64,000 nt of DNA, taken from contig JAFCIZ010000010.1 in assembly GCA_017871115.1 (NCBI GenBank), forward strand, positions 208,501-272,500, read 5' to 3'. The DNA comes from Cunninghamella blakesleeana (lineage: Eukaryota > Mucoromycota > Mucoromycetes > Mucorales > Cunninghamellaceae). Numbering within the stretch: position 1 is the stretch's first letter; every line of letters starts with the position of its first letter. Of the stretch, positions 1 to 64,000 are shown piece after piece. Under the pieces are notes generated by a model. That model was not told the DNA's origin. It ran no database searches and saw only the letters and a program-made list of their open reading frames with translations. A program made the translations under genes and the position numbers.

Positions 1-356
1 TCTACCATTTCAAATCGTTCTGTTATAATAAACATGGAAGAGAATGCAATTACGGCCCAAAGAAAAGTAAAGATAACTTTTATAATGGTTAACCAATGAC
101 TAGATTCTTTTATCAAACCAAATTGATGAACAAGTAAAGCCGGAATAAGTAACATAATACCACTATATCCTGCAAACCAAATAACCCAAGTACTGATACT
201 CCATAGCTTTCTACGTACACCTTCTGGTACCAAGGCAAACATGGTGGTTGTATATAAATGTTGAACCGCTTCTATATCTGTAGGTCGTACTGTTCGAAGC
301 ATAATTTTTGGACTATTATCACTCGCTTCTGCTTTTTTTGCTGAACCTGTAGACAT
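1..356 (-). CDS. N-terminal part of a membrane-anchored GNAT (NAT8-like) N-acetyltransferase, partial
   Basis: The reading frame starts at an ATG at 356 (minus strand) and stays open to the window edge, giving 118 codons. After a short polar N-terminus (MSTGSAKKAEASD) comes an IMLRTVRPTDIEAVQHLY stretch and then TTMFALVPEGVRRKL. This matches the opening of GNAT acetyltransferases of the NAT8 type, where an R-x-x-x-x-D-x-x-x-V element is followed by a G/T-M-x-x-L-x-P motif. Two hydrophobic segments follow (about residues 53-75 and 88-108), again as in membrane-bound NAT8 relatives. The acetyl-CoA binding motif would lie beyond the window, so the family call rests on the N-terminus only. The SNARE gene ends about 340 bp upstream on the same strand. 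Confidence 0.5.
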   Translation of the reverse strand, partial: MSTGSAKKAEASDNSPKIMLRTVRPTDIEAVQHLYTTTMFALVPEGVRRKLWSISTWVIWFAGYSGIMLLIPALLVHQFGLIKESSHWLTIIKVIFTFLWAVIAFSSMFIITERFEMV

Positions 357-695
357 TTTTGATGATTACTTTTTCAATATATATATATATATATATAAAT
401 AAATAATAATAAAGTTAAAAGAAGGATAAGAAAAAAAAATATTTGAAGTAAACAATTTTTTTTAAAAAAAACGGCGGACTAAAAAAATTTTAAACATAAT
501 TTATATTACTGTGTGTGCTTGTGATCAAATTAAAGTTTGAAGTTAATGTTTACGTTATTACTATAAAGTAAAGAATAAATAAAAGAACATTATAATAATA
601 CAAATATATTCATTATTATAATAAAACAAATATAATGAATACAATAACGGATAGTAATATTAACGCGCTTAGGATGAATACGAATGAATATTTAT

Positions 696-1752
696 TTAAC
701 GAAATAATGCTACAAGTACAAAAAATACAAAAATTAAAGCAATAACAATACATACTGATTCTATATATATATACATTTTAAAAATAAAAAAAATAAAAAA
801 TGAGTACCACTTTATCTTTTTTATTTTTTTACTATCATTATTATCATTATCATTATACCGTTATTTAATTTTATTTTATTTTTTAAAAAAAACACACACT
901 TACTGTTGTCTTTCACTCTACGACCAACATAATCTAATTTCTTTTTCGCTTTTCTTAGACGTTCGTCAGTACGATTAGCCAACATTTCTGTTTCATCAAT
1001 CAACTCCATATGATTATCCAATTCATCACCAATTAACAATCCCAATTCCCTTTGTCTTCCAATAGCTATCGATAAATGATCTAAATTTGTATCTTGATCA
1101 TCTATAATACGCTGTTGTAATTGTAATATTTGCTCATTTTCTAAAGTATCTGGATCCGTATCTTCGTATCTTGATACATAATGTTGTTGATCCTTTCCTA
1201 ATAATAAGTTTCGGGTAGTTTCATCTTTATTATCTCCTGACATTAATACATCCAATTTATCTACTTTAACTTGAAGTTGTATGAATCTATCTTCATTCTT
1301 TTTTGTATTTCTAAATAGGGCAAAAAAATAAAAATCAAAGAAAGAGAGAAGGAAAAGGGAAAAATTGAAATAAATTAATGGTATATATATATTATTAAAA
1401 AAAAATGTGGGTAGTTACTTACGAAGCTCCTGATTGTTCCTCTGATGATAACTGTTGTTCTAATAATTTAATACCCTCATGTAATTGATCTAAATTCTTT
1501 TTTATATTTGATTCACTCTTTTCATAATTTAATCTAATATTAAATAATAATAATAATAGAATATATTAAATGACTATTTTTATTATTGTGGTTAACATTT
1601 TTTTATAATTATTATTCTTGGCAAAAAAAAAAAAAAAAAAAAAAAAGGCAGCTTCAATAATACCCAAGATCTTTTAATCGGTTACGTTCAAATACGATAG
1701 TTAAGGTATTATCAGCAAGTAATTCTAATCTAGAAGCAAGTTTGGTATCCAT
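696..1752 (-). CDS. Qc-SNARE of the Syn8/syntaxin-8 type (endosomal t-SNARE)
   Basis: Four exons: 1752-1664, 1533-1423, 1310-904 and 760-696 (minus), 672 nt, 223 aa. The start codon heads an MDTKLASRLELLADNTLTIV opening, followed by ERNRLKDLGLNYEKSESNIK as in Syn8/Fsv1 N-terminal helices. The SNARE helix lies at about residues 126-190 and contains DQDTNLDHLSIAIGRQRELG and IGDELDNHMELIDETE, the hallmark of Qc SNAREs of the Syn8/STX8 group. The last exon encodes DNKSVC followed by an uninterrupted hydrophobic anchor and ends ALFR, so the protein is tail-anchored. Such proteins form late-endosomal/vacuolar SNARE bundles for membrane fusion. The last intron (903-761) removes an in-frame stop that would otherwise delete the anchor, which supports the splice model. 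Confidence 0.85.
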
Positions 1753-3393
1753 TCTTTTTTTAAAACTATTTATAAAAAATATAAGAAAGTATTTGTAATT
1801 ATTTTATTCTCAAGAAAAAAGAAAAAAGTAGGAGAGAAAAAAAGAAATAGAAAAAAAATGTAGGTTTTATTAAAGAATTTAGGCAAAGACTGAAACTGAG
1901 TTCAAATTCCGACTCATTTTTTAAAAATACTTGAAAACCATAGGAGTTTCTGAAAATTCACGAAAATTAAAACACAACTAAAATAAAAAACTATATTAAT
2001 ATTTAAATCAGATATTTGTATGCTTTATATGATATTATCACGTACTTGTAAGTGCGCAAGGATAATCGCATTTTTTCAGTATAATGGGAGAGAATGTGGT
2101 GTGGTAGTATAATGCTATAATTATGCTGGAGAGTAAGGTTGGAAAGTATAATAATTTTATTAAATATACGAATAATAGAACAATTATATTGATTAATGGT
2201 GATAATATGAGAAAACAAAGCTATTAAATTATTATAATGAAGTTTATTTTGTTTTTGTCTTTGCTCTAAATACGTAAAAAGATTTGGAGACGATGAATGG
2301 CCATAGTAATCTGTGAAAATGAGTAGAGAAATCAATGTTATTAGCATTATCAAAATCAAAAAAAAGTAAAATATTAATATAATCTTTATACATTACTTCA
2401 TTATCTCGATTTCAACCGTAGTCATCGTGACTATTTTCTTTATTATCAGCAGCTCTACTAGTTTAGCAACGTACCAGATAATTTTTCATCACTGATAATT
2501 AATTTCTTCAATATGTAGATATTAATAGCAGCATTTACAAAGGTCCACTCTAAAACTGGATGTAAGTGAACATTAACAACTTCTTTTTATTGTACAAACC
2601 TCTTTTATCATAATTGCTATATATCTAAAACGTTTAATTATATTATATCTAATACCTTTTCAAATATTTATAAAGGTTTTTTTTATTGTTGTTATTAAAA
2701 TCATTTTATTTTATTTTATTATTTCGATAGATTATTTGCTTTTGATATACAGTTTTCATCAATGTCTAATACTACCATTTTCCCTTCACTTCTAGCTATT
2801 TTCAAAAGTTTTCCTACTTACATAACAAAACCTGAGGTATGTATGGTTTTGATTGTCATGAAAAGGCCATTACAAACAGTCAGTAAACTATTCTGAAACC
2901 TTGTTTGATTAGTTGGCTTATTTACCTATAATATCAATAAATAGATAAAAAAAAAAAGTGTGAAAGAAGCAAGGGAAAAGAATACAATGCTTTAATAGTT
3001 AATCAAACGCGAAGACAAGTTCTTTTTTACTTAAAAAAATCGGAATTTGAATTGTATATTTTCAGCAATTGGTATAGCATGTTACTTTTTTCCAATCTCC
3101 ATTTTTTTTTATTATTTCTTTTTCCTCTACTCTACTCTTCCAAATTTATTATTTGCCCAATAGATATAAAACTACAGTTTATTAAACGTAAATAATTTAT
3201 GAAAATATATATTATTATATAAATAAACCTTTTTTTTATAAATCCTCATCATATTTGGATACAAATAACACGCAATTTATTTATTATTATTGTTATTATA
3301 TATATATATATATATATTAGTGCCCTTTTTATATAATATTTATCACCTAAAAGATACAATCCTACACACACATATATATATAATACATACAAT
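1753..3393. other. Intergenic, AT-rich, no convincing gene
   Basis: No frame here has coding character over more than about 40 codons. A minus-strand stretch at about 2470-2590 (VHLHPVLEWTFVNAAINIYI, then stops) reads like a coding relic. A plus-strand ATG at 2762 opens 25 codons ending in a GTATGT donor, but I could not connect it to a second exon. The last 150 bp before 3394 contain TA repeats and a likely core promoter for the Mim2-like gene. Confidence 0.5.
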
Positions 3394-3839
3394 ATGAGCT
3401 ATTCACGTGAGCCAGAAGATTATGATCCAGAAGAAATAAATAATCATAATACAAACGATGGTTATTATTATGATGATGAAGATGACTATACAGACTATTC
3501 ATATGATGCCGAAGCAGAATGGGAAGAAACCAAGCAACAAGTGAATACTTTATTTTCTTTGGTTATCTTTCCATTTGTTGGTAAATGGTTAGGAAGAAAA
3601 TGCTCTTTTTGGAGTAAGTTTTTATTATCAATATTAATAAATAAAAAGAAAAGGAAAAAAAGATAGAAAAAAACAAAATGATTTGTACATAAAAGAATAT
3701 TTAATAATTTTTTTTATTTATATTTATATCTATATTTAAAATAGTTTGGTCTCGATGGACTAATTCACCTCAAACCATAACTCCTTCCAACTTTTTATCT
3801 ATTCAATGGATAAATTCTTTGAAACGCATTAGTCAATAA
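3394..3839 (+). CDS. MIM2: Mim2-like subunit of the mitochondrial outer-membrane import (MIM) complex
   Basis: Two exons, 3394-3613 and 3745-3839, encode 104 aa (donor GTAAGT, acceptor ATAG, phase 1). The first half is acidic and tyrosine-rich, with no positively charged targeting peptide. It is followed by AEWEETKQQVNTLFSLVIFPFVGKWLGRK and then FWIWSRW across the exon junction. In fungal Mim2 an acidic N-terminus leads into an E-W-E-E-S-x-x-Q-L segment, a single membrane span around P-F-x-G-K-x-L-G-R-R, and an aromatic/basic end, and the match here is good. Mim2 works with Mim1 to insert alpha-helical proteins into the outer mitochondrial membrane. The exon-2 tail (about 28 residues) is less conserved. 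The assignment comes from recalled family features, not an alignment. Confidence 0.65.
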
Positions 3840-4044
3840 AATAGATAAAGAAAAATAATACTCTTGAATTGGTATTCATTATTTATTTAATTATTTAATA
3901 TTATTATATAATTTATATGTATAATTTAAGTTATAATAAAATAAATCATATGTAAAATAAGTAAAATATACATAATACGAATGGCATTTTAATATAATAT
4001 GTAATTCAAATTTTTAAATATTTTTTTATATTATTGTTTAAAAC

Positions 4045-4440
4045 CTAACATTGAGGATATTGCATAACAATCAATTGACCTTTTTTATAACCCTTCGAAG
4101 ATGAATCAATACTTATATCCCTTTCAAAGCTTTCGCCTGCATATAGTTCTGTTCATAAATAAGCACTATCTTCGACTCTTTTTATCTCTTCATCATTAGT
4201 TTTGTTATGAATCCAAGTCACCACAATATCATTATACAGGTTTGAATTCCCATTGCCAATACAATGTTTTGCTCATTCAGCACTTTCTCTAAAGAAATAT
4301 TCTTTTTCTTTAAGGTCCTTATACTCAATGTAATAATCACTAGTAATAAGTGTTTCTATACATCTTATTAATTTCAAGATAAATCTTAAATATACCCATA
4401 ACCTCCTACAGTGGTTGCAAAAAAAGTTAATTTTTTAAAA
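4045..4440 (-). pseudogene. Relic coding frame interrupted by two TGA codons
   Basis: Read on the minus strand, one frame from about 4440 to a TAG at 4045 has clear protein character: RRLWVYLRFILKLIRCIETL, IEYKDLKEKEYFFRESAE, then NLYNDIVVTWIHNKTNDEEI and SIDSSSKGYKKGQLIVMQY. It is broken only by TGA at 4275-4273 and TGA at 4155-4153. I do not recognise the protein, and no start codon or splice sites were found. The simplest reading is a decaying nuclear gene or a transposon-linked fragment. Because both interruptions are TGA, a mitochondrial origin with TGA read as Trp is also possible. Composition is less AT-biased than the flanks. Confidence 0.5.
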
Positions 4441-4667
4441 AAGTAAAGTTTTAAAAAAATATGCGGTGTTTAAATTTAGAGTACAAAAAAAAAAAATTAA
4501 ATTCACCTTTTTGTTTTCCTTTCTTTACTATTTCCTCTTTTATTCTACTATTTTTAATTATAATAATCAGTTAAACTTTTAAAAACTATTACGTTTTTAT
4601 ATATCTAATATTAAATATATATATTATATTATAACTATATTCATATTTTTTTAAAATCAAATATACT

Positions 4668-7388
4668 ATGATGCATTCCTGGAAATTACCTGGTACTAAA
4701 AGTAAGTACAGATATAATTTCTTTTTTATATTATCTTTTATTTTTAAACAAAAAAGGGTGAAAGTTTTTTTATTATGTAAATAAAGGAGAGTTTAAAGAA
4801 AAAAAAAGAACATATATATATGTGTGTGTGTGTGCGTATGTGTATGTATGTATGTAAGAGAAAGAGAAAAAAAAATGAAACTTTTATGTATAAAATAAAC
4901 TTTTTTGATACTCAACTTTAGCACTTTTAAATCATATTCTAGAAAAAGAAGCCAAGGAGTCAGTAACAACTTCGTCATTATCTTCTTTACCAATACCACC
5001 CGTTATATCAAATACCAATAAATCAAATAACAATAATAATAATAATAATAATAATAATAGCAATAGTAAAAACAGCAGTAGTAGTAGTAATAGTAATATC
5101 AACAGTAATACGATTAATAATAAAAACACATTGAATACTAATACTTTAACATCAACTCATTCAACTTCATCATCAACTTCATCATCTTCCACATCCTCAA
5201 GATCTACTACAAAAAAAGAACCTTGTAATGGTGTATTGCTTATTAGAGTTTGTGATGCTCAAGGAATATCTATTCCTCCTCAAGTTAAATTACCAAATCC
5301 ACCTCCTACTCAACCTTTATTACCACAGCGTCATCGAGAATCCTTAACTAGGAAACAGCATTGGTGGTTACCATATGTTGTTTTAGAATTTGATAAAAAT
5401 GAAGTTTTAGTTGATGCTTTGGCTGGTGATACGCAAAATCCTATTTATCAATACCGTGCTCACTTGTAAGAGAAAGAAAGAAAGAAAGAAAAAAAAAGGA
5501 AATAACAATGGTTTATAAATATATAATAGTTTATTATTATTATTAACATTATATATTTATCAATTCATCCTCCTTTTATACCATTGTTATTATTATTATT
5601 TATGATAGTGATGTTTCTCGAAGCTCTGATATGTCCATTTCTATTTATTTAAAACCTCCTCCTGGTACAGTTGCTAATGATTATTATTTAGGTGGGGTTA
5701 AATTACAACCTAATTTTGATTCAACAAGATTAGATGATCAAGTATTACAAATATCTGGGGGTACTGGTATGATGCATATCCAATTATGTTATAAACCTCA
5801 AGTAAGTAAAAACATAAAAAAAAATGGTGCATAAAATAGATATAGATATGTGCGTGTATGTGTTTGTAAATAAAAAATGATCATGAATTAAATCATTATT
5901 AATATTTCATTTATTTATTTATGATATATTAGAAATCACAACCTATTGCTTTCGATTCATTTGACCTTTTACGTGTTATTGGCCGAGGTTCCTTTGGAAA
6001 GGTAAGTAGGATATGTATATATATATATAACCTTTTAAAAAAAGAAAACAAAAAAGAAATCTATATAAAGATTATAGATAATAATAGATACATGTTAAAT
6101 TTATTTATAAATATATATATATATATAGGTATATGTGGTACGTAAAAAGGATACCAATCGAATTTATGCTATGAAAGTATTACGCAAGTCCAAAATCATA
6201 TCACGGTCGGAAGTAACTCATACCATGGCTGAAAAAACAGTATTAGCCAAGATTCAAAATCCATTTATTGTTCCATTAAAATTTGCATTTCAAAGTCCTG
6301 ATAAACTTTATTTAGTCTTGGCTTTTGTAAATGGAGGTGAATTATTTCATCATTTACAAAATGAAGGGAAGTTTGATGAAAATCGATCCAAGTTTTATAC
6401 AGCTGAATTATTATGTGCTTTAGAATGTTTACATGATTTTAATGTAGTATACCGGTAATTATTATAACAATGATAATAATATTAATAACATAAAAAAAAA
6501 ATAGGGATAAGAATAAAAAAAAATGGGAATGGGAATGGGAAAAGAGTGGAAAAGGAAAAGCAAACGATTTTAATGATTTCTTTTTTTTTTTTCACTTCTT
6601 AAATACTTCTATTTTTAGTGATTTAAAACCTGAAAACATATTGATCGATTATAATGGGCATATAGCTTTATGTGATTTTGGATTATGTAAATTAAATATG
6701 AAAGAAAATGAAAGGACAAATACTTTTTGTGGAACACCAGAATATTTAGCGCCTGAATTATTACTTGGTCAAGGTTATAGTAAAACGGTAGATTGGTGGA
6801 CTTTGGGGGTTTTATTGTATGAAATGTTAACGGGCTTACCTCCATTTTATGATGAAAATACAAATGAAATGTATAGAAAAATTCTTCATGAAGAATTAAG
6901 ATTCCCTGATGATATTTCTCAAGATGCTAAATCTTTATTAACTGGTGTAAGTAAAGATTATATATATATATATATATGTAACATTTATCAATCTCTATCT
7001 ACGTCTAAATTGAAAATCTAAAAAAAACAACTTTATTTTTTTTTTTAATAATATATATATATATATATAGCTATTAACAAGAGATCCTGAAACAAGACTT
7101 GGAAATAATGGAACATCTGAAATTAAAAATCATTCCTTTTTTTCATCTATTGATTGGCATTTATTAATGCAAAAGAAATTACAACCTCCATTTAAACCAA
7201 CAGTAGAAAATGCTTATGATACAACAAACTTTGATGACGAATTTACTTCTGAAGCACCTCTAGAATCCGTTGTAGACGAATCTCAAATTTCTAAAACAAT
7301 GCAAGAGCAATTTGTTGGATTTACTTATAACCCTGCTAATGATGGTGTATTAGGTGAAAGCTATATTAGTGGTAGCCAGCATATTTAA
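4668..7388 (+). CDS. SCH9: Sch9-type AGC protein kinase with N-terminal C2 domain
   Basis: Seven exons: 4668-4701, 4922-5465, 5609-5801, 5933-6001, 6129-6454, 6619-6946 and 7071-7388, 603 aa. Residues 12-110 are Asn/Ser/Thr-rich, partly encoded by (AAT)n/(AGT)n repeats. A C2-like domain (about 115-257) begins GVLLIRVCDAQGI. The kinase domain (about 265-525) has the glycine loop GRGSFGKV, ATP lysine K296 (YAMKVL), catalytic YRDLKPEN with D390, D408-F-G, and activation-loop Thr T424 in NTFCGTPEY. The C-tail carries the hydrophobic motif FVGFTY (579-584, Thr583), as in Sch9/S6K-type kinases. The domain order C2, kinase, AGC tail and the FxGFTY motif point to Sch9, a TORC1- and Pkh-regulated kinase that links nutrients to growth. 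All catalytic residues are present. Confidence 0.9.
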
Positions 7389-8657
7389 TTTTATCTATTG
7401 AAAAATAAAATAAAAATAATAATAATAATAAAAAAAACGTTTTTTTAATTAATTAGAACATATTTATCCGGAGAAATAATTTATCCCGAGATTTTAAGCA
7501 TTGAAAATATATATATATATATATATAAATATTTTTTATTTATAAAACAAATTACGACAAATCACGCTTAAAAATATTAGCTATTTAGAATAGTTAACCG
7601 AAAGAAAATCATTCTATAAAAAATATCGTGTTTTTTTTAAAAAAAAAATAAAAAAGTACCGAATTTTTTTATGTGGAAATAAATTAGGGATAATAACGAT
7701 GCATCACTATTAATAATTATTTCCAGTTTTATATATAAAATAAATGACATTGTGACAATGGTAATTTCAAAAATGAAATATATATATATAGGCAACCCAT
7801 ATTTATTTATTTTTCATAATAAAAAGAATATTAAAATAATATTAATAGACAAAATAAAAAAAATAAAAAATAAAAAAAAAATATATAAAGTTAAGATTTT
7901 AATAACTTTATTTTAACCTATTATTTATAGTCGCATGGATTTGTATGAATAAACTCTTTTGTTTTTTCATTTGTCAAAAAAAAGATTTATTTAAATAATA
8001 CACATAGAATAGTTACAAGCAAGATAAATCATATATAGATGTATTGAATGATCATAATATATAAGTATTTAATTCATTTTATTAAAAACTAAATGGTCAA
8101 AAAAAGGTAAAATTTAAAGTTTTTTTTTTTTTCAACATTGATAAAAAATAAAATATGGTCTGACACAAATAATACCCACGTGTTTAAAATAAACCTTTTT
8201 TTTTCTTTTTTACCTCCTTCCATATTCGTGTAACTGCACGGTAATGTGACCTTTTTTTTTCCCTTTCCAAAAAACGGTTTCTTTTTCTTTTTTTTTCATC
8301 TCTCTCTCTCTCTCTTTTTTTCTTTTTTCTTTCTCTTTTTCTTCTAATTCTTCCCTTTTTTATCCACCTTTTTTATATAGATATCATTTTATTATTCACT
8401 TGTTCCTTTCTTTTTTTTATATATTTTGTTTTTATTATAATAACGCTATTATATTGATAAAATTAAAAGAAAGAAGAAAGAGAAAAGAAAGAAAGAAAAA
8501 AAAAAAAAATCAACCATATATTTCTTTATTCAACCTTTTTTTTCTTCTTTTTCTTTATTTCAAATTTTTATAAAAACTACCGTTTTTTTTTTTTTTATTA
8601 TTATTATTATTTCGCTCTCCTCTTTTTACCCACTATTATTATTATTACTAAAACACC
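7389..8657. promoter_or_regulatory. Intergenic region; pyrimidine-rich presumed promoter/leader of the phosphodiesterase
   Basis: AT-rich spacer between the Sch9-like and PDE genes. From about 8190 to 8640 the plus strand is strongly T/C-rich, including a (TC)n run near 8300. Similar pyrimidine tracts precede several other genes here, such as V-ATPase H and the bZIP factor. A T8A10 junction lies near 7631-7648. No frame shows coding character. Confidence 0.4.
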
Positions 8658-9886
8658 ATGGATTCGTCACAATGTTCACTTGTGTTAATATCACCAACCA
8701 CTTATACAACTAGTCTCCATTATCCATATATCGATATGCTACGGTCTGTTTTTGAACATGGTACTTTCTTTTTTTTTTTAATATAATAATAATAATAATA
8801 ATAATTTGATCCATATTTTGTCATTTAATTTTTATTTGTTTATTTATTTATCTTTATTTATATTAAAAAAAAGTGCTACTTGAAGAAGATACGACTTTAC
8901 AACAAAAATATCATCATAATACATTATTTCTTATGGATTTAGACATTATAAATGATCATGATGATAGAACTTCAATCAGTTCTTCTAATAGTTCATGTAC
9001 TTCAACAATGGATCATCGATTGACTTGGGTAAAAAAAATTTCTCAGCAATATATACACCATCCTGTAATAGGTAATTAATGACATAAAAAGTTTTTTTTA
9101 TTTTTATTTTTTTCTTATCATTATAAATTTATAATATATATATATATATATATATATTCGGATATCATTACGGCATTTTTTTAATATAATTTTAATTTTC
9201 AAAAAAAAAAAAAATAGTAACTTCATCCGAAACAAATGCTACTTTTATGCTTGATTGTCTTCACGCAGGTGCTGCAGATTATTTAGTTAAACCATTATAT
9301 TTACCCGTTATCCAAACACTATTCCTGGTAATAAAATAAATAATTATAAGAATAATAATAATAATAATAAATATTAAGAATAATATTTAATGATAAAATC
9401 AGAAAAGAATGTTGGACCTTTTTCGGACTTTATTTTCAGTATTTTTTTTTTTCACTCATCGAATGATTTTTGGAATATTTTTTTTTTTTTAGAAATTACA
9501 TCGCCGACAAGTACCCGAATCTACACCCTCAGCAACTACGAATACATCTACTACGACTTTAGAAATTGCTACACCAAATAATGTATTACATGAAGAAGAT
9601 GTTTTATTACCTACTGCTACTATTCAAGAAGATATGAATCATCGATTTAAAGAAATTGTTACAAAAGATATCCAGTAAATATTTATATTTATTTATTTAT
9701 TTGTTTATATTTTTGTTTATATATACATATAACCAAAAAAAAAAAAAAAAAAAAAAATCAAATGATTTACCTATATTTTTTTTTTTATTATTTACTATTA
9801 TATATATGTATAGATTAACGAAAGCAATGATGGATATATATGCTCCTCCATTACCTTTTCCTGCTAAATATATACCACTTTCAAGG

Positions 9887-9923
<37 letters not shown>

Positions 9924-11442
9924 AAAAACAATTATCAATAGATATATACTTAGCATTTCTCTCTTTCTATTTTTAGTCGCCAAGCGGATGAATTAAAACA
10001 AAAATTAGAACAATGGGACTTTTCACCTTTTGATTTTAATCATGATGAATTAATTCATTGTGTCTATTTAATATTCGAAATGGCTTTATCACCACCTGAA
10101 TTATCTCATTTTACTGTTTCTCAAGGTAAAAAATCCATATATTAATTTATCTCTCAGCATTTGTTACTATTATTATTGTTATCATTATTATTTTTAAGGA
10201 GAAAAAACTTAAATTTTCTTATTATTTTATTTGTTTTTATTTATTGTAGATCAACTTTATGATTTTATTATTGATTTAGCCAATGCCTATCATGATGATA
10301 ATCCTTATCATAATTTTGCACATGCCGTAGATGTATTACAATGTATTTATTATTTTTTAAATCAATTGGGCATTTTTCCAACCAAAAACAAGAAAAAAAC
10401 AATTTATCAAAAGATTTTAAAACCAAAGCAAGCATTTGCTTTATTAATCTCAGCTATTGGCCATGATGCAGGACATCCTGGGGTGAATAACATGTTTTTA
10501 ATTAATTCAAGGACACCTTTAGCTGTTATGTATAATGACCGATCGGTCTTAGAAAGCCTCCATTCCATGACCCTATTTCAATTAATTAAAAAACATGGGT
10601 TAGATCAATGGTGGACCGATGATGAATATCAATGTTTTCGGCAAACCATTATTTCTAGTATTTTGGCAACTGACATGGCATTAAATAATGATTATGTCAC
10701 GAAATTTAAACAACAAGCTCAATTAAGACAACAACTCTCTCACCATGTAGAAAATAATAATATGGATGAAATTGAAGAGGAACAGGTATTCAAAGATCCT
10801 TATTTATTATGTACTGCCTTGATTAAATGTGCTGATGTCAGTAACGTCACAAGACCATTTCAAAGAGGGAAATATTGGGCTAAACTATTAGTAGAAGAAT
10901 TCGCTTCACAAGGAGATTTAGAAAGAGAATTGGGAATGCCCGTTCAAGCCACCAATGATCGTACCAAACTAGTCATGGAAGATTGTCAAATTGGGTTTAT
11001 TAAATTTGTTGCCATGGATTTATTTACAACGGTTGGAGATTTATTGCCAGAATTACAATTTACAACAAATCATTTACGCCAAAATTTACAATTATGGGAA
11101 TTAGAAAAATTAAATCATCAACCTCCTTCTTCTGCCCTTCATTATCATCATACATCCATTGAAACTTCAACTGCAGGAACAAAACGTCGACTTTCCTATT
11201 GTTTAGAAGCTTCTACACCTCCTTCTTTAAATTCAATGAATAATAACAATATTAGTAGTAATAATAATAGTACTAATAATACGAATAATAATAATGGTGG
11301 CAATACTCATTTCAATCATCATCATTATTTAAATCAACCTAAAAAACAAATGACTGAAAAATCAACCATGGATTCTTCATTATCATCTTCATCAACAACA
11401 ACAGCATCAACTTCATTATCATCACATTGTATCATTCAATAA
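8658..11442 (+). CDS. Class I cyclic-nucleotide phosphodiesterase with N-terminal receiver-like domain (RegA-like architecture)
   Basis: Seven exons: 8658-8760, 8874-9071, 9218-9327, 9493-9674, 9814-9885, 9977-10125 and 10250-11442, 531 aa. The C-terminal HD-type PDE domain (about 215-465) has HNFAH (H292, H296), GHDAGHPG (H343, D344, H347), ALIKCADVSN and the nucleotide-binding Gln region CQIGFIKFV. These are the metal and cyclic-nucleotide contacts of PDE1-11/yeast Pde2. Residues 1-137 fold-match a response-regulator receiver: LVLIS strand, LFLMDLDI (D56), PVIVTSSE (T102/S103), HAGAADYLVKPL (K125). The acidic pair that normally ends strand 1 is missing, so phosphorylation is doubtful. The last 65 or so residues are low-complexity Asn/Ser. 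It probably lowers cAMP downstream of PKA signalling. The intervening exon 4 is Thr-rich and poorly conserved. Confidence 0.9.
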
Positions 11443-12670
11443 AGTTTTATTCTTTTTTTTTTCACATTCACTTTTTATTTTATTTTTCTATTAGCATTTT
11501 TATTACTTTTATATTATTATTTATATTTTATCTATATTTATATTTCATTTTTTTTTTTTAAAAAAAAAAAAAAAAACCACACACACACAAAAAAAATCAT
11601 TATTACTTTGCATCATTTATTTTTTTATTTTATTATTTTTACATTATTATTATTATTATCATTATTATTATTACTATATATAATAATATATATTTTATTA
11701 TCTATATCACTTGTTATATTAAATCATTCAGTTTATCAATATCTTGGATCAACTATAAAATGTACTATCTTTTAAAATAAAAACAATATATATATAAAAA
11801 AAAAAGGGATTGACAAGATGTCAAAGCCATGTGGAAAATCTAAATCAGGAATATAGATCATTATATAAGTGATACAAAAAAATTTAAATGATACTTATCT
11901 ATTCCCAAACACATTATATTCCCTTACGGTGTTTTAAATAAATAAATAAAAAAGGTGAGAAGAGAAAGAAAGCGAATTCCCAACATGTTGTAATCTTACA
12001 TATCATATCATATGATTATTCTTGATCCGTTTTACAAGCTTTTTTTTTATGATTATTATTCACAAATACTCTTTTATAATTTAAAATGGGGTTCTTATTT
12101 TCATTATCTGATAATCTATGATCTCATCAATGTTAAATATCAATGGAATGTCGTTATTTTAAAAAAAAAAGATTCCATTGTTTTTTAAAAAAAAACTTTT
12201 TTGAGCTGCGTTTTAAAAACGAGGCAAGGATTTACTTTATCAAACAATAAAAAAAAAAAAAATTTCTTATAGTAAAAACTTTTTAGTGCCAAAAATATAG
12301 GATCAGTCTGCACCCAAATTTTCAATATCCGATTTCTGCTTTCCTAATGTAATTTAGCGTCTTTTTTTTGTTGTTTTGTTTTTAGTTAGTTATAAAATAA
12401 ATATACGCACCAATAAATAAAAAAAATAATATTTTTTTATAAATCTGAATAATTTTTTTTTAAACTATGAAAATACATTTTTATATATTATTTAAATATA
12501 TGTATTTTTCCTCTTTTTTTATTTTTTTCAATAGATAAATAAATAAAATATTAAATAATGAGCTCTTTCTGTTAAGAGTATCTTATTATTTAGCATAAAA
12601 ATAATTTATCCCTATAGGATCATTCATTTATTTATATATAAAATGATTATGCAATTTGGTGATATGTATA

Positions 12671-12702
<32 letters not shown>

Positions 12703-12805
12703 ATAAAGTGATAATAATGATGTTAATAAGACCTTTATAATATTTATATCAATCATCCAATAATAGCTTATTTTATTTACTTTATTTTTTCAAAATATAT
12801 TTATT
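11443..12805. other. Intergenic between converging genes
   Basis: Spacer between the PDE 3' end and the 3' end of the minus-strand FAR1-like gene. It includes a T12A17 junction at 11548-11576, a second one near 12150-12195, and a (TA)n run at about 12666-12702. No coding frame was seen. Confidence 0.5.
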
Positions 12806-13636
12806 TTAAAAAGCAGGAAGTGGGTGATTATGTTCTAGGTACATACTAGTTAAAGCAAATTTTTGACTTTTCCTTCTACGATTAAAAACAATTCGACAGT
12901 TACAACCACTTCTTTTTGATTTCCTATTACGTGTTTTTTTCACTACTTTATTAGCCCCACCAGCAGCTTCATCTTCTTGAGTCACTGTTTTTTTCTTTTT
13001 AGCATTACGATACTTCCTATGATAGACACATTCCATTATTAAATATCCCTTTTTATGGCTACTGTTGTGAGTAACTAGTAAAAATCCATTTTGTTTCGAA
13101 AAGTCAACACAAAACTGTCGACATTCTAATAAAGTATCAAATTCCATCCCTTGTTTGGGTGTAAGTACTGTTGATGTAGATTGTGGTGATGCAGTTGCTA
13201 TTTCTTCTGTAGTATGTTCTTTTATAGTGGTATTATTTTCTTTTTCATTAGATATATTTTCATTAATAGTTGATTTGTTTTCTACTTTTCCAGCAGGTTC
13301 ATTTTCTTCTTTAATTAATTTATTCTGTTGAGTAGCTTTATTTATTTCCTCTTCTTCTACAGTTAGCTTGTGTTGTTTACAAGGATTATTTCTTTCGTCT
13401 ACTTTTTCTTTCTCTTCTTCTTCTTCTTGATCATTAGGTATTTCTTCTTCAGCTGATTTATATGCTTCGTCGTCGTCGTCGTCGTCGTCTTCCTCTTCTT
13501 TTCCTTGGTCAATAGACATCTTTTCTATTACTTTACTAGAATTATTTATTTGATCAAATGTATGTACTTTACTTTTATTCTCTTCTACTTTGAAGGTCAT
13601 ATTTATATTATTAGATTTATTTACGTCATTAGACAT
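12806..13636 (-). CDS. FAR1-like (MULE-related) zinc-binding DNA-binding protein
   Basis: A single-exon 276-aa protein starting at the ATG at 13636. The first 165 or so residues are low-complexity and strongly acidic (Asp/Glu runs). The C-terminal 110 residues form a FAR1/WRKY-GCM1-type domain. It opens GMEFDTLLECRQFCVDFSKQ, continues to YLIMECVYHRKYRNAK, then SGCNCRIVFNRR and ends YLEHNHPLP. Two Cys followed by His-x-His is the zinc ligand pattern of FAR1 DNA-binding domains found at the N-terminus of Mutator-like transposases. No transposase (DDE) or SWIM domain follows, so this is a stand-alone, possibly domesticated DNA-binding protein. No terminal inverted repeats were seen. A second such gene lies at 50803-51438. 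Confidence 0.7.
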   Translation of the reverse strand: MSNDVNKSNNINMTFKVEENKSKVHTFDQINNSSKVIEKMSIDQGKEEEDDDDDDDEAYKSAEEEIPNDQEEEEEKEKVDERNNPCKQHKLTVEEEEINKATQQNKLIKEENEPAGKVENKSTINENISNEKENNTTIKEHTTEEIATASPQSTSTVLTPKQGMEFDTLLECRQFCVDFSKQNGFLLVTHNSSHKKGYLIMECVYHRKYRNAKKKKTVTQEDEAAGGANKVVKKTRNRKSKRSGCNCRIVFNRRRKSQKFALTSMYLEHNHPLPAF

Positions 13637-14814
13637 GGTATATATTTTTTAAATTATAAGTAAGGGAAAAGAAGGGTAAAAAAAAATAATCCGCCTGTTT
13701 TTTTATTTTTATTTTTTTTCTAACCAAGAGGTATTTTTAGACTCCGCCGTCACCGTTTTTTAGACATCTTTCGCATAATGAATGAAAGATTTACTTGCAA
13801 GATATTTTTTCGCATATATTAAAGATTATTATTGCTGTCACTATTACTTATTATTCACTTAATATATTACTGTTTATAATTATTATTATATTTTCTTATT
13901 ATTCTAAAAAAAATCTACGGCTGTATATCTATGAATGAAAGATATTAACCAAAGAAAGCTTCGAGGAGTCCCAATCTAAAAGAAAAGAGTATCCTTATTT
14001 TCGTATCAAAGAAAAGGATTTTGAAATAAAAAAAAAGATTTTTATTAAAATAACGTTGAATTCTAATGATATCATTTCACAATTATTCACCAAATACATT
14101 TTGCGCTTTTTTTCATTAAATTGAATTTAATTTATTTTTATCATTATGCTGTGTAAAAAATAAAATAGAAGAATAAATTTAAACTGCCAAGAATTAAGGT
14201 TGATATGATTTAATAGTTTTTTTTAATATTATAATGTTACATAAAAAAAAGAATAAAGAAAAAAAGGAAATAGTAAGAATGATGATTATAATAGCTCACT
14301 TTGATTACTATTATTATAATAATAATAATAATAATAATTTGTTTCAATAGTAAAAAGTGTTAAAAATCATACGAACGTACATTTAAAAATTATATATTTT
14401 ATGATGTGATAAAAAAAAAAAAAGCGGAATTTAAACTATAAAGTTACTTTTCTACCTTTTAAAGAGTTAGATCATATATCTTGTTCATGACTTGCCACAC
14501 TCTATTTATAATAATTATTTTTATATAGGAGTGTTTCCTATATTCAAATATGGTTTTAAAATTAGGAGCTTATACACTTTTTTTTTAAGATCAATAAGGA
14601 TAAAATATTATTTTTAAATAGATTGTTAAAAAAAAAAAAACTTGATATTTTTTATTCTTGAATAAAATCTGACATGATTAATATTATTTTTATTTTATAT
14701 ATACGTACCCAAACCCTCCTTTTTTTATTTATTATTCTTTATTTCTACTTACTTTTCTTCCTACTTGTATTAGTTTTATTTGTCTGTCATTTCTGTCATT
14801 TTTATGTAACAGGA

Positions 14815-14852
<38 letters not shown>

Positions 14853-15377
14853 TAGATGCATCATCCAAATAAGGAAATTCACTTGATGGGGGATTCATTT
14901 TCTTTGTCTTTTTTTTTTATAATATAAAAATGATAAACAATAAATATACAATACATCATTTTATTCTTTTTCCCTCTTCTTTCTTTTTACCTCCTTCGCC
15001 TTCCCTCGTGATATGTATTCAAACATCTTTTGTGGTTTTTTTTTAAAAAAGGGATAATAAAGATGGGGAAAGGAAAAGGGATTGAAAAAGTATTATACGT
15101 ACTTGGAGTTTTTTCTTTTTTTTGTGTCGCGTATATTTTTTAAGATTATGTATAATATATGTATCTGAAATATAAATATAAAAATATATATATATAAAAA
15201 AAACGAGTTTTTTGCATTTCCGTTACCATTAATGTCGTATAAAAAAAATAAAGTAAAAATAGGAGATATCAGTTTTTTTTTTTTTTTAATTAAAAAGCAG
15301 ATCTGTTTTTTCATTCTTTTTCTCTTTCTTTTTCTTTTTAAATATTCATCTATTTTATTTTTTTAACTCTTATTATC
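13637..15377. other. Intergenic between divergent genes
   Basis: About 1.7 kb of AT-rich DNA separating the divergent FAR1-like gene and the acidic protein gene at 15378. It contains ATA/TAA microsatellites (about 14315-14340 and 14815-14846) and CT-rich tracts (about 14960-15010 and 15315-15345), the latter likely in the promoter/leader of the plus-strand gene. No coding frame was seen. Confidence 0.45.
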
Positions 15378-16281
15378 ATGTCACAAACAGAAAGTCAACC
15401 TATTGAACCCAAACGTCAATCTTTATTTCAAAAAAGTAAAAATCAAATTGCTAATACAAAAGGTTTATTCTTAAATAGATTTAAGGTAATTTTAAAAAAA
15501 GAAAGCATTTTATTTAATTTTAATTTTAATTTTAATTTTTTTTCCTTAGTCTAATTCCAACGACCAAGCAGCTGCTAATGAACCAGCTACCTTGTCCTCG
15601 GTAGAATTACCCCAAATCGAACAATTACAACCCATCGATACAACCATTGCTCAGAATGAACAATCTTCTCAACAAGAAAAAAATGAAAAGGAAGAACAAG
15701 ACGATAATGTAGTCGCTCAAGATCAAAAAGAAATAGCTGAAAATGACGAACAACAACAAAATGATATAAAAAAAGACGATAATGAAAACAACGAGGAACA
15801 AGTAGTAGTAAAAGAAAATGAAGATCAAGTGAATGAAGAAATCCAAGAAGAAAAGCCTTCTGAAGAAATTGAAAATAACGATGAAGATATTACCGCAAAT
15901 AGTAATAAAAAAGAAAATGAAACCCCCACCAAAAGAACTTCTTTAATTCAAAAATGGTTTAAAAAATCAAATAAACCTACTATTGATACTACTAAAAAAG
16001 ATAACGAAGAAAAAGAACCTGAAAACTTAGATGCTCCAAAAGGTAAATTTGAAAAAAAGAAAAAAGATTAATTTATACTACATATACTTATACGTATTTT
16101 TATTAAATTAGCTGATGATCAAGAACATAAAGTGACCAAACCATCATCTCCACTTGGTCGTAAATTTACTGAATTGTTATCTCGATTGCCTAGCAAGAAA
16201 GAAAAGAAACAAGCTACAGAAGTAACAAGTGAAAAAGTTCAAGTAAATGAACCTTCCGATGTAATTGTTGCCGCCGCATAA
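15378..16281 (+). CDS. Acidic low-complexity protein of unknown function
   Basis: Three exons, 15378-15485, 15550-16042 and 16112-16281, encode 256 aa. If intron 2 were retained, translation would stop shortly after KGKFEKKKKD; splicing adds a 56-residue C-terminus. The N-terminus contains RQSLFQKSKNQIANTKGLFL. The middle is Glu/Gln/Asn/Lys-rich and presumably disordered. Two short basic-hydrophobic motifs stand out: SLIQKWFKKSNK (about residues 123-134) and SPLGRKFTELLSRLPSKKEK near the end. They look like amphipathic or docking helices. No signal peptide, membrane span or known domain is visible. Strong 5' pyrimidine tracts are consistent with good expression. I cannot assign a function. 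Confidence 0.75.
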
Positions 16282-16745
16282 TTTTTTATATTTTTAAATT
16301 TATTTTACTTTAATACTTTTTTTTTTTTTAACAAACTTAATTTCTAATTTTTTATTTAATAAATAATTTTTACTCCCCTTACTGTGTTTTATTCCTTTTA
16401 CTATCATAACCAACAAAATTTATTTTGTTTGTTTTTAAATGACTATACTAAAAAGCTATAAAGATTATTTTTTTAATAAACTTAATATATAATTTTTTAC
16501 CTATAAAAAATGAGAATAATAAAAAGCATTATTTTATTTAATATGTATCACCTCTTATTCTTTGAAAATCAAACGGCGGTGTTTTAAAAATAGTCTCAAT
16601 AAATATGTAACCTGAAACGCCCAAATTTATTTTATTTTTCAATACCTTTCTCTTTTTTTTTATTTACCCCTTCCTCCTTTCTTGTTTCTAAATTGCTATC
16701 TTTTTCTTTTTTCTCTTTTTCTCTCTTTCTCATTTTAAATAAGCC
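16282..16745. promoter_or_regulatory. Intergenic with pyrimidine-rich leader of the V-ATPase H gene
   Basis: A short spacer. From about 16635 to 16740 the plus strand is a nearly uninterrupted C/T tract ending just before the ATG at 16746, as seen upstream of other genes in the window. No coding frame was seen. Confidence 0.35.
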
Positions 16746-17107
16746 ATGTTAACAGCAGAAGAAAATATACCTGTTATCTTGGATGCTTCTTGTCAACACG
16801 ATTTAATTGAATCTATTGCAACATCTTTTATCAGTCACCATTATTTGGATAAGGCTATCAGAGATATTAAAGAAACCTCTCTTCCATGGCAGGTAAACTA
16901 CTAATTCGCGTTATATATCTTTATTCATTTACCTCTATATATTTATTTTTCTTTTCTTTTCTTATCTTATATATATAGGAATATCAATGTAGTGGTTTAT
17001 TAACTGAAGATGAAGTAGCTATGATTAAACACGTTGAACATGCAACTCCTGAAGAAATTGATATTGCCATGTCTGAAGTAATATTGTGTATATAGACATT
17101 TTATTAA

Positions 17108-17199
<92 letters not shown>

Positions 17200-18881
17200 T
17201 AATATCATAATATTTCTTTTCTTGTCTGTATTTATATAGCACGGTATTCATTATGCTGGGTTATATTTGGATTTAATAGATAAATTAGCAAGAGTAGATG
17301 CTATTAAAAAAGTATTAGTACTTATTCAAGATATGTTGGATGGTCATGAACATAGTGAAGAAAGACTTGCTTTATTTCACCAAGCAAGTAAAGGAAAACC
17401 TCGCTATCCTTTCTCCCCTTTTCACAAGTAATATATATATATATATATATGCATATATATAATGACCATTACTAGAATTACTATTATCGTTATCGTTTTG
17501 ATAATATTATTAAAATATACCCATATTTATCTATTTATATTTAAATAGGGTTTTATCTATTGGTGATGAATTTATTGGTGTTCAATCAAGTAAAATCCTA
17601 ACCTTACTTATATGGTAATCTTCAAATGGATTTATATTTATATAAAAATGCATTATTACTTTTGTTATAACTAACTTTTCTTTTCTTTTTTTTTTTAGCT
17701 CAACAAATCAAAGAGACGTTGATATTGAAGATTTATTTAGATGGATGACCTTTCAATTACAAAGTCAATCAAGTCATGTTATTGAATTAAATATTCAAAT
17801 TTTAAGTTATTTATTCCATATTCCATCTTATCGATTAGCTTTTTGGAATACTGTACATGCTATGGATTTGTAAGTTTTGAAGAAAAGCAAAAAAGTAATC
17901 CTTTGAATAAATAAAAACGAAGGTCTGATTTTTTCTTTTCATATATTTATATTTCTATATGTTTAGATTGATTACTATCCTAAAGCGTGGTAATACTGAT
18001 CCACAAAAAACATATGAAGTATTATTTTGTGTTTGGCTATTATCTTTCGATAATAAGATCGCCTCTCAATTAAATTCGTAAGTGTATAATATATATATAT
18101 ATATATATTAAAAGAAGGCGATAAAATCTAATGATCTATCTTTTTATTTATTCATTTGTTTGTGGCTCTATATAGAAAATATGATGTCATCTTTAAATTA
18201 GTCGATATAGCCAAATCTGCTGTTAAAGAAAAAGTTGTTCGTATTATCATGTCTATCTTCAGAGTAAGTGATTTATCATATAAGTTAGCAAAGTAAACTG
18301 GAAAAAAAAGCGAGAAAAAAAAGACTTATTGTATATATGTGTATATATCTGTTATTAATGCTGTTTTTTAGAATTTAATTGAGAGAGCACCAAAAAAGAA
18401 CATTGCACCAATGTTAGTAGCCGATGTCATATCCTTAGTTCAACATTTAAGTGCAAGAAAATGGGCCGATCAAGAATTAGTGGAAGATCTTCACTTTATT
18501 CAAGAAGAATTAGAAAACACTCGAGAAAACTTGACCACTTTTGAATTATATGCTGCTGAAATAGAAACTGGAAAATTAGAATGGTCACCACCACATAAAT
18601 CGGATTCATTTTGGAAGGAAAATGTCGAACGATTCAATGAACATGATCATCAATTATTAAAGCAATTAACAAGATTATTACATTCAACTCAAGATCCTAC
18701 TGTTCTTGCTATTGCTTTACATGATTTGGGTCAATATGTGAAATATGTAAAAGATGGAAAAAGACATTTGGAAGCAGTTGGTGCAAAACAAAAAATCATG
18801 GAGTTGTTGACATATAATAGTGAACAAGTGCGATTTGAGGCTCTTCGAGCAACACAGAAATACTTTGCTATGGTATCTTAA
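16746..18881 (+). CDS. VMA13: V-type proton ATPase subunit H (Vma13)
   Basis: Eight exons: 16746-16892, 16979-17077, 17240-17427, 17549-17614, 17699-17869, 17967-18077, 18176-18263 and 18372-18881, 459 aa, the usual size for subunit H. The N-terminal part (SLPWQEYQCSGLLTEDEVAM) and the C-terminal half (WADQELVEDLHFIQEELE, SPPHKSDSFWKENVERFNE, HDLGQYVKYVKDGK, LEAVGAKQKIMELL) are diagnostic of Vma13/ATP6V1H. The fold is HEAT/armadillo-like, and the C-terminal domain sits against the stator. The protein belongs to the peripheral V1 sector, activates ATP hydrolysis in assembled pumps and silences free V1, so it controls vacuolar acidification. Intron 2 is unusual in being filled by a (TTA)n microsatellite. 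Confidence 0.95.
17108..17197. repeat. (TTA)n microsatellite in intron 2 of V-ATPase subunit H
   Basis: About 90 nt of uninterrupted TTA/ATT trinucleotide repeat filling most of the 162-nt intron. It leaves normal GTAATA donor and TATATAG acceptor ends. Confidence 0.95.
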
Positions 18882-18933
18882 TATATCAATATTTACCGAT
18901 CTATCTATCTTTCTATCTATCAATTAGTCTGTT

Positions 18934-18975
<42 letters not shown>

Positions 18976-19839
18976 AGTGGCAGTTAATAATGAATAATAA
19001 TTAATAATAAATGCTGATAATAAAAAGAAAGATAAAGATAAAAATTTATTTATTTATTTTTTTGTAATACTTTTCAGTTTTTTTTAAAAAAAAAATCAAA
19101 GTTTTTTTGTAATACTTTGATCGTATTTTTTTTTTAACATCTGTTTTTTTATTTTTATTTTTTTATGGAAATCAACTTTGTTTGATAGATTTTTACTTGT
19201 TTCAATATAGATATTTATTATGAATCGATATAAAAAAAGAAGAGAAATATAAAAAAAGGAAAAAATTGAGTATCAAAAAAAAAAAAATAAAGTCAGAGTT
19301 CAGAACGAGTGTAACCACATTATAATAAAGAGAAAAAAAAAAGCATGATGAAAATGTTGTACGAAAATAGTAATATTTCTATGTGAAATTTAGATACAAG
19401 TATATATATATATATATATATTTGGATAAATAAAATAGAAATGAGATGAAAATAAATATATATAAATATAAATGTTGTATATAATGTGACATATTTCTTT
19501 CCCTTCATTTTTTTTATTTTTTTATTAAAAAGGTTTAATTTATTGTAAAATGAACGAAAAATATTTTTTTTTTGGTTTGAAAAAAGATTATAACGGAGAA
19601 TGAATCATTCTCTCAAATTTGTAGCCGCCTGACCTGAATTTTTTTTAAAGTTTTGATATTAGGCGTACACACATTAAGCAAGCAACACGAATTTTTCTAA
19701 AATAAAAAAATTTCTTTTTCCATTCTTTTTCTCCTTTCTCTTTTCTTTTTCTTTTTGCATCTTTATTTTTTGTACATTTTTTTTTATATATCTATATATA
19801 CATTTATATACATTTATATTTATACCTATTTAATACAAT
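18882..19839. other. Intergenic with (AT)n repeat and T-tract/A-tract junctions
   Basis: Holds an (AT)n run at 18938-18973 and a T8A9-type junction near 19078-19096. A 17-bp near-palindrome GAGAATGAATCATTCTC at 19596-19612 lies about 230 bp upstream of the next start codon. The last 150 bp are pyrimidine-rich. No coding frame was seen. Confidence 0.4.
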
Positions 19840-19978
19840 ATGTTACGTGTTTATTCTATTTTACAACTTGAACCTCTTTGGTTGAAGCCTAAACCACAAT
19901 GTGAATTGATTGTACAAGATGAAGAAGCTGTTGCACCCATTCAAGTCATTCAAGAAACTGAAGTATTAGGTAAATAAG

Positions 19979-20037
<59 letters not shown>

Positions 20038-20602
20038 CGTCCTTCACTATATACTTATATATACATATATATATTGTATCTATATAGTTGAAGAACCTAC
20101 ATCCTACCAACAAGAAGTGGTAGAGCCTGAGTATCAAGTAGTTGAACAAGAAGTAGTCCACGTTGTACATAAAACCAATACTTCTACCGAAGAATCATCC
20201 GTTCAAGTGATTGAATTAGAATTAGATGAATCAGATAACAATAAACATGAAAAAGGTAATAACAGCAACATCAGTAGTAGTAGTGAAAGTAGTAGTGAAG
20301 AAGAAGAAGTATTAGAAGAAAAGGAAAAAGTAGTTCAAATTAATGGTAAAGAAGATTTAGCGCCTATCACCACCAAGGATTTAACAAGTATTACCGAAGA
20401 ACCTAATGATTCATCCAACATTTCCTCCTCAAGTTCATCGCCTGAAACACCTTCCTCTGCTCAATCACCTAGACCTCGTATGCGACTTCGAAAGGATTCC
20501 AAATTTAATGAAAGACGTAAAAGTATGACAAACAAATTGAAGCGAGCTTTCTCTAGTGCAAGTAGCTCAAGTAGTAAAAGAAACTCTATTATTTCTACCT
20601 AA
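19840..20602 (+). CDS. Small acidic/serine-rich protein of unknown function
   Basis: Two exons, 19840-19969 and 20088-20602, encode 214 aa. The intron holds a 49-nt (TA)n run. The N-terminus MLRVYSILQLEPLWLKPKP is the only hydrophobic part and could be a short conserved motif. The middle is rich in Glu, Gln and Ser. The C-terminus is basic and Ser-rich: RPRMRLRKDSKFNERRKSM followed by TNKLKRAFSSASSSSSKRNS. RKDS and RRKS match the basophilic kinase pattern (R-x-x-S, PKA/Sch9-like), which makes phosphorylation plausible but unproven. No catalytic domain was recognised. It has the same acidic-middle/basic-end style as the gene at 15378, but I see no alignment between them. Confidence 0.7.
19983..20031. 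repeat. (TA)n microsatellite in an intron
   Basis: A 49-nt uninterrupted TA dinucleotide run directly after the donor site of the intron of the 19840 gene. Confidence 0.95.
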
Positions 20603-20682
20603 AAAGTAATATTATTGCTTTTTTTTTGTTAAAAAAAATAATATATATATATATATACCCCTTCTCTCTTCATCCTCCCTAT

Positions 20683-20719
<37 letters not shown>

Positions 20720-22789
20720 TATTATTATTACTTATTTTATATCGTTTTGAATATAACCCGAAATGAACAAAAAAAAAAAAAAAAGATTTTATATATTTTA
20801 TATACACTTATTTTTGTATTTCCCTCTAATTATATATTATTATTTATTTATTTATAACCATTATTATTATTATCATATTATCAAGTATTTATATATTATC
20901 ATTTAAAAATAAAATAATATAAAATAAATTTATTTATTTATTTATTTATATGTACCTCATATTCTAAAAAAATTAGCCTCATGTATAATGATTAGGATTA
21001 TGTGCTACATAATGATTTTCCTTGTCATCATGGGATGGAAATGACTATGCCTTTATTTACATCATTTGTTTTCTTTTTTTTTCACTTTTACCTTTTATAT
21101 ATTATTGAATTGGGGAGTATAAAAATATATATCATTGAAATATGATGCTGTTATTGTTATCACCATTATCATTGTTTCTACTAGTAATGATAATAAAATA
21201 AAAGTTCGTCGTTCAAATATAATAAAAAATAAGATGACCTGAGCACAAAAAAAAAAAATCAGCAAACGGAGTTTCAATCTCGAAGCGATCTCTTTCTCGA
21301 AAAAAAAGATCGTGTTGTTAAATAAAAATCATATAACCAAAAGCTATCATTCCATACTAATAAGAAAAAAAACGATTAGGGGGATTGAATGATGATGAAA
21401 ATGATTATTAAAGATGTTAAATAAACCAAATTCAAAAAAAAAGTGGTACTTGAGTATATAAGATATATATTATTATTTTAATTGTTAATCTATGATATGA
21501 ACTATTTTTAGTATATAAGATCAACAATAAATAAATAAAATAAAAAGGATCAAGTACTATTACTCATCAAAAAATGAATAAATTCCTGATAGATTAACTT
21601 GACAAAATTTGGGATTTTACTACATAAACATAAAATATGAATAACCTAACTAAATAAACTTCTTGAAAGTATAATATTCTATTTTGTGATGTTAGGATGG
21701 TTCGTTCTTTTTATTTATTTATTTTAAATTCAACCTTTTATTTAATAGTATCACTTTTTATTTTATTTTATTTATTATTATTATTATATTAATTCATATA
21801 TAAATGATGGTGAATAGTATATGTATTAATATGTAACATCAAATAGAATGCAAGTATATCGCCTTGTTAGATTCTTTTTTAAAAAAATATAATATAATAA
21901 AATAAAATAAAAATAAAAAACCAGCTTTTAAACTGGTATAGAATAGGTGATACAAATATCCAGTTTATAATAAACATATTGAAAATCGTCGTAGCACTTT
22001 TATTTCTCAAAAAAAAAAAAAAAAAAAAAAATAAAGCATCGATTAAATAACATAAAAAATGTAATTTTTATTTAAAACGATTCATTATACAACTATGAAA
22101 TAATTTTTTTTTCTAATTAGTTATTTTTTTTTTTTTTGCCAACAATTATTACTAATCATCTTTTATAATTTAATTTATTCGATTATTAGAGATCAAGATT
22201 TTTAATCCTAATTCTGCATTTTGAAATATCCGTAATAAATCTGGATACTTACTGAAAAAATAGGAAAAAAAAAGCTAATAGGTATATATTTTGGAATAAG
22301 CCTAAGGTTAATTATTTATTATTTTTTGATACAAAACGTATTCAATGAAACTAACACTCATTATTTCATCATACGTTGATATTAAATTTATCAATATAGG
22401 TCATTGATTTTTCTGACATAAATGATACATGTTCAAGTAAATTCAATAATTATTTAATTTATCTTTTTTTTTTGTTGGCGTTGCTATTACTGTTCTAGGT
22501 ATATAATTATAACTAAAGTGAACTAGTACTAAATTTTACATAGTTGTCAGAGGCGAACAATTGCTTTATATAGATTATATACAACAGTGAGTTTGAAAAA
22601 AAAAACCCCCTCTCATTTTTAATTTTATAAAAATGCGGAAGTTAAATTTGGGGTATATATGAATTTTTTCTACATTAGATAAATTTCTTTGTTCTTGTCG
22701 TTTTTCTTTTAATAAAAATATAAAAATATAAATATTTACATATATTATATAGATTTATGTAAAGCATCAACAATAGTAGAGTATTTTTT
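20603..22789. other. Intergenic, AT-rich, no gene seen
   Basis: About 2.2 kb with (TTA)n near 20685-20725, poly-A at about 22010-22031 and many short TA repeats. None of the longer open frames has protein-like composition. Confidence 0.5.
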
Positions 22790-24584
22790 ATGTCTGATAG
22801 TCGATCTTTTAATGATGAATTATTTTGGTTAGAACAAGAAGATGCATCTAGGTAAAATTTTACATTTTATTCATTTTTACTTTTTCATACTCTTGTCTAT
22901 ATAATTTAACAAAGTACTTTTGTCCTATCTTCTTTCCTTTATAGTGACAATGAAGCTTTTTTACCATCAGATACGCCATTAGATTCACCTAATATTATTA
23001 AAATGAAAAAACGAGCCATTAAAATTAGTCTTCACCATGTCTATGACAAAACAATACAAAAACAAGTAAATGAATTCAACATACTTCAAAAAAACTTCAG
23101 TACTCACATAGATAGCCAATTTTTATCTAAAAAAGTACGACATAAACCTATCTTTGAATTGATTGATGGGTCAAAATTTCTTGACAAAAATATTAACAAC
23201 ATCAAAAATTTACTAGTAGAAATACATAACGAAAATAATAACTCTATTTCCACTTCCACTCCAGATAATTATTTTGATTGTCAAAGCATTGTAGATAATA
23301 ATAGCCAGTATGTAAATAATGAAAATCAAGAATTAACAGACACCACAATCAATGAAGAAAATAGAAAAAAAATATATCAAAATGAAGTTTTGGTAAATAC
23401 ATATATATTTATATGCAAACTTTATTTATTATCATAAAATATTTGCTCACTTTTATAATATTGTCTATTTCTTTTTCATTTTTATGTTTTGTCCCAAATA
23501 GAGAATGTATAATAATTTAATTAAAATATATCGTTCAGGACACTGCAATCAATTAAGTGACCTCCAAAAAGAATATAATGATCGATTATTAAAAGTAAAC
23601 GACCATGTAACGCTCATACATGAAGAAGTATTAAGAAGTGTAGATCAAGTACCTATTCCAACTTCACCAGTTTCATTACAGTCTAAAAAAAATGTATATT
23701 TCGTTGATTCATCCAGAGATCCACGTTTAAAACGATTAAAACAACATTCACAGCTTCAATCCCAATCTCAATTAACTTATCCATTACAATTATACCAATC
23801 ACCAACACCACCGCCTCAACAACAAGAACAGCTAATAGACATTAATACTTCACCCTTTAATATAAAAATAGAATCTATGGGTTCAATAGTGACCCCGATC
23901 ACTTCTAACCAGTCGGGTATATTAAATATGAATCCATATCAACTTAATCCTCCTCATTCTTTATCCTCCTCTTCTTCATTATTTTATGATCCAAGCAACT
24001 CTACTTATAATGACGATATCTATTTTGAAGGACTTTCTAATTGTTCTAATATTACCAATAATAATAGTAATAATAATACCATTAGTAATAACTATGTAAG
24101 AAAAAATATTCCATCTAACCTTGATGATCACTATACCATATCTAGACCTTCAGCCCCACCAAGGCTACCATCGACCTACTTTGACATTTCAAGAAAATCT
24201 AGCTCAATTCATTTACAAACAGCAATCAAAACTCTTACTGGGAAATATTTAACCTCTCGCGGTAAATTTGAAATAGTGGATGGTAAATTACGGTGTCGGA
24301 TCAGTGATAAGGATCAAGATTCGCCGGGCGCTATCATAGAATTAGGTGACCCTTACACTTATATTACGACCTTGGAACTATATGTAGCAAGTCGTGACTA
24401 TCCAGACCCAACACGCTGTGTACAACATGCATTGGAAGGTTTAAAAAGAAATGGTTATGCTGTATATTGCAGAAGAGAAAACAATAGAGCTATGTTTGCT
24501 TATCTTCCTAGTCTAGATAAAAGAACATGGGTAAAAGTAGGATATGCTGACAATTTGATGGTGGCATTTCATCATTTTTTATAA
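22790..24584 (+). CDS. Unidentified protein with conserved-looking C-terminal domain
   Basis: Three exons, 22790-22851, 22945-23392 and 23502-24584, encode 530 aa. The N-terminus (MSDSRSFNDELFWLEQEDAS) is acidic. A charged, probably helical region follows (ISLHHVYDKTIQKQVNEFNI, LIKIYRSGHCNQLSDLQKEY). Then come about 170 residues of Pro/Gln/Ser/Asn-rich linker. The last 130 residues are compact and low in low-complexity sequence: TAIKTLTGKYLTSRGKFEIV, DSPGAIIELGDPYTYITTLE, DPTRCVQHALEGLKRNGYAV, MFAYLPSLDKRTWVKVGYAD. This looks like a folded domain that I cannot name. The layout of short motif, glutamine/proline linker and folded end resembles transcriptional or chromatin regulators, but that is only analogy. 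Confidence 0.75.
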
Positions 24585-27500
24585 TAATTTATTGCTCATG
24601 TATCGTTATCATCATCATTTTTATTTTTTTTATCTTAATTTTTAAATATATATTAGCTAATATATATTATATATCCACTAATCATTTATATATATATTAA
24701 AATATTTTCTTTCTCGAATCTAACTAACTTTTGGCCATATAATAAATCAAACCACATTAATTTGGATAAATAATACGTATGTTATCACAATAAACCAACA
24801 TATATTATTTACTGAATTTACCACATATAAATATAATAAAAAATTAAATTTCCCCGCAAGTTGACAAGATATTGTCACTATTATAGGTACAACATTATTT
24901 TTATTATTTTTCGGTTATGGTATGGCCAAAAAATATATATGTGGGATAAAACCAGGGTAATTTTCTGCAATTGAATTCTTAATATTGATGTAATAATTGA
25001 ACTCTATTTTTTTTAACTACTTATTATTAACAAATAAATATTAAAAAAGACATGATCCTATTACTTTTAACTTATAGTTTAATACACATGTTTTAGATTA
25101 AAATGTTTGTAATGACAATGCAAAGAAAACAAAATATAAAAAATAAAGTTATATGCTTTGGGAATTTCAAAAATTCTAATTTGAAAGGAACCTTATGGCT
25201 GTTTTTTTTTAAAATATATATATATATATATATATACAATTATAATATATCTTTTTTAAAATGTTATTTTATAATAAAATATGCAAAATCAAAGTAAATT
25301 TAATCATACTATACATCTAAAAGCAAGTATATTATGAGTTAGAGGTATAAAAGTACATTGTGTTATTTTCTCTAAACTAAACAAATGCTTTTTTTTTCTA
25401 CATTTTTTTTTAAAAAAGTATATAAATATTACTATCCTCTTATTTCATTCATTTATTATTAGTTAGAACATATTGAAAATTAAACCATTTAATACTTTAT
25501 TACAAAGAAGTTCTAAATCATGTATTAAAATGAATGACTATATATTTAAAATATAGAAAAATAAGGCTTTAATAGCAAACTATTAGATTTTTTTTTTTTT
25601 TTTTTAAACTATAGGCCCTTCTATTTCATGTTATTTTTAGAATAATATTTATAATATAACATGTACGAAGGGTAGATTTTAACATTGAATTCATTTAAAT
25701 ATAGATTTATTATATTAGAGTAGTAAAGAAAATGATTACTTTCTTTTTCAAAAAATACAATTTTCACAATTATACACTAGTGGAAATACTAATCATTTCA
25801 ATTTCTAAAAAAAAAATGCTTGTATGTAAAGGATAAGAAGATATTATTCATATAATATTTTTATTGATTGATAAGAATATTTGGTTTTTAAATTAATACT
25901 GAACCATTAGTTTAATATAATGGAAATTTTTAAAAGGCAATATACCATTGTAGCTATTATTATTATGATCATTAGTGTAAACAACAATTTTTTGTTTTAA
26001 TAAAGCAGTCATTACGCCTGTTCTAATAATTATTTTTACCTCATATGTGTTATTAACTGTTAATACATAGGGGTCATTACATACAACTTGATTTTTAACA
26101 GGAAGAAAACACTTCTTCGACTAACAGCTGCATTTACGGCTAAAAGAATTATTTTGGAAATAATAATTAACTTTATAATGCATTTATTTATTTTATTTTT
26201 GTTTTGTTATATTACTATTACATCGCTTCTATTTCCATGAAGTGTAATATGCTTTTGATACAGTTAATAATAGTACAGAAGCGAATTTGTTTGTGCAAGA
26301 AGTGTTACACTACATGTCGCCAATAAGTAAATAAACATTCTGTTGATCTTTGACTTATTTTATCTGTAAACGCACAGTTATAAAAAAAAATAGCTCTTGA
26401 TTTCTATATTACAAATGATAAATGAGACCGCAAAGATTAACGAAGATATTCGTACAGTTTATGCGTTTCGGGATCATTAAAATGTTTTGAAATCTAAATA
26501 GGATGTAAAATAAAACAGATGAAAATTACCTAAATTGATTTTATTAATAATATATATATATATAAAAATGAAAAGATTCTGAAAAGAATAAAAAAGAAAT
26601 ACATTCTATGGATTATAGAGTCCAGATCAATCATATGCTATTTTAAATATAGTACTTCCAAGACATCGGAGCCTATATAACCCTAAATTAGAAATTACAC
26701 TCCATATAGAAATTATTTTAAAAAAAGCTACCCTAGAATGTAGCTATAGTAGTGGTATATATTATTTTGAAAAAAATAAAAAAAAAAGCAAATTTATTTT
26801 AATTAAAAATTTAGATAATATAGATAATTATTTTAGAGTAGTTACATAGCAAACCTTGATACATATTCATTTATTTTCTTAATATAATGTAATAAACTAT
26901 TTAAATAAATACAATCAGTAGCTTCAACATCTTTTTTTAACCAAGAACAGATAATAAAAGTTATAGGTTTCAAAAAGAAGGAAAAATATATGGATGACTA
27001 GAATATTAGCACATACCAGTTCATCTTGATTTATTCCATAAATCATACATTGACGTTTCAATTTTAATTCAATTGATATCCTATGTGATATTCAATTCAA
27101 ATACATTTTTTTTAGTAAGACGATTATACTCCTTTCGTGGTGGAAAAGAAGCATTAAGAAAATATTTATTTAATATTTACTTGAATTACAATTAATAAAG
27201 TGCTTAGAAAATGCTATGTGAATTTTGTTTTAATAAGTTGATAAATTCAATACCAATATATTTATGTATATAAGTTATAAAATCATTTCAGACGAAAATA
27301 TTACTAGATAAGGTACAATATAATATTTGTTTTCAATTCGATGAAATAAGAACGTGGAGCATATACCCTAATGATATTCCTATATTTGATTTTTTAATTT
27401 GATATTCACTGACCACTCCAAATATGATTCGCTTAATATATACATGATATTCCAATAGCCTTATAATTTATTTATAACATCATTTACTGTTTGTGTGTTC

Positions 27501-30500
27501 TATCATCAGTTTGGCCAATGGCCATTAACAAGTTTATTTAAAAATTTAAATATCTTCTTTCTATGTTTATTTCCTTCTATTTATATTGTTTTTATTTTAT
27601 TTCTATCGATGGACTGATCTTTATTGTGAGTAATTTTACAAATAGTGATTTATTATAAAATTTTATATCAACAAAAAGATACTTTTATTTGTTGTATTTT
27701 TATAATATCTTTTATTTGTAAATTGATTGCCTTCATTCCTTTTCTTTTTTCGCTTATTCAGTGAATTTGTATTCATTCACGTATATTGTATTTCTTTTTG
27801 ATAGCTGATTCAAACTGGTATTCTCACTTGTCATCCGAATGATGTAATATATGTCATATATAGTCAGTAAAGATTTTACTTTTCATTAGTTACTGTTATA
27901 TATTCAAGTTTATTATTCGGGAATAAGATATGACTAAGTGATTCAAGCTCATGGTCGTAAATGTTTTCCTTTTTGTATTTCATTTTATTTTATAGCTGCT
28001 GTTTTCTATCTTTTAACAAACAAAAGGTTGAAATGCTATTTTTTTTTTAGAAAAATAATAATGTATTATCAAACTACTTTTCATAAATAAACTCCATATA
28101 TATTATTCCTGTTTTTTTATTATTGTTGTCTATTACCTTTTTCTTTGCAGTTTTTAAACAAACCCATAAACTTTTCCCCAATGACTGCTATTAATAAGTA
28201 ATCATATAAAAAAGCTGACTATAGTGCATTCATGTGTATTTTATGTGTTGTCTATTTTAATTAATTTGTTAAGATAATAAATACGACTAGTACATATAAA
28301 TATTATCATTAAGAAAATGAAGATTAAATGAAATAAAAATGAGTAGGGGAAAGAAGAGTGATAAATAAATGGACCTTGAAAATATACATTTTATACTTTT
28401 TTAAATGTATGTAAATACTCTTTCCTTCCCTTTTAATATATTGCTCGAATATTATTATTATTATTATTGTTGTTGTTATTGTTGTTTTTGTTGCTCTTAC
28501 TACAATTATTTAAATAATATATATAAATGCCACTGATAAGAAAGTTGTCAAATATCCAGTACGTACGTAATATAGGCTGACCTTTAACAACTTTTTTTTT
28601 TTTTTAAAAAAAAAAACATTGTTCTACAAATAAATAGTATAATTATATATTTATATATTAATAAAACTTTAACCAAGTTCCCAGCATATCTATTTATATA
28701 CTATTAAAAATTAATAAATATATTAAGAATAAATGAATACATTAGTATAAACAGTTGTCTGATCCGTTTTATCGATTTCATTTTTGTAAAAAAGATATAT
28801 GAATTAGATTTACAATTTATACGCATGTAAGTATTATTTGATAATATTCATATTACTTTTACCTTTTGAATTTCAAAGACTATTACATTTGTTTTGCTAA
28901 CAAATATATATAACACTTATAGTTACAAACAGAAAAAAAGATTGATTTACAAAAAGAATTGATAGCAATTTATAATACAGGTAAAAATTAAATAGGTGAT
29001 TTACTTAATACAAAGTTGATTTCATTTTTTTTAAAAAATAAAAAAAGCTCAAGGGTTGGTATAAAAGGATTTATTTTTTAGTTTTTTTCCTTTCCTTTAT
29101 GTTTTTATGTAACAATAAATAAATACAGTTTATTAACCTTTTCCAAGTACTTTTTTTCTTTCTTTCTGTTAACTAATTTATATTTTAACAGAAAAAGTAA
29201 AACGAGTATCTTTTTCTTTCGCAATTTCCGTTATTATCCAACAATATAATTTCAAAAAAAATAAAATAAAATAAAAATACTTTTAAAAGTAAAAAGTAAA
29301 AAGAGGTTATTGCGCACTCAGATGCACCCCATTCTTTGGGTAAGGCTAGCTTCTTTTTTCTTTTTTTTTTGTTTTTTTTTTTTTTTTCCTTTTTTTAAAC
29401 TGATTATCTTTCTTTCGGCAAATATGGATAAGAATAGCAGTTACATGCTCAAGTCTCTCCTTTTATTCGGATCTGGTTGGTTTCCTTCTTTTTTCTCTTT
29501 CTCTCTCACATTCCCTTCTTTTTGTTTGTCAAGGAGTTTTTTTTATTAATAGATTTATGTACTAATCACTCAGTAGTATTAGTGATTTAGTTGTTTAAAG
29601 TTTTCTTTTCTTTACTTAGACTTGAGTGTTTTCCCTCCATTTAGGTATATTATTAGTCTATTATTATTATTAGTTTGATAAATTATAGAATGTTAAATAA
29701 TATGCTATGTTTGAGTATATATTGACTTAGAAACAGCAATAAAAAACAACGTAATTGAAAAAAAAAAAGAAAAAACACGAATTTTAACAAACTACATATG
29801 TATGTATCGTATTTATTTTTTATTTTTGTTGGAGGTTTAATAATGATAATTATAATAGTAACAGTGTTGAGTATATTTTTTTTTAAAAAAATAAGTAGAT
29901 AAACGACAATATATCTATAGGATATGAATGATTCGTTATTAGTTGGTTGTTGTTTTTTTTTTTTTAAAAAAAAAAAAAACTTTCCAAGAGTATATTTTAT
30001 ACGATATAATAAAGATAGAGAATGAGAAATCTTTTATCTATTAACTCTAATAGTAGTATAAACACCTCAAATTATTATTGATATAGTTATCCTATTATTA
30101 TTATTATTAAATCTAATTATATCATATTAATATGTCATATTATTATTATTTATATATTATTTGATTTGTTTATCAGAGTATATGTTTATATTGGGATTTA
30201 GAATTGATTGTTTTACAAATTCAGATGTTGTGTTATTTTTAGAAAATATTTTGATAGAATACATAAAGAATACCGAAGAATATATATATATATGATCAAT
30301 AAAGTCATAAAAAAATTCGAAAAAAGTAGTAGAGCAGCTATTTTTTATGTATCTTTTTTTTTTAAAAAAAGGATAAACAGAATAGGTACATGACATTTTT
30401 ACATTTGAAAGACTTGAGTTCCTTAACCCTGTTGATATATATATATATATATGTCCTAGATCATTTTAAAACAACTTTCAATATCATTTCTCTACTTTTT

Positions 30501-31549
30501 CCATAAATGTATGTAAACTCGGATTCTACCAAAAAATCGGCACTTGATTTATTATTAATAATACATATATATTAGGAAATGAATTGTCATAATGGGGTTT
30601 TGTTTAAAAATTTTTTATGTGTGTATGAAAAATTTTTATTACCGATAAATAAATGATTGATTTAATATAATATAAATGTGATAAATAAGCATTTGCGCAT
30701 ATATTAGTAATAATACATACGTAATTAGAAGCTTTTTATTTTTTAATAGAATAAAATCCAATCAAACCTAATCAAAAATAAATTGTTTTATAAAGTTTAC
30801 CTAAAAAAGGTAAATAAATTGTAAAAAAAAAAAAAGAGAACAATGAATCATATTAAAATGGAGCTAACCAGTTACTTAACTCCCCACCGTTTCTTTCTCC
30901 TTCTTTTCTTTTAATATAAATATAATCATGATTTAATAAAAGTGAGCTGATCAAAAAAATAAAATAGATCGCAATAAAGCGCCGTGATCTGTGGGTCATT
31001 GGGTCGGAGATCGAAAAGACTTGCAAAAAAATAAATATATAGTAAAAATCAATATTGACATTACTCAATTTATACTATTCTATGATTTGGTTTTTTTATA
31101 ATATATATAGTATATTTTATTTATTAGCAATATAGTAAAATTACCAGGGAAAGATGGTAAATATCTATGATGGTATTACAAAGATTAAAATACAAAATAA
31201 TAAAGTCAAACCAAAGATCTGGTTTAAAAAACAAAGTTTTTTTTTTTTTTTTTTCAAATTCTTGGCACTTTTGTGGCCCTTTCGGTCCGACCGAACAGGC
31301 AATATAATTGGTATATTCACCATCTATAGTGTCTATTTTATAGATTATAAACTTTTGAATAATAAAAACGATAAAATAAATCTAGTAATAAAGTTTATAC
31401 AATTATAGCAAGCATACATTTTTCTTTTTCTTCCATTTTTTTTTTTCTTGATTCATATATATTTATATATTTATATTTAATTATCAGCTGAATATTTGTA
31501 TTCACATTTTTATTTCAATTTTAAAATAAAAAATAAGAATAAAAAACTA
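24585..31549. other. Seven-kilobase gene-poor region
   Basis: No reading frame here has convincing coding character, and I saw no tRNA-like or rRNA-like sequence. Small patches with less extreme AT content (about 26100-26470, 29310-29360, 30950-31020, 31255-31310) look like decayed coding or repeat material. One example is a 20-codon frame from 26417 (MINETAKINEDIRTVYAFRD). T-tract/A-tract junctions occur at 28592-28616, 29953-29979 and about 30352-30369. A 15-bp GC-rich palindrome lies at 31281-31295. Confidence 0.5.
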
Positions 31550-33265
31550 TTATTGATCAAATCCAGTATAAACAATAGCACCACTACAAGGCTCTGTTGG
31601 GAAGATGGCATCATTTAATTGATCTTCAGTTAATTCAGGGAATTTTTCATGATAATATTCATTTTTAATAGCTTGAATTAAAGTAGGTATATTTTCTTTT
31701 GTTGTTAAAAATACGGAAGCACCACCCCAACTATATATAGGAAAGAATATAAATTAAATAAGTCACCATGATTATCTTTTGTCATTTTTTTATATTATAA
31801 CTTTTAATTTTTTTTTTTTTTTTTTTTTTACCCGGCACCAGTTAATCTTGCACCATAGGCACCATTTTTTCTAGCAATAGCACAAACTTGATTTAATTCG
31901 GGACAAGAGCAATTAAATTGATGAATACAAGAATCAAAAGAAGCGTTCATTAAATCACCCAACTGTTGAAGAGTGACAAGAGGATCCTTATTTTGATTTG
32001 TAGAATTAGATTGTTGACATACATCAATAAATTCAATGACCCGTTTTGCTTCTGAAAGAACGTGAATCCCACGTTGATATAAACGATAAACATCAGTTTC
32101 AACAGGGAATCTTGTCATGTAATCCTTTTTAATATCTTGTACAGACATTCCAGCAGCTTCAGCCATTTCTTCTAAAGTATAACCGGTTTGATTTGTTAAA
32201 TGCTGTTTTACCAAATCCATCATGATGGTGAATTGGTCTAAAAGCGATGATGATGATGATGATGATGAGGAGGAGGTTAAATTATTGTGTTCAAGGAAAT
32301 AGGCATCCATGACTTGTTTATATGTGTCCAATTGAGTATAATCTTTTAATTGTAAACATTTAGCTAAAACTTTAGCACCTATTTTAGTTTCTACAACACG
32401 CAAGTTATAATTTCTAGGACCTGATGTAAATTTATCAGCTGTCACTAAAGTATGAGCAATCACAAAAGAGGCTTGATCAGGTAATTTGACTAATTCGGTA
32501 GTTAATTGAGGAACAAATTCGACATGAAGGGCATAGTTTTTTTCACTTAATACAGAAGCTGCTTGATCCATGCCACCAGAATTCACACCTACATTACGTT
32601 CAGCCACAATAGCTATTTCTGTTAATTCTTTTTTATTAATAGGATATTGGTTGGCTTGCAAGGTAGCTAAAGCAGAGGAGCAAACAAAGGCAGCGGAGGA
32701 GGATAAACCAGATCCTGGGGGTACAGTACCGTCGACAAGGATATACATTCCTTTGGGTTCTTCATTACCATTGCTATTTTGTAATGATTTTTCTAAAATG
32801 CCTTTGTAACCACACTTGAAATAATTTGACCATTCTAAACTTGTAGCATCAATAGTAACAATGGATTCTTTATTCTCGAAAGAGAATTCTCTGGTAGGAT
32901 ATTTAGATATAGTATTTGAAATACGAATTTTATTATCATCGCTTGTAGTGGCCACTGCTTGAATAACGTCTCTTTCAATAGCCATAGGCAATACACCAAA
33001 TCCGCTATAATCAATATGCTCACCAATAAGATTAACTCTACCAGGAGATCGTACGATAAATTCAGGTGATCGTTGGTAAACTTGTTTAAACTTTTCAATC
33101 AAAGTATTATATCTTTCTCTAAAACATATAAAAATAGGAATACGCTAAGTACTTCTATGCGTGTGAACTATTTTTATTTTTATTTTTCCTGTTATTTTAC
33201 CCTTGTTTTAAAAGACTAGCAGATGTATAAATCTCATCAAGTGATTGCACAATAGGTACTGACAT
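31550..33265 (-). CDS. GAL1: Galactokinase
   Basis: Three exons, 33265-33201, 33118-31832 and 31730-31550, encode 510 aa. The galactokinase signature GRVNLIGEHIDYSG is at residues 48-61, after RSP. The GHMP ATP-binding motif is VPPGSGLSSSAAFVCSS, the catalytic-base region is NSGGMDQAAS, and the C-terminal GHMP motif GARLTGAGWGGAS spans the last exon junction. The protein phosphorylates alpha-D-galactose at C1 in the Leloir pathway in the cytosol. Length fits fungal galactokinases. A ten-residue poly-Ser insertion (coded by a GAT/TCA-type repeat near 32245-32275) lies before LLDQFTIMMDLVKQ. A Gal3-like regulatory role cannot be excluded, but the Ser/Gly ATP loop is intact, so enzyme activity is expected. 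No other GAL gene is nearby. Confidence 0.95.
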
Positions 33266-33812
33266 TATGTTTTATGATGAAATAAAATAAAATAAAATAA
33301 TAAAAAGAAAAAAAAAGAAAGGGTAAGAGGATGAATGAATAGTTTATATGAAAAAATAAGAAAGTTTAAACTGGGAAGAAAAAAAAGTTTCCCGCCCAAA
33401 ATATTATGTTATCAGTTTTCATCCGCGGACAAAGATGGCTATTTTTTTCTTTTTTCAATCATCCCCCTTTTTGACTGTCGTCAAGGTATCGGGTTTTCAA
33501 GTGAGAGCTCAAGGATTTCCTTATTGGGATGAAAGAGTGTGATTAAAACTCCGTGGTTATTTTTTCACTTTATAAGTTTTTTCGAAAATGATTTTTTTCC
33601 AAATCCTTTTTCTTTCTTCTTTTTTATTTTTTTTTATTCCCCACTTTTTTATATATAGTCTTTTTTTTTTTACTTACTTTTGTATACATTATTTTTTTCT
33701 CTTTTTGTATTTCTAATTAATTTATTATATCCATTATATTTATATATATATAATAATAATAGTAATAACAATAATATATATATATATTTATATAAAATAA
33801 ATCAATAAATAA
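33266..33812. promoter_or_regulatory. Divergent promoter region between galactokinase and bZIP gene
   Basis: About 550 bp separate the two start codons. The side near the bZIP gene has long C/T tracts (about 33590-33700), then TA-rich DNA before the ATG. The side near galactokinase is A-rich. Short GC-containing patches (33390-33430, 33470-33500) may hold regulatory sites. I could not identify a known operator. Confidence 0.35.
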
Positions 33813-35336
33813 ATGTATTCTACTTCAACGCAATCACCGATAAAATATAGCGCCTCTATTTCTTCACAACAACCCTATGAAAATATAGGTAAAATACATA
33901 TACAAGACTTTTAATAATAAAATAAAACTTGAAAAAATAATCCATTATTAATTTGTTTTTTTTTCTTTTTTTTTTATTAGATCGCAGGCGATCACCCATT
34001 GAACAATCTTCACAACACTTATGGATTCAACCTATGATACAACCACAGCAACAAGGTATTTTTTTTTTTTTTTTGTTTCTGTTCTTTAAAAAAAATTTTT
34101 TTTTCTTATTCAAAATTTATATTAATATTATTATTATTATTTTTAATTTTTTTTTAACAATTAGATATGAATTATATGGCTCCTCCACCTCCACCTCCAC
34201 CTCCACCACCACATAATTATGCCGTTGCACCAAGACCAACTATGCCAGTTATGCCAAGTAATAATCATCACCACCATAATAATAATAAACATAATAATAG
34301 AGCTGTTATTCCATCAAAAAGAGCAGCTCAAAATCGAGCAGCACAAAAAGCATTTAGACAACGTAGAGACCAGTATGTCAAAGATTTAGAAAAAAAAGTA
34401 AAAGAAATGGATGATTGGAAACAAGATATAGAAATGATTAAAGATGAAAACAAACAATTAAAACAACTAGTACAACAATTACAATCTCGAATTAGTTCAT
34501 TAACAGGAGAATCAATGCCTTCACCGCCCTCTTCATCAAATAATACATTACTACAATCTCCAACACCTTCCAATTCATCTCTTCATCATCAACACCATCA
34601 ACAACAATCTATGTCTTCTCCTCCACCAATTACTTCTTCATCATCATCCTCTTCATCTTCAATACTTTCTACTTCGCCAATTTCATCGTCATCTCATTAT
34701 CATAACAATAGCAATAATAACAATAATAATAATAATAATAATATACCATTAATAAGATCACCATTATCACCAAAACAATCATCACAACAAGTCTCATCAC
34801 CTACTTCATCACCACATTCATCTGTTGCTCCTGTACCATTAAGACCCCATTCTTTTATACCTTCAAAAGATCATCAACCTATTGTTTCATCTAATGATTC
34901 GTCTACTTCATCTATTACAACTACTAATACTTCTCCATTATCTCATCCTCTTATGATACCTTCTCATCAACATCAACAACAACAACAACAACATGAACTT
35001 CAACAACAGCATATGTATGAATTGGAATTAGATCCATTTTTCGATGATGATTTTAATTTCCCTAGAATGGATGATTCTTTAGATTTTGTTCATGGTAGTA
35101 ATGGTGGCCATGCAGATAATAATAATAATAATAATAATAATACAAACAATAACGCTAACCCTAATGCAAGTGGCCAAGTGTTGGATGATTTATTTGCTAT
35201 GTTACAAACTAGACAAAGACCTCAAATTCCTTTACAGCCTACTACTAATGCTGCTACTCATCATCATCATCAACAAGATTTAAGCTATTATAATAATATG
35301 ATGGATACAATTCTACCTTCTAATTCTATAAAATAA
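33813..35336 (+). CDS. bZIP transcription factor of the Yap/KapC (AP-1-like) type
   Basis: Three exons, 33813-33888, 33981-34055 and 34165-35336, encode 440 aa. The basic region SKRAAQNRAAQKAFRQRRDQ (101-120) carries the fungal AP-1 signature N-R-A-A-Q-x-A-F-R, which binds TTAGTAA/TTACTAA-like sites. The leucine zipper follows (KDLEKKVKEMDDW through KQLKQLVQQLQSRISSL, to about residue 165). The rest is low complexity: a ten-Pro run, His, Asn, Ser and Gln stretches, and an acidic patch LELDPFFDDDFNFPRMDDSL that may act as an activation domain. No Yap1-type C-terminal cysteine-rich domain is present, so redox-controlled nuclear export as in Yap1 is not supported. KapC/Yap3-like is the better description. 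Confidence 0.85.
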
Positions 35337-36485
35337 AGCAAAATAAAATAATAATAAACATAATAAAACATTTGTCAATTATTATTAATAATATTAAATT
35401 AAACTTTTATTATTATTTTTGCATTTTCTTTTTTGTTTTTGTAACCATAAATAAAATGAATTATGGTTACTCCAGCATATCCTTTTTTTTTTGTGTAAGT
35501 GAAAAATTAGATAAATATATATATATCTATATACACCTTTTTTTTTTTTTAAAAAAAAAAAAGCAAGATAGAAAGAGAGAGAAAGGATAAGATAGAGCGA
35601 GAAAGAGTGATAATGTCTAAAACAGTAAAAAAAGAACTTTATTGGCGATATATCGAATGTGTTTTTTTGGATGATATCTACCAAATTAGGAATTGATAAG
35701 TCATGTTAAGGGTTTTTTAAGTAATCAACAATAATATTAAGGGAAATAAGGGGTCAGTGGATATAAAAGTATTAACGTATTTTTATTTTTATTTTATTTT
35801 AAAAAAAAAGTAATAGTTATGGTAAAAGGGCTAGCTATATAAAATGTTGATTACGAAAGTAATTTTTTTAAAAATAATATAATAAAAAGCTTTCAGCTAA
35901 ACCCTTATTGTTCATCATATTATCTAATTCGTTTATCTAAAGGTAATACCTTTTTTTTTTTTTATTGCAAAACTAACCCAATCTTTTTTTTGATTGTGCT
36001 TGAAATGTTTTTAATTCTTTTTTAATATGTTTTTAATTCTTTTTAATATGTTTTTGTGCACATATTCAGATTCAATAATAAAACAATCATTTATTAATTT
36101 ATTTATATTTAGTTATTGTGGGGAGAAAACAACATATAAAAATAAAAATCAATCAAGATGTATATAATGATCTCATTTCATTATATCAAATTTATATTAT
36201 TTGTTTGTTATGGTAACACACACATGACTATATCCGCGCCAAACAAAAATAAAAAGATTTCCATTCCCATGGAGTTTTTTTAACCTTTTTTTTTGTCTAA
36301 CCAATAGTAAAAACTCACAGGGTTCTCTTTCCCTTAAAAATTATATAATAGATGAGAAATCTGTTCTATTCTTTATTAATTTTAAGTTTTAAGTATAGAA
36401 ATAATAAAATAATAATAATACTTTATTAAAGTAAAGTAAAAAATAAAATGAAATGGAATAAAATGAAAAAATAAAAGTAAATAGA

Positions 36486-36520
<35 letters not shown>

Positions 36521-37150
36521 GATAGACATGTGTTTAAAAATAAAAATAAAAAAATATGGTAAAATGGGTATACTTGTTTCCGCACCTCGCTCTCTCAACA
36601 TCAATGCATTAAAAAAAAAAGGACCACGTTTCTATCTTCATTAACATTTATTAAATATTAATAAAATTAAACTTTACCTTTTCACTCTCTCTCTTTTTTT
36701 TTTTTTTTACATCTCTCAATCATTTCCTTTCTTGGACCTCGGTTCATCCCATTTTTTTTTTCTCATTTATATATAAATGCTAATGTATTAAGTTGTGAAT
36801 AAAAGAATAACAGTAGAAATAAGAATAATAATAAATGACTATTTTAAAAATAAACTATTTATATTTATATAAATGGATAATAAAACGTGAAATGGGGTTT
36901 ATAATTTGATCCCATTGTTTTTTTTTTTTTTAAAAAAAACACTCTACTTATAATAGCGCACTTGTGGTCATATTAAAAAAAGTTTTTTAAATGATGATGG
37001 TATTGATGAACCATATATCTGTGTAACCATGTTTTGAAATTTTTAAAGTATCACCAAAAATAATTGTTCGAATTTTTAAATTGAATACAATTACAAAATA
37101 AAATAGTATTTAAATTAGAAGTCAAAATATTAAAAAGATTCTAATTTTAT

Positions 37151-37181
<31 letters not shown>

Positions 37182-38428
37182 ATATATAGCCTATTGACTG
37201 AATTCTTGCCAAGTGTCTAGAATTTTCGCTGATTGACATTGTCGGAGTGCCACAAATTTTGAAAATAGAGTAAAGCATGAAATAACCTATTTCTAGTATC
37301 ATAAAAAAAATGCATCCAAACCAAAACAAATTATACATAGCAATTTGGATATATATTAAATACATTACCTTTTCTAAATATTTATTAAAAAAAAAAGAGA
37401 GATAAATCCAGTAGCATGAAACAATATTAATACCTGGACTGCAAAATCAACAATGATCAAGTTTGTTGAAAACAATGATATTGAAGAAAGTGTTGGTTGT
37501 CATTACTTTTGGGACAAGTAATCAAGCCCAGCGGTGCTGTATTAAGCAGACTGGGATCCTACATGTTATAATTCGAGTTGTAATAACTTAGATGAATCCC
37601 AACACCATGTAGGAACCTGGGTTGTCATACTCTATTTTATAGTTACGTATAAAATAAGAATATCAAGCCTGTGGTCGAAGTTTGCTGGATTTTATGAATC
37701 TCTAATGTTTATTAAGAGTGAGAAAGATAAAAAGGAGTTTTTTTTAAATAAACAGATTATTTGAAGGACGATTTAATACAGGGTTATAAAACATTCGCAA
37801 GTCACAAGTCACAAGACAACGAGAGAACTTGTTTCTCTATGATTTTTTTAATAATAACCTATTTAAAGGGTAAAATCTATTATATTTTTTGGTCTCTTTA
37901 CGTAAATGAAAAAAATTTCTGAGTAAAAATAACGGAGAAACTCTGCAAGCTCAACTTTTTAGTTTATCTAATATTACAAAAAAGGAAACTCCTCTTAATT
38001 TTACCCTACACTTCCAAAATAACACATGAATATATACTTTTATGCATTTTTAATTTATATTTACTGATGTAATTGTATTTTATTTTTATTTCCATTATTT
38101 CATAAAATTTAGCCTACACATGAAGTATAGCTATGCTTTTGATTTGTTAGAATATCAAAACAATAGATGTATTATCTGTCAAAATTAATATATTAGACTA
38201 AATATGAAACTTTATTGAAGTCAACCAATATTTGAGGTTATATGGAATTAATCTGTATAGCATGAATAAAAAATATATGGTGAATGGAATTGATATATCG
38301 TTAGAATTCTATAATTTTCAAAAAAGCATTTTAAATTTACTCAATACTGGATACAAATTAACATGGGAAAGTAATATACATCATATACCGTAAGTGGGTT
38401 AAAATATTTACTGCATAAATGGTAATTG

Positions 38429-38480
<52 letters not shown>

Positions 38481-38570
38481 ATATCTCATACAAACGAATA
38501 TTTCTTAGGGAATTATCTTATGTTTTTTTAGTTATACCTGATCGGATACACGAAAACGTAAAAAAAAATA
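35337..38570. other. Gene-poor region with poly-T tract and T/A junctions
   Basis: No convincing gene. T-tract/A-tract junctions lie at 35538-35562 and 36918-36939. A moderately GC-rich patch at 37490-37640 contains an imperfect inverted repeat (CCTACATG at about 37558-37565 against CATGTAGG at about 37605-37612) and may be a transposon or gene relic. The tract 38430-38479 is pure T. Confidence 0.45.
38430..38479. repeat. 50-nt poly-T homopolymer
   Basis: Fifty consecutive T residues, by far the longest homopolymer in the window. It lies 91 bp before the start of the broken gene at 38571. Confidence 0.97.
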
Positions 38571-39823
38571 ATGAACGATGAGATTTTAAACGCTTTAAAT
38601 AGTCAATATGAAATATATTATGGAATAAACGATCATGAATTTTCACCTGAACTTTTAACTAAAGTCTGCATATTATCAAGGTAAATTACTCTTGAATACT
38701 AACACTTAATTACACTAACACTCACACTATCCACTGATATTTTTAATTTAATTTATTAGAACGTAAAAAAGAAAAAAATAGACCGTGATTCTGCTGTAAT
38801 CCAATTATTATCATTGAAATCTAAATCTACAGCATTGGAATTTCGAATTATTAAGTCAATTAAATATATGTATGTTATACGTTAGTATTTTTATATTGAA
38901 TCAAGCATTATATATTAATTAATCATTCAATTTCTTGTTTTATATTATCTAGGTTAGAGTTGCTACCACGTGAAACTCTTAACGATGAGCCAAAAGAAAT
39001 GGATATTAGTCACTAGATACATTCATTCATTTTTAGTACCATTGTTTGATGACCCAGACACTGAGATATTATTTCGATGGTAATTATACTCTCTCCCTCT
39101 TTTATATATGCACATAAATATATACATAATATACTTATTTTCTTTTTTTATATAATATATATTCATTTTACTCCTTAGGGGCGATGAAATTAATTTAGAA
39201 GCTGAAAAAACGACTTTATCAATTAGTAGACGTCGTCCAGGTAGCTTGGTAACGAAAATCAATGGGTTTAAACTTGATTATAATTTTGGTTTTGGGGAAA
39301 TTAAAAGTCGCTACGAAATTAATAACAATTCAGCTTTATCAAAAGATTTAGTAAGACTGGGAGTTTTTTCAAAAAATTCTATTTCTGTTGATGGTATGAA
39401 CGCGGTATTGTCTTTCCAAGCTATCAGGAAGAGAATACAGCATTAAAAAAAAATAATATAATAAGGTCAGATGGTTGGCTGATTTATTGAATTATATTAT
39501 TTTCTATTGATATTTAATTAAGTAGGCCTCCACATCACATTTTACATTACAAAACTGATGGAAGAAGGATTACATGTGATGTATGAATTAAAAAATATCA
39601 AAATACCTGGTTCTATTGAAGAATTGTTATCTTGTACTATGCATCTAGACGATACCCTTGACGTTCTAAACGTATTTAACACTCATTGTTGCCGTGGTTC
39701 GACAGAAGAACAAGAAGGAATGAAGAAAAAAAGACATCAGACTTATTTAACACCTGATTACGTTAAAATCACTGATAAGACCACAAGTAATAAACGCCAA
39801 TGCATTACAAAACGGCATTTATA
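38571..39823 (+). pseudogene. Broken copy of a Mucorales-expanded uncharacterised protein family
   Basis: Coding blocks in the right order are visible but not joinable. 38571-38680 encodes MNDEILNALNSQYEIYYGIN onward. About 38770-38870 encodes IDRDSAVIQLLSLKSKSTAL. About 38953-39079 encodes LELLPRETLNDEPKE, then in another frame TRYIHSFLVPLFDDPDTEIL. 39179-39446 encodes ISRRRPGSLVTKINGFKLDY and RLGVFSKNSISVDG. About 39524-39823 encodes LHITFYITKLMEEGLHVMYE. A one-base shift near 38995-39005 and a stop at the second block's natural splice phase break the frame. The pattern (polar start, basic block, F-G-E-I-K, L-G-V-F-x-K, G-L-x-V-M-Y-E-L) matches a large family of about 500-700 aa hypothetical proteins I associate with Mucorales genomes, function unknown. 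Its position beside a poly-T tract suggests mobility or loss. Confidence 0.6.
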
Positions 39824-40356
39824 AAGGTAACTATTTCCATATATAACTCTCATTTTATTTATTCATATTGCATGGAGAAATTCTTTTTTTGAAAGTACCT
39901 GAAGGTTCCTGAAAAGAAAAAAAAATTAAATTAACTTCTTTACCCAATAAAGTATTTATATAATTTTGATTGCTCTTAAATCCCCTTTTCAGCTCTGATT
40001 TTAAAATACTAAAGTTATTTAGATTAAGTAAATTATTAGTAACTTAAATTTAGCTTGGTTTTTTTATTTTATACTTGGCTTGAAATTGATTATTTAGTTA
40101 AACTATACAGCTGAAGCTATTTTAAAGAAAATATAATAATATCATTTTTTATTTACTCGAAAAATCATGGATAAGTTAAATATGATTGACTATTTGTTTT
40201 ATTAAATAAAATAGCCAATTACTTTTTTTTATTCTTAGTCATCTCCATCCTTGTTTTCATTCGACAAGTTAGAAAAGATATATAGTCAATAGTAGATAAA
40301 CTTTGGCTTCCATAAATGAATGTGCTTTATATACATACATACAAACACATATACAT

Positions 40357-40400
<44 letters not shown>

Positions 40401-41930
40401 TACATTGTAGCATTATCCGCAATTGGTAGGTTTTGATCAACATTAGCTTTTATTACTTGCCATGCAAAATTGACAAGATTTAAAAAAAAATATATTGAAA
40501 CATTTAAAGGGCTAAATAATAGAATCCATTGCAATTCCCTTCAGTGGAAAGACATTGACTTATATATAGAGTAAAATAAATTAAAAAAGTAGTTTTATTA
40601 TTTAGACTTAAAAATATTAGAATCACCATTAAACAAGGTTTTTCCTTTATTACACCTGACTGAACCTATTTTTTAACACAGCTTGCATGAATCAAAAACT
40701 TTATATCCAGAGTTTTTTCCTTTTTTACTATTTTTAAAAAATATCTGCTCTGGGATTATTAATATATCTCCTAAAAATAATAAAAGTAATAGCTGATCTT
40801 TTATAATTTGTAAAATAATATTTTTTAATTAGTACTATCAAGTAAACTACTTTAAAAAACGATTTACAAATTATGAATTATGTGCCTGTCCAATAATTTT
40901 TTTTTTAAAATTAAATAATCAAAGGGTATTATGACCATCTACTCCATCTAATGATTACATAAAACCACCAAAGCTGGAGGCGGAAGAAAAAAAGAAGGAG
41001 AAAGAGGCTATTTAATTCAAGAAAAAAAATGAAATGTAAATATAATATTTCATTACTGATGTGAATATTTAGTGAAATAAATAATATATCGTTTTTTTAT
41101 ATACAGCCGTGTTATCTATATTAATCTTCATCTGTTTCTGATATAGCTAGGAGATATTTTTAAATAAGACAATCATCCTATACTGATCAATTTACATATA
41201 TTTTCTATACAACGACAACGATGATAATAATATGATAACAAATTCCTTCTTTTATTCTGTAGTAAAAAGTATTACTATTTAGAAACAAAGTTTTTCGATT
41301 CAGTATTTATGATATTAATAAAAAAACTTCATCCATTGTTTTTGTAGTGATATTGATAATGAATAACGAATATAGAGATGTGTTTTTTTTTAAACTCTAT
41401 ATATATATATGTAACCTTTTATTTATACTAATTTATAATATTTCAATAGACTTTATTTGAATTTAACCTTTTAGAAAGAGCTACTGATACCTTTAACAAA
41501 CAACTTGAAGATAGTGAAAATAATGACTGGTGTAAGTATTACTGGTACTTTGTAACTAAGGATCAATACGATCAAGTTATTCAATTTACAAAAGATAATA
41601 TTAATACAAGATATACTCCTCGATCTAGCTTATACGCTATTTTTGTTATTTTTTTAATAAATTAGACGTTTCAAAAGTAATTTTCATTAAATTCCTAAAA
41701 TCATGTATCATAGTATTATTTAAGTTTGATCCTTAAAAGAAAATAATTTTTATTATTATTTTAATTATATATGTAAATATAATATTTTTTGTTCAATTTC
41801 CATAAATAATAATCAAAAATAATCGCGAGAAGGAGAGAGTAAAGGAAAGTAGGGTATATATATAATATATAGAATATAAAATAAAATAAAATAAAATAAT
41901 AATATAATAGAAAAAAATTGTGTATTTTTT
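39824..41930. other. Gene-poor region with a short coding relic
   Basis: A (CA)n(TA)n compound repeat sits at 40356-40401. A plus-strand open stretch at about 41452-41666 (ERATDTFNKQLEDSENNDWC, then YWYFVTKDQYDQVIQFTKDN) has protein-like composition. It has no ATG and no clear splice partners, so I treat it as a fragment of an unidentified gene. The remainder is AT-rich without signal. Confidence 0.4.
40356..40401. repeat. Compound (CA)n(TA)n microsatellite
   Basis: About 21 nt of CA repeat run directly into about 24 nt of TA repeat. Confidence 0.9.
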
Positions 41931-44900
41931 TTAAGTCATCATCGTATGTCTATAAGATTTTTTTGGATACCGAGGTCTTTTTTTAATAAAATCTCTTTCC
42001 AAACTGCTAAGGTGGTGCTTTCCATTACAACAATCTCGTAAATCTTCTAACCTTTCATCATCGTCATCATCGTCATGATCATGGTGGTGATGGTGATGTT
42101 GATGATTAGATGTCCAATCATTTAAAGTATGTCGTTTATGGTTTGTTGTGCTATTGTTAAATAGATCATGAAGTAAACTTGTTCGAGATCTTCTAGAAGA
42201 AATGGAATGATGGTTTGGTTTAACCATCCTTATAGATCCATTGACTTCAGGTTGGCGTGATAATACATAAGATAAGGACTATACATGTATATAAAATAAA
42301 ATAAATAAAATAATATTAATAATTAAATAAACAACAAATTTTCAAGTTAAATTATCAAAATATTTATATTACCTCAACCCAAGTTTTATGCGTATCCATA
42401 TCAGGTGCCGTTAATCTCATATCACCTTCCGAGGTAGATACATTAATACTGACTTTAGGTAAATCAACTTGGTTATTGTTCGTTACCACGGTCATATCTT
42501 CAATATAAGCTATCATGATCAATAAATAAAATAAAATAAAATAAAGGAAGAGAAATATGAGATGACCATATTAAATTGTAAATTTTTTCTTTTTTTAATG
42601 AAAAATTTATATTTGATGTATTTATCTTACCACTTTTTGTTTTCATATCTTTATTAGATGAACCAGGGGCATGGTTACTCCAATATAATGTACGAGTATA
42701 AGGATGCATCCAAAAGAATCGTTGATGAGAAGGAGCAGTAGGTGAAGATGATTTTAATAATCGTTTATGTCTAGGATCTTTCCATAACCAATGTCCCATC
42801 ATTGTATCCGTAATCAGTGAGATTGTTGGTTCAATAGAGGAAGCCAAAGTAGGTTGAGAAATAGTGTTTAAGGAAGAATCACGTTGTTGATGATCTGTTG
42901 ATAAAAATGATGAGGATTCATGTTGTTGTTGAGATAATGTGTTTTTAGTAAAATTAGGATCTACTTGCGTCATCATATTTTTATTTTTATTATTTTTATT
43001 ATTATTATCAATATTATAATTATTACCATGGTAAGAAGAAAGTCCATATTGACCTGCCGATGTAGAAGTAGATAAAATAGAACCATTAGTTTGCATTGGT
43101 GACTTTCCTTTATGATAGCTATCAGCATAGTGGTGTAAAGCTCCGGATTTAGCAAGTAGGGAAGCTGGTGGAGGTGTCATAGGTCGACTTGGCATATCAC
43201 TAATAGTAGACGATTTTGTGGTAATAGTTCTATCTGTATTAATAGATCGCTTACTTTCACTATTATCTCTTGATACAGTAACACCGTTATTATTACTATT
43301 GTTATTAGCACTCATATCACAAGTATGACGTTTATCATTTTCATTATCATTATTGTCCTCTAAAGTAACGCCATCACGACTACCACTAATAAAACTATTT
43401 TTATCTACTGGTGACGTAGGAGTAGGTAATTGATTTTCATATTGTTTCTTTTGTTCTTCAAGAGCTTTAGCAACAGCAGCTGCAATCATGGCATCAACTT
43501 CCTTTTGATTATGTAATGTTTGTTCATCATCTTTTAATGATTCTGTATTTGCAAGCTGTTCACCATCTTCTTTATCATTTTCTTCCTTTTCTTTTGCATT
43601 ATTATCAATACCACGTTCAGCTGATGATGATGCATTATCATTATCACCAGAGTTGCTGATATCGATAGTTTTATTATTGCTGTTTTTGTTGATTTTGTCG
43701 TTATTATTGACAACACTACGTTCTGTAACTTCAGGTGCATTTTTGTCACTTGAGTTATTACCAACAAAAGCTCCAAGTGTAGCAGCAGCACCGGCAGCAA
43801 GTAAAGCAGCTAATTTACCACTAGTATTGTTGTTATTACCATCCTGATCCGTAGTAGCATCAGTAGAGGAAGCAGATAAATCCTTATCAACATCACGATG
43901 TCCAATAGCTAAAAGAGTATGATTCTTTTCATTATCATCTTCTAAAGTAGTAGTTTGAATACCAATTTCATTTGAAGTAGGTGAAATGGATTGAACGCCT
44001 TTATCAGATAAAGAAGCCTGTTCAGACTGGGTTCCTTGATCTATTAAAAATGAGCCCATATCATATTGAGTGGTCATGTCACATGTTTTCACAAGATCAT
44101 GTTGTGCGACTTGAGCCATTTGATCAATACCAATGGTGGGTGTGGTCTGAGTAAATCCTTCAACTGGTGAAACAATATGACCCTGAATTTCTCTATCAAC
44201 AGAAACAGGAACGGGTAAAGGATCGGTTTGAATTTCCATTTCTAAAGATTGAACAGGTAATGATACTACCACGTCTTCTGTTTGTATATCCATATGATTG
44301 GATTCTTTAGGTAAAGAAACTACTACATCATCTGTTTGTACATCCATTTCTTTGACATCATAAGGATCTGTTTGGATTTCCATTTCTTTTACATCGTAAG
44401 AATCAGTTTGAATTTCCATTTCCATTGATTCAACTGGGTAAGACACGACAACATCATCCGTTTGCATATCCATATGATTGATTTCTTTAGGTAAAGAAAC
44501 AACCACATCCTCGGTTTGTACATCCATTTCTTTCACATCAGAAGGTTCGGTTTGTAATGCCATATCAGCAGATTCTTTAGGTAAGGAGACGACAACTTCA
44601 TCGGTTTGCACATCAACTTCTTTAACTTCAGACAGATCGGTTTGTAATTCTACATCCACTGATTCTTTTGGTAGTGATACAATAACATCATCCGTTTGTA
44701 AATCCATATCTACATATTCTTTAGGTAAAGTTACTACGACATCGTCTGTTTGTAAATTCATATCTACATATTCTTTAGGTAAGGTTACTACGACATCATC
44801 CGTTTGTAAATTTATGTCAACATATTCTTTAGGTAAAGTAACTACAACATCATCCGTTTGCAAGTTCATATCTACTGATTCTTTAGGTAAAGATACTATG

Positions 44901-47695
44901 ACTTCATCCGTTTGCATGGGAGTATCTTTCATGGTACCAGGTAAAAGGACCACCACATCATCTGTTTGTGTATTACTATCCACACCACGACGATCAAGGG
45001 CTTGAGTAATTTGATCCATAAAACTATTTCCAGCATCTGTAAAACCTACAGCCTTTAATAATTCTTGTAAATCTGCATTATTGTTTGTATCGTTATCAGC
45101 TGATCCATTATTATTTTTGGCTTTACTGAAAGCATCAGCAAGGGATAATTCATCCCCAATAGAACGATTGACTTTGGCATGTTCAGATGAAGTAGATTGA
45201 GATGGCTCTGGTTGTCTTGAAAAATGTTTAGAAAGTTCCATAGATAATGAAGTGGGTCCAGTTGATGATGACAACGTATCTTTATTACTATTACCAAGGC
45301 CACTAAGACTACTAAGAATACTACTCTTTGGAGGCGAATTATTAGATGAATGGGATTGTTGACTTCTAGATAATTCCATAGATAAGGAAGTAAAACCACC
45401 AGGTAAAGGTCTTTGTTTTTCTTTATTATTTAATTCCATATCTTCATCTTCATCTTCGTATTCATCAGAGTCATCTTCATCGGAATCATCATCATCATCA
45501 TCATCGTCTTCAGAATCTTCATCTTCATCATCTTCAGAATCTTCAGAAATATATGAAGAAACGTCAGAAGAAAGATTATTTTCATCATCGTCGTCATCAA
45601 AAGTAACTTGAGTTTTACGACGTTTATGAATTGAACGTTGTGAATTATCTGTTGCTGCTGTATTTTGAATATCTTTTAATAAATGATTACGATTGGAACC
45701 TAAGCCAGTAGAAACTCGAGCACGCGATCTTCTTCTTGTACGTCTAGGACGCCTCGAACCAGTAGAAGTAGAATGATCAGGATGGGCTGAAGAAGAATGA
45801 GAAGGAGTTAAACCATGACCAGTAGGAGTTGCATCTTCCCACATTCTTGGATCATTTTGTAATTGTTCAATGGTTTCTTGAGATTCTAATAGTAATTTTC
45901 TTAAGTCCATTCTTTCCTTCTTTTCATTATGTAAGTTGGATCTTAAGGTGGATATCATTCGATGAGCATGACTGAGAGAGGTTTTCAATGTTTCCACTTC
46001 CATGGCTTGTTGTCGAGCATTGTTTGTTTTGGAAGAAGCAGAAGGACTGAGTGTTACAGATTTATTTGAGTTCCCATTTGCGTTGGATGTTTCATCATAA
46101 GCATCACCATTATTAGAAAGTTTACTATCATTTGCTGAACCATTTACATTTGGATGAAGTTTACCATTGTTATTCATTTCTGATAAATCTTGGTGACTTT
46201 TTTTTGCAATACGAGTTTGAGCTTTTGCGATTGCTAACTCAGAAGATAAAAGTTCCATCTGTTTTGTTTGTTCTGCTTTTTCACGTTGCATAGTGGCCAT
46301 ATGCCGCCTTACACTTGTCATATCTTGTTCATGCCGCGTTTTTAATGTTTCTATAGCTGATGTTAATTTATCTTCACGTGCTTTTACTTGTTCTAATTCA
46401 CTGGTCACTGTTTCTAATTGTTTATGGAGTTTGTTTTGTTCTGTGTTGGCTTTATTAAGGTTTTGTTGTAATTCTGTTACTGTCATGGTTAATTCTTGTT
46501 TTGCTAATTCTAAATTCCATGTTTCTTCTTTAAGTTGTTCTATACGTATATAAATATATTAAAAATGAAATAAATAAAAATGAACATCGTTACATAATAG
46601 GAAATAGTTATATGCATATTTATTATTTATTTGTTTGTTTGTTTACCTTCAGCTTCATCCTTTTGACGTAATAATTTTGTTAAAGCTTCCGCAGCCCTTT
46701 CTAAATCAGCTTTTTGAATTTGTAAAGTTCTAAGTTGTTCTTCTTTTTCTTGTAATAAAGTTTGCATTTTACGAACTTCCAATAATAAACCTTGACCAAT
46801 TTCAGTAGCAAATTCAATATCAGTATTTCTACGATCATTATTAGGAACTTTTGATCTTCTTTTTGTTGGTGTTGAACCAGCTGGTGGTGGAGGTAACGGT
46901 AAAAGTGAAGAACTAGACGATTCTTGCATGGATGAACTAGATGGACTAGGTAAAGGATTTAAACCGTTCGATCTTTGATTCAGTAACTAAAATAAAATAA
47001 AATAAAATAGAATAGAATAAAAAAAAAAAAACAACCCCCCCCAAAAAAAAATAGGAGAATGAAACAAAAAAAAAAATTAAAGATTAGTTTCATTATTAGG
47101 AGTTTTGGATTATATATTGCAAGCTTGTAATAGTATAGTGATGGCAATGGTAATACTTTACTTTTTCTTTTCTACTAACACCAGGTACCAAAGAAGTGCG
47201 ATAAGTATTTAAATCACGTTCTAAGAATCTTAATTTTTCTAAAGTTTCAGGTGCCAATTGATCTTGATCACTACTACTATTTGCTGTACCTGTACTATTA
47301 ACACTTCCAGTAGAAGTAGACATAGAAGGTTGTTGTTGTGGAGAGGTATAAAAAGAAGAAGATGCAGTAATATTTGAAGGTAAAATGGATGAGGATGCTC
47401 TTAGTTGATGTTGACGTTTTGTGTCATTTAATTGTTGTATTTTATCTTTAATTTGTCCTATTTGTCTAGTCAACACGTTTTTTTCAATCCCGCCACTACA
47501 TTCCTGCAGTTGTTTTTCCTTTTCTGCTAATTGGTGTTCCAATTCCACGAGCTTTGTTGAAGATCCAGTATTAGTGTTAGTGTTAGTATTAGTCCGAACG
47601 GTGGTTGAACTAGAAGGTGTTGGTAATACAACATTTGAAGGATTATCACGAGATGCTAAAGGTAATGAAGTTGATGTTTTTGGTGATGTAGGCAT
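41931..47695 (-). CDS. Num1/ApsA/Mcp5-type cortical anchor protein with C-terminal PH domain
   Basis: Five exons: 47695-47162, 46986-46647, 46539-42631, 42509-42373 and 42278-41931, 1755 aa. Residues 45-110 and about 215-420 are coiled coil (LEVRKMQTLLQEKEEQLRTL, ELQQNLNKANTEQNKLHKQL). An Asp/Glu-rich block lies at about 605-661. Residues 816-1062 hold 16 tandem QTD/QTE motifs, followed by five degenerate ones. The PH domain (about 1530-1652) has the Num1 signature: GHWLWKDPRHKR, QRFFWMHPYTRTLYWSN, then AYIEDMTVV and DMRLTAPDMDTHKTWVE. The tail is His/Asp-rich and basic. Num1/ApsA/Mcp5 proteins bind PI(4,5)P2 at the cell cortex and anchor dynein and mitochondria, positioning nuclei. Domain order (coiled coil, internal repeats, C-terminal PH) agrees, although the repeats differ from yeast Num1 repeats. 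Confidence 0.85.
43930..44985 (-). repeat. Coding tandem repeat: QT[D/E] motif array inside the Num1-like protein
   Basis: Sixteen QTD/QTE motifs recur with spacing of mostly 18 residues (unit like LQTDDVVVTLPKEYVDMN) or 12 residues (unit like IQTDSYDVKEME), that is 54 or 36 nt. Five weaker motifs follow (FTQTT, TTQYD, GTQSE, GVQSI, GIQTT). The core hydrophobic-Q-T-D/E resembles the LC8 (dynein light chain) binding consensus. DNA copies differ at many synonymous sites, so the protein motif rather than the DNA is being kept. Confidence 0.85.
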
Positions 47696-48634
47696 ATTAT
47701 ATATAATTTAATGTATATAATTCAAAATAAAAATAAGTATAATAATAGGTATGAAATAGATGAATATATATATTTTTTTTTTTGAAAGTTTTGGATATTT
47801 TTTAAAGGTAATGGAAATGAGAATAAATAAATTAATGAAAGGAGTGTATTACTATTGATAATGAATAAAATAAATAAAGATGAATTTTTTTTCACACACA
47901 CACACACACTACACACAAATTAAATGGAATAATATATATATGTATATTTAAGGTATTAAATGGTATTTATAAAAAAACACATATATAATCAACTTGTACC
48001 CCACACACAAGCTGAATTAATGGTGTTTAATTATGAATGGTAATGATAAATGAATATCAAAAAGAAAAAGAGAAAGAGAAAGAAAAAAAAAAAAAAGGGA
48101 GGAAAGAGAGAGTAAAAAATGAAAAAAAGGAAGAAAGAGAAAATAAATAATAATAATAATAAAAAATAGTAATATGAAAAAAAAATAAATAAATTATAGT
48201 GTACCTAAAAGGGGAGATACTGGGTTTAAAAAATAGATTATAACTTTTCACTTGTGTTACCTATTATATATAGAAGCTATAAAAAATGTTATCACGCTCT
48301 TTTTATATACTTTTTAAAGCTTCGCCATATAAAAATAGCTTATATATAATTATTATTAATATTATTATCAATTTCTCCCCATTTATTAAATATATATATA
48401 TGTATATTTTATTATTTTTATTTATTTATTCAATTTGAAAAATAAATAATAATTAAAAGATACATATAAAAACATATGTCAAAAGGCGGAGTAGTGTGCA
48501 TAGAATAAGAAAAAAACAACTATGAAGGATGCAATAACATATATTTATACACTTATATAAAATGAGTAGGAGTACCTTTTTTTATTTTTATTAGAATTTT
48601 ATGTTCGAGATATTCTCCTTTTTAAAAAATCATA
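47696..48634. promoter_or_regulatory. Intergenic; presumed promoter of the Num1-like gene
   Basis: This stretch lies between the start of the Num1-like gene and the stop of the aminotransferase, both on the minus strand. The plus strand is purine-rich at about 48055-48180, a pyrimidine tract when read in the direction of the Num1-like gene. That matches the leader style of other genes here. No coding frame was seen. Confidence 0.35.
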
Positions 48635-50488
48635 TCACTTTTTTAAAAAATAATCAAGAGTTTGATAAAATCTGTCTATTCCTAATTTAACAAGGTGCCA
48701 TTCTAAACAAAAAGTAAGTCGAAAATAGCCAGGTTCTAAAGTATGAAAAATATAACCGGGTGCAACATATACTTTGTTTTCCAATGCTAGTTCCCATATT
48801 TCTCTTTCTAATTTAAATGTTATTTCCTTATCATGTTGTTGAAATAAATGCCTGACATCTGCAATAATAAATAATCCCGCATCACAAGGTATATAATCAA
48901 TGCCTATTTGTTTCATATATTCCGTAGTTTGTCCATAAATTAATTTTAATCGTTGTCTATTGGTTTCAATGAATGTATCTATCCACAATGTATCCTTTAA
49001 TAAATTACATAAGATTTTATCTTCTACTGTCGACATATATCCAAACATGCTGTGTATAAAAAATAATAAAATGAAATATATAAAATAAGTGAATATGAAT
49101 ATAAATAAATATATAGTTTCAATGATATTATTGTGCGTCTACTTTACGATGTTAATTTAACATTGGCAATAGCTTCTTCATTATATTGACTAATGACAAA
49201 TCCAACTCTTAATCCATTGATGGAAAAATCTTTCGACATACCATAAACTACATGTACTAGCTGTGGGTCAATATATTGTTCAACGTTATCTATACTAAGT
49301 ACCGATATAAATGGATCAGGTTGATTGTTTTCCACATGACTAAAAGTTGATAATCCATAGACTTCATCGAACAGAATGTGTAATTGATTTTTTGATGCAA
49401 ACTTTAGTAATTTTTTTATATCGTCCCTAGAATAACAACTATGTTTATAAATAAAGTAAAATAAAATAAAATAAATGCATATATTAAGATTAATGTAAAT
49501 ATATGTCAAATTACATATATATAATAATATATTAAAAAGTAAGGTATATACCTTCCTTGAGGATTTCTAGGATTTGTAACTAATAATACCTTGGCTTTAT
49601 GTTGTGCATTCTGTTTAGATGACCATTCTTTTTCTAATAAATCCATATTAATAGGTGCATCAAGTGACTCATGTGGATATAAAGGGATTAAATCAACATT
49701 GGTACCAACACATACATCTAAGTCAAAATTTCCGTAATATGGTGCTAATACCAAAACACTATCGCCAGGATCTGTAAAGGAATGGATAAATTGCCAAACT
49801 GCTGCCCCAGCGCCCTGTGTATATAAAAATTATCGTCATATCAAAACAAAAAAAAAAAAAATGGAAATAATGATAATATAAAAAGTAATATAAAGGTTAC
49901 TATGAATATAGATACAAATATGAGTATATATATATATATATATATAATGGTTCGTGTATTTAATTACAGGCACAACTATGCATTGGTTAAATTCTAGCGC
50001 CTTGGCAGGTTTAAAATGTCGATTCATCAACTCCGCTACCAACTTTCTTAAAAGTCTACTACCATGTGGATCGCCATAGTCGATCATCTATCATATATAA
50101 AGTTTGCGTTTAATAAAAATACAAATAAAATAAAAAATGACGTGGTACTTTTTCTATTTATTATTTACCGAAGAATTAAATTCAAAGCACTTATTTATCT
50201 TAAGAAAAGAAGGACGAGAAAGGACAAACAATAGAATAAAATAGTTTATTAGTTTATCTCTTTATTATTATTATTGATATTAATATTCATTATTATATCA
50301 TTTACTTTATCTACTAGTTCTTGCCTCATTAAATCACTATGAGCTAATCCCATATTAATAACACCATCGGGATTATTCGTTGGATGATATAGTAAAGGTA
50401 TAGCCTTTATTAATAATTCGCGTAAAGGGACAGGGATTGATAAGTTTTGATAGGCTCTATTCGAGAGCTTCCCAGTTTTATTATTCAT
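48635..50488 (-). CDS. PLP-dependent aminotransferase, ACC-synthase-like (fold type I)
   Basis: Five exons: 50488-50306, 50087-49968, 49814-49552, 49438-49148 and 49049-48635, 423 aa. Landmarks of the class I/II aminotransferase fold appear in order: substrate-side GLAHSDLMRQELVDK; YGDPHGSRLLRKLVA; the PLP-phosphate loop GAGAAVWQ; VLLVTNPRNPQG with the cofactor-contact Asn; FDEVYG with D213; and SKDFSINGLRVGF, in which K258 forms the Schiff base. The C-terminal CLEWHLVKLGIDRF contains no extra domain. The N-P-x-N-P-Q-G and Y-G-D-P-x-G-S patterns are those of ACC synthase and its fungal ACS-like relatives. The true substrate cannot be told from sequence. Mucoralean ethylene synthesis should not be inferred from this alone. 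Confidence 0.9.
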
Positions 50489-50802
50489 TGAAAAAAATAA
50501 GAAAAGAAGACAAAAAGCAAGATAAGAAAGACAAAATTGAATTTAAGCCGAAAATTAGACTCCGTATTATAAAAAGGGTATTTTTACGCGATTTTTTTCC
50601 ATCCTTTCTCTTTACTTTTTTTTTTTTTGTAACTAGTTTATTATTATTATTATTTATTTACACACATTCACTTTGCTTTTTTTTTTTTTTTTTTTTTTTT
50701 TAATTCTACAATTCTTTAAAAATAAAAACAATAAAAAAACTTGATAAATAAAAGACAATTATTATTATTATTACTATTTTTTATTTTGAATATATAAGAG
50801 TA
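50489..50802. promoter_or_regulatory. Compact divergent promoter (aminotransferase / FAR1-like gene)
   Basis: A 314-bp spacer separates divergent start codons. It contains a run of about 21 T at 50681-50701, (TTA)n tracts and A-rich DNA near the minus-strand start. The short spacing implies shared regulatory DNA. No specific site was recognised. Confidence 0.4.
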
Positions 50803-51438
50803 ATGACAACTGTTTATACTATTGATAGTATTGAAAACGCTCTCGTGCCTTCAAGTGTTTCTCAAGTATTAAAACCAACACTTAACACACCGATATATGT
50901 AAAATATCAAGATTGGGAAGAGTGTATGCGAAAAATAAGTGAACGTTGTTGTTTAAAATGGGTATCTAAAAGGCAATATGGCGGTGAAGATGGTCTTGAA
51001 AAAGAAAGAGATATTGAAGATAAACATCCTGAAGTACTATTTAGTAAAAGCTATACTTGCCACCGTGCTGGAAAATACCGACAAAAAAAGAAAGCGACAG
51101 TACGTGCTATTCAAAAGCCTTCTAAAAAATGTGATTGTAAAGCTACTTTTAAAGTGACTCGAAAAACAAATCAGCCGGATATCATGACTTTTTATTTTAA
51201 AAATGAACATATCAATCATACACCTGGAGACCCTGAAGATATCAATACACTTGGACTTTCAAGAAGTATGTTAGCATTTATTAAAAATCAATTAAAAGAA
51301 GGAAAAAATTGTAAAGATATTCGAGTATCAATTCACCAATTATTAAACCAACATCACCAACAAGTAAATGATCATCCATTCATTGAAAAATTACCAAATT
51401 ATGATGATGTATATAATATAAGTAAAAAGGTAGAGTGA
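50803..51438 (+). CDS. FAR1/MULE-like DNA-binding protein
   Basis: A single-exon 211-aa protein. The central region has the zinc-binding signature of FAR1-type domains: a basic stretch with SYTCHRAGKYRQKKK, KKCDCKATFKVTRK and FKNEHINHTPGDPEDI (Cys, Cys-x-Cys, His-x-x-x-H), preceded by W-E-E-C-M-R-K. The C-terminal part (LGLSRSMLAFIKNQLKEGKN, CKDIRVSIHQLLNQ) resembles the linker that precedes the transposase domain in Mutator-like proteins, but the protein stops at 51438 with no DDE catalytic region. It may be domesticated or truncated. A splice at the terminal AAG/GTAGAG could extend it, but no downstream coding exon was found before 51970. Confidence 0.7.
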   Translation: MTTVYTIDSIENALVPSSVSQVLKPTLNTPIYVKYQDWEECMRKISERCCLKWVSKRQYGGEDGLEKERDIEDKHPEVLFSKSYTCHRAGKYRQKKKATVRAIQKPSKKCDCKATFKVTRKTNQPDIMTFYFKNEHINHTPGDPEDINTLGLSRSMLAFIKNQLKEGKNCKDIRVSIHQLLNQHHQQVNDHPFIEKLPNYDDVYNISKKVE

Positions 51439-51971
51439 GATGATAGATGTGCGTAAGCTAAAATAGGATAATAACAGTGATCATTTTTTAATGTTGGTGA
51501 ATATATAAATATATAAGAAATAATGCATTTAAACTTAAAATGATTTTTTTTATTTGTACTAGTTTAAATCAGAGGAAAAGCTGTCTGTGTGAAATATGAA
51601 ATGAAGCCTACTATAATAGTATTAATAAAAAAAAAAATACAAATATTTACTTTAGAGAAATTATCCTTCCATAGCTTCCTATTTCTTTTCCTATATTATT
51701 GAATTTTAGATTCTATCATATATCTCTAAAAAAATAAATAATTTTTTTTTATTCCAATGTAACAGCTTAAATTTCTGATGGTTTATTTCTATGCTTCATA
51801 TTTTTTTTTTAAAAAAAAAATGAATGTACAATTGCTATCATTTATAATTTGGCTTTTTCTACTTCTTTTCCTTTTTCTTGTTTTTATTGTTGTTGTGTTA
51901 TATCAGTGTAGTGTGGTAAAGGTTTTTTTGTAATACTATTTTTCAAAATATTTTAATATTGATAGGTAGTA
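51439..51971. other. Intergenic with T/A junction
   Basis: Contains a T10A10 junction at 51801-51820. No coding frame was seen. Confidence 0.5.
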
Positions 51972-52421
51972 TTAATCCATATCTACAACAAATTCTCTTA
52001 AAATTAATTCTATTTCTTTTGAACAATTATCTAAATAGCTATAAATATAGTTGTTGGGATAGTTATATTTGAACGGTGTATGACAAATTGTTGGCAGTAT
52101 ATAATTGCGTATATTAGCAAGAGTAGATATAGTAAACTGAGGATTTTTATTCAAATAGTTTTTTCCTTTATTATCATCATTATTGCTATTCTTATAAACA
52201 GGTGCTGCTGATAAAGTATATATCTTTTAAATCAGTGAAAAATGGAAATGGTTTTTATTGATGGAGTGATTATTAAGATTATTAGATGGATTTGGGTTAT
52301 ATTAATTTGTCTGTAATCTTTTTTAGAAATAATGAATAGAGATTGATGAGATAAACTCTGTAGTGAAAGCCTTGATGTACCAAAATAATAGTATAAACAG
52401 CAACTAAACCATCATAAGCAT
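51972..52421 (-). pseudogene. Relic of a third copy of the two-TM membrane-protein family (last exon)
   Basis: At 52421, after a TTTTAATAG acceptor, the frame AYDGLVAVYTIILVHQG aligns with AYGVLTTIYIVVFGTPR, the start of the last exon in the two intact copies, with the same splice phase. The DNA matches better after a one-base shift (TTTTGGTACATCAAGGC against GTTTGGTACACCACGGC), so the frame is broken. Further on, DNCSKEIELILREFVVDMD at 52028-51972 corresponds to LEYRIEELEMILREYFLNVE of the intact proteins and then stops early. I found no upstream exons for this copy. It lies just downstream of copy A in the same orientation, so the locus was once at least a triplet. Confidence 0.6.
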
Positions 52422-53075
52422 CTATTAAAAAAATTAAAGAAAGGTGAAAAATAAATATTGTTTGAAAACACATCTTGTTTTTATTCCATTTATCTTGTAA
52501 AAATTAAGAGAACTTAATATCGTTTATTAACATTTTGCGGTCTTAAATATCCAAAAATAAAATAAAATAAAATAATAAAAATAATATACATATATATATA
52601 TATATATATATTAACATATAAAGCTAATTAAAGGGCTACATTGTTGGAATCAAAAGCTTTTTATCAACAGGATGTAAATAAAATAATAGCTTCATAATTA
52701 AGTAATGATATAGTCTAGAATGCATTATTTACTAACAGACTGTAGCGTACAATCTATTTTAAAAATATAAATAAATAATTAGATATAATAAAAAAAAAAA
52801 TGCAAAGTAAATATTCTATCAACCTTAGTAAAAAAAAAAAAATGTGAATAAATCGGCAACGCAACTCAAATCTATATAAAATAACCCAGATGGAGATTAA
52901 ATTATGCTGTAAAAAAATAAATAATCAAAAATGGGGTTTTTTTTAATTTTTGCTTAAATAATTGAATGAGTAACTTGCATTTTTATTATTATTATTATTA
53001 TATATAGTATTTATATATAAGTTAATATAGAATATACGACTTTTTTTTAAATGAAAAGATGCTTTTTTAAGGGTG
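52422..53075. other. Intergenic, AT-rich
   Basis: Spacer between copy A and the relic copy. It includes TA and ATAAA repeats near 52556-52612. No further exons of the relic were recognised. Confidence 0.4.
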
Positions 53076-53956
53076 TTAAGATGAATTATTGTTATTATTA
53101 TTGTCTTGATGGATATCTTCCATAGCAATAGAAATTCGACTATTATTATCCACAATCGTATCACCGTTCTTTCTTTCAATTGTAAATGATTTCTTTCTTG
53201 ATTTTTCTTTATCATCGTCTGGTAATACAAATGCTTTTTGAGGCAACGGTGTTATAGAATTACGAATTCGTGATTCATTATTAATATTATTATTATCATT
53301 TTCATTTTGTGTTTGATATTGTTGTTGATGTTGCTGAACAGAAGCCTGATAAAGTGGTAAACCTGATCTTTCAAGAGATTGACGTTGTTGTCTATGTCTT
53401 ATTCTTAAATCGTCCAAGTATTCCACATTTAAAAAGTACTCTCTTAATATCATTTCTAATTCTTCGATACGATATTCCAAAGAATTATAAATACTATTAG
53501 GAGTATTTCTAATATCATTTATATTTTCAATGGTTGTCACATTTTTGATTGATTCGTCATTATCAGTTTCTGTTGATGTATTTTTTGGTATAAGAGATGA
53601 TGATATGCCTACATTTTCAAAAGTATCAGTCGATTTATGATTTGGATTTAAAAATTCATCACTTGTATCATCACGTATATTATTATGTGTTGGGGTATAA
53701 TTGAACTTTTGTTTCCATCGTTTAAATAATGGTTGTTTCATGGAAGTAGATGTTGCCGTTGCGGTATTTGTACTATTTAATGTATATTGTTGATTCGCAC
53801 CAGATGGATCGAAATTATTTTTATTTAATCCTAGCTTCTCTTTTCCTTTACTAAATACTAATGGGAATCGATGTACAACACCCCAAGGTGTAAGCCGTGG
53901 TGTACCAAACACGACTATATAGATTGTTGTAAGTACTCCATAGGCACCTATAAACA

Positions 53957-53992
<36 letters not shown>

Positions 53993-55490
53993 GAAATAAA
54001 GGTAGGCCATTAGAAAATAGTGATGATAATCATTTTTTTCTTTTTTTCTTTATATATTTCCTTTTATTACTTACCACCCATTAAAGCTAAGGCAGCCAAT
54101 ATAGTATGCTGACGTTGTTCAGTCTAATTTTTTTTTTAAAAAAAAATAAGTTAGTATATTTGTGATTCCTATTATTGTCGTTATGGTTTTTAAATATATA
54201 AAAATAAATTATTAAAAGCAGTATAATTTACCTGCACTTCTATATTTGTTGTTGCAAGTTTCACGGAAAATCTACCATGATAGTCCTATATAAATCGAGA
54301 TATATGATTTATATTAGTTTTTATGTATTATATTGTTTTTCCTTTTCTTTTTTTTAAAAATAAAAAAATAAAAAATGAAAAATTAAATTATTATTCTTAC
54401 ACCTCTTGTAATATTTGGATTCGGACGTATTGGCCAATTGTGTTGTGAAGTTCGAAGAGTTTTAATGTCAACATAAGAATTTTGCTAATTGTAATAAAAA
54501 AAAAGTGTCAAGTAATTATTTTTTTTACTTTTAAAATTTACAAGTAGAATACATACAAACCCAAACAGAGAAGCAACATTACCAGGATCAATGGCTCGGT
54601 AAAGCAAAGGATAAAAATAAATAGCTGATGTATAATTTTGCATCGACGTTGCTCTATAAGCGCCTAATTTAGAAGAGTTAAAAAAGGATCGCTATTTTAA
54701 AATAGAAAAGTTAATATTTTTTAATTTGAAGTAGGAGGATAGATAAATAAAATGAAATAAAATTTTACCTGTTTTGGGATCATTGCGTTGACTTGATCTA
54801 GACTAAGACGCCAAGTACTAAAAGATTGATCGTATAAAGAAATTGCTAAAGAAGGGATAGAAAAAGAAGATTCTGTAGCTGCTGTTACGTTATCCATTCG
54901 CCAATAAATATCTACTCTTTGAAGATTTTCTACATCCATTCCACCGTTGGTAATCCCAAAATTTGCATCGCCTGCTTTAAAGACCTTACAAGAGACTGGA
55001 CCTTGACCACTTCCGTTGCTATAAAAATTAGCGCATCCAGGATTTTCTTTCATTGAAAAATCCATGTATTGAAAAGAACAATGTGAAATTGACCAATTAC
55101 CACTAAAGCATATTTCAACATCAGGTGCTAAATAGCCTGATACTGGAATATCTCTAGATGATAAGATAAGTAATGTACGGTCATTATATACCTAAATTAA
55201 AATAAAGTTTTTTTTTCTTAATAAAGTACAAAGTGAAACAAAACAAAAAAAGAGGCAGCTTTTTACTTACTTGAGAGATTAAATAGCCTACATAAGCTAA
55301 AAAAGTTAACCCCATTATAATGGCGGTAACACCTCGACTGACAGCGAGTGACCTTTTTTCTAAAGGCTAATATAAATTATATTAAAATAAAATAAATATG
55401 TTGCCATAGTTTTTTTTGCGGGAGAAGAAGAAAAAAAAGAAAAGAGATTTATTTTACCCTTTTATGTAATGCTTCAAATATAAAATGCAT
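53076..55490 (-). CDS. Two-transmembrane protein of unknown function, tandem copy A
   Basis: Eight exons: 55490-55458, 55366-55271, 55191-54769, 54691-54557, 54484-54401, 54285-54232, 54123-54075 and 53947-53076, 581 aa. A short cytosolic N-terminus (MHFIFEALHKRPLEKRSLAV) leads to TM1 (GVTAIIMGLTFLAYVGYLIS, about residues 22-42). An ectodomain of about 290 residues follows, with four clustered Cys and several N-glycosylation sequons (NWS, NGS, NVT, NSS, NYT, NIT). TM2 crosses the exon 7/8 junction (ILAALALMGGAYGVLTTIYIVVFG). The 270-residue C-terminal tail is presumably cytosolic, with the helix LEYRIEELEMILREYFLN and a Gln/Asn-rich end. No known family recognised; the topology suggests a surface or endomembrane receptor-like protein. 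Compared with copy B the stop comes three codons earlier. Confidence 0.85.
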
Positions 55491-56425
55491 AGGTAGTTTT
55501 ATTACTATTATTATTATTTTGGGATTTTATTAAAAAAAAAAAAAGAAGAGAGAAAAGAAAAAGAGAGAATGAAAAAAGTTAATAATTTGGTATTTATTAT
55601 TATATTTTTTTAAGTGTAACCAAAATAGAGTGTTCTAAGCCAACGGAAAGAGGTGATCAACAAAAAATTAAAATATGGATCATCTAATCTAGAAAACGTT
55701 GCATATTTAGTGATTAAAAAGAATAAAAAACTATAAAAAACGAAGGATTTGTAGCAAGTCTTTTAGTGTTCCTTGGTACATATATGTATATATTCACTTT
55801 TTTCATTTTTCATTTTCATTTTAGTTTTTTTAACAATTGAAAAAAAAAGAAAAGAAAAGCTTGCTAGGCTTGTCAAAAAGGGGGCGGGTAGATAGAACTA
55901 CTCTTTAGGAAAGTTACAGATATAAAAACACATTGGCTAAAAAAGGCTATTTTATCGTTAAAGTATTCTCATTGGCTGGAACTTATTTTTTCAGTTGATT
56001 TACTGGTAATCCTTTCCATTTCAAGACTTTTATTAAAACAACTGTATTTCCTTGTATTTAAATTTTAATACATCTATTGAACCTTGTTATTAGTGTTTTT
56101 GACGCTGTATATTTAAATAATTTCGCTTAATACTTATGATTGCATTTGCCCTATATCAATACTAAGTTATTAAAGTTTATATTTATTTAATTCTTGTACT
56201 TCAGTTAATGGTGTAAAAGAAAACTGTGTTTAAATATATTTCACCCGCTTTTCATTAATAATTTTTTTTGTATTAACTTTAAAGTGATTTAAGGTTAAAC
56301 AAAATTAACACCATAAAAACAACCGTAAATTGTTTGTTCTAAGTATTAATAGATATAAAATTAATTATAGCTTATTTTATTTTTTTAAAAAAAAATAAGA
56401 TAATAGTCTTTCATGAGAATATATA
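55491..56425. promoter_or_regulatory. Upstream region of copy A, partly shared with copy B
   Basis: Right upstream of copy A (about 55610-55800) there are stretches resembling the DNA upstream of copy B (about 60010-60210): GTGTAACCAAA, a GCTAAGCCA-like motif, and a TTGGTACAT/CGGTACAT element. The duplication therefore included promoter DNA. No coding frame was seen. Confidence 0.4.
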
Positions 56426-56775
56426 ATGGCACTTTCGTTATTTTTATTAATCTTTCCCTCCATTTGTGTTATGTTGGATTTACTCCATTATCATCGGTAC
56501 CTGATTATAAAGAGATCAAGTAACGATACTATTATTTTTGTAGTATTTTTTCTTGAATATCTTTGATTTATTGAATAATCGTATGAATAATCTAAATTAA
56601 AGAAAATTTTCTTGGAATCATTCCTACTTCCTTTAAACATTCATTTGTGTTTCTAGACAACAATGATGAGTGGTTACTCTGTATCAATTACATTAATCCA
56701 TTTTTATTAGTTTTTATACCACTATTACTACCATTATACATGGTTGTGATTTATGTTAAACGGTTATGCCAATAA
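56426..56775 (+). CDS. Candidate small membrane protein (two exons), weakly supported
   Basis: Exons 56426-56519 and 56603-56775 join in phase 1 to give 88 aa. A signal-like N-terminus (MALSLFLLIFPSICVMLDLL) is followed by NFLGIIPTSFKHSFVFLDNN, DEWLLCINYIN and a hydrophobic segment PFLLVFIPLLLPLYMVVIYV ending KRLCQ. The second exon has clear protein character. The donor (GTAACG) and acceptor (TTAAAG) are poorer than elsewhere in this window. An alternative frame in the first exon (YVGFTPLSSVPDYKEI) also looks coding, so a frameshifted relic is the main alternative. Family not recognised. It sits between the duplicated membrane-protein genes on the opposite strand. Confidence 0.35.
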
Positions 56776-57374
56776 ATGTTGGTTAGATTATTTTCATTAT
56801 TTAAAAAGGAGATCTATGTTAGATTACCAGCTGATATTTGAGATCAATCACTAGAATTTAATTCAGTATTTTTTTTTTCTCATCCTCTTAAAGCAAAAAA
56901 AATCCTAAAATGTGAATAATTCTGAAAATCAATTGCTTAAAATAAAATTAATGGTGATCATCAGTCATTTTTATATAATTAAAAGGGAGCCAATTATTTT
57001 GTAATTGTAATCGAAATAAAAAATATAAACAAATCTGTTTATATACAAGTATAAATATACAAGAACAACCTATATGAAAGTAAATAAACATATTAATTAC
57101 TTTATGTATGTAGAAAATTATCAAGTATATGAGCTCTTCATATAAAAACTAAAAAGTTGTATGTGTTTTAATTAGCCTAGTATTACCATTTAAAAGAAAA
57201 AAAATAATTAATTGATATTTATTTATTTATTCGTTTTTACATTTTTACATTTTATTAGTACAATTATTAATGATGATGATAAGTTTAAATGCCTACATTT
57301 TTCTTGTAAAAAAAAGATAAAAAAATAGATATGTGTAATATAGAGATGTAAATTAAAATAGAATGGATGATTTT
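56776..57374. other. Intergenic, AT-rich
   Basis: Spacer downstream of copy B. No coding frame or repeat of note. Confidence 0.45.
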
Positions 57375-58260
57375 TTAAGGATGCTGAGATGAATTATTAT
57401 TATTATTGTCTTGATGGATATCTTCCATAGCAATAGAAATTCGACTATTATTATCCACAATCGTATCACCGTTCTTTCTTTCAATTGTAAATGATTTCTT
57501 TCTTGATTTTTCTTTATCATCGTCTGGTAATACAAATGCTTTTTGAGGCAACGGTGTTATAGAATTACGAATTCGTGATTCATTATTAATATTATTATTA
57601 TCATTTTCATTTTGTGTTTGATATTGTTGTTGATGTTGTTGAACAGAAGCCTGATAGAGTGGTAAACCTGATCTTTCAAGAGATTGACGTTGCTGTCTAT
57701 GTCTTATTCTTAAATCGTCCAAGTATTCCACATTTAAAAAGTACTCTCTTAATATCATTTCTAATTCTTCGATACGATATTCCAAAGAATTATAAATACT
57801 ATTAGGAGTATTTCTAATATCATTTATATTTTCAATGGTTGTCACATTTTTGATTGATTCATCATTATCAATTTCTGTTGGTGTATTTTTTGGTATAAGT
57901 GGTGTAGGGCTACCTGTAGTTTCACAAGTATCAGTCGATTTATGATTTGGATTTAAATATTCATCACTTGTATCATCACGTATATTATTATGTGTTGGGG
58001 TATAATTGAACTTTTGTTTCCATCGTTTAAATAATGGTTGTTTCATGGAAGTAGATGTTGCCGTTGCGGTATTTGTACTATTTAATGCATATTGTTGATT
58101 CGCACCAGATGGGTCAAAATCATTTTTATGTAATCCTAACTTATCTTTTCCTTTACTAAATACTAATGGGAATCGATGTACAACACCCCAAGGTGTAAGC
58201 CGTGGTGTACCAAACACGACTATATAGATTGTTGTAAGTACTCCATAGGCACCTATAAAC

Positions 58261-58296
<36 letters not shown>

Positions 58297-59834
58297 GAAA
58301 TAAAGGTAGGCCATTAGAAAATAGTGATGATAATCATTTTTTTCTTTTTTTCTTTATATATTTCCTTTTATTACTTACCACCCATTAAAGCTAAGGCAGC
58401 CAATATAGTATGCTGACGTTGTTCAGTCTAATTTTTTTTTAAAAAATAAAATAAAAAATAAGTTTCTTATTTGAAAGTTGCTATTGACTTTTTTTTAAAA
58501 TAAATACATAAAAATAAATAAATATAGTGTATAAAGCGTTGTACAACTTACTTGTATTTCTATATTTGTAGCTGCGAGCTGCACAGAAAACATACCGTGA
58601 TAATCCTATATATATATATTAGTTTTTATACTTAATTTTTTCCTTTTCCTTTATTTTCATCGTTAATATATTTCTTACCCCTCTTGTAATGTTTAGGTTT
58701 GGATGTAATGGCCAATTATGTTGTGTCGTTTTAAAAGTTTGGATATCTACATAAGAATTATTCTTTTATAAGATTGAAAAAAAGAAGAAATATAATATAT
58801 TAATAGTTTATTTTAAATATTTTAATTATTGTTAATATTTATTTTAATACGTACAAAACCAAATAAAGAAGCGACATTTCCAGGAGCAATGGCTCGATAA
58901 ACCATGGGATAAAAATAAATGATAGATGTATAATTTTGCATTGACATTGCTTTATAGGCGCCTAAAGATGTAGCGTTGAAAAAAGATTGCTAAAAAATAA
59001 TATAAAGATATATAATTAATTTTTAAGGAGAAAGGAAAAACATAAACAAATATATATAAATAAAATAAGGTTTACCTGTTTTGGAATCATTGCATTGATG
59101 TCACCTTGACTAAGGCGCCAAGTACTAAACATTTGATCATATAAAGAAATAGGTAAAGAAGGAACGGAAAGTGAAGATTCTGTAGCTGCTGTTACATTAT
59201 CCAATCGCCAATAAAGATCTACTCTTCGAAGTGGACGATTTTCTGCATCTGTGTCGCCAGCAATAATTCCAAAATTTGTATCATTGGCTTGAAAGACTCT
59301 ACATATAACTTTTCCTTCGTTGGCTCCATTACGAAAATGATCTAAACAGCCAGGAATTTCCTTCATTGACCAATCCATATATTGAAAAGAACAATGAGAA
59401 AATGTCCAATTACCACTAAAGCATATTTCAACATCAGGTGCTAAATAGCCTGATACTGGAATATCTCTAGATGATAAGATAAGTAATGTACGGTCATTGT
59501 ATACCTAAATTAAAATAACGCTTTTTTTTTAATAAAATATATATAATAGTAGTAATAATAATAAAATACAAAATAAAATAAAAAAAGTTGATCTGGTGCT
59601 GCTTACTTGATAGATTAAATAGCCTACATAAGCTAGAAAAACTAACCCCATTGTAATGGCGGTAACACCTCGACTGACAGCGAGTGACCTTTTTTCTAAA
59701 GGCTAAAAAGAAATTAATATTAAAATAAAATAAATAAATTGTTACCACGGTTTCTTTGGGAGAAAAAAAGAAAAAAAAAGAAAAAAGGAGATTTATTTTA
59801 CCCTTTTATGTAATGCTTCTAATATAAAATGCAT
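57375..59834 (-). CDS. Two-transmembrane protein of unknown function, tandem copy B
   Basis: Eight exons with the same phases as copy A: 59834-59802, 59702-59607, 59504-59076, 58989-58855, 58762-58679, 58605-58552, 58427-58379 and 58252-57375, 585 aa. Exons 1, 2 and the first 100 or so nt of exon 3 are almost identical to copy A, as are exons 7-8 and intron 7. The middle exons differ clearly: CLDHFRNGANEGKVICRVFQ replaces CANFYSNGSGQGPVSCKVFK, and QSFFNATSLGAYKAMSMQNY replaces RSFFNSSKLGAYRATSMQNY. Exon 3 is two codons longer (AENRPLRRVD). Topology and ectodomain cysteines are conserved. The tail differs only at scattered positions and ends SSQHP. Both copies lack frame damage and appear functional. 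Confidence 0.85.
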
Positions 59835-60863
59835 AGATAGTTATTTTATAATTTTATGTATATATCAAATAATCAAAACTGCAAAAACAAAAATCAAATA
59901 AAAAAGAAAAAGAAAAAGAAAAGGAAAAAGAAAGAAAGAGGAAAAAAAAAGTTAAGTGGAGTATTTTATTTATTTATATTTTATACTTTTTTAGTTTGGT
60001 TGGAATACTCCAAGTGTAACCAAACAATGGAGCTGCTAAGCCAGCGATCAAAAAAAAAAAAAATATCATTCATCCAATGATTTTCATGATGTTTATTTAG
60101 AAAACTTTATTTAATCATTAAAAAATAATAAAATACCCATAAAAAAAAAAAAGAATCTCGAGTAAAATTAATTGATATTGACTTTGGTGATACCTCGGTA
60201 CATTTTTTGACATCTGAAAAAAGAAAAAGAAAAAAGAGAAAAGAGTTAGAGGAATACTATATATACACTTTAAGAAAGTTACAGTGGTATTCTTTTAAAA
60301 AAGAATAGTTGGGTTTTAATCTTGTTATTATCATTATTTGTCCAAGATTTAATACAAATAGTCTAAACAGTTATTCTTACGCGTACACGTTTAATACTAA
60401 AAACGTACTGAGCATATATATTAAATTAGTTTATTTTATTTTTTTTTAAAAAAAAAAACCTTTGTGATTATTACACAAACGGATGCCAAGTTGCTTCAAA
60501 TAATAAAAGAAATGAAACCCAATTACTTTTAGCCATATGGATTTATCATCATGAGATCTTTTTAGTTTCAAGATTAATTATTTTTATTTAATCATTCAAT
60601 TTTTTTTTCTTAAAAAGCTGTCGGAACACAATCACTGATTTAAACTTTTTTTAGCTACAATGGAAATCATAATTTTTTAAGGAACTCAAGCTTGGATTTT
60701 TAAAAGCGTCTGAATAATTTGAACCACCGAGCTATGTCGACGTCAATTTTTTTTTAGCTGGGAAAGAAAAAAAAAATAGTGATTGTTTTTTTTTATATAT
60801 TATCGCTTCTTTTTCTTCTCCTTTTAATATTATATATACACATATATATACAAATATAATACC
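59835..60863. promoter_or_regulatory. Divergent intergenic region between copy B and the complex I subunit gene
   Basis: The side near copy B shares motifs with the copy A upstream DNA. A T/A junction lies at about 60439-60458. The 80 bp before 60864 are pyrimidine-rich and then TA-rich, fitting the leader of the NDUFB3 gene. No coding frame was seen. Confidence 0.4.
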
Positions 60864-61067
60864 ATGAAATCCCATACTGAATCTCAAATTCGTAGACCTA
60901 TTTATGCCGATCCTTGGGCTAAAAGAGAAGCTTGGAGAAAACATCCTATTTTCAGCAAAGCTAGCAATTTCAAAACTTTATTCCCTGGTCTTGGATACGC
61001 TACTGTTGCTTTTACTATTTACTGTACTTATGAACACTTCTTTCTTAAAAACAAGAAACACCATTAA
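60864..61067 (+). CDS. NADH:ubiquinone oxidoreductase subunit B12/NDUFB3-like
   Basis: An intronless 67-aa protein. The conserved NDUFB3 pattern is plain: DPWAKREAWRKHPIFSKASN, then FKTLFPGLGYATVAFTIYCT and YEHFFLKNKKHH. The family is a single-span accessory subunit of the membrane arm of mitochondrial complex I, with D-P-W-x-x-R-E-A-W-R, F-P-G-L-G and Y-E-x-x-F as its hallmarks, all present. Length fits fungal members. The start codon follows a TATA-like AT run and an ACC context. Its presence implies a complete complex I, as expected in Mucoromycota and unlike Saccharomyces. Confidence 0.9.
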   Translation: MKSHTESQIRRPIYADPWAKREAWRKHPIFSKASNFKTLFPGLGYATVAFTIYCTYEHFFLKNKKHH

Positions 61068-61177
61068 ATTATTATAATGTATAATGACCAAAAAAAAATT
61101 TGTGATAGTTTGTAAGTTTACATGTTTATATATATATGAACAATCGATGTACGCTATGTATTTTTGTGTATATACTA

Positions 61178-61208
<31 letters not shown>

Positions 61209-62305
61209 TATTTTAAAGGTTTAGAATTTTTTTCACTCTTTCAACTTATTTATTATTATTATCCATTATATAAACGTTTTATCAATAATAATCCAATTTT
61301 ATACACCCTCACCCTTTATTTTTCGCTTTTCAACTCAATCACACAACATATCACCTTAATAGCACAATTTTTTTAATGAACAAATTGTAGATGCCTCTGT
61401 TTTTTTGGAAGAAAAAAATATAAAATAAAAATACTACATTTTATATTTCAATTTTTTTTTTTTTTTTTTTTTAAATATGTGCAAAAGTTTATAATGTGGA
61501 TCATCCATCATACTCAAAAAAAAAAAAAAAAGAATAATAAATGGAATTAAATATTTATAAATGCGTGTGCCAGGGACAAGATTTATATATATATTATATA
61601 TAAAAGTTTTTTTTTTTTTTTTTTGAGGAAAAAAAAGATATATAATGGGTTTATGAAAAATAAAACTATCATGGGTTTTCATATGATGAAATTTTTATAT
61701 ATTCTATCTTAATAAAATTATTTATTATAAAAAAAAGAATAAATGTAATAAAAATATACATATGTATATAGAAGGGTATTTCTAAATAGGTTGATATTTA
61801 AAATTAACCATTGGTAATCATTCTTTAGTATTATATTTCAAGCATTGGATGAAACGAAGTACATTTTAACTCAGCAGTATTATCACTTTCGTTATCAATT
61901 ATCATGTAAGTAATAAATAAAATACGTAATTAATTAGGATAATAATATGAATTTATGGGGTTATTAATACATATAAATTACATATCACCCTTAATTTTTA
62001 TGCAAAGGTAATAAAATATAATTTCAATGAAAAATATTACATGTTTGAAAAAAAGAAAAAAATATAAAGGTGACTAGGTTTTACTATATCAAGCTTGCCA
62101 ATAAATTTGTGTAAACCCAGACCATTTTTCAGCAATTTTTTTCTCTTTCTTTTTAATTTTTTTTTTTTAAAAAAAGTAGTTAATATATATCTTTATTTTC
62201 TAGTATATTATTAATATATTCTCATTATTATTATTCTTATTATTATTCTTATTGTTTTTCTTTGTTCTTTATTTTATATTATATATAAAATAATTAATAT
62301 TTTAT
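61068..62305. other. Intergenic, AT-rich
   Basis: Contains TA repeats (about 61178-61203) and long A and T tracts (61452-61472, 61517-61531, 61608-61624). A pyrimidine/TTA-rich stretch precedes the LDB-like gene. No coding frame was seen. Confidence 0.45.
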
Positions 62306-64000
62306 ATGTCGGTGCCACATCCAAATCCAGCATTTCAGCAAAGACCACCTAATATGAATGATCAAACTTATCAGTTACAGCTTCATCAATACCTTAGAAC
62401 TAGACAATTACATTTACTTCAACAACAGCAGCAATGGCAGAATGAACAACTCCAAAGACAGCAGCAACAGCAACAGCAACAACCTTTCCCACCTACACCC
62501 ATCATAAATAAACATTCTCCAACGATGACCACACCTATTCAAGATGCAAAGCCTATGGCAAAAATGATACCAACGTAATAAACAATTATATCATATATTT
62601 CCATAGATATCAAACGAAAAAAAAAAATACTAATATATTCATACATATATCTATATATACATATACATATTAGTCATAGTGAAAATTTACAAGGCAAAGC
62701 CGTATTACGTTTACTAGAATTAAGTGATTTATTAACTCCTGGTGAATCGTTGGTAAATATACGATAATAATAGAAATAAAAATAATAAAAATAATAGAGG
62801 AGTGAGAAGAGAAGAAGAAAAAGAAATAGAATCTATAAGCATTTTTTTATTTGCTAATATTTTATTTGTATATATTAACAATACAAATATTTATGTATCT
62901 AGGCTTGTCTTCGTACTTTTTGGGATGGTTTTGTAAATGATTTTTTTACTAAAGACTCAAAGTTTCTCTTTGGCGTATATAATTCAAAAACAAAGGAACA
63001 AAATCAGTTTGGTAAAAATATATTAACCAATAAAAATTGATTAAAGATGTATTTATTGATGATGAATAAAGCTAATTTTTTTTTATCTTTTTACATTTTT
63101 CAATAGAAATTTGCAACTCATTAGTAGCAAGATTTTTTCATACACAGTATGAATGCCAAGTCACTTCTATTCAATTAACTATGGATCAAACAATAGAATA
63201 TATTGTTCCTAGAGGTATGTGTTTAGAATGCCCTATATCAAGTTTCATATATCGTTATAGTAATGGTACTATGGTGATCTTATCAGGTAGAACCTCAGTG
63301 ATACTAGAAAAGGATTTAAATCAAAATCAATGGAAAATACAACAATGGACATTCAGTTGTGATAATGTAGAGGAACTTGTTTCAAGATCAAGTTTAATCG
63401 ATTTACCTCCACCTTCTACACCTACATTGGGCAAAAAAAAAATAACAAAACAACAGCAGCAGCAACAAGCACAGCTGCAACAGCAGTCTATCATTGGAAA
63501 ACAGGTACCTACTTCTTTAGTCAATGATTGGGGTTTACCTGATCGTGTATATGCATTATTATATATGTGTCATATCATGTCAAATCATAGTGAAGATGCT
63601 TTTTTATCATTATTTTCAAATATACCATCTCATCCATTCAATATATCATCATCATCACCATCATTAGCAACCATAAATAAACAAGGTAAAATATAAATAA
63701 TACATATATAAATATAGAATATATACTTATATGTGCAAATAAAATACACAAATAAATAAATAACAATTGCTAATAATGCATACTTTTTTATTTATTTATT
63801 ACTATATTTTTATATTTTTAGAAGATATAAACCAACCATCACCATCCATTCAAGCAAATAGTATAAAAATGGAATCTACTCAATCACCCACTGTAAAAAA
63901 TAATACTTCCAATATAAAATCAGAATCTGATAGTTCACCTACTACGAATACAAAAAAAAAACCAAAACAAACGAAACGAAAGAAATCTGTAGCAGCTAAT
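62306..64000 (+). CDS. LIM-domain-binding (LDB1/PtaB/Adn1-type) transcriptional co-regulator, 3' end outside window
   Basis: Exons so far are 62306-62574, 62674-62752, 62903-63011, 63107-63685 and 63822 to the window edge. A Gln-rich N-terminus (about 90 residues) precedes the LIM-binding homology region: GKAVLRLLELSDLLTPGESL, ACLRTFWDGFVNDFFTKDSK, FLFGVYNSKTKEQNQFEICN, RFFHTQYECQVTSIQLTMD. These match Ldb1/Chip and the fungal adhesion regulators Adn1, PtaB and Mfg1, whose dimerisation domain starts this way. In fungi these proteins partner with Flo8/Som1-type factors downstream of PKA. A poly-Gln insert lies at about 63450-63490. The last visible exon is basic and Ser/Thr-rich (TKKKPKQTKRKKS), a likely nuclear-localisation signal. 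The protein is incomplete here. Confidence 0.85.

Follow-up and report, generated by a model that had tools for sequence, protein, structure and literature searches.

A tandem array of LC8-like motifs in a Num1-type protein of Cunninghamella blakesleeana and its relatives

Main finding

The window, a stretch of 64,000 nucleotides of Cunninghamella blakesleeana DNA, contains a gene for a Num1-type protein with a long tandem array of x-Q-T-[D/E] motifs, which exceeds chance expectation many times over. Arrays of the same kind recur in relatives of the protein, and the genome encodes a conserved LC8. We infer, at a probability of about two in three, that the array serves as a multivalent spacer in a Num1-type cortical dynein anchor, binding LC8 and thereby stapling two chains together. 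Two anchor chains joined at a likely N-terminal coiled coil would lie side by side through the presumably disordered middle of the protein, where LC8 dimers would bind corresponding Q-T-[D/E] strands, one from each chain, and so staple the pair at many points. The link from the N-terminal head to the membrane-binding PH domain, which would otherwise be floppy, would become a stiffer, length-tunable arm, and the stapling would stabilize the anchor dimer. That LC8 binds, that the chains pair and stiffen, and that dynein is affected are all predictions made here from sequence.

Gene and protein layout

The Num1-type gene occupies 41931..47695 on the reverse strand and has five exons (47695-47162, 46986-46647, 46539-42631, 42509-42373, and 42278-41931) encoding 1,755 residues, with GT/AG junctions that were placed by eye using the relative P0001 as guide and that keep the spliced frame open. 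Its Num1-type identity, proposed in the preliminary description, is borne out by a C-terminal Mcp5_PH domain (PF12814), split by an intron at approximately 42373..42830 (reverse strand), and on the strength of this domain the protein is a member of the Num1/ApsA/Mcp5 cortical anchor family. The Pfam profile scores 55.5 bits against the exon 3 part of the window protein and 89.5 bits against P0001 (cut-off 25), and four genes of the C. blakesleeana genome contain the domain. Exon 2 (46647..46986, reverse strand) encodes an N-terminal region conserved among the relatives listed, likely a coiled coil that continues into the beginning of exon 3; coiled-coil-type Pfam matches are sub-cut-off only, in exon 3 of the window protein and in P0001.

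The core array comprises 16 x-Q-T-[D/E] motifs (44222..44983, reverse strand), with Q residues at 816-1062 of the spliced protein and 15 steps between them, eleven of 18 residues and four of 12, exactly the number and spacing first reported. Shuffling the whole protein 2,000 times gave a mean of 0.68 such motifs and a maximum of 5, and when just the array region was shuffled, 5,000 times, the mean was 0.17 and the maximum 3. Degenerate motifs follow the core array, as had also been claimed, although they number seven rather than five (EIQGH, FTQTT, VAQHD, TTQYD, GTQSE, KGVQSI, and GIQTT; 43949..44209, reverse strand, the upper bound approximate). Within the array, Pfam gives sub-cut-off matches only (MazE, Gp22, and TetR_C_39), which were not credited. 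The idea of a folded repeat, for example a solenoid, was likewise set aside, there being no confident structure in the AlphaFold2 model (mean pLDDT 35.6, pTM 0.26), which is weak evidence either way as it was built from an alignment of five sequences only.

Agreement with LC8 motif rules

To score the motifs we used a home-made matrix built on 25 peptides that bind LC8 (18 of them taken from Tables 1-2 of PMC6607443, 3 from the text of PMC6607443 and PMC12057147, and 4 weak) and on non-binders, for which 30 rows of a list of 43 were kept and 13 dropped as lacking a usable anchor or repeating another row. This matrix separates known binders from non-binders moderately (AUC 0.74). Fifteen Q-centered 8-mers of the array exceed the threshold for known LC8 peptides, compared with none of the 70 such 8-mers outside it and a mean of 1.9 (maximum 7) in 500 shuffles. 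Its fit to LC8 motif rules exceeds both chance expectation and that of the remaining protein. The passing motifs are 12 of the 16 core motifs and three of the looser, degenerate ones, which partly supports the preliminary description.

Some published peptides count against the LC8 reading: the listed PLK1 peptide IQKMLQTD is a non-binder, as are the canonical-looking DQCSTQTD and LDTSIQTE. So does the -1 residue of the core array, which is L in six and M in two of the 16 motifs; these motifs have the look of a version that is derived and weaker.

The LC8 of C. blakesleeana aligns without gaps to a solved LC8 across 88 residues. A dynein intermediate chain containing YSKEIQTS, near the KEMEIQTD of the window array, is also encoded in the genome; it was detected with a WD40 fragment, the PF11540 profile and an N-terminal fragment having found nothing there.

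Recurrence of the motif in relatives

The relatives comprise 124 proteins (120 listed of 155 found, from 7,990 candidates scored, plus four from the C. blakesleeana genome), a sample without Num1 proteins of Ascomycota and Basidiomycota. They were divided into groups of 70 and 54 as the two sides of one branch of a quick tree (SH-aLRT 89, with several long branches), using marker proteins chosen after the motif counts had been seen. The own-genome entries C1, C2, and C3 are single main exons rather than complete proteins, and the C3 paralogue, on a very long branch, was assigned by hand to the group of 54.

The pattern [D/E]xx[T/V/I]Qx[D/E] occurs 576 times in the group of 70 versus 25 in shuffles, and 23 times versus 19 in the other 54, which include two own-genome paralogues. 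Arrays are present in 63 of the 70, reaching 21 strict matches in one relative, and the remaining seven have fewer than four matches each; the array is therefore not confined to one strain, the outcome on which the earlier proposal depended. Among 1,207 unique [T/V/I]Q contexts of the 70 relatives, an acidic residue occupies -4 in 58% versus 6% at -3 and -5, with a slight rise at -4 (25%) in the group of 54 as well. Protein by protein, acid at -4 is more frequent than the average over six other offsets in 67 of the 70, and in 38 of 50 in the other group (those with at least five sites). With the -1 residue left free ([D/E]xxXQx[D/E]), V is enriched 6.3-fold, T 4.0-fold, and I 3.4-fold over background in the 70 relatives, the three accounting for 493 of 630 sites, and S falls to 0.1-fold; in the group of 54 it is K that is enriched instead (4.3-fold). 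LC8 is reported to prefer just such branched side chains at -1 (PMC6607443).

These -1 preferences bear on the alternative that Mec1/Tel1-type kinases target the array as an S/T-Q cluster. In the 70 relatives Q is preceded most often by T (507 of 1,207 [T/V/I]Q contexts), and yeast Num1 appears in a survey of proteins with S/T-Q clusters (PMC3564818, available part); against this, T-Q is found in just one of the 16 core motifs of the window protein, V and I freely replace T, and S is ten-fold depleted at acid-flanked sites. The window's core motifs do not form the clustered S-Q/T-Q that defines such a domain, and we regard a kinase target of this type as extremely improbable.

Neighboring motifs in the 70 relatives are 11-13 residues apart in 381 of 758 steps versus 5% in shuffles, and 10 residues or fewer apart in 22 of 758 versus 14%. 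A 12-residue step is found in 60 of the 70, and steps range from 11 to over 40 residues across relatives. Unit number and linker change rapidly from relative to relative and linkers differ between lineages, while three things persist: V, T, or I at -1, an acidic residue at both -4 and +2, and steps that are mostly of 11-13 residues; what persists looks, by sequence, like LC8 motifs. The paralogue that the same genome encodes on contig C1 (L008), like the remaining array-bearing relatives, resembles the window protein in family, layout, and D-x-x-[T/V/I]-Q-x-[D/E] arrays, but the linkers of these proteins are unrelated to its own and their -1 residue is mostly T, V, or I rather than the L, V, or A of the window's ortholog group. 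PDB matches to the C1 paralogue stretch and to an Absidia array were discarded as unrelated low-complexity sequence. P0008 contains VQYE repeats.

Two features of the relatives count against LC8. Y or H stands at +1 in 177 of 1,207 contexts (15%) of the 70 relatives, for which we know of no LC8 precedent, and in the five-protein ortholog group of the window the -1 residue of xQ[T/S][D/E] sites is A in 14 of 75, with L in a further 18 of 75.

Codon drift between units

The core motifs have Q written as CAA in all 16 units, and T at +1 is likewise invariant but written with four different codons. Pooled pN/pS for Q-T-[D/E] in the core array units is 0.09. The earlier claim that synonymous drift reveals a maintained motif is accordingly sound for Q-T-[D/E] itself, and incomplete for the unit as a whole: linker positions +3..+9 of ten 18-residue units are kept as well (pN/pS 0.19), all 16 units have V at +6, written with four codons, and positions -4..-1, inside the LC8 motif span, are the loosest part (0.69).

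A functionless repeat expansion, leaving a neutral low-complexity spacer, would accommodate the quick shifts of unit number and linker among relatives and the few or no motifs in seven of the 70. Such a spacer would hardly retain an unchanged T through four synonymous codons, nor one motif amid unrelated linkers in many lineages at 576 occurrences versus 25, and Umbelopsis P0105, on the opposite side of the tree, has an array of its own (GTQTD, with one step of about 44 residues). We consider this explanation very unlikely.

The conservation of the DVVVSLP block together with Q-T-[D/E] counts against a plain LC8 reading. The array may have a partner other than LC8, the window protein using DVVVSLP as a SUMO-interacting-motif-like or strand-forming element and Q-T-[D/E] being part of a larger unit. 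The constraint on this block and its invariant V would fit such a partner, as would the L and A at -1 in the window's ortholog group, the Y and H at +1 in other relatives, and the low-confidence strands that AlphaFold2 places across the first 18-residue repeats (pLDDT about 50). Three or more copies of D[VI][VIF]VxL are confined to three proteins, the window protein (10), P0001 (12), and P0002 (8). Against another partner, most relatives' arrays lack the block yet retain the Q motif, and no such motifs are mentioned in the titles and abstract beginnings of the papers found on Num1, SUMO, and dynein. A different partner is, on balance, unlikely.

Possible stapling of chains or recruitment of light chain

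Motifs that bind LC8 might instead draw dynein complexes or unbound light chain to the cortex, without stapling Num1 chains. The same motif statistics (threshold scores and the 576 versus 25 matches) apply to this possibility, and yeast Nup159 brings Dyn2 to nuclear pores, with a proposed role in spindle orientation (PMC10437821, available part). LC8, on the other hand, is reported to bind exclusively in a bivalent two-chain mode that favors in-register pairs of one client (PMC12017986, available part), and to be a dimerization hub rather than a cargo adaptor (PMC6607443). For these reasons the zipping of two chains appears more likely than recruitment of light chain to dynein, and gathering without stapling seems quite improbable.

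A broader proposal can be made tentatively, with the balance somewhat against it: that the variable central region of the Num1-type anchors of Mucorales is the largest LC8 scaffold known, some 15-25 dimers zipping two chains into a rod whose length, and hence the dynein-membrane distance, would be set by motif number and linker. Num1 central repeats would then generally be exchangeable spacer arms, LC8-stiffened in Mucorales.

With arrays occurring in many relatives, the middle part of Num1-family proteins, so far unexplained, may be given a role that can be tested. Should an LC8 array sit at the position of the Num1 central repeats in Mucorales, the role of those repeats could be tested using short peptides and a single soluble protein of small size; the natural variation of motif and linker would serve to study how multivalent LC8 complexes assemble, and LC8 would be tied to cortical anchoring beyond the motor itself.

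Comparison with known systems

LC8-type arrays in Num1-family proteins are not described in the openly licensed literature searched, in agreement with the preliminary description, which knew of none. According to the available part of PMC6297085, Saccharomyces cerevisiae Num1 has an N-terminal coiled coil, central tandem repeats, and a C-terminal PH domain. This overall layout, known here by published description alone, is similar to that of the window protein with its likely coiled coil, but the repeats are thirteen of 64 residues, with no role identified in that source, as against the 18- and 12-residue steps of the window array.

ASCIZ/ATMIN offers a likeness to the reading proposed here in its disordered multivalent LC8 array, whose 11 sites in the human protein are said to outnumber those of every other partner (PMC5963919 and PMC12017986, available parts). 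It is an animal zinc-finger transcription factor, whereas the candidate sites of the window protein are more numerous (16 core motifs) and precede a PH domain; if they bind LC8, arrays of this kind would be larger than that of ASCIZ.

The Dyn2-interaction domain (DID) of yeast Nup159 has tandem x-Q-T motifs 12-13 residues apart, like the present arrays. Its five LC8 sites lie between FG repeats and a coiled coil and form a stiff rod with LC8 (PMC12017986, available part); in the yeast chain we counted five Q-T motifs at steps of 13, 12, 12, and 12. Homology was rejected (E 0.25 with the window array, not significant, and no match with the P0001 array), so that only the comparison of motif and spacing is kept. 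Nup159 is a nucleoporin with five sites and the window protein a PH-domain anchor with 16 core motifs, but VDNGLQTE of the former is close to VDMNLQTD and ADMALQTE of the latter.

The Num1-type gene and its array

The Num1-type gene (exons 47695-47162, 46986-46647, 46539-42631, 42509-42373 and 42278-41931, minus strand) encodes 1,755 residues. Its Num1-type identity, assigned in the preliminary description, is borne out by an Mcp5_PH domain above the Pfam cut-off, present also in P0001, a Cunninghamella blakesleeana protein and the closest among the relatives listed (63% identity over the searched region, 92% in the N-terminal alignment). Mcp5_PH matches occur in four genes of the genome, on contigs C1, C2, C3 and C10, the C10 match being that of the window gene. 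In the N-terminal tree C. echinulata proteins neighbor the C1 and C2 paralogues, which together with the closeness of P0001 makes it probable that the genome belongs to a Cunninghamella (Mucorales). The gene is adjoined by an aminotransferase class I/II gene (exons at 48635-49829, minus strand; PF00155, three pieces above cut-off), and a long Asp/Glu/Ser-rich run lies upstream of the array in the same exon (about 45430-45600, minus strand).

The array is real, and wider than first reported. Sixteen x-Q-T-[D/E] motifs are separated by steps of 18 (eleven) or 12 (four) residues, reproducing the original count and spacing, and 2,000 shuffled window proteins contain a mean of 0.68 and a maximum of 5; the looser motifs that follow this core number seven, not the five degenerate ones initially described. 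Between units, pN/pS is 0.09 in the Q-T-[D/E] columns, 0.19 in the linker at +3 to +9 from the motif Q (ten 18-residue units) and 0.69 at -4 to -1, with pS of 0.52-0.57, so that the units are much diverged at silent sites and the Q-T-[D/E] anchor is their tightest part. Synonymous drift preserving the motif had been noted from the start, conservation of the linker had not: a DVVVSLP block (acidic, then VVV) occupies +3 to +9 after most motifs (44222-44983, minus strand), conserved beside the Q-T motifs. This block resembles SUMO-interacting motifs; of 124 proteins, just three (the window protein, P0001 and Hesseltinella P0002) have it in at least three copies. AlphaFold2 modeled the array with a mean pLDDT of 35.6 and low-confidence strands over the first repeats.

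Scoring against LC8 motif rules

PMC6607443 sets out the 8-residue LC8 motif and the residues favored in it, and tabulates peptides that bind and peptides that do not. A home-made matrix built from 25 binder peptides and tested against 30 of the 43 non-binder rows listed there reached an AUC of 0.74 when each binder was scored by a matrix made without it, making calls on individual sites soft. Fifteen Q-centered 8-mers of the array exceeded the threshold of 4.97 (tenth percentile of left-out binders), as did 0/70 elsewhere in the protein; the average in shuffles is 1.9. The fifteen comprise 12 of the 16 core motifs and three looser ones, four core motifs falling below. Also below are Nup159 KENEVQTD (3.28) and YSKEIQTS of the organism's own dynein intermediate chain (4.22), both expected to bind, and sub-threshold motifs may therefore still count as candidates; three further Nup159 motifs, VDNGLQTE among them, score 5.15-8.50. 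The intermediate chain contains VVYSKEIQTSEG at the position of the LC8 site in animal intermediate chains. The genome has at least one LC8 gene, whose 89 residues, read across three exons, match LC8 chains of known structure along 88 positions with no gap in either of two alignments (best E 7e-46).

Conservation and variation among relatives

Querying with the conserved N-terminal portion of P0002 yielded 155 proteins, the best 120 of which were analyzed with four from the organism's own genome. In a quick tree built from this portion one branch separates 70 from 53 proteins, and the C3 paralogue was added to the latter by hand, making 54. Group A (70) holds the window gene, the C1 paralogue, unnamed metagenome proteins and named genera of Mucorales; group B (54) holds the C2 and C3 paralogues, Umbelopsis, Glomeromycota and one Mucorales paralogue set.

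The array is not restricted to this strain: at least four matrix matches occur in 63/70 group A proteins (total 525 vs 103 expected from shuffles) and in 5/54 of group B (67 vs 64). The stricter pattern [D/E]xx[T/V/I]Qx[D/E] was found 576 times in group A vs 25 in shuffles, and 23 vs 19 in group B. An acidic residue stands at -4 of 58% of group A [T/V/I]Q sites vs 6% at -3 and -5 (1,207 unique contexts) and of 25% in group B (531 contexts), and V, T or I precedes Q in 493 of the 630 acid-flanked group A sites. Neighboring motifs in group A are 11-13 residues apart in 381/758 steps and 10 or fewer in 22/758, which would fit each site needing space for the hub dimer. Linkers vary by lineage while the Q motif persists: Cunninghamella has VVVSLPKES and Absidia QVDVSDVG, and those of Mucor and Thamnidium are alanine-rich and about 30 residues long.

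Immediately ahead of Q[T/S][D/E], the window's five-protein ortholog group has L 18, V 18, A 14, I 11 and M 4 times (n = 75), and the remainder of group A has T 188, V 111 and I 66 times. Y or H occupies +1 in 177/1,207 group A contexts, for which we know of no LC8 precedent; in several group A proteins, P0008, P0045 and P0007 among them, many repeats read VQYE, VQHE or IQYD, those of P0008 on EDPSIAEAE-type alanine-rich spacers. Among the peptides listed in PMC6607443, a CUL3 peptide with LQH is a non-binder, and a tested peptide with LQTD did not bind LC8.

The C1 paralogue has two motif blocks (e.g., DQSTQMD, VDAGIQYE) with linkers unrelated to those of the window gene. Umbelopsis vinacea P0105 carries a separate QNGTQTD-type array (about residues 690-1100, steps of about 44 residues), probably an independent gain in the otherwise array-less group B, and Funneliformis P0109 has three VQTD sites.

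Proposed mechanism and comparison with Nup159

In line with the preliminary description, such an array seems undescribed in this family: none came up among the openly licensed papers listed on LC8 motifs, on Num1 (with LC8 or Dyn2, its clustering, or SUMO and dynein), on Dyn2/Nup159 and on ApsA or light chain in Mucorales, judged from titles, abstract openings and the passages cited, and no paper came up on LC8 in Mucoromycota; this silence is no proof of absence. LC8 reportedly binds in a two-chain mode exclusively (PMC12017986) and favors dimerized, often coiled-coil partners (PMC5746249), and yeast Num1 is reported to form homodimers whose central repeats have no identified role, yet lower spindle penetration when lost (PMC6297085). 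The simplest joint reading is that LC8 would staple a pair of anchor chains together through their central region. For Drosophila ASCIZ constructs, homogeneous complexes are reported at linker lengths of 6 and 9 residues, and lengths of 12 and 16 may already count as long (PMC10046861); in the window array 10 and 4 residues separate the 8-residue motifs (steps 18 and 12).

Homology of the array to Nup159 was rejected (window match E 0.25, no match for the P0001 array, and matches of the C1 and Absidia stretches falling elsewhere). On sequence statistics the proposed LC8 reading has good support across relatives, and less for the L- and M-type motifs found in the window array itself. The Dyn2-binding stretch of Nup159 includes VDNGLQTE, with L at -1 as in part of the window array, which softens the doubt over this residue in the window group but leaves it standing. 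Q-T motif steps in the yeast Nup159 chain are 13, 12, 12 and 12, and those of group A relatives peak at 11-13. Nup159 and LC8 form a stiff rod, according to PMC12017986, and by analogy a central region of the anchor bound by LC8 might be a stiff arm with a set reach.
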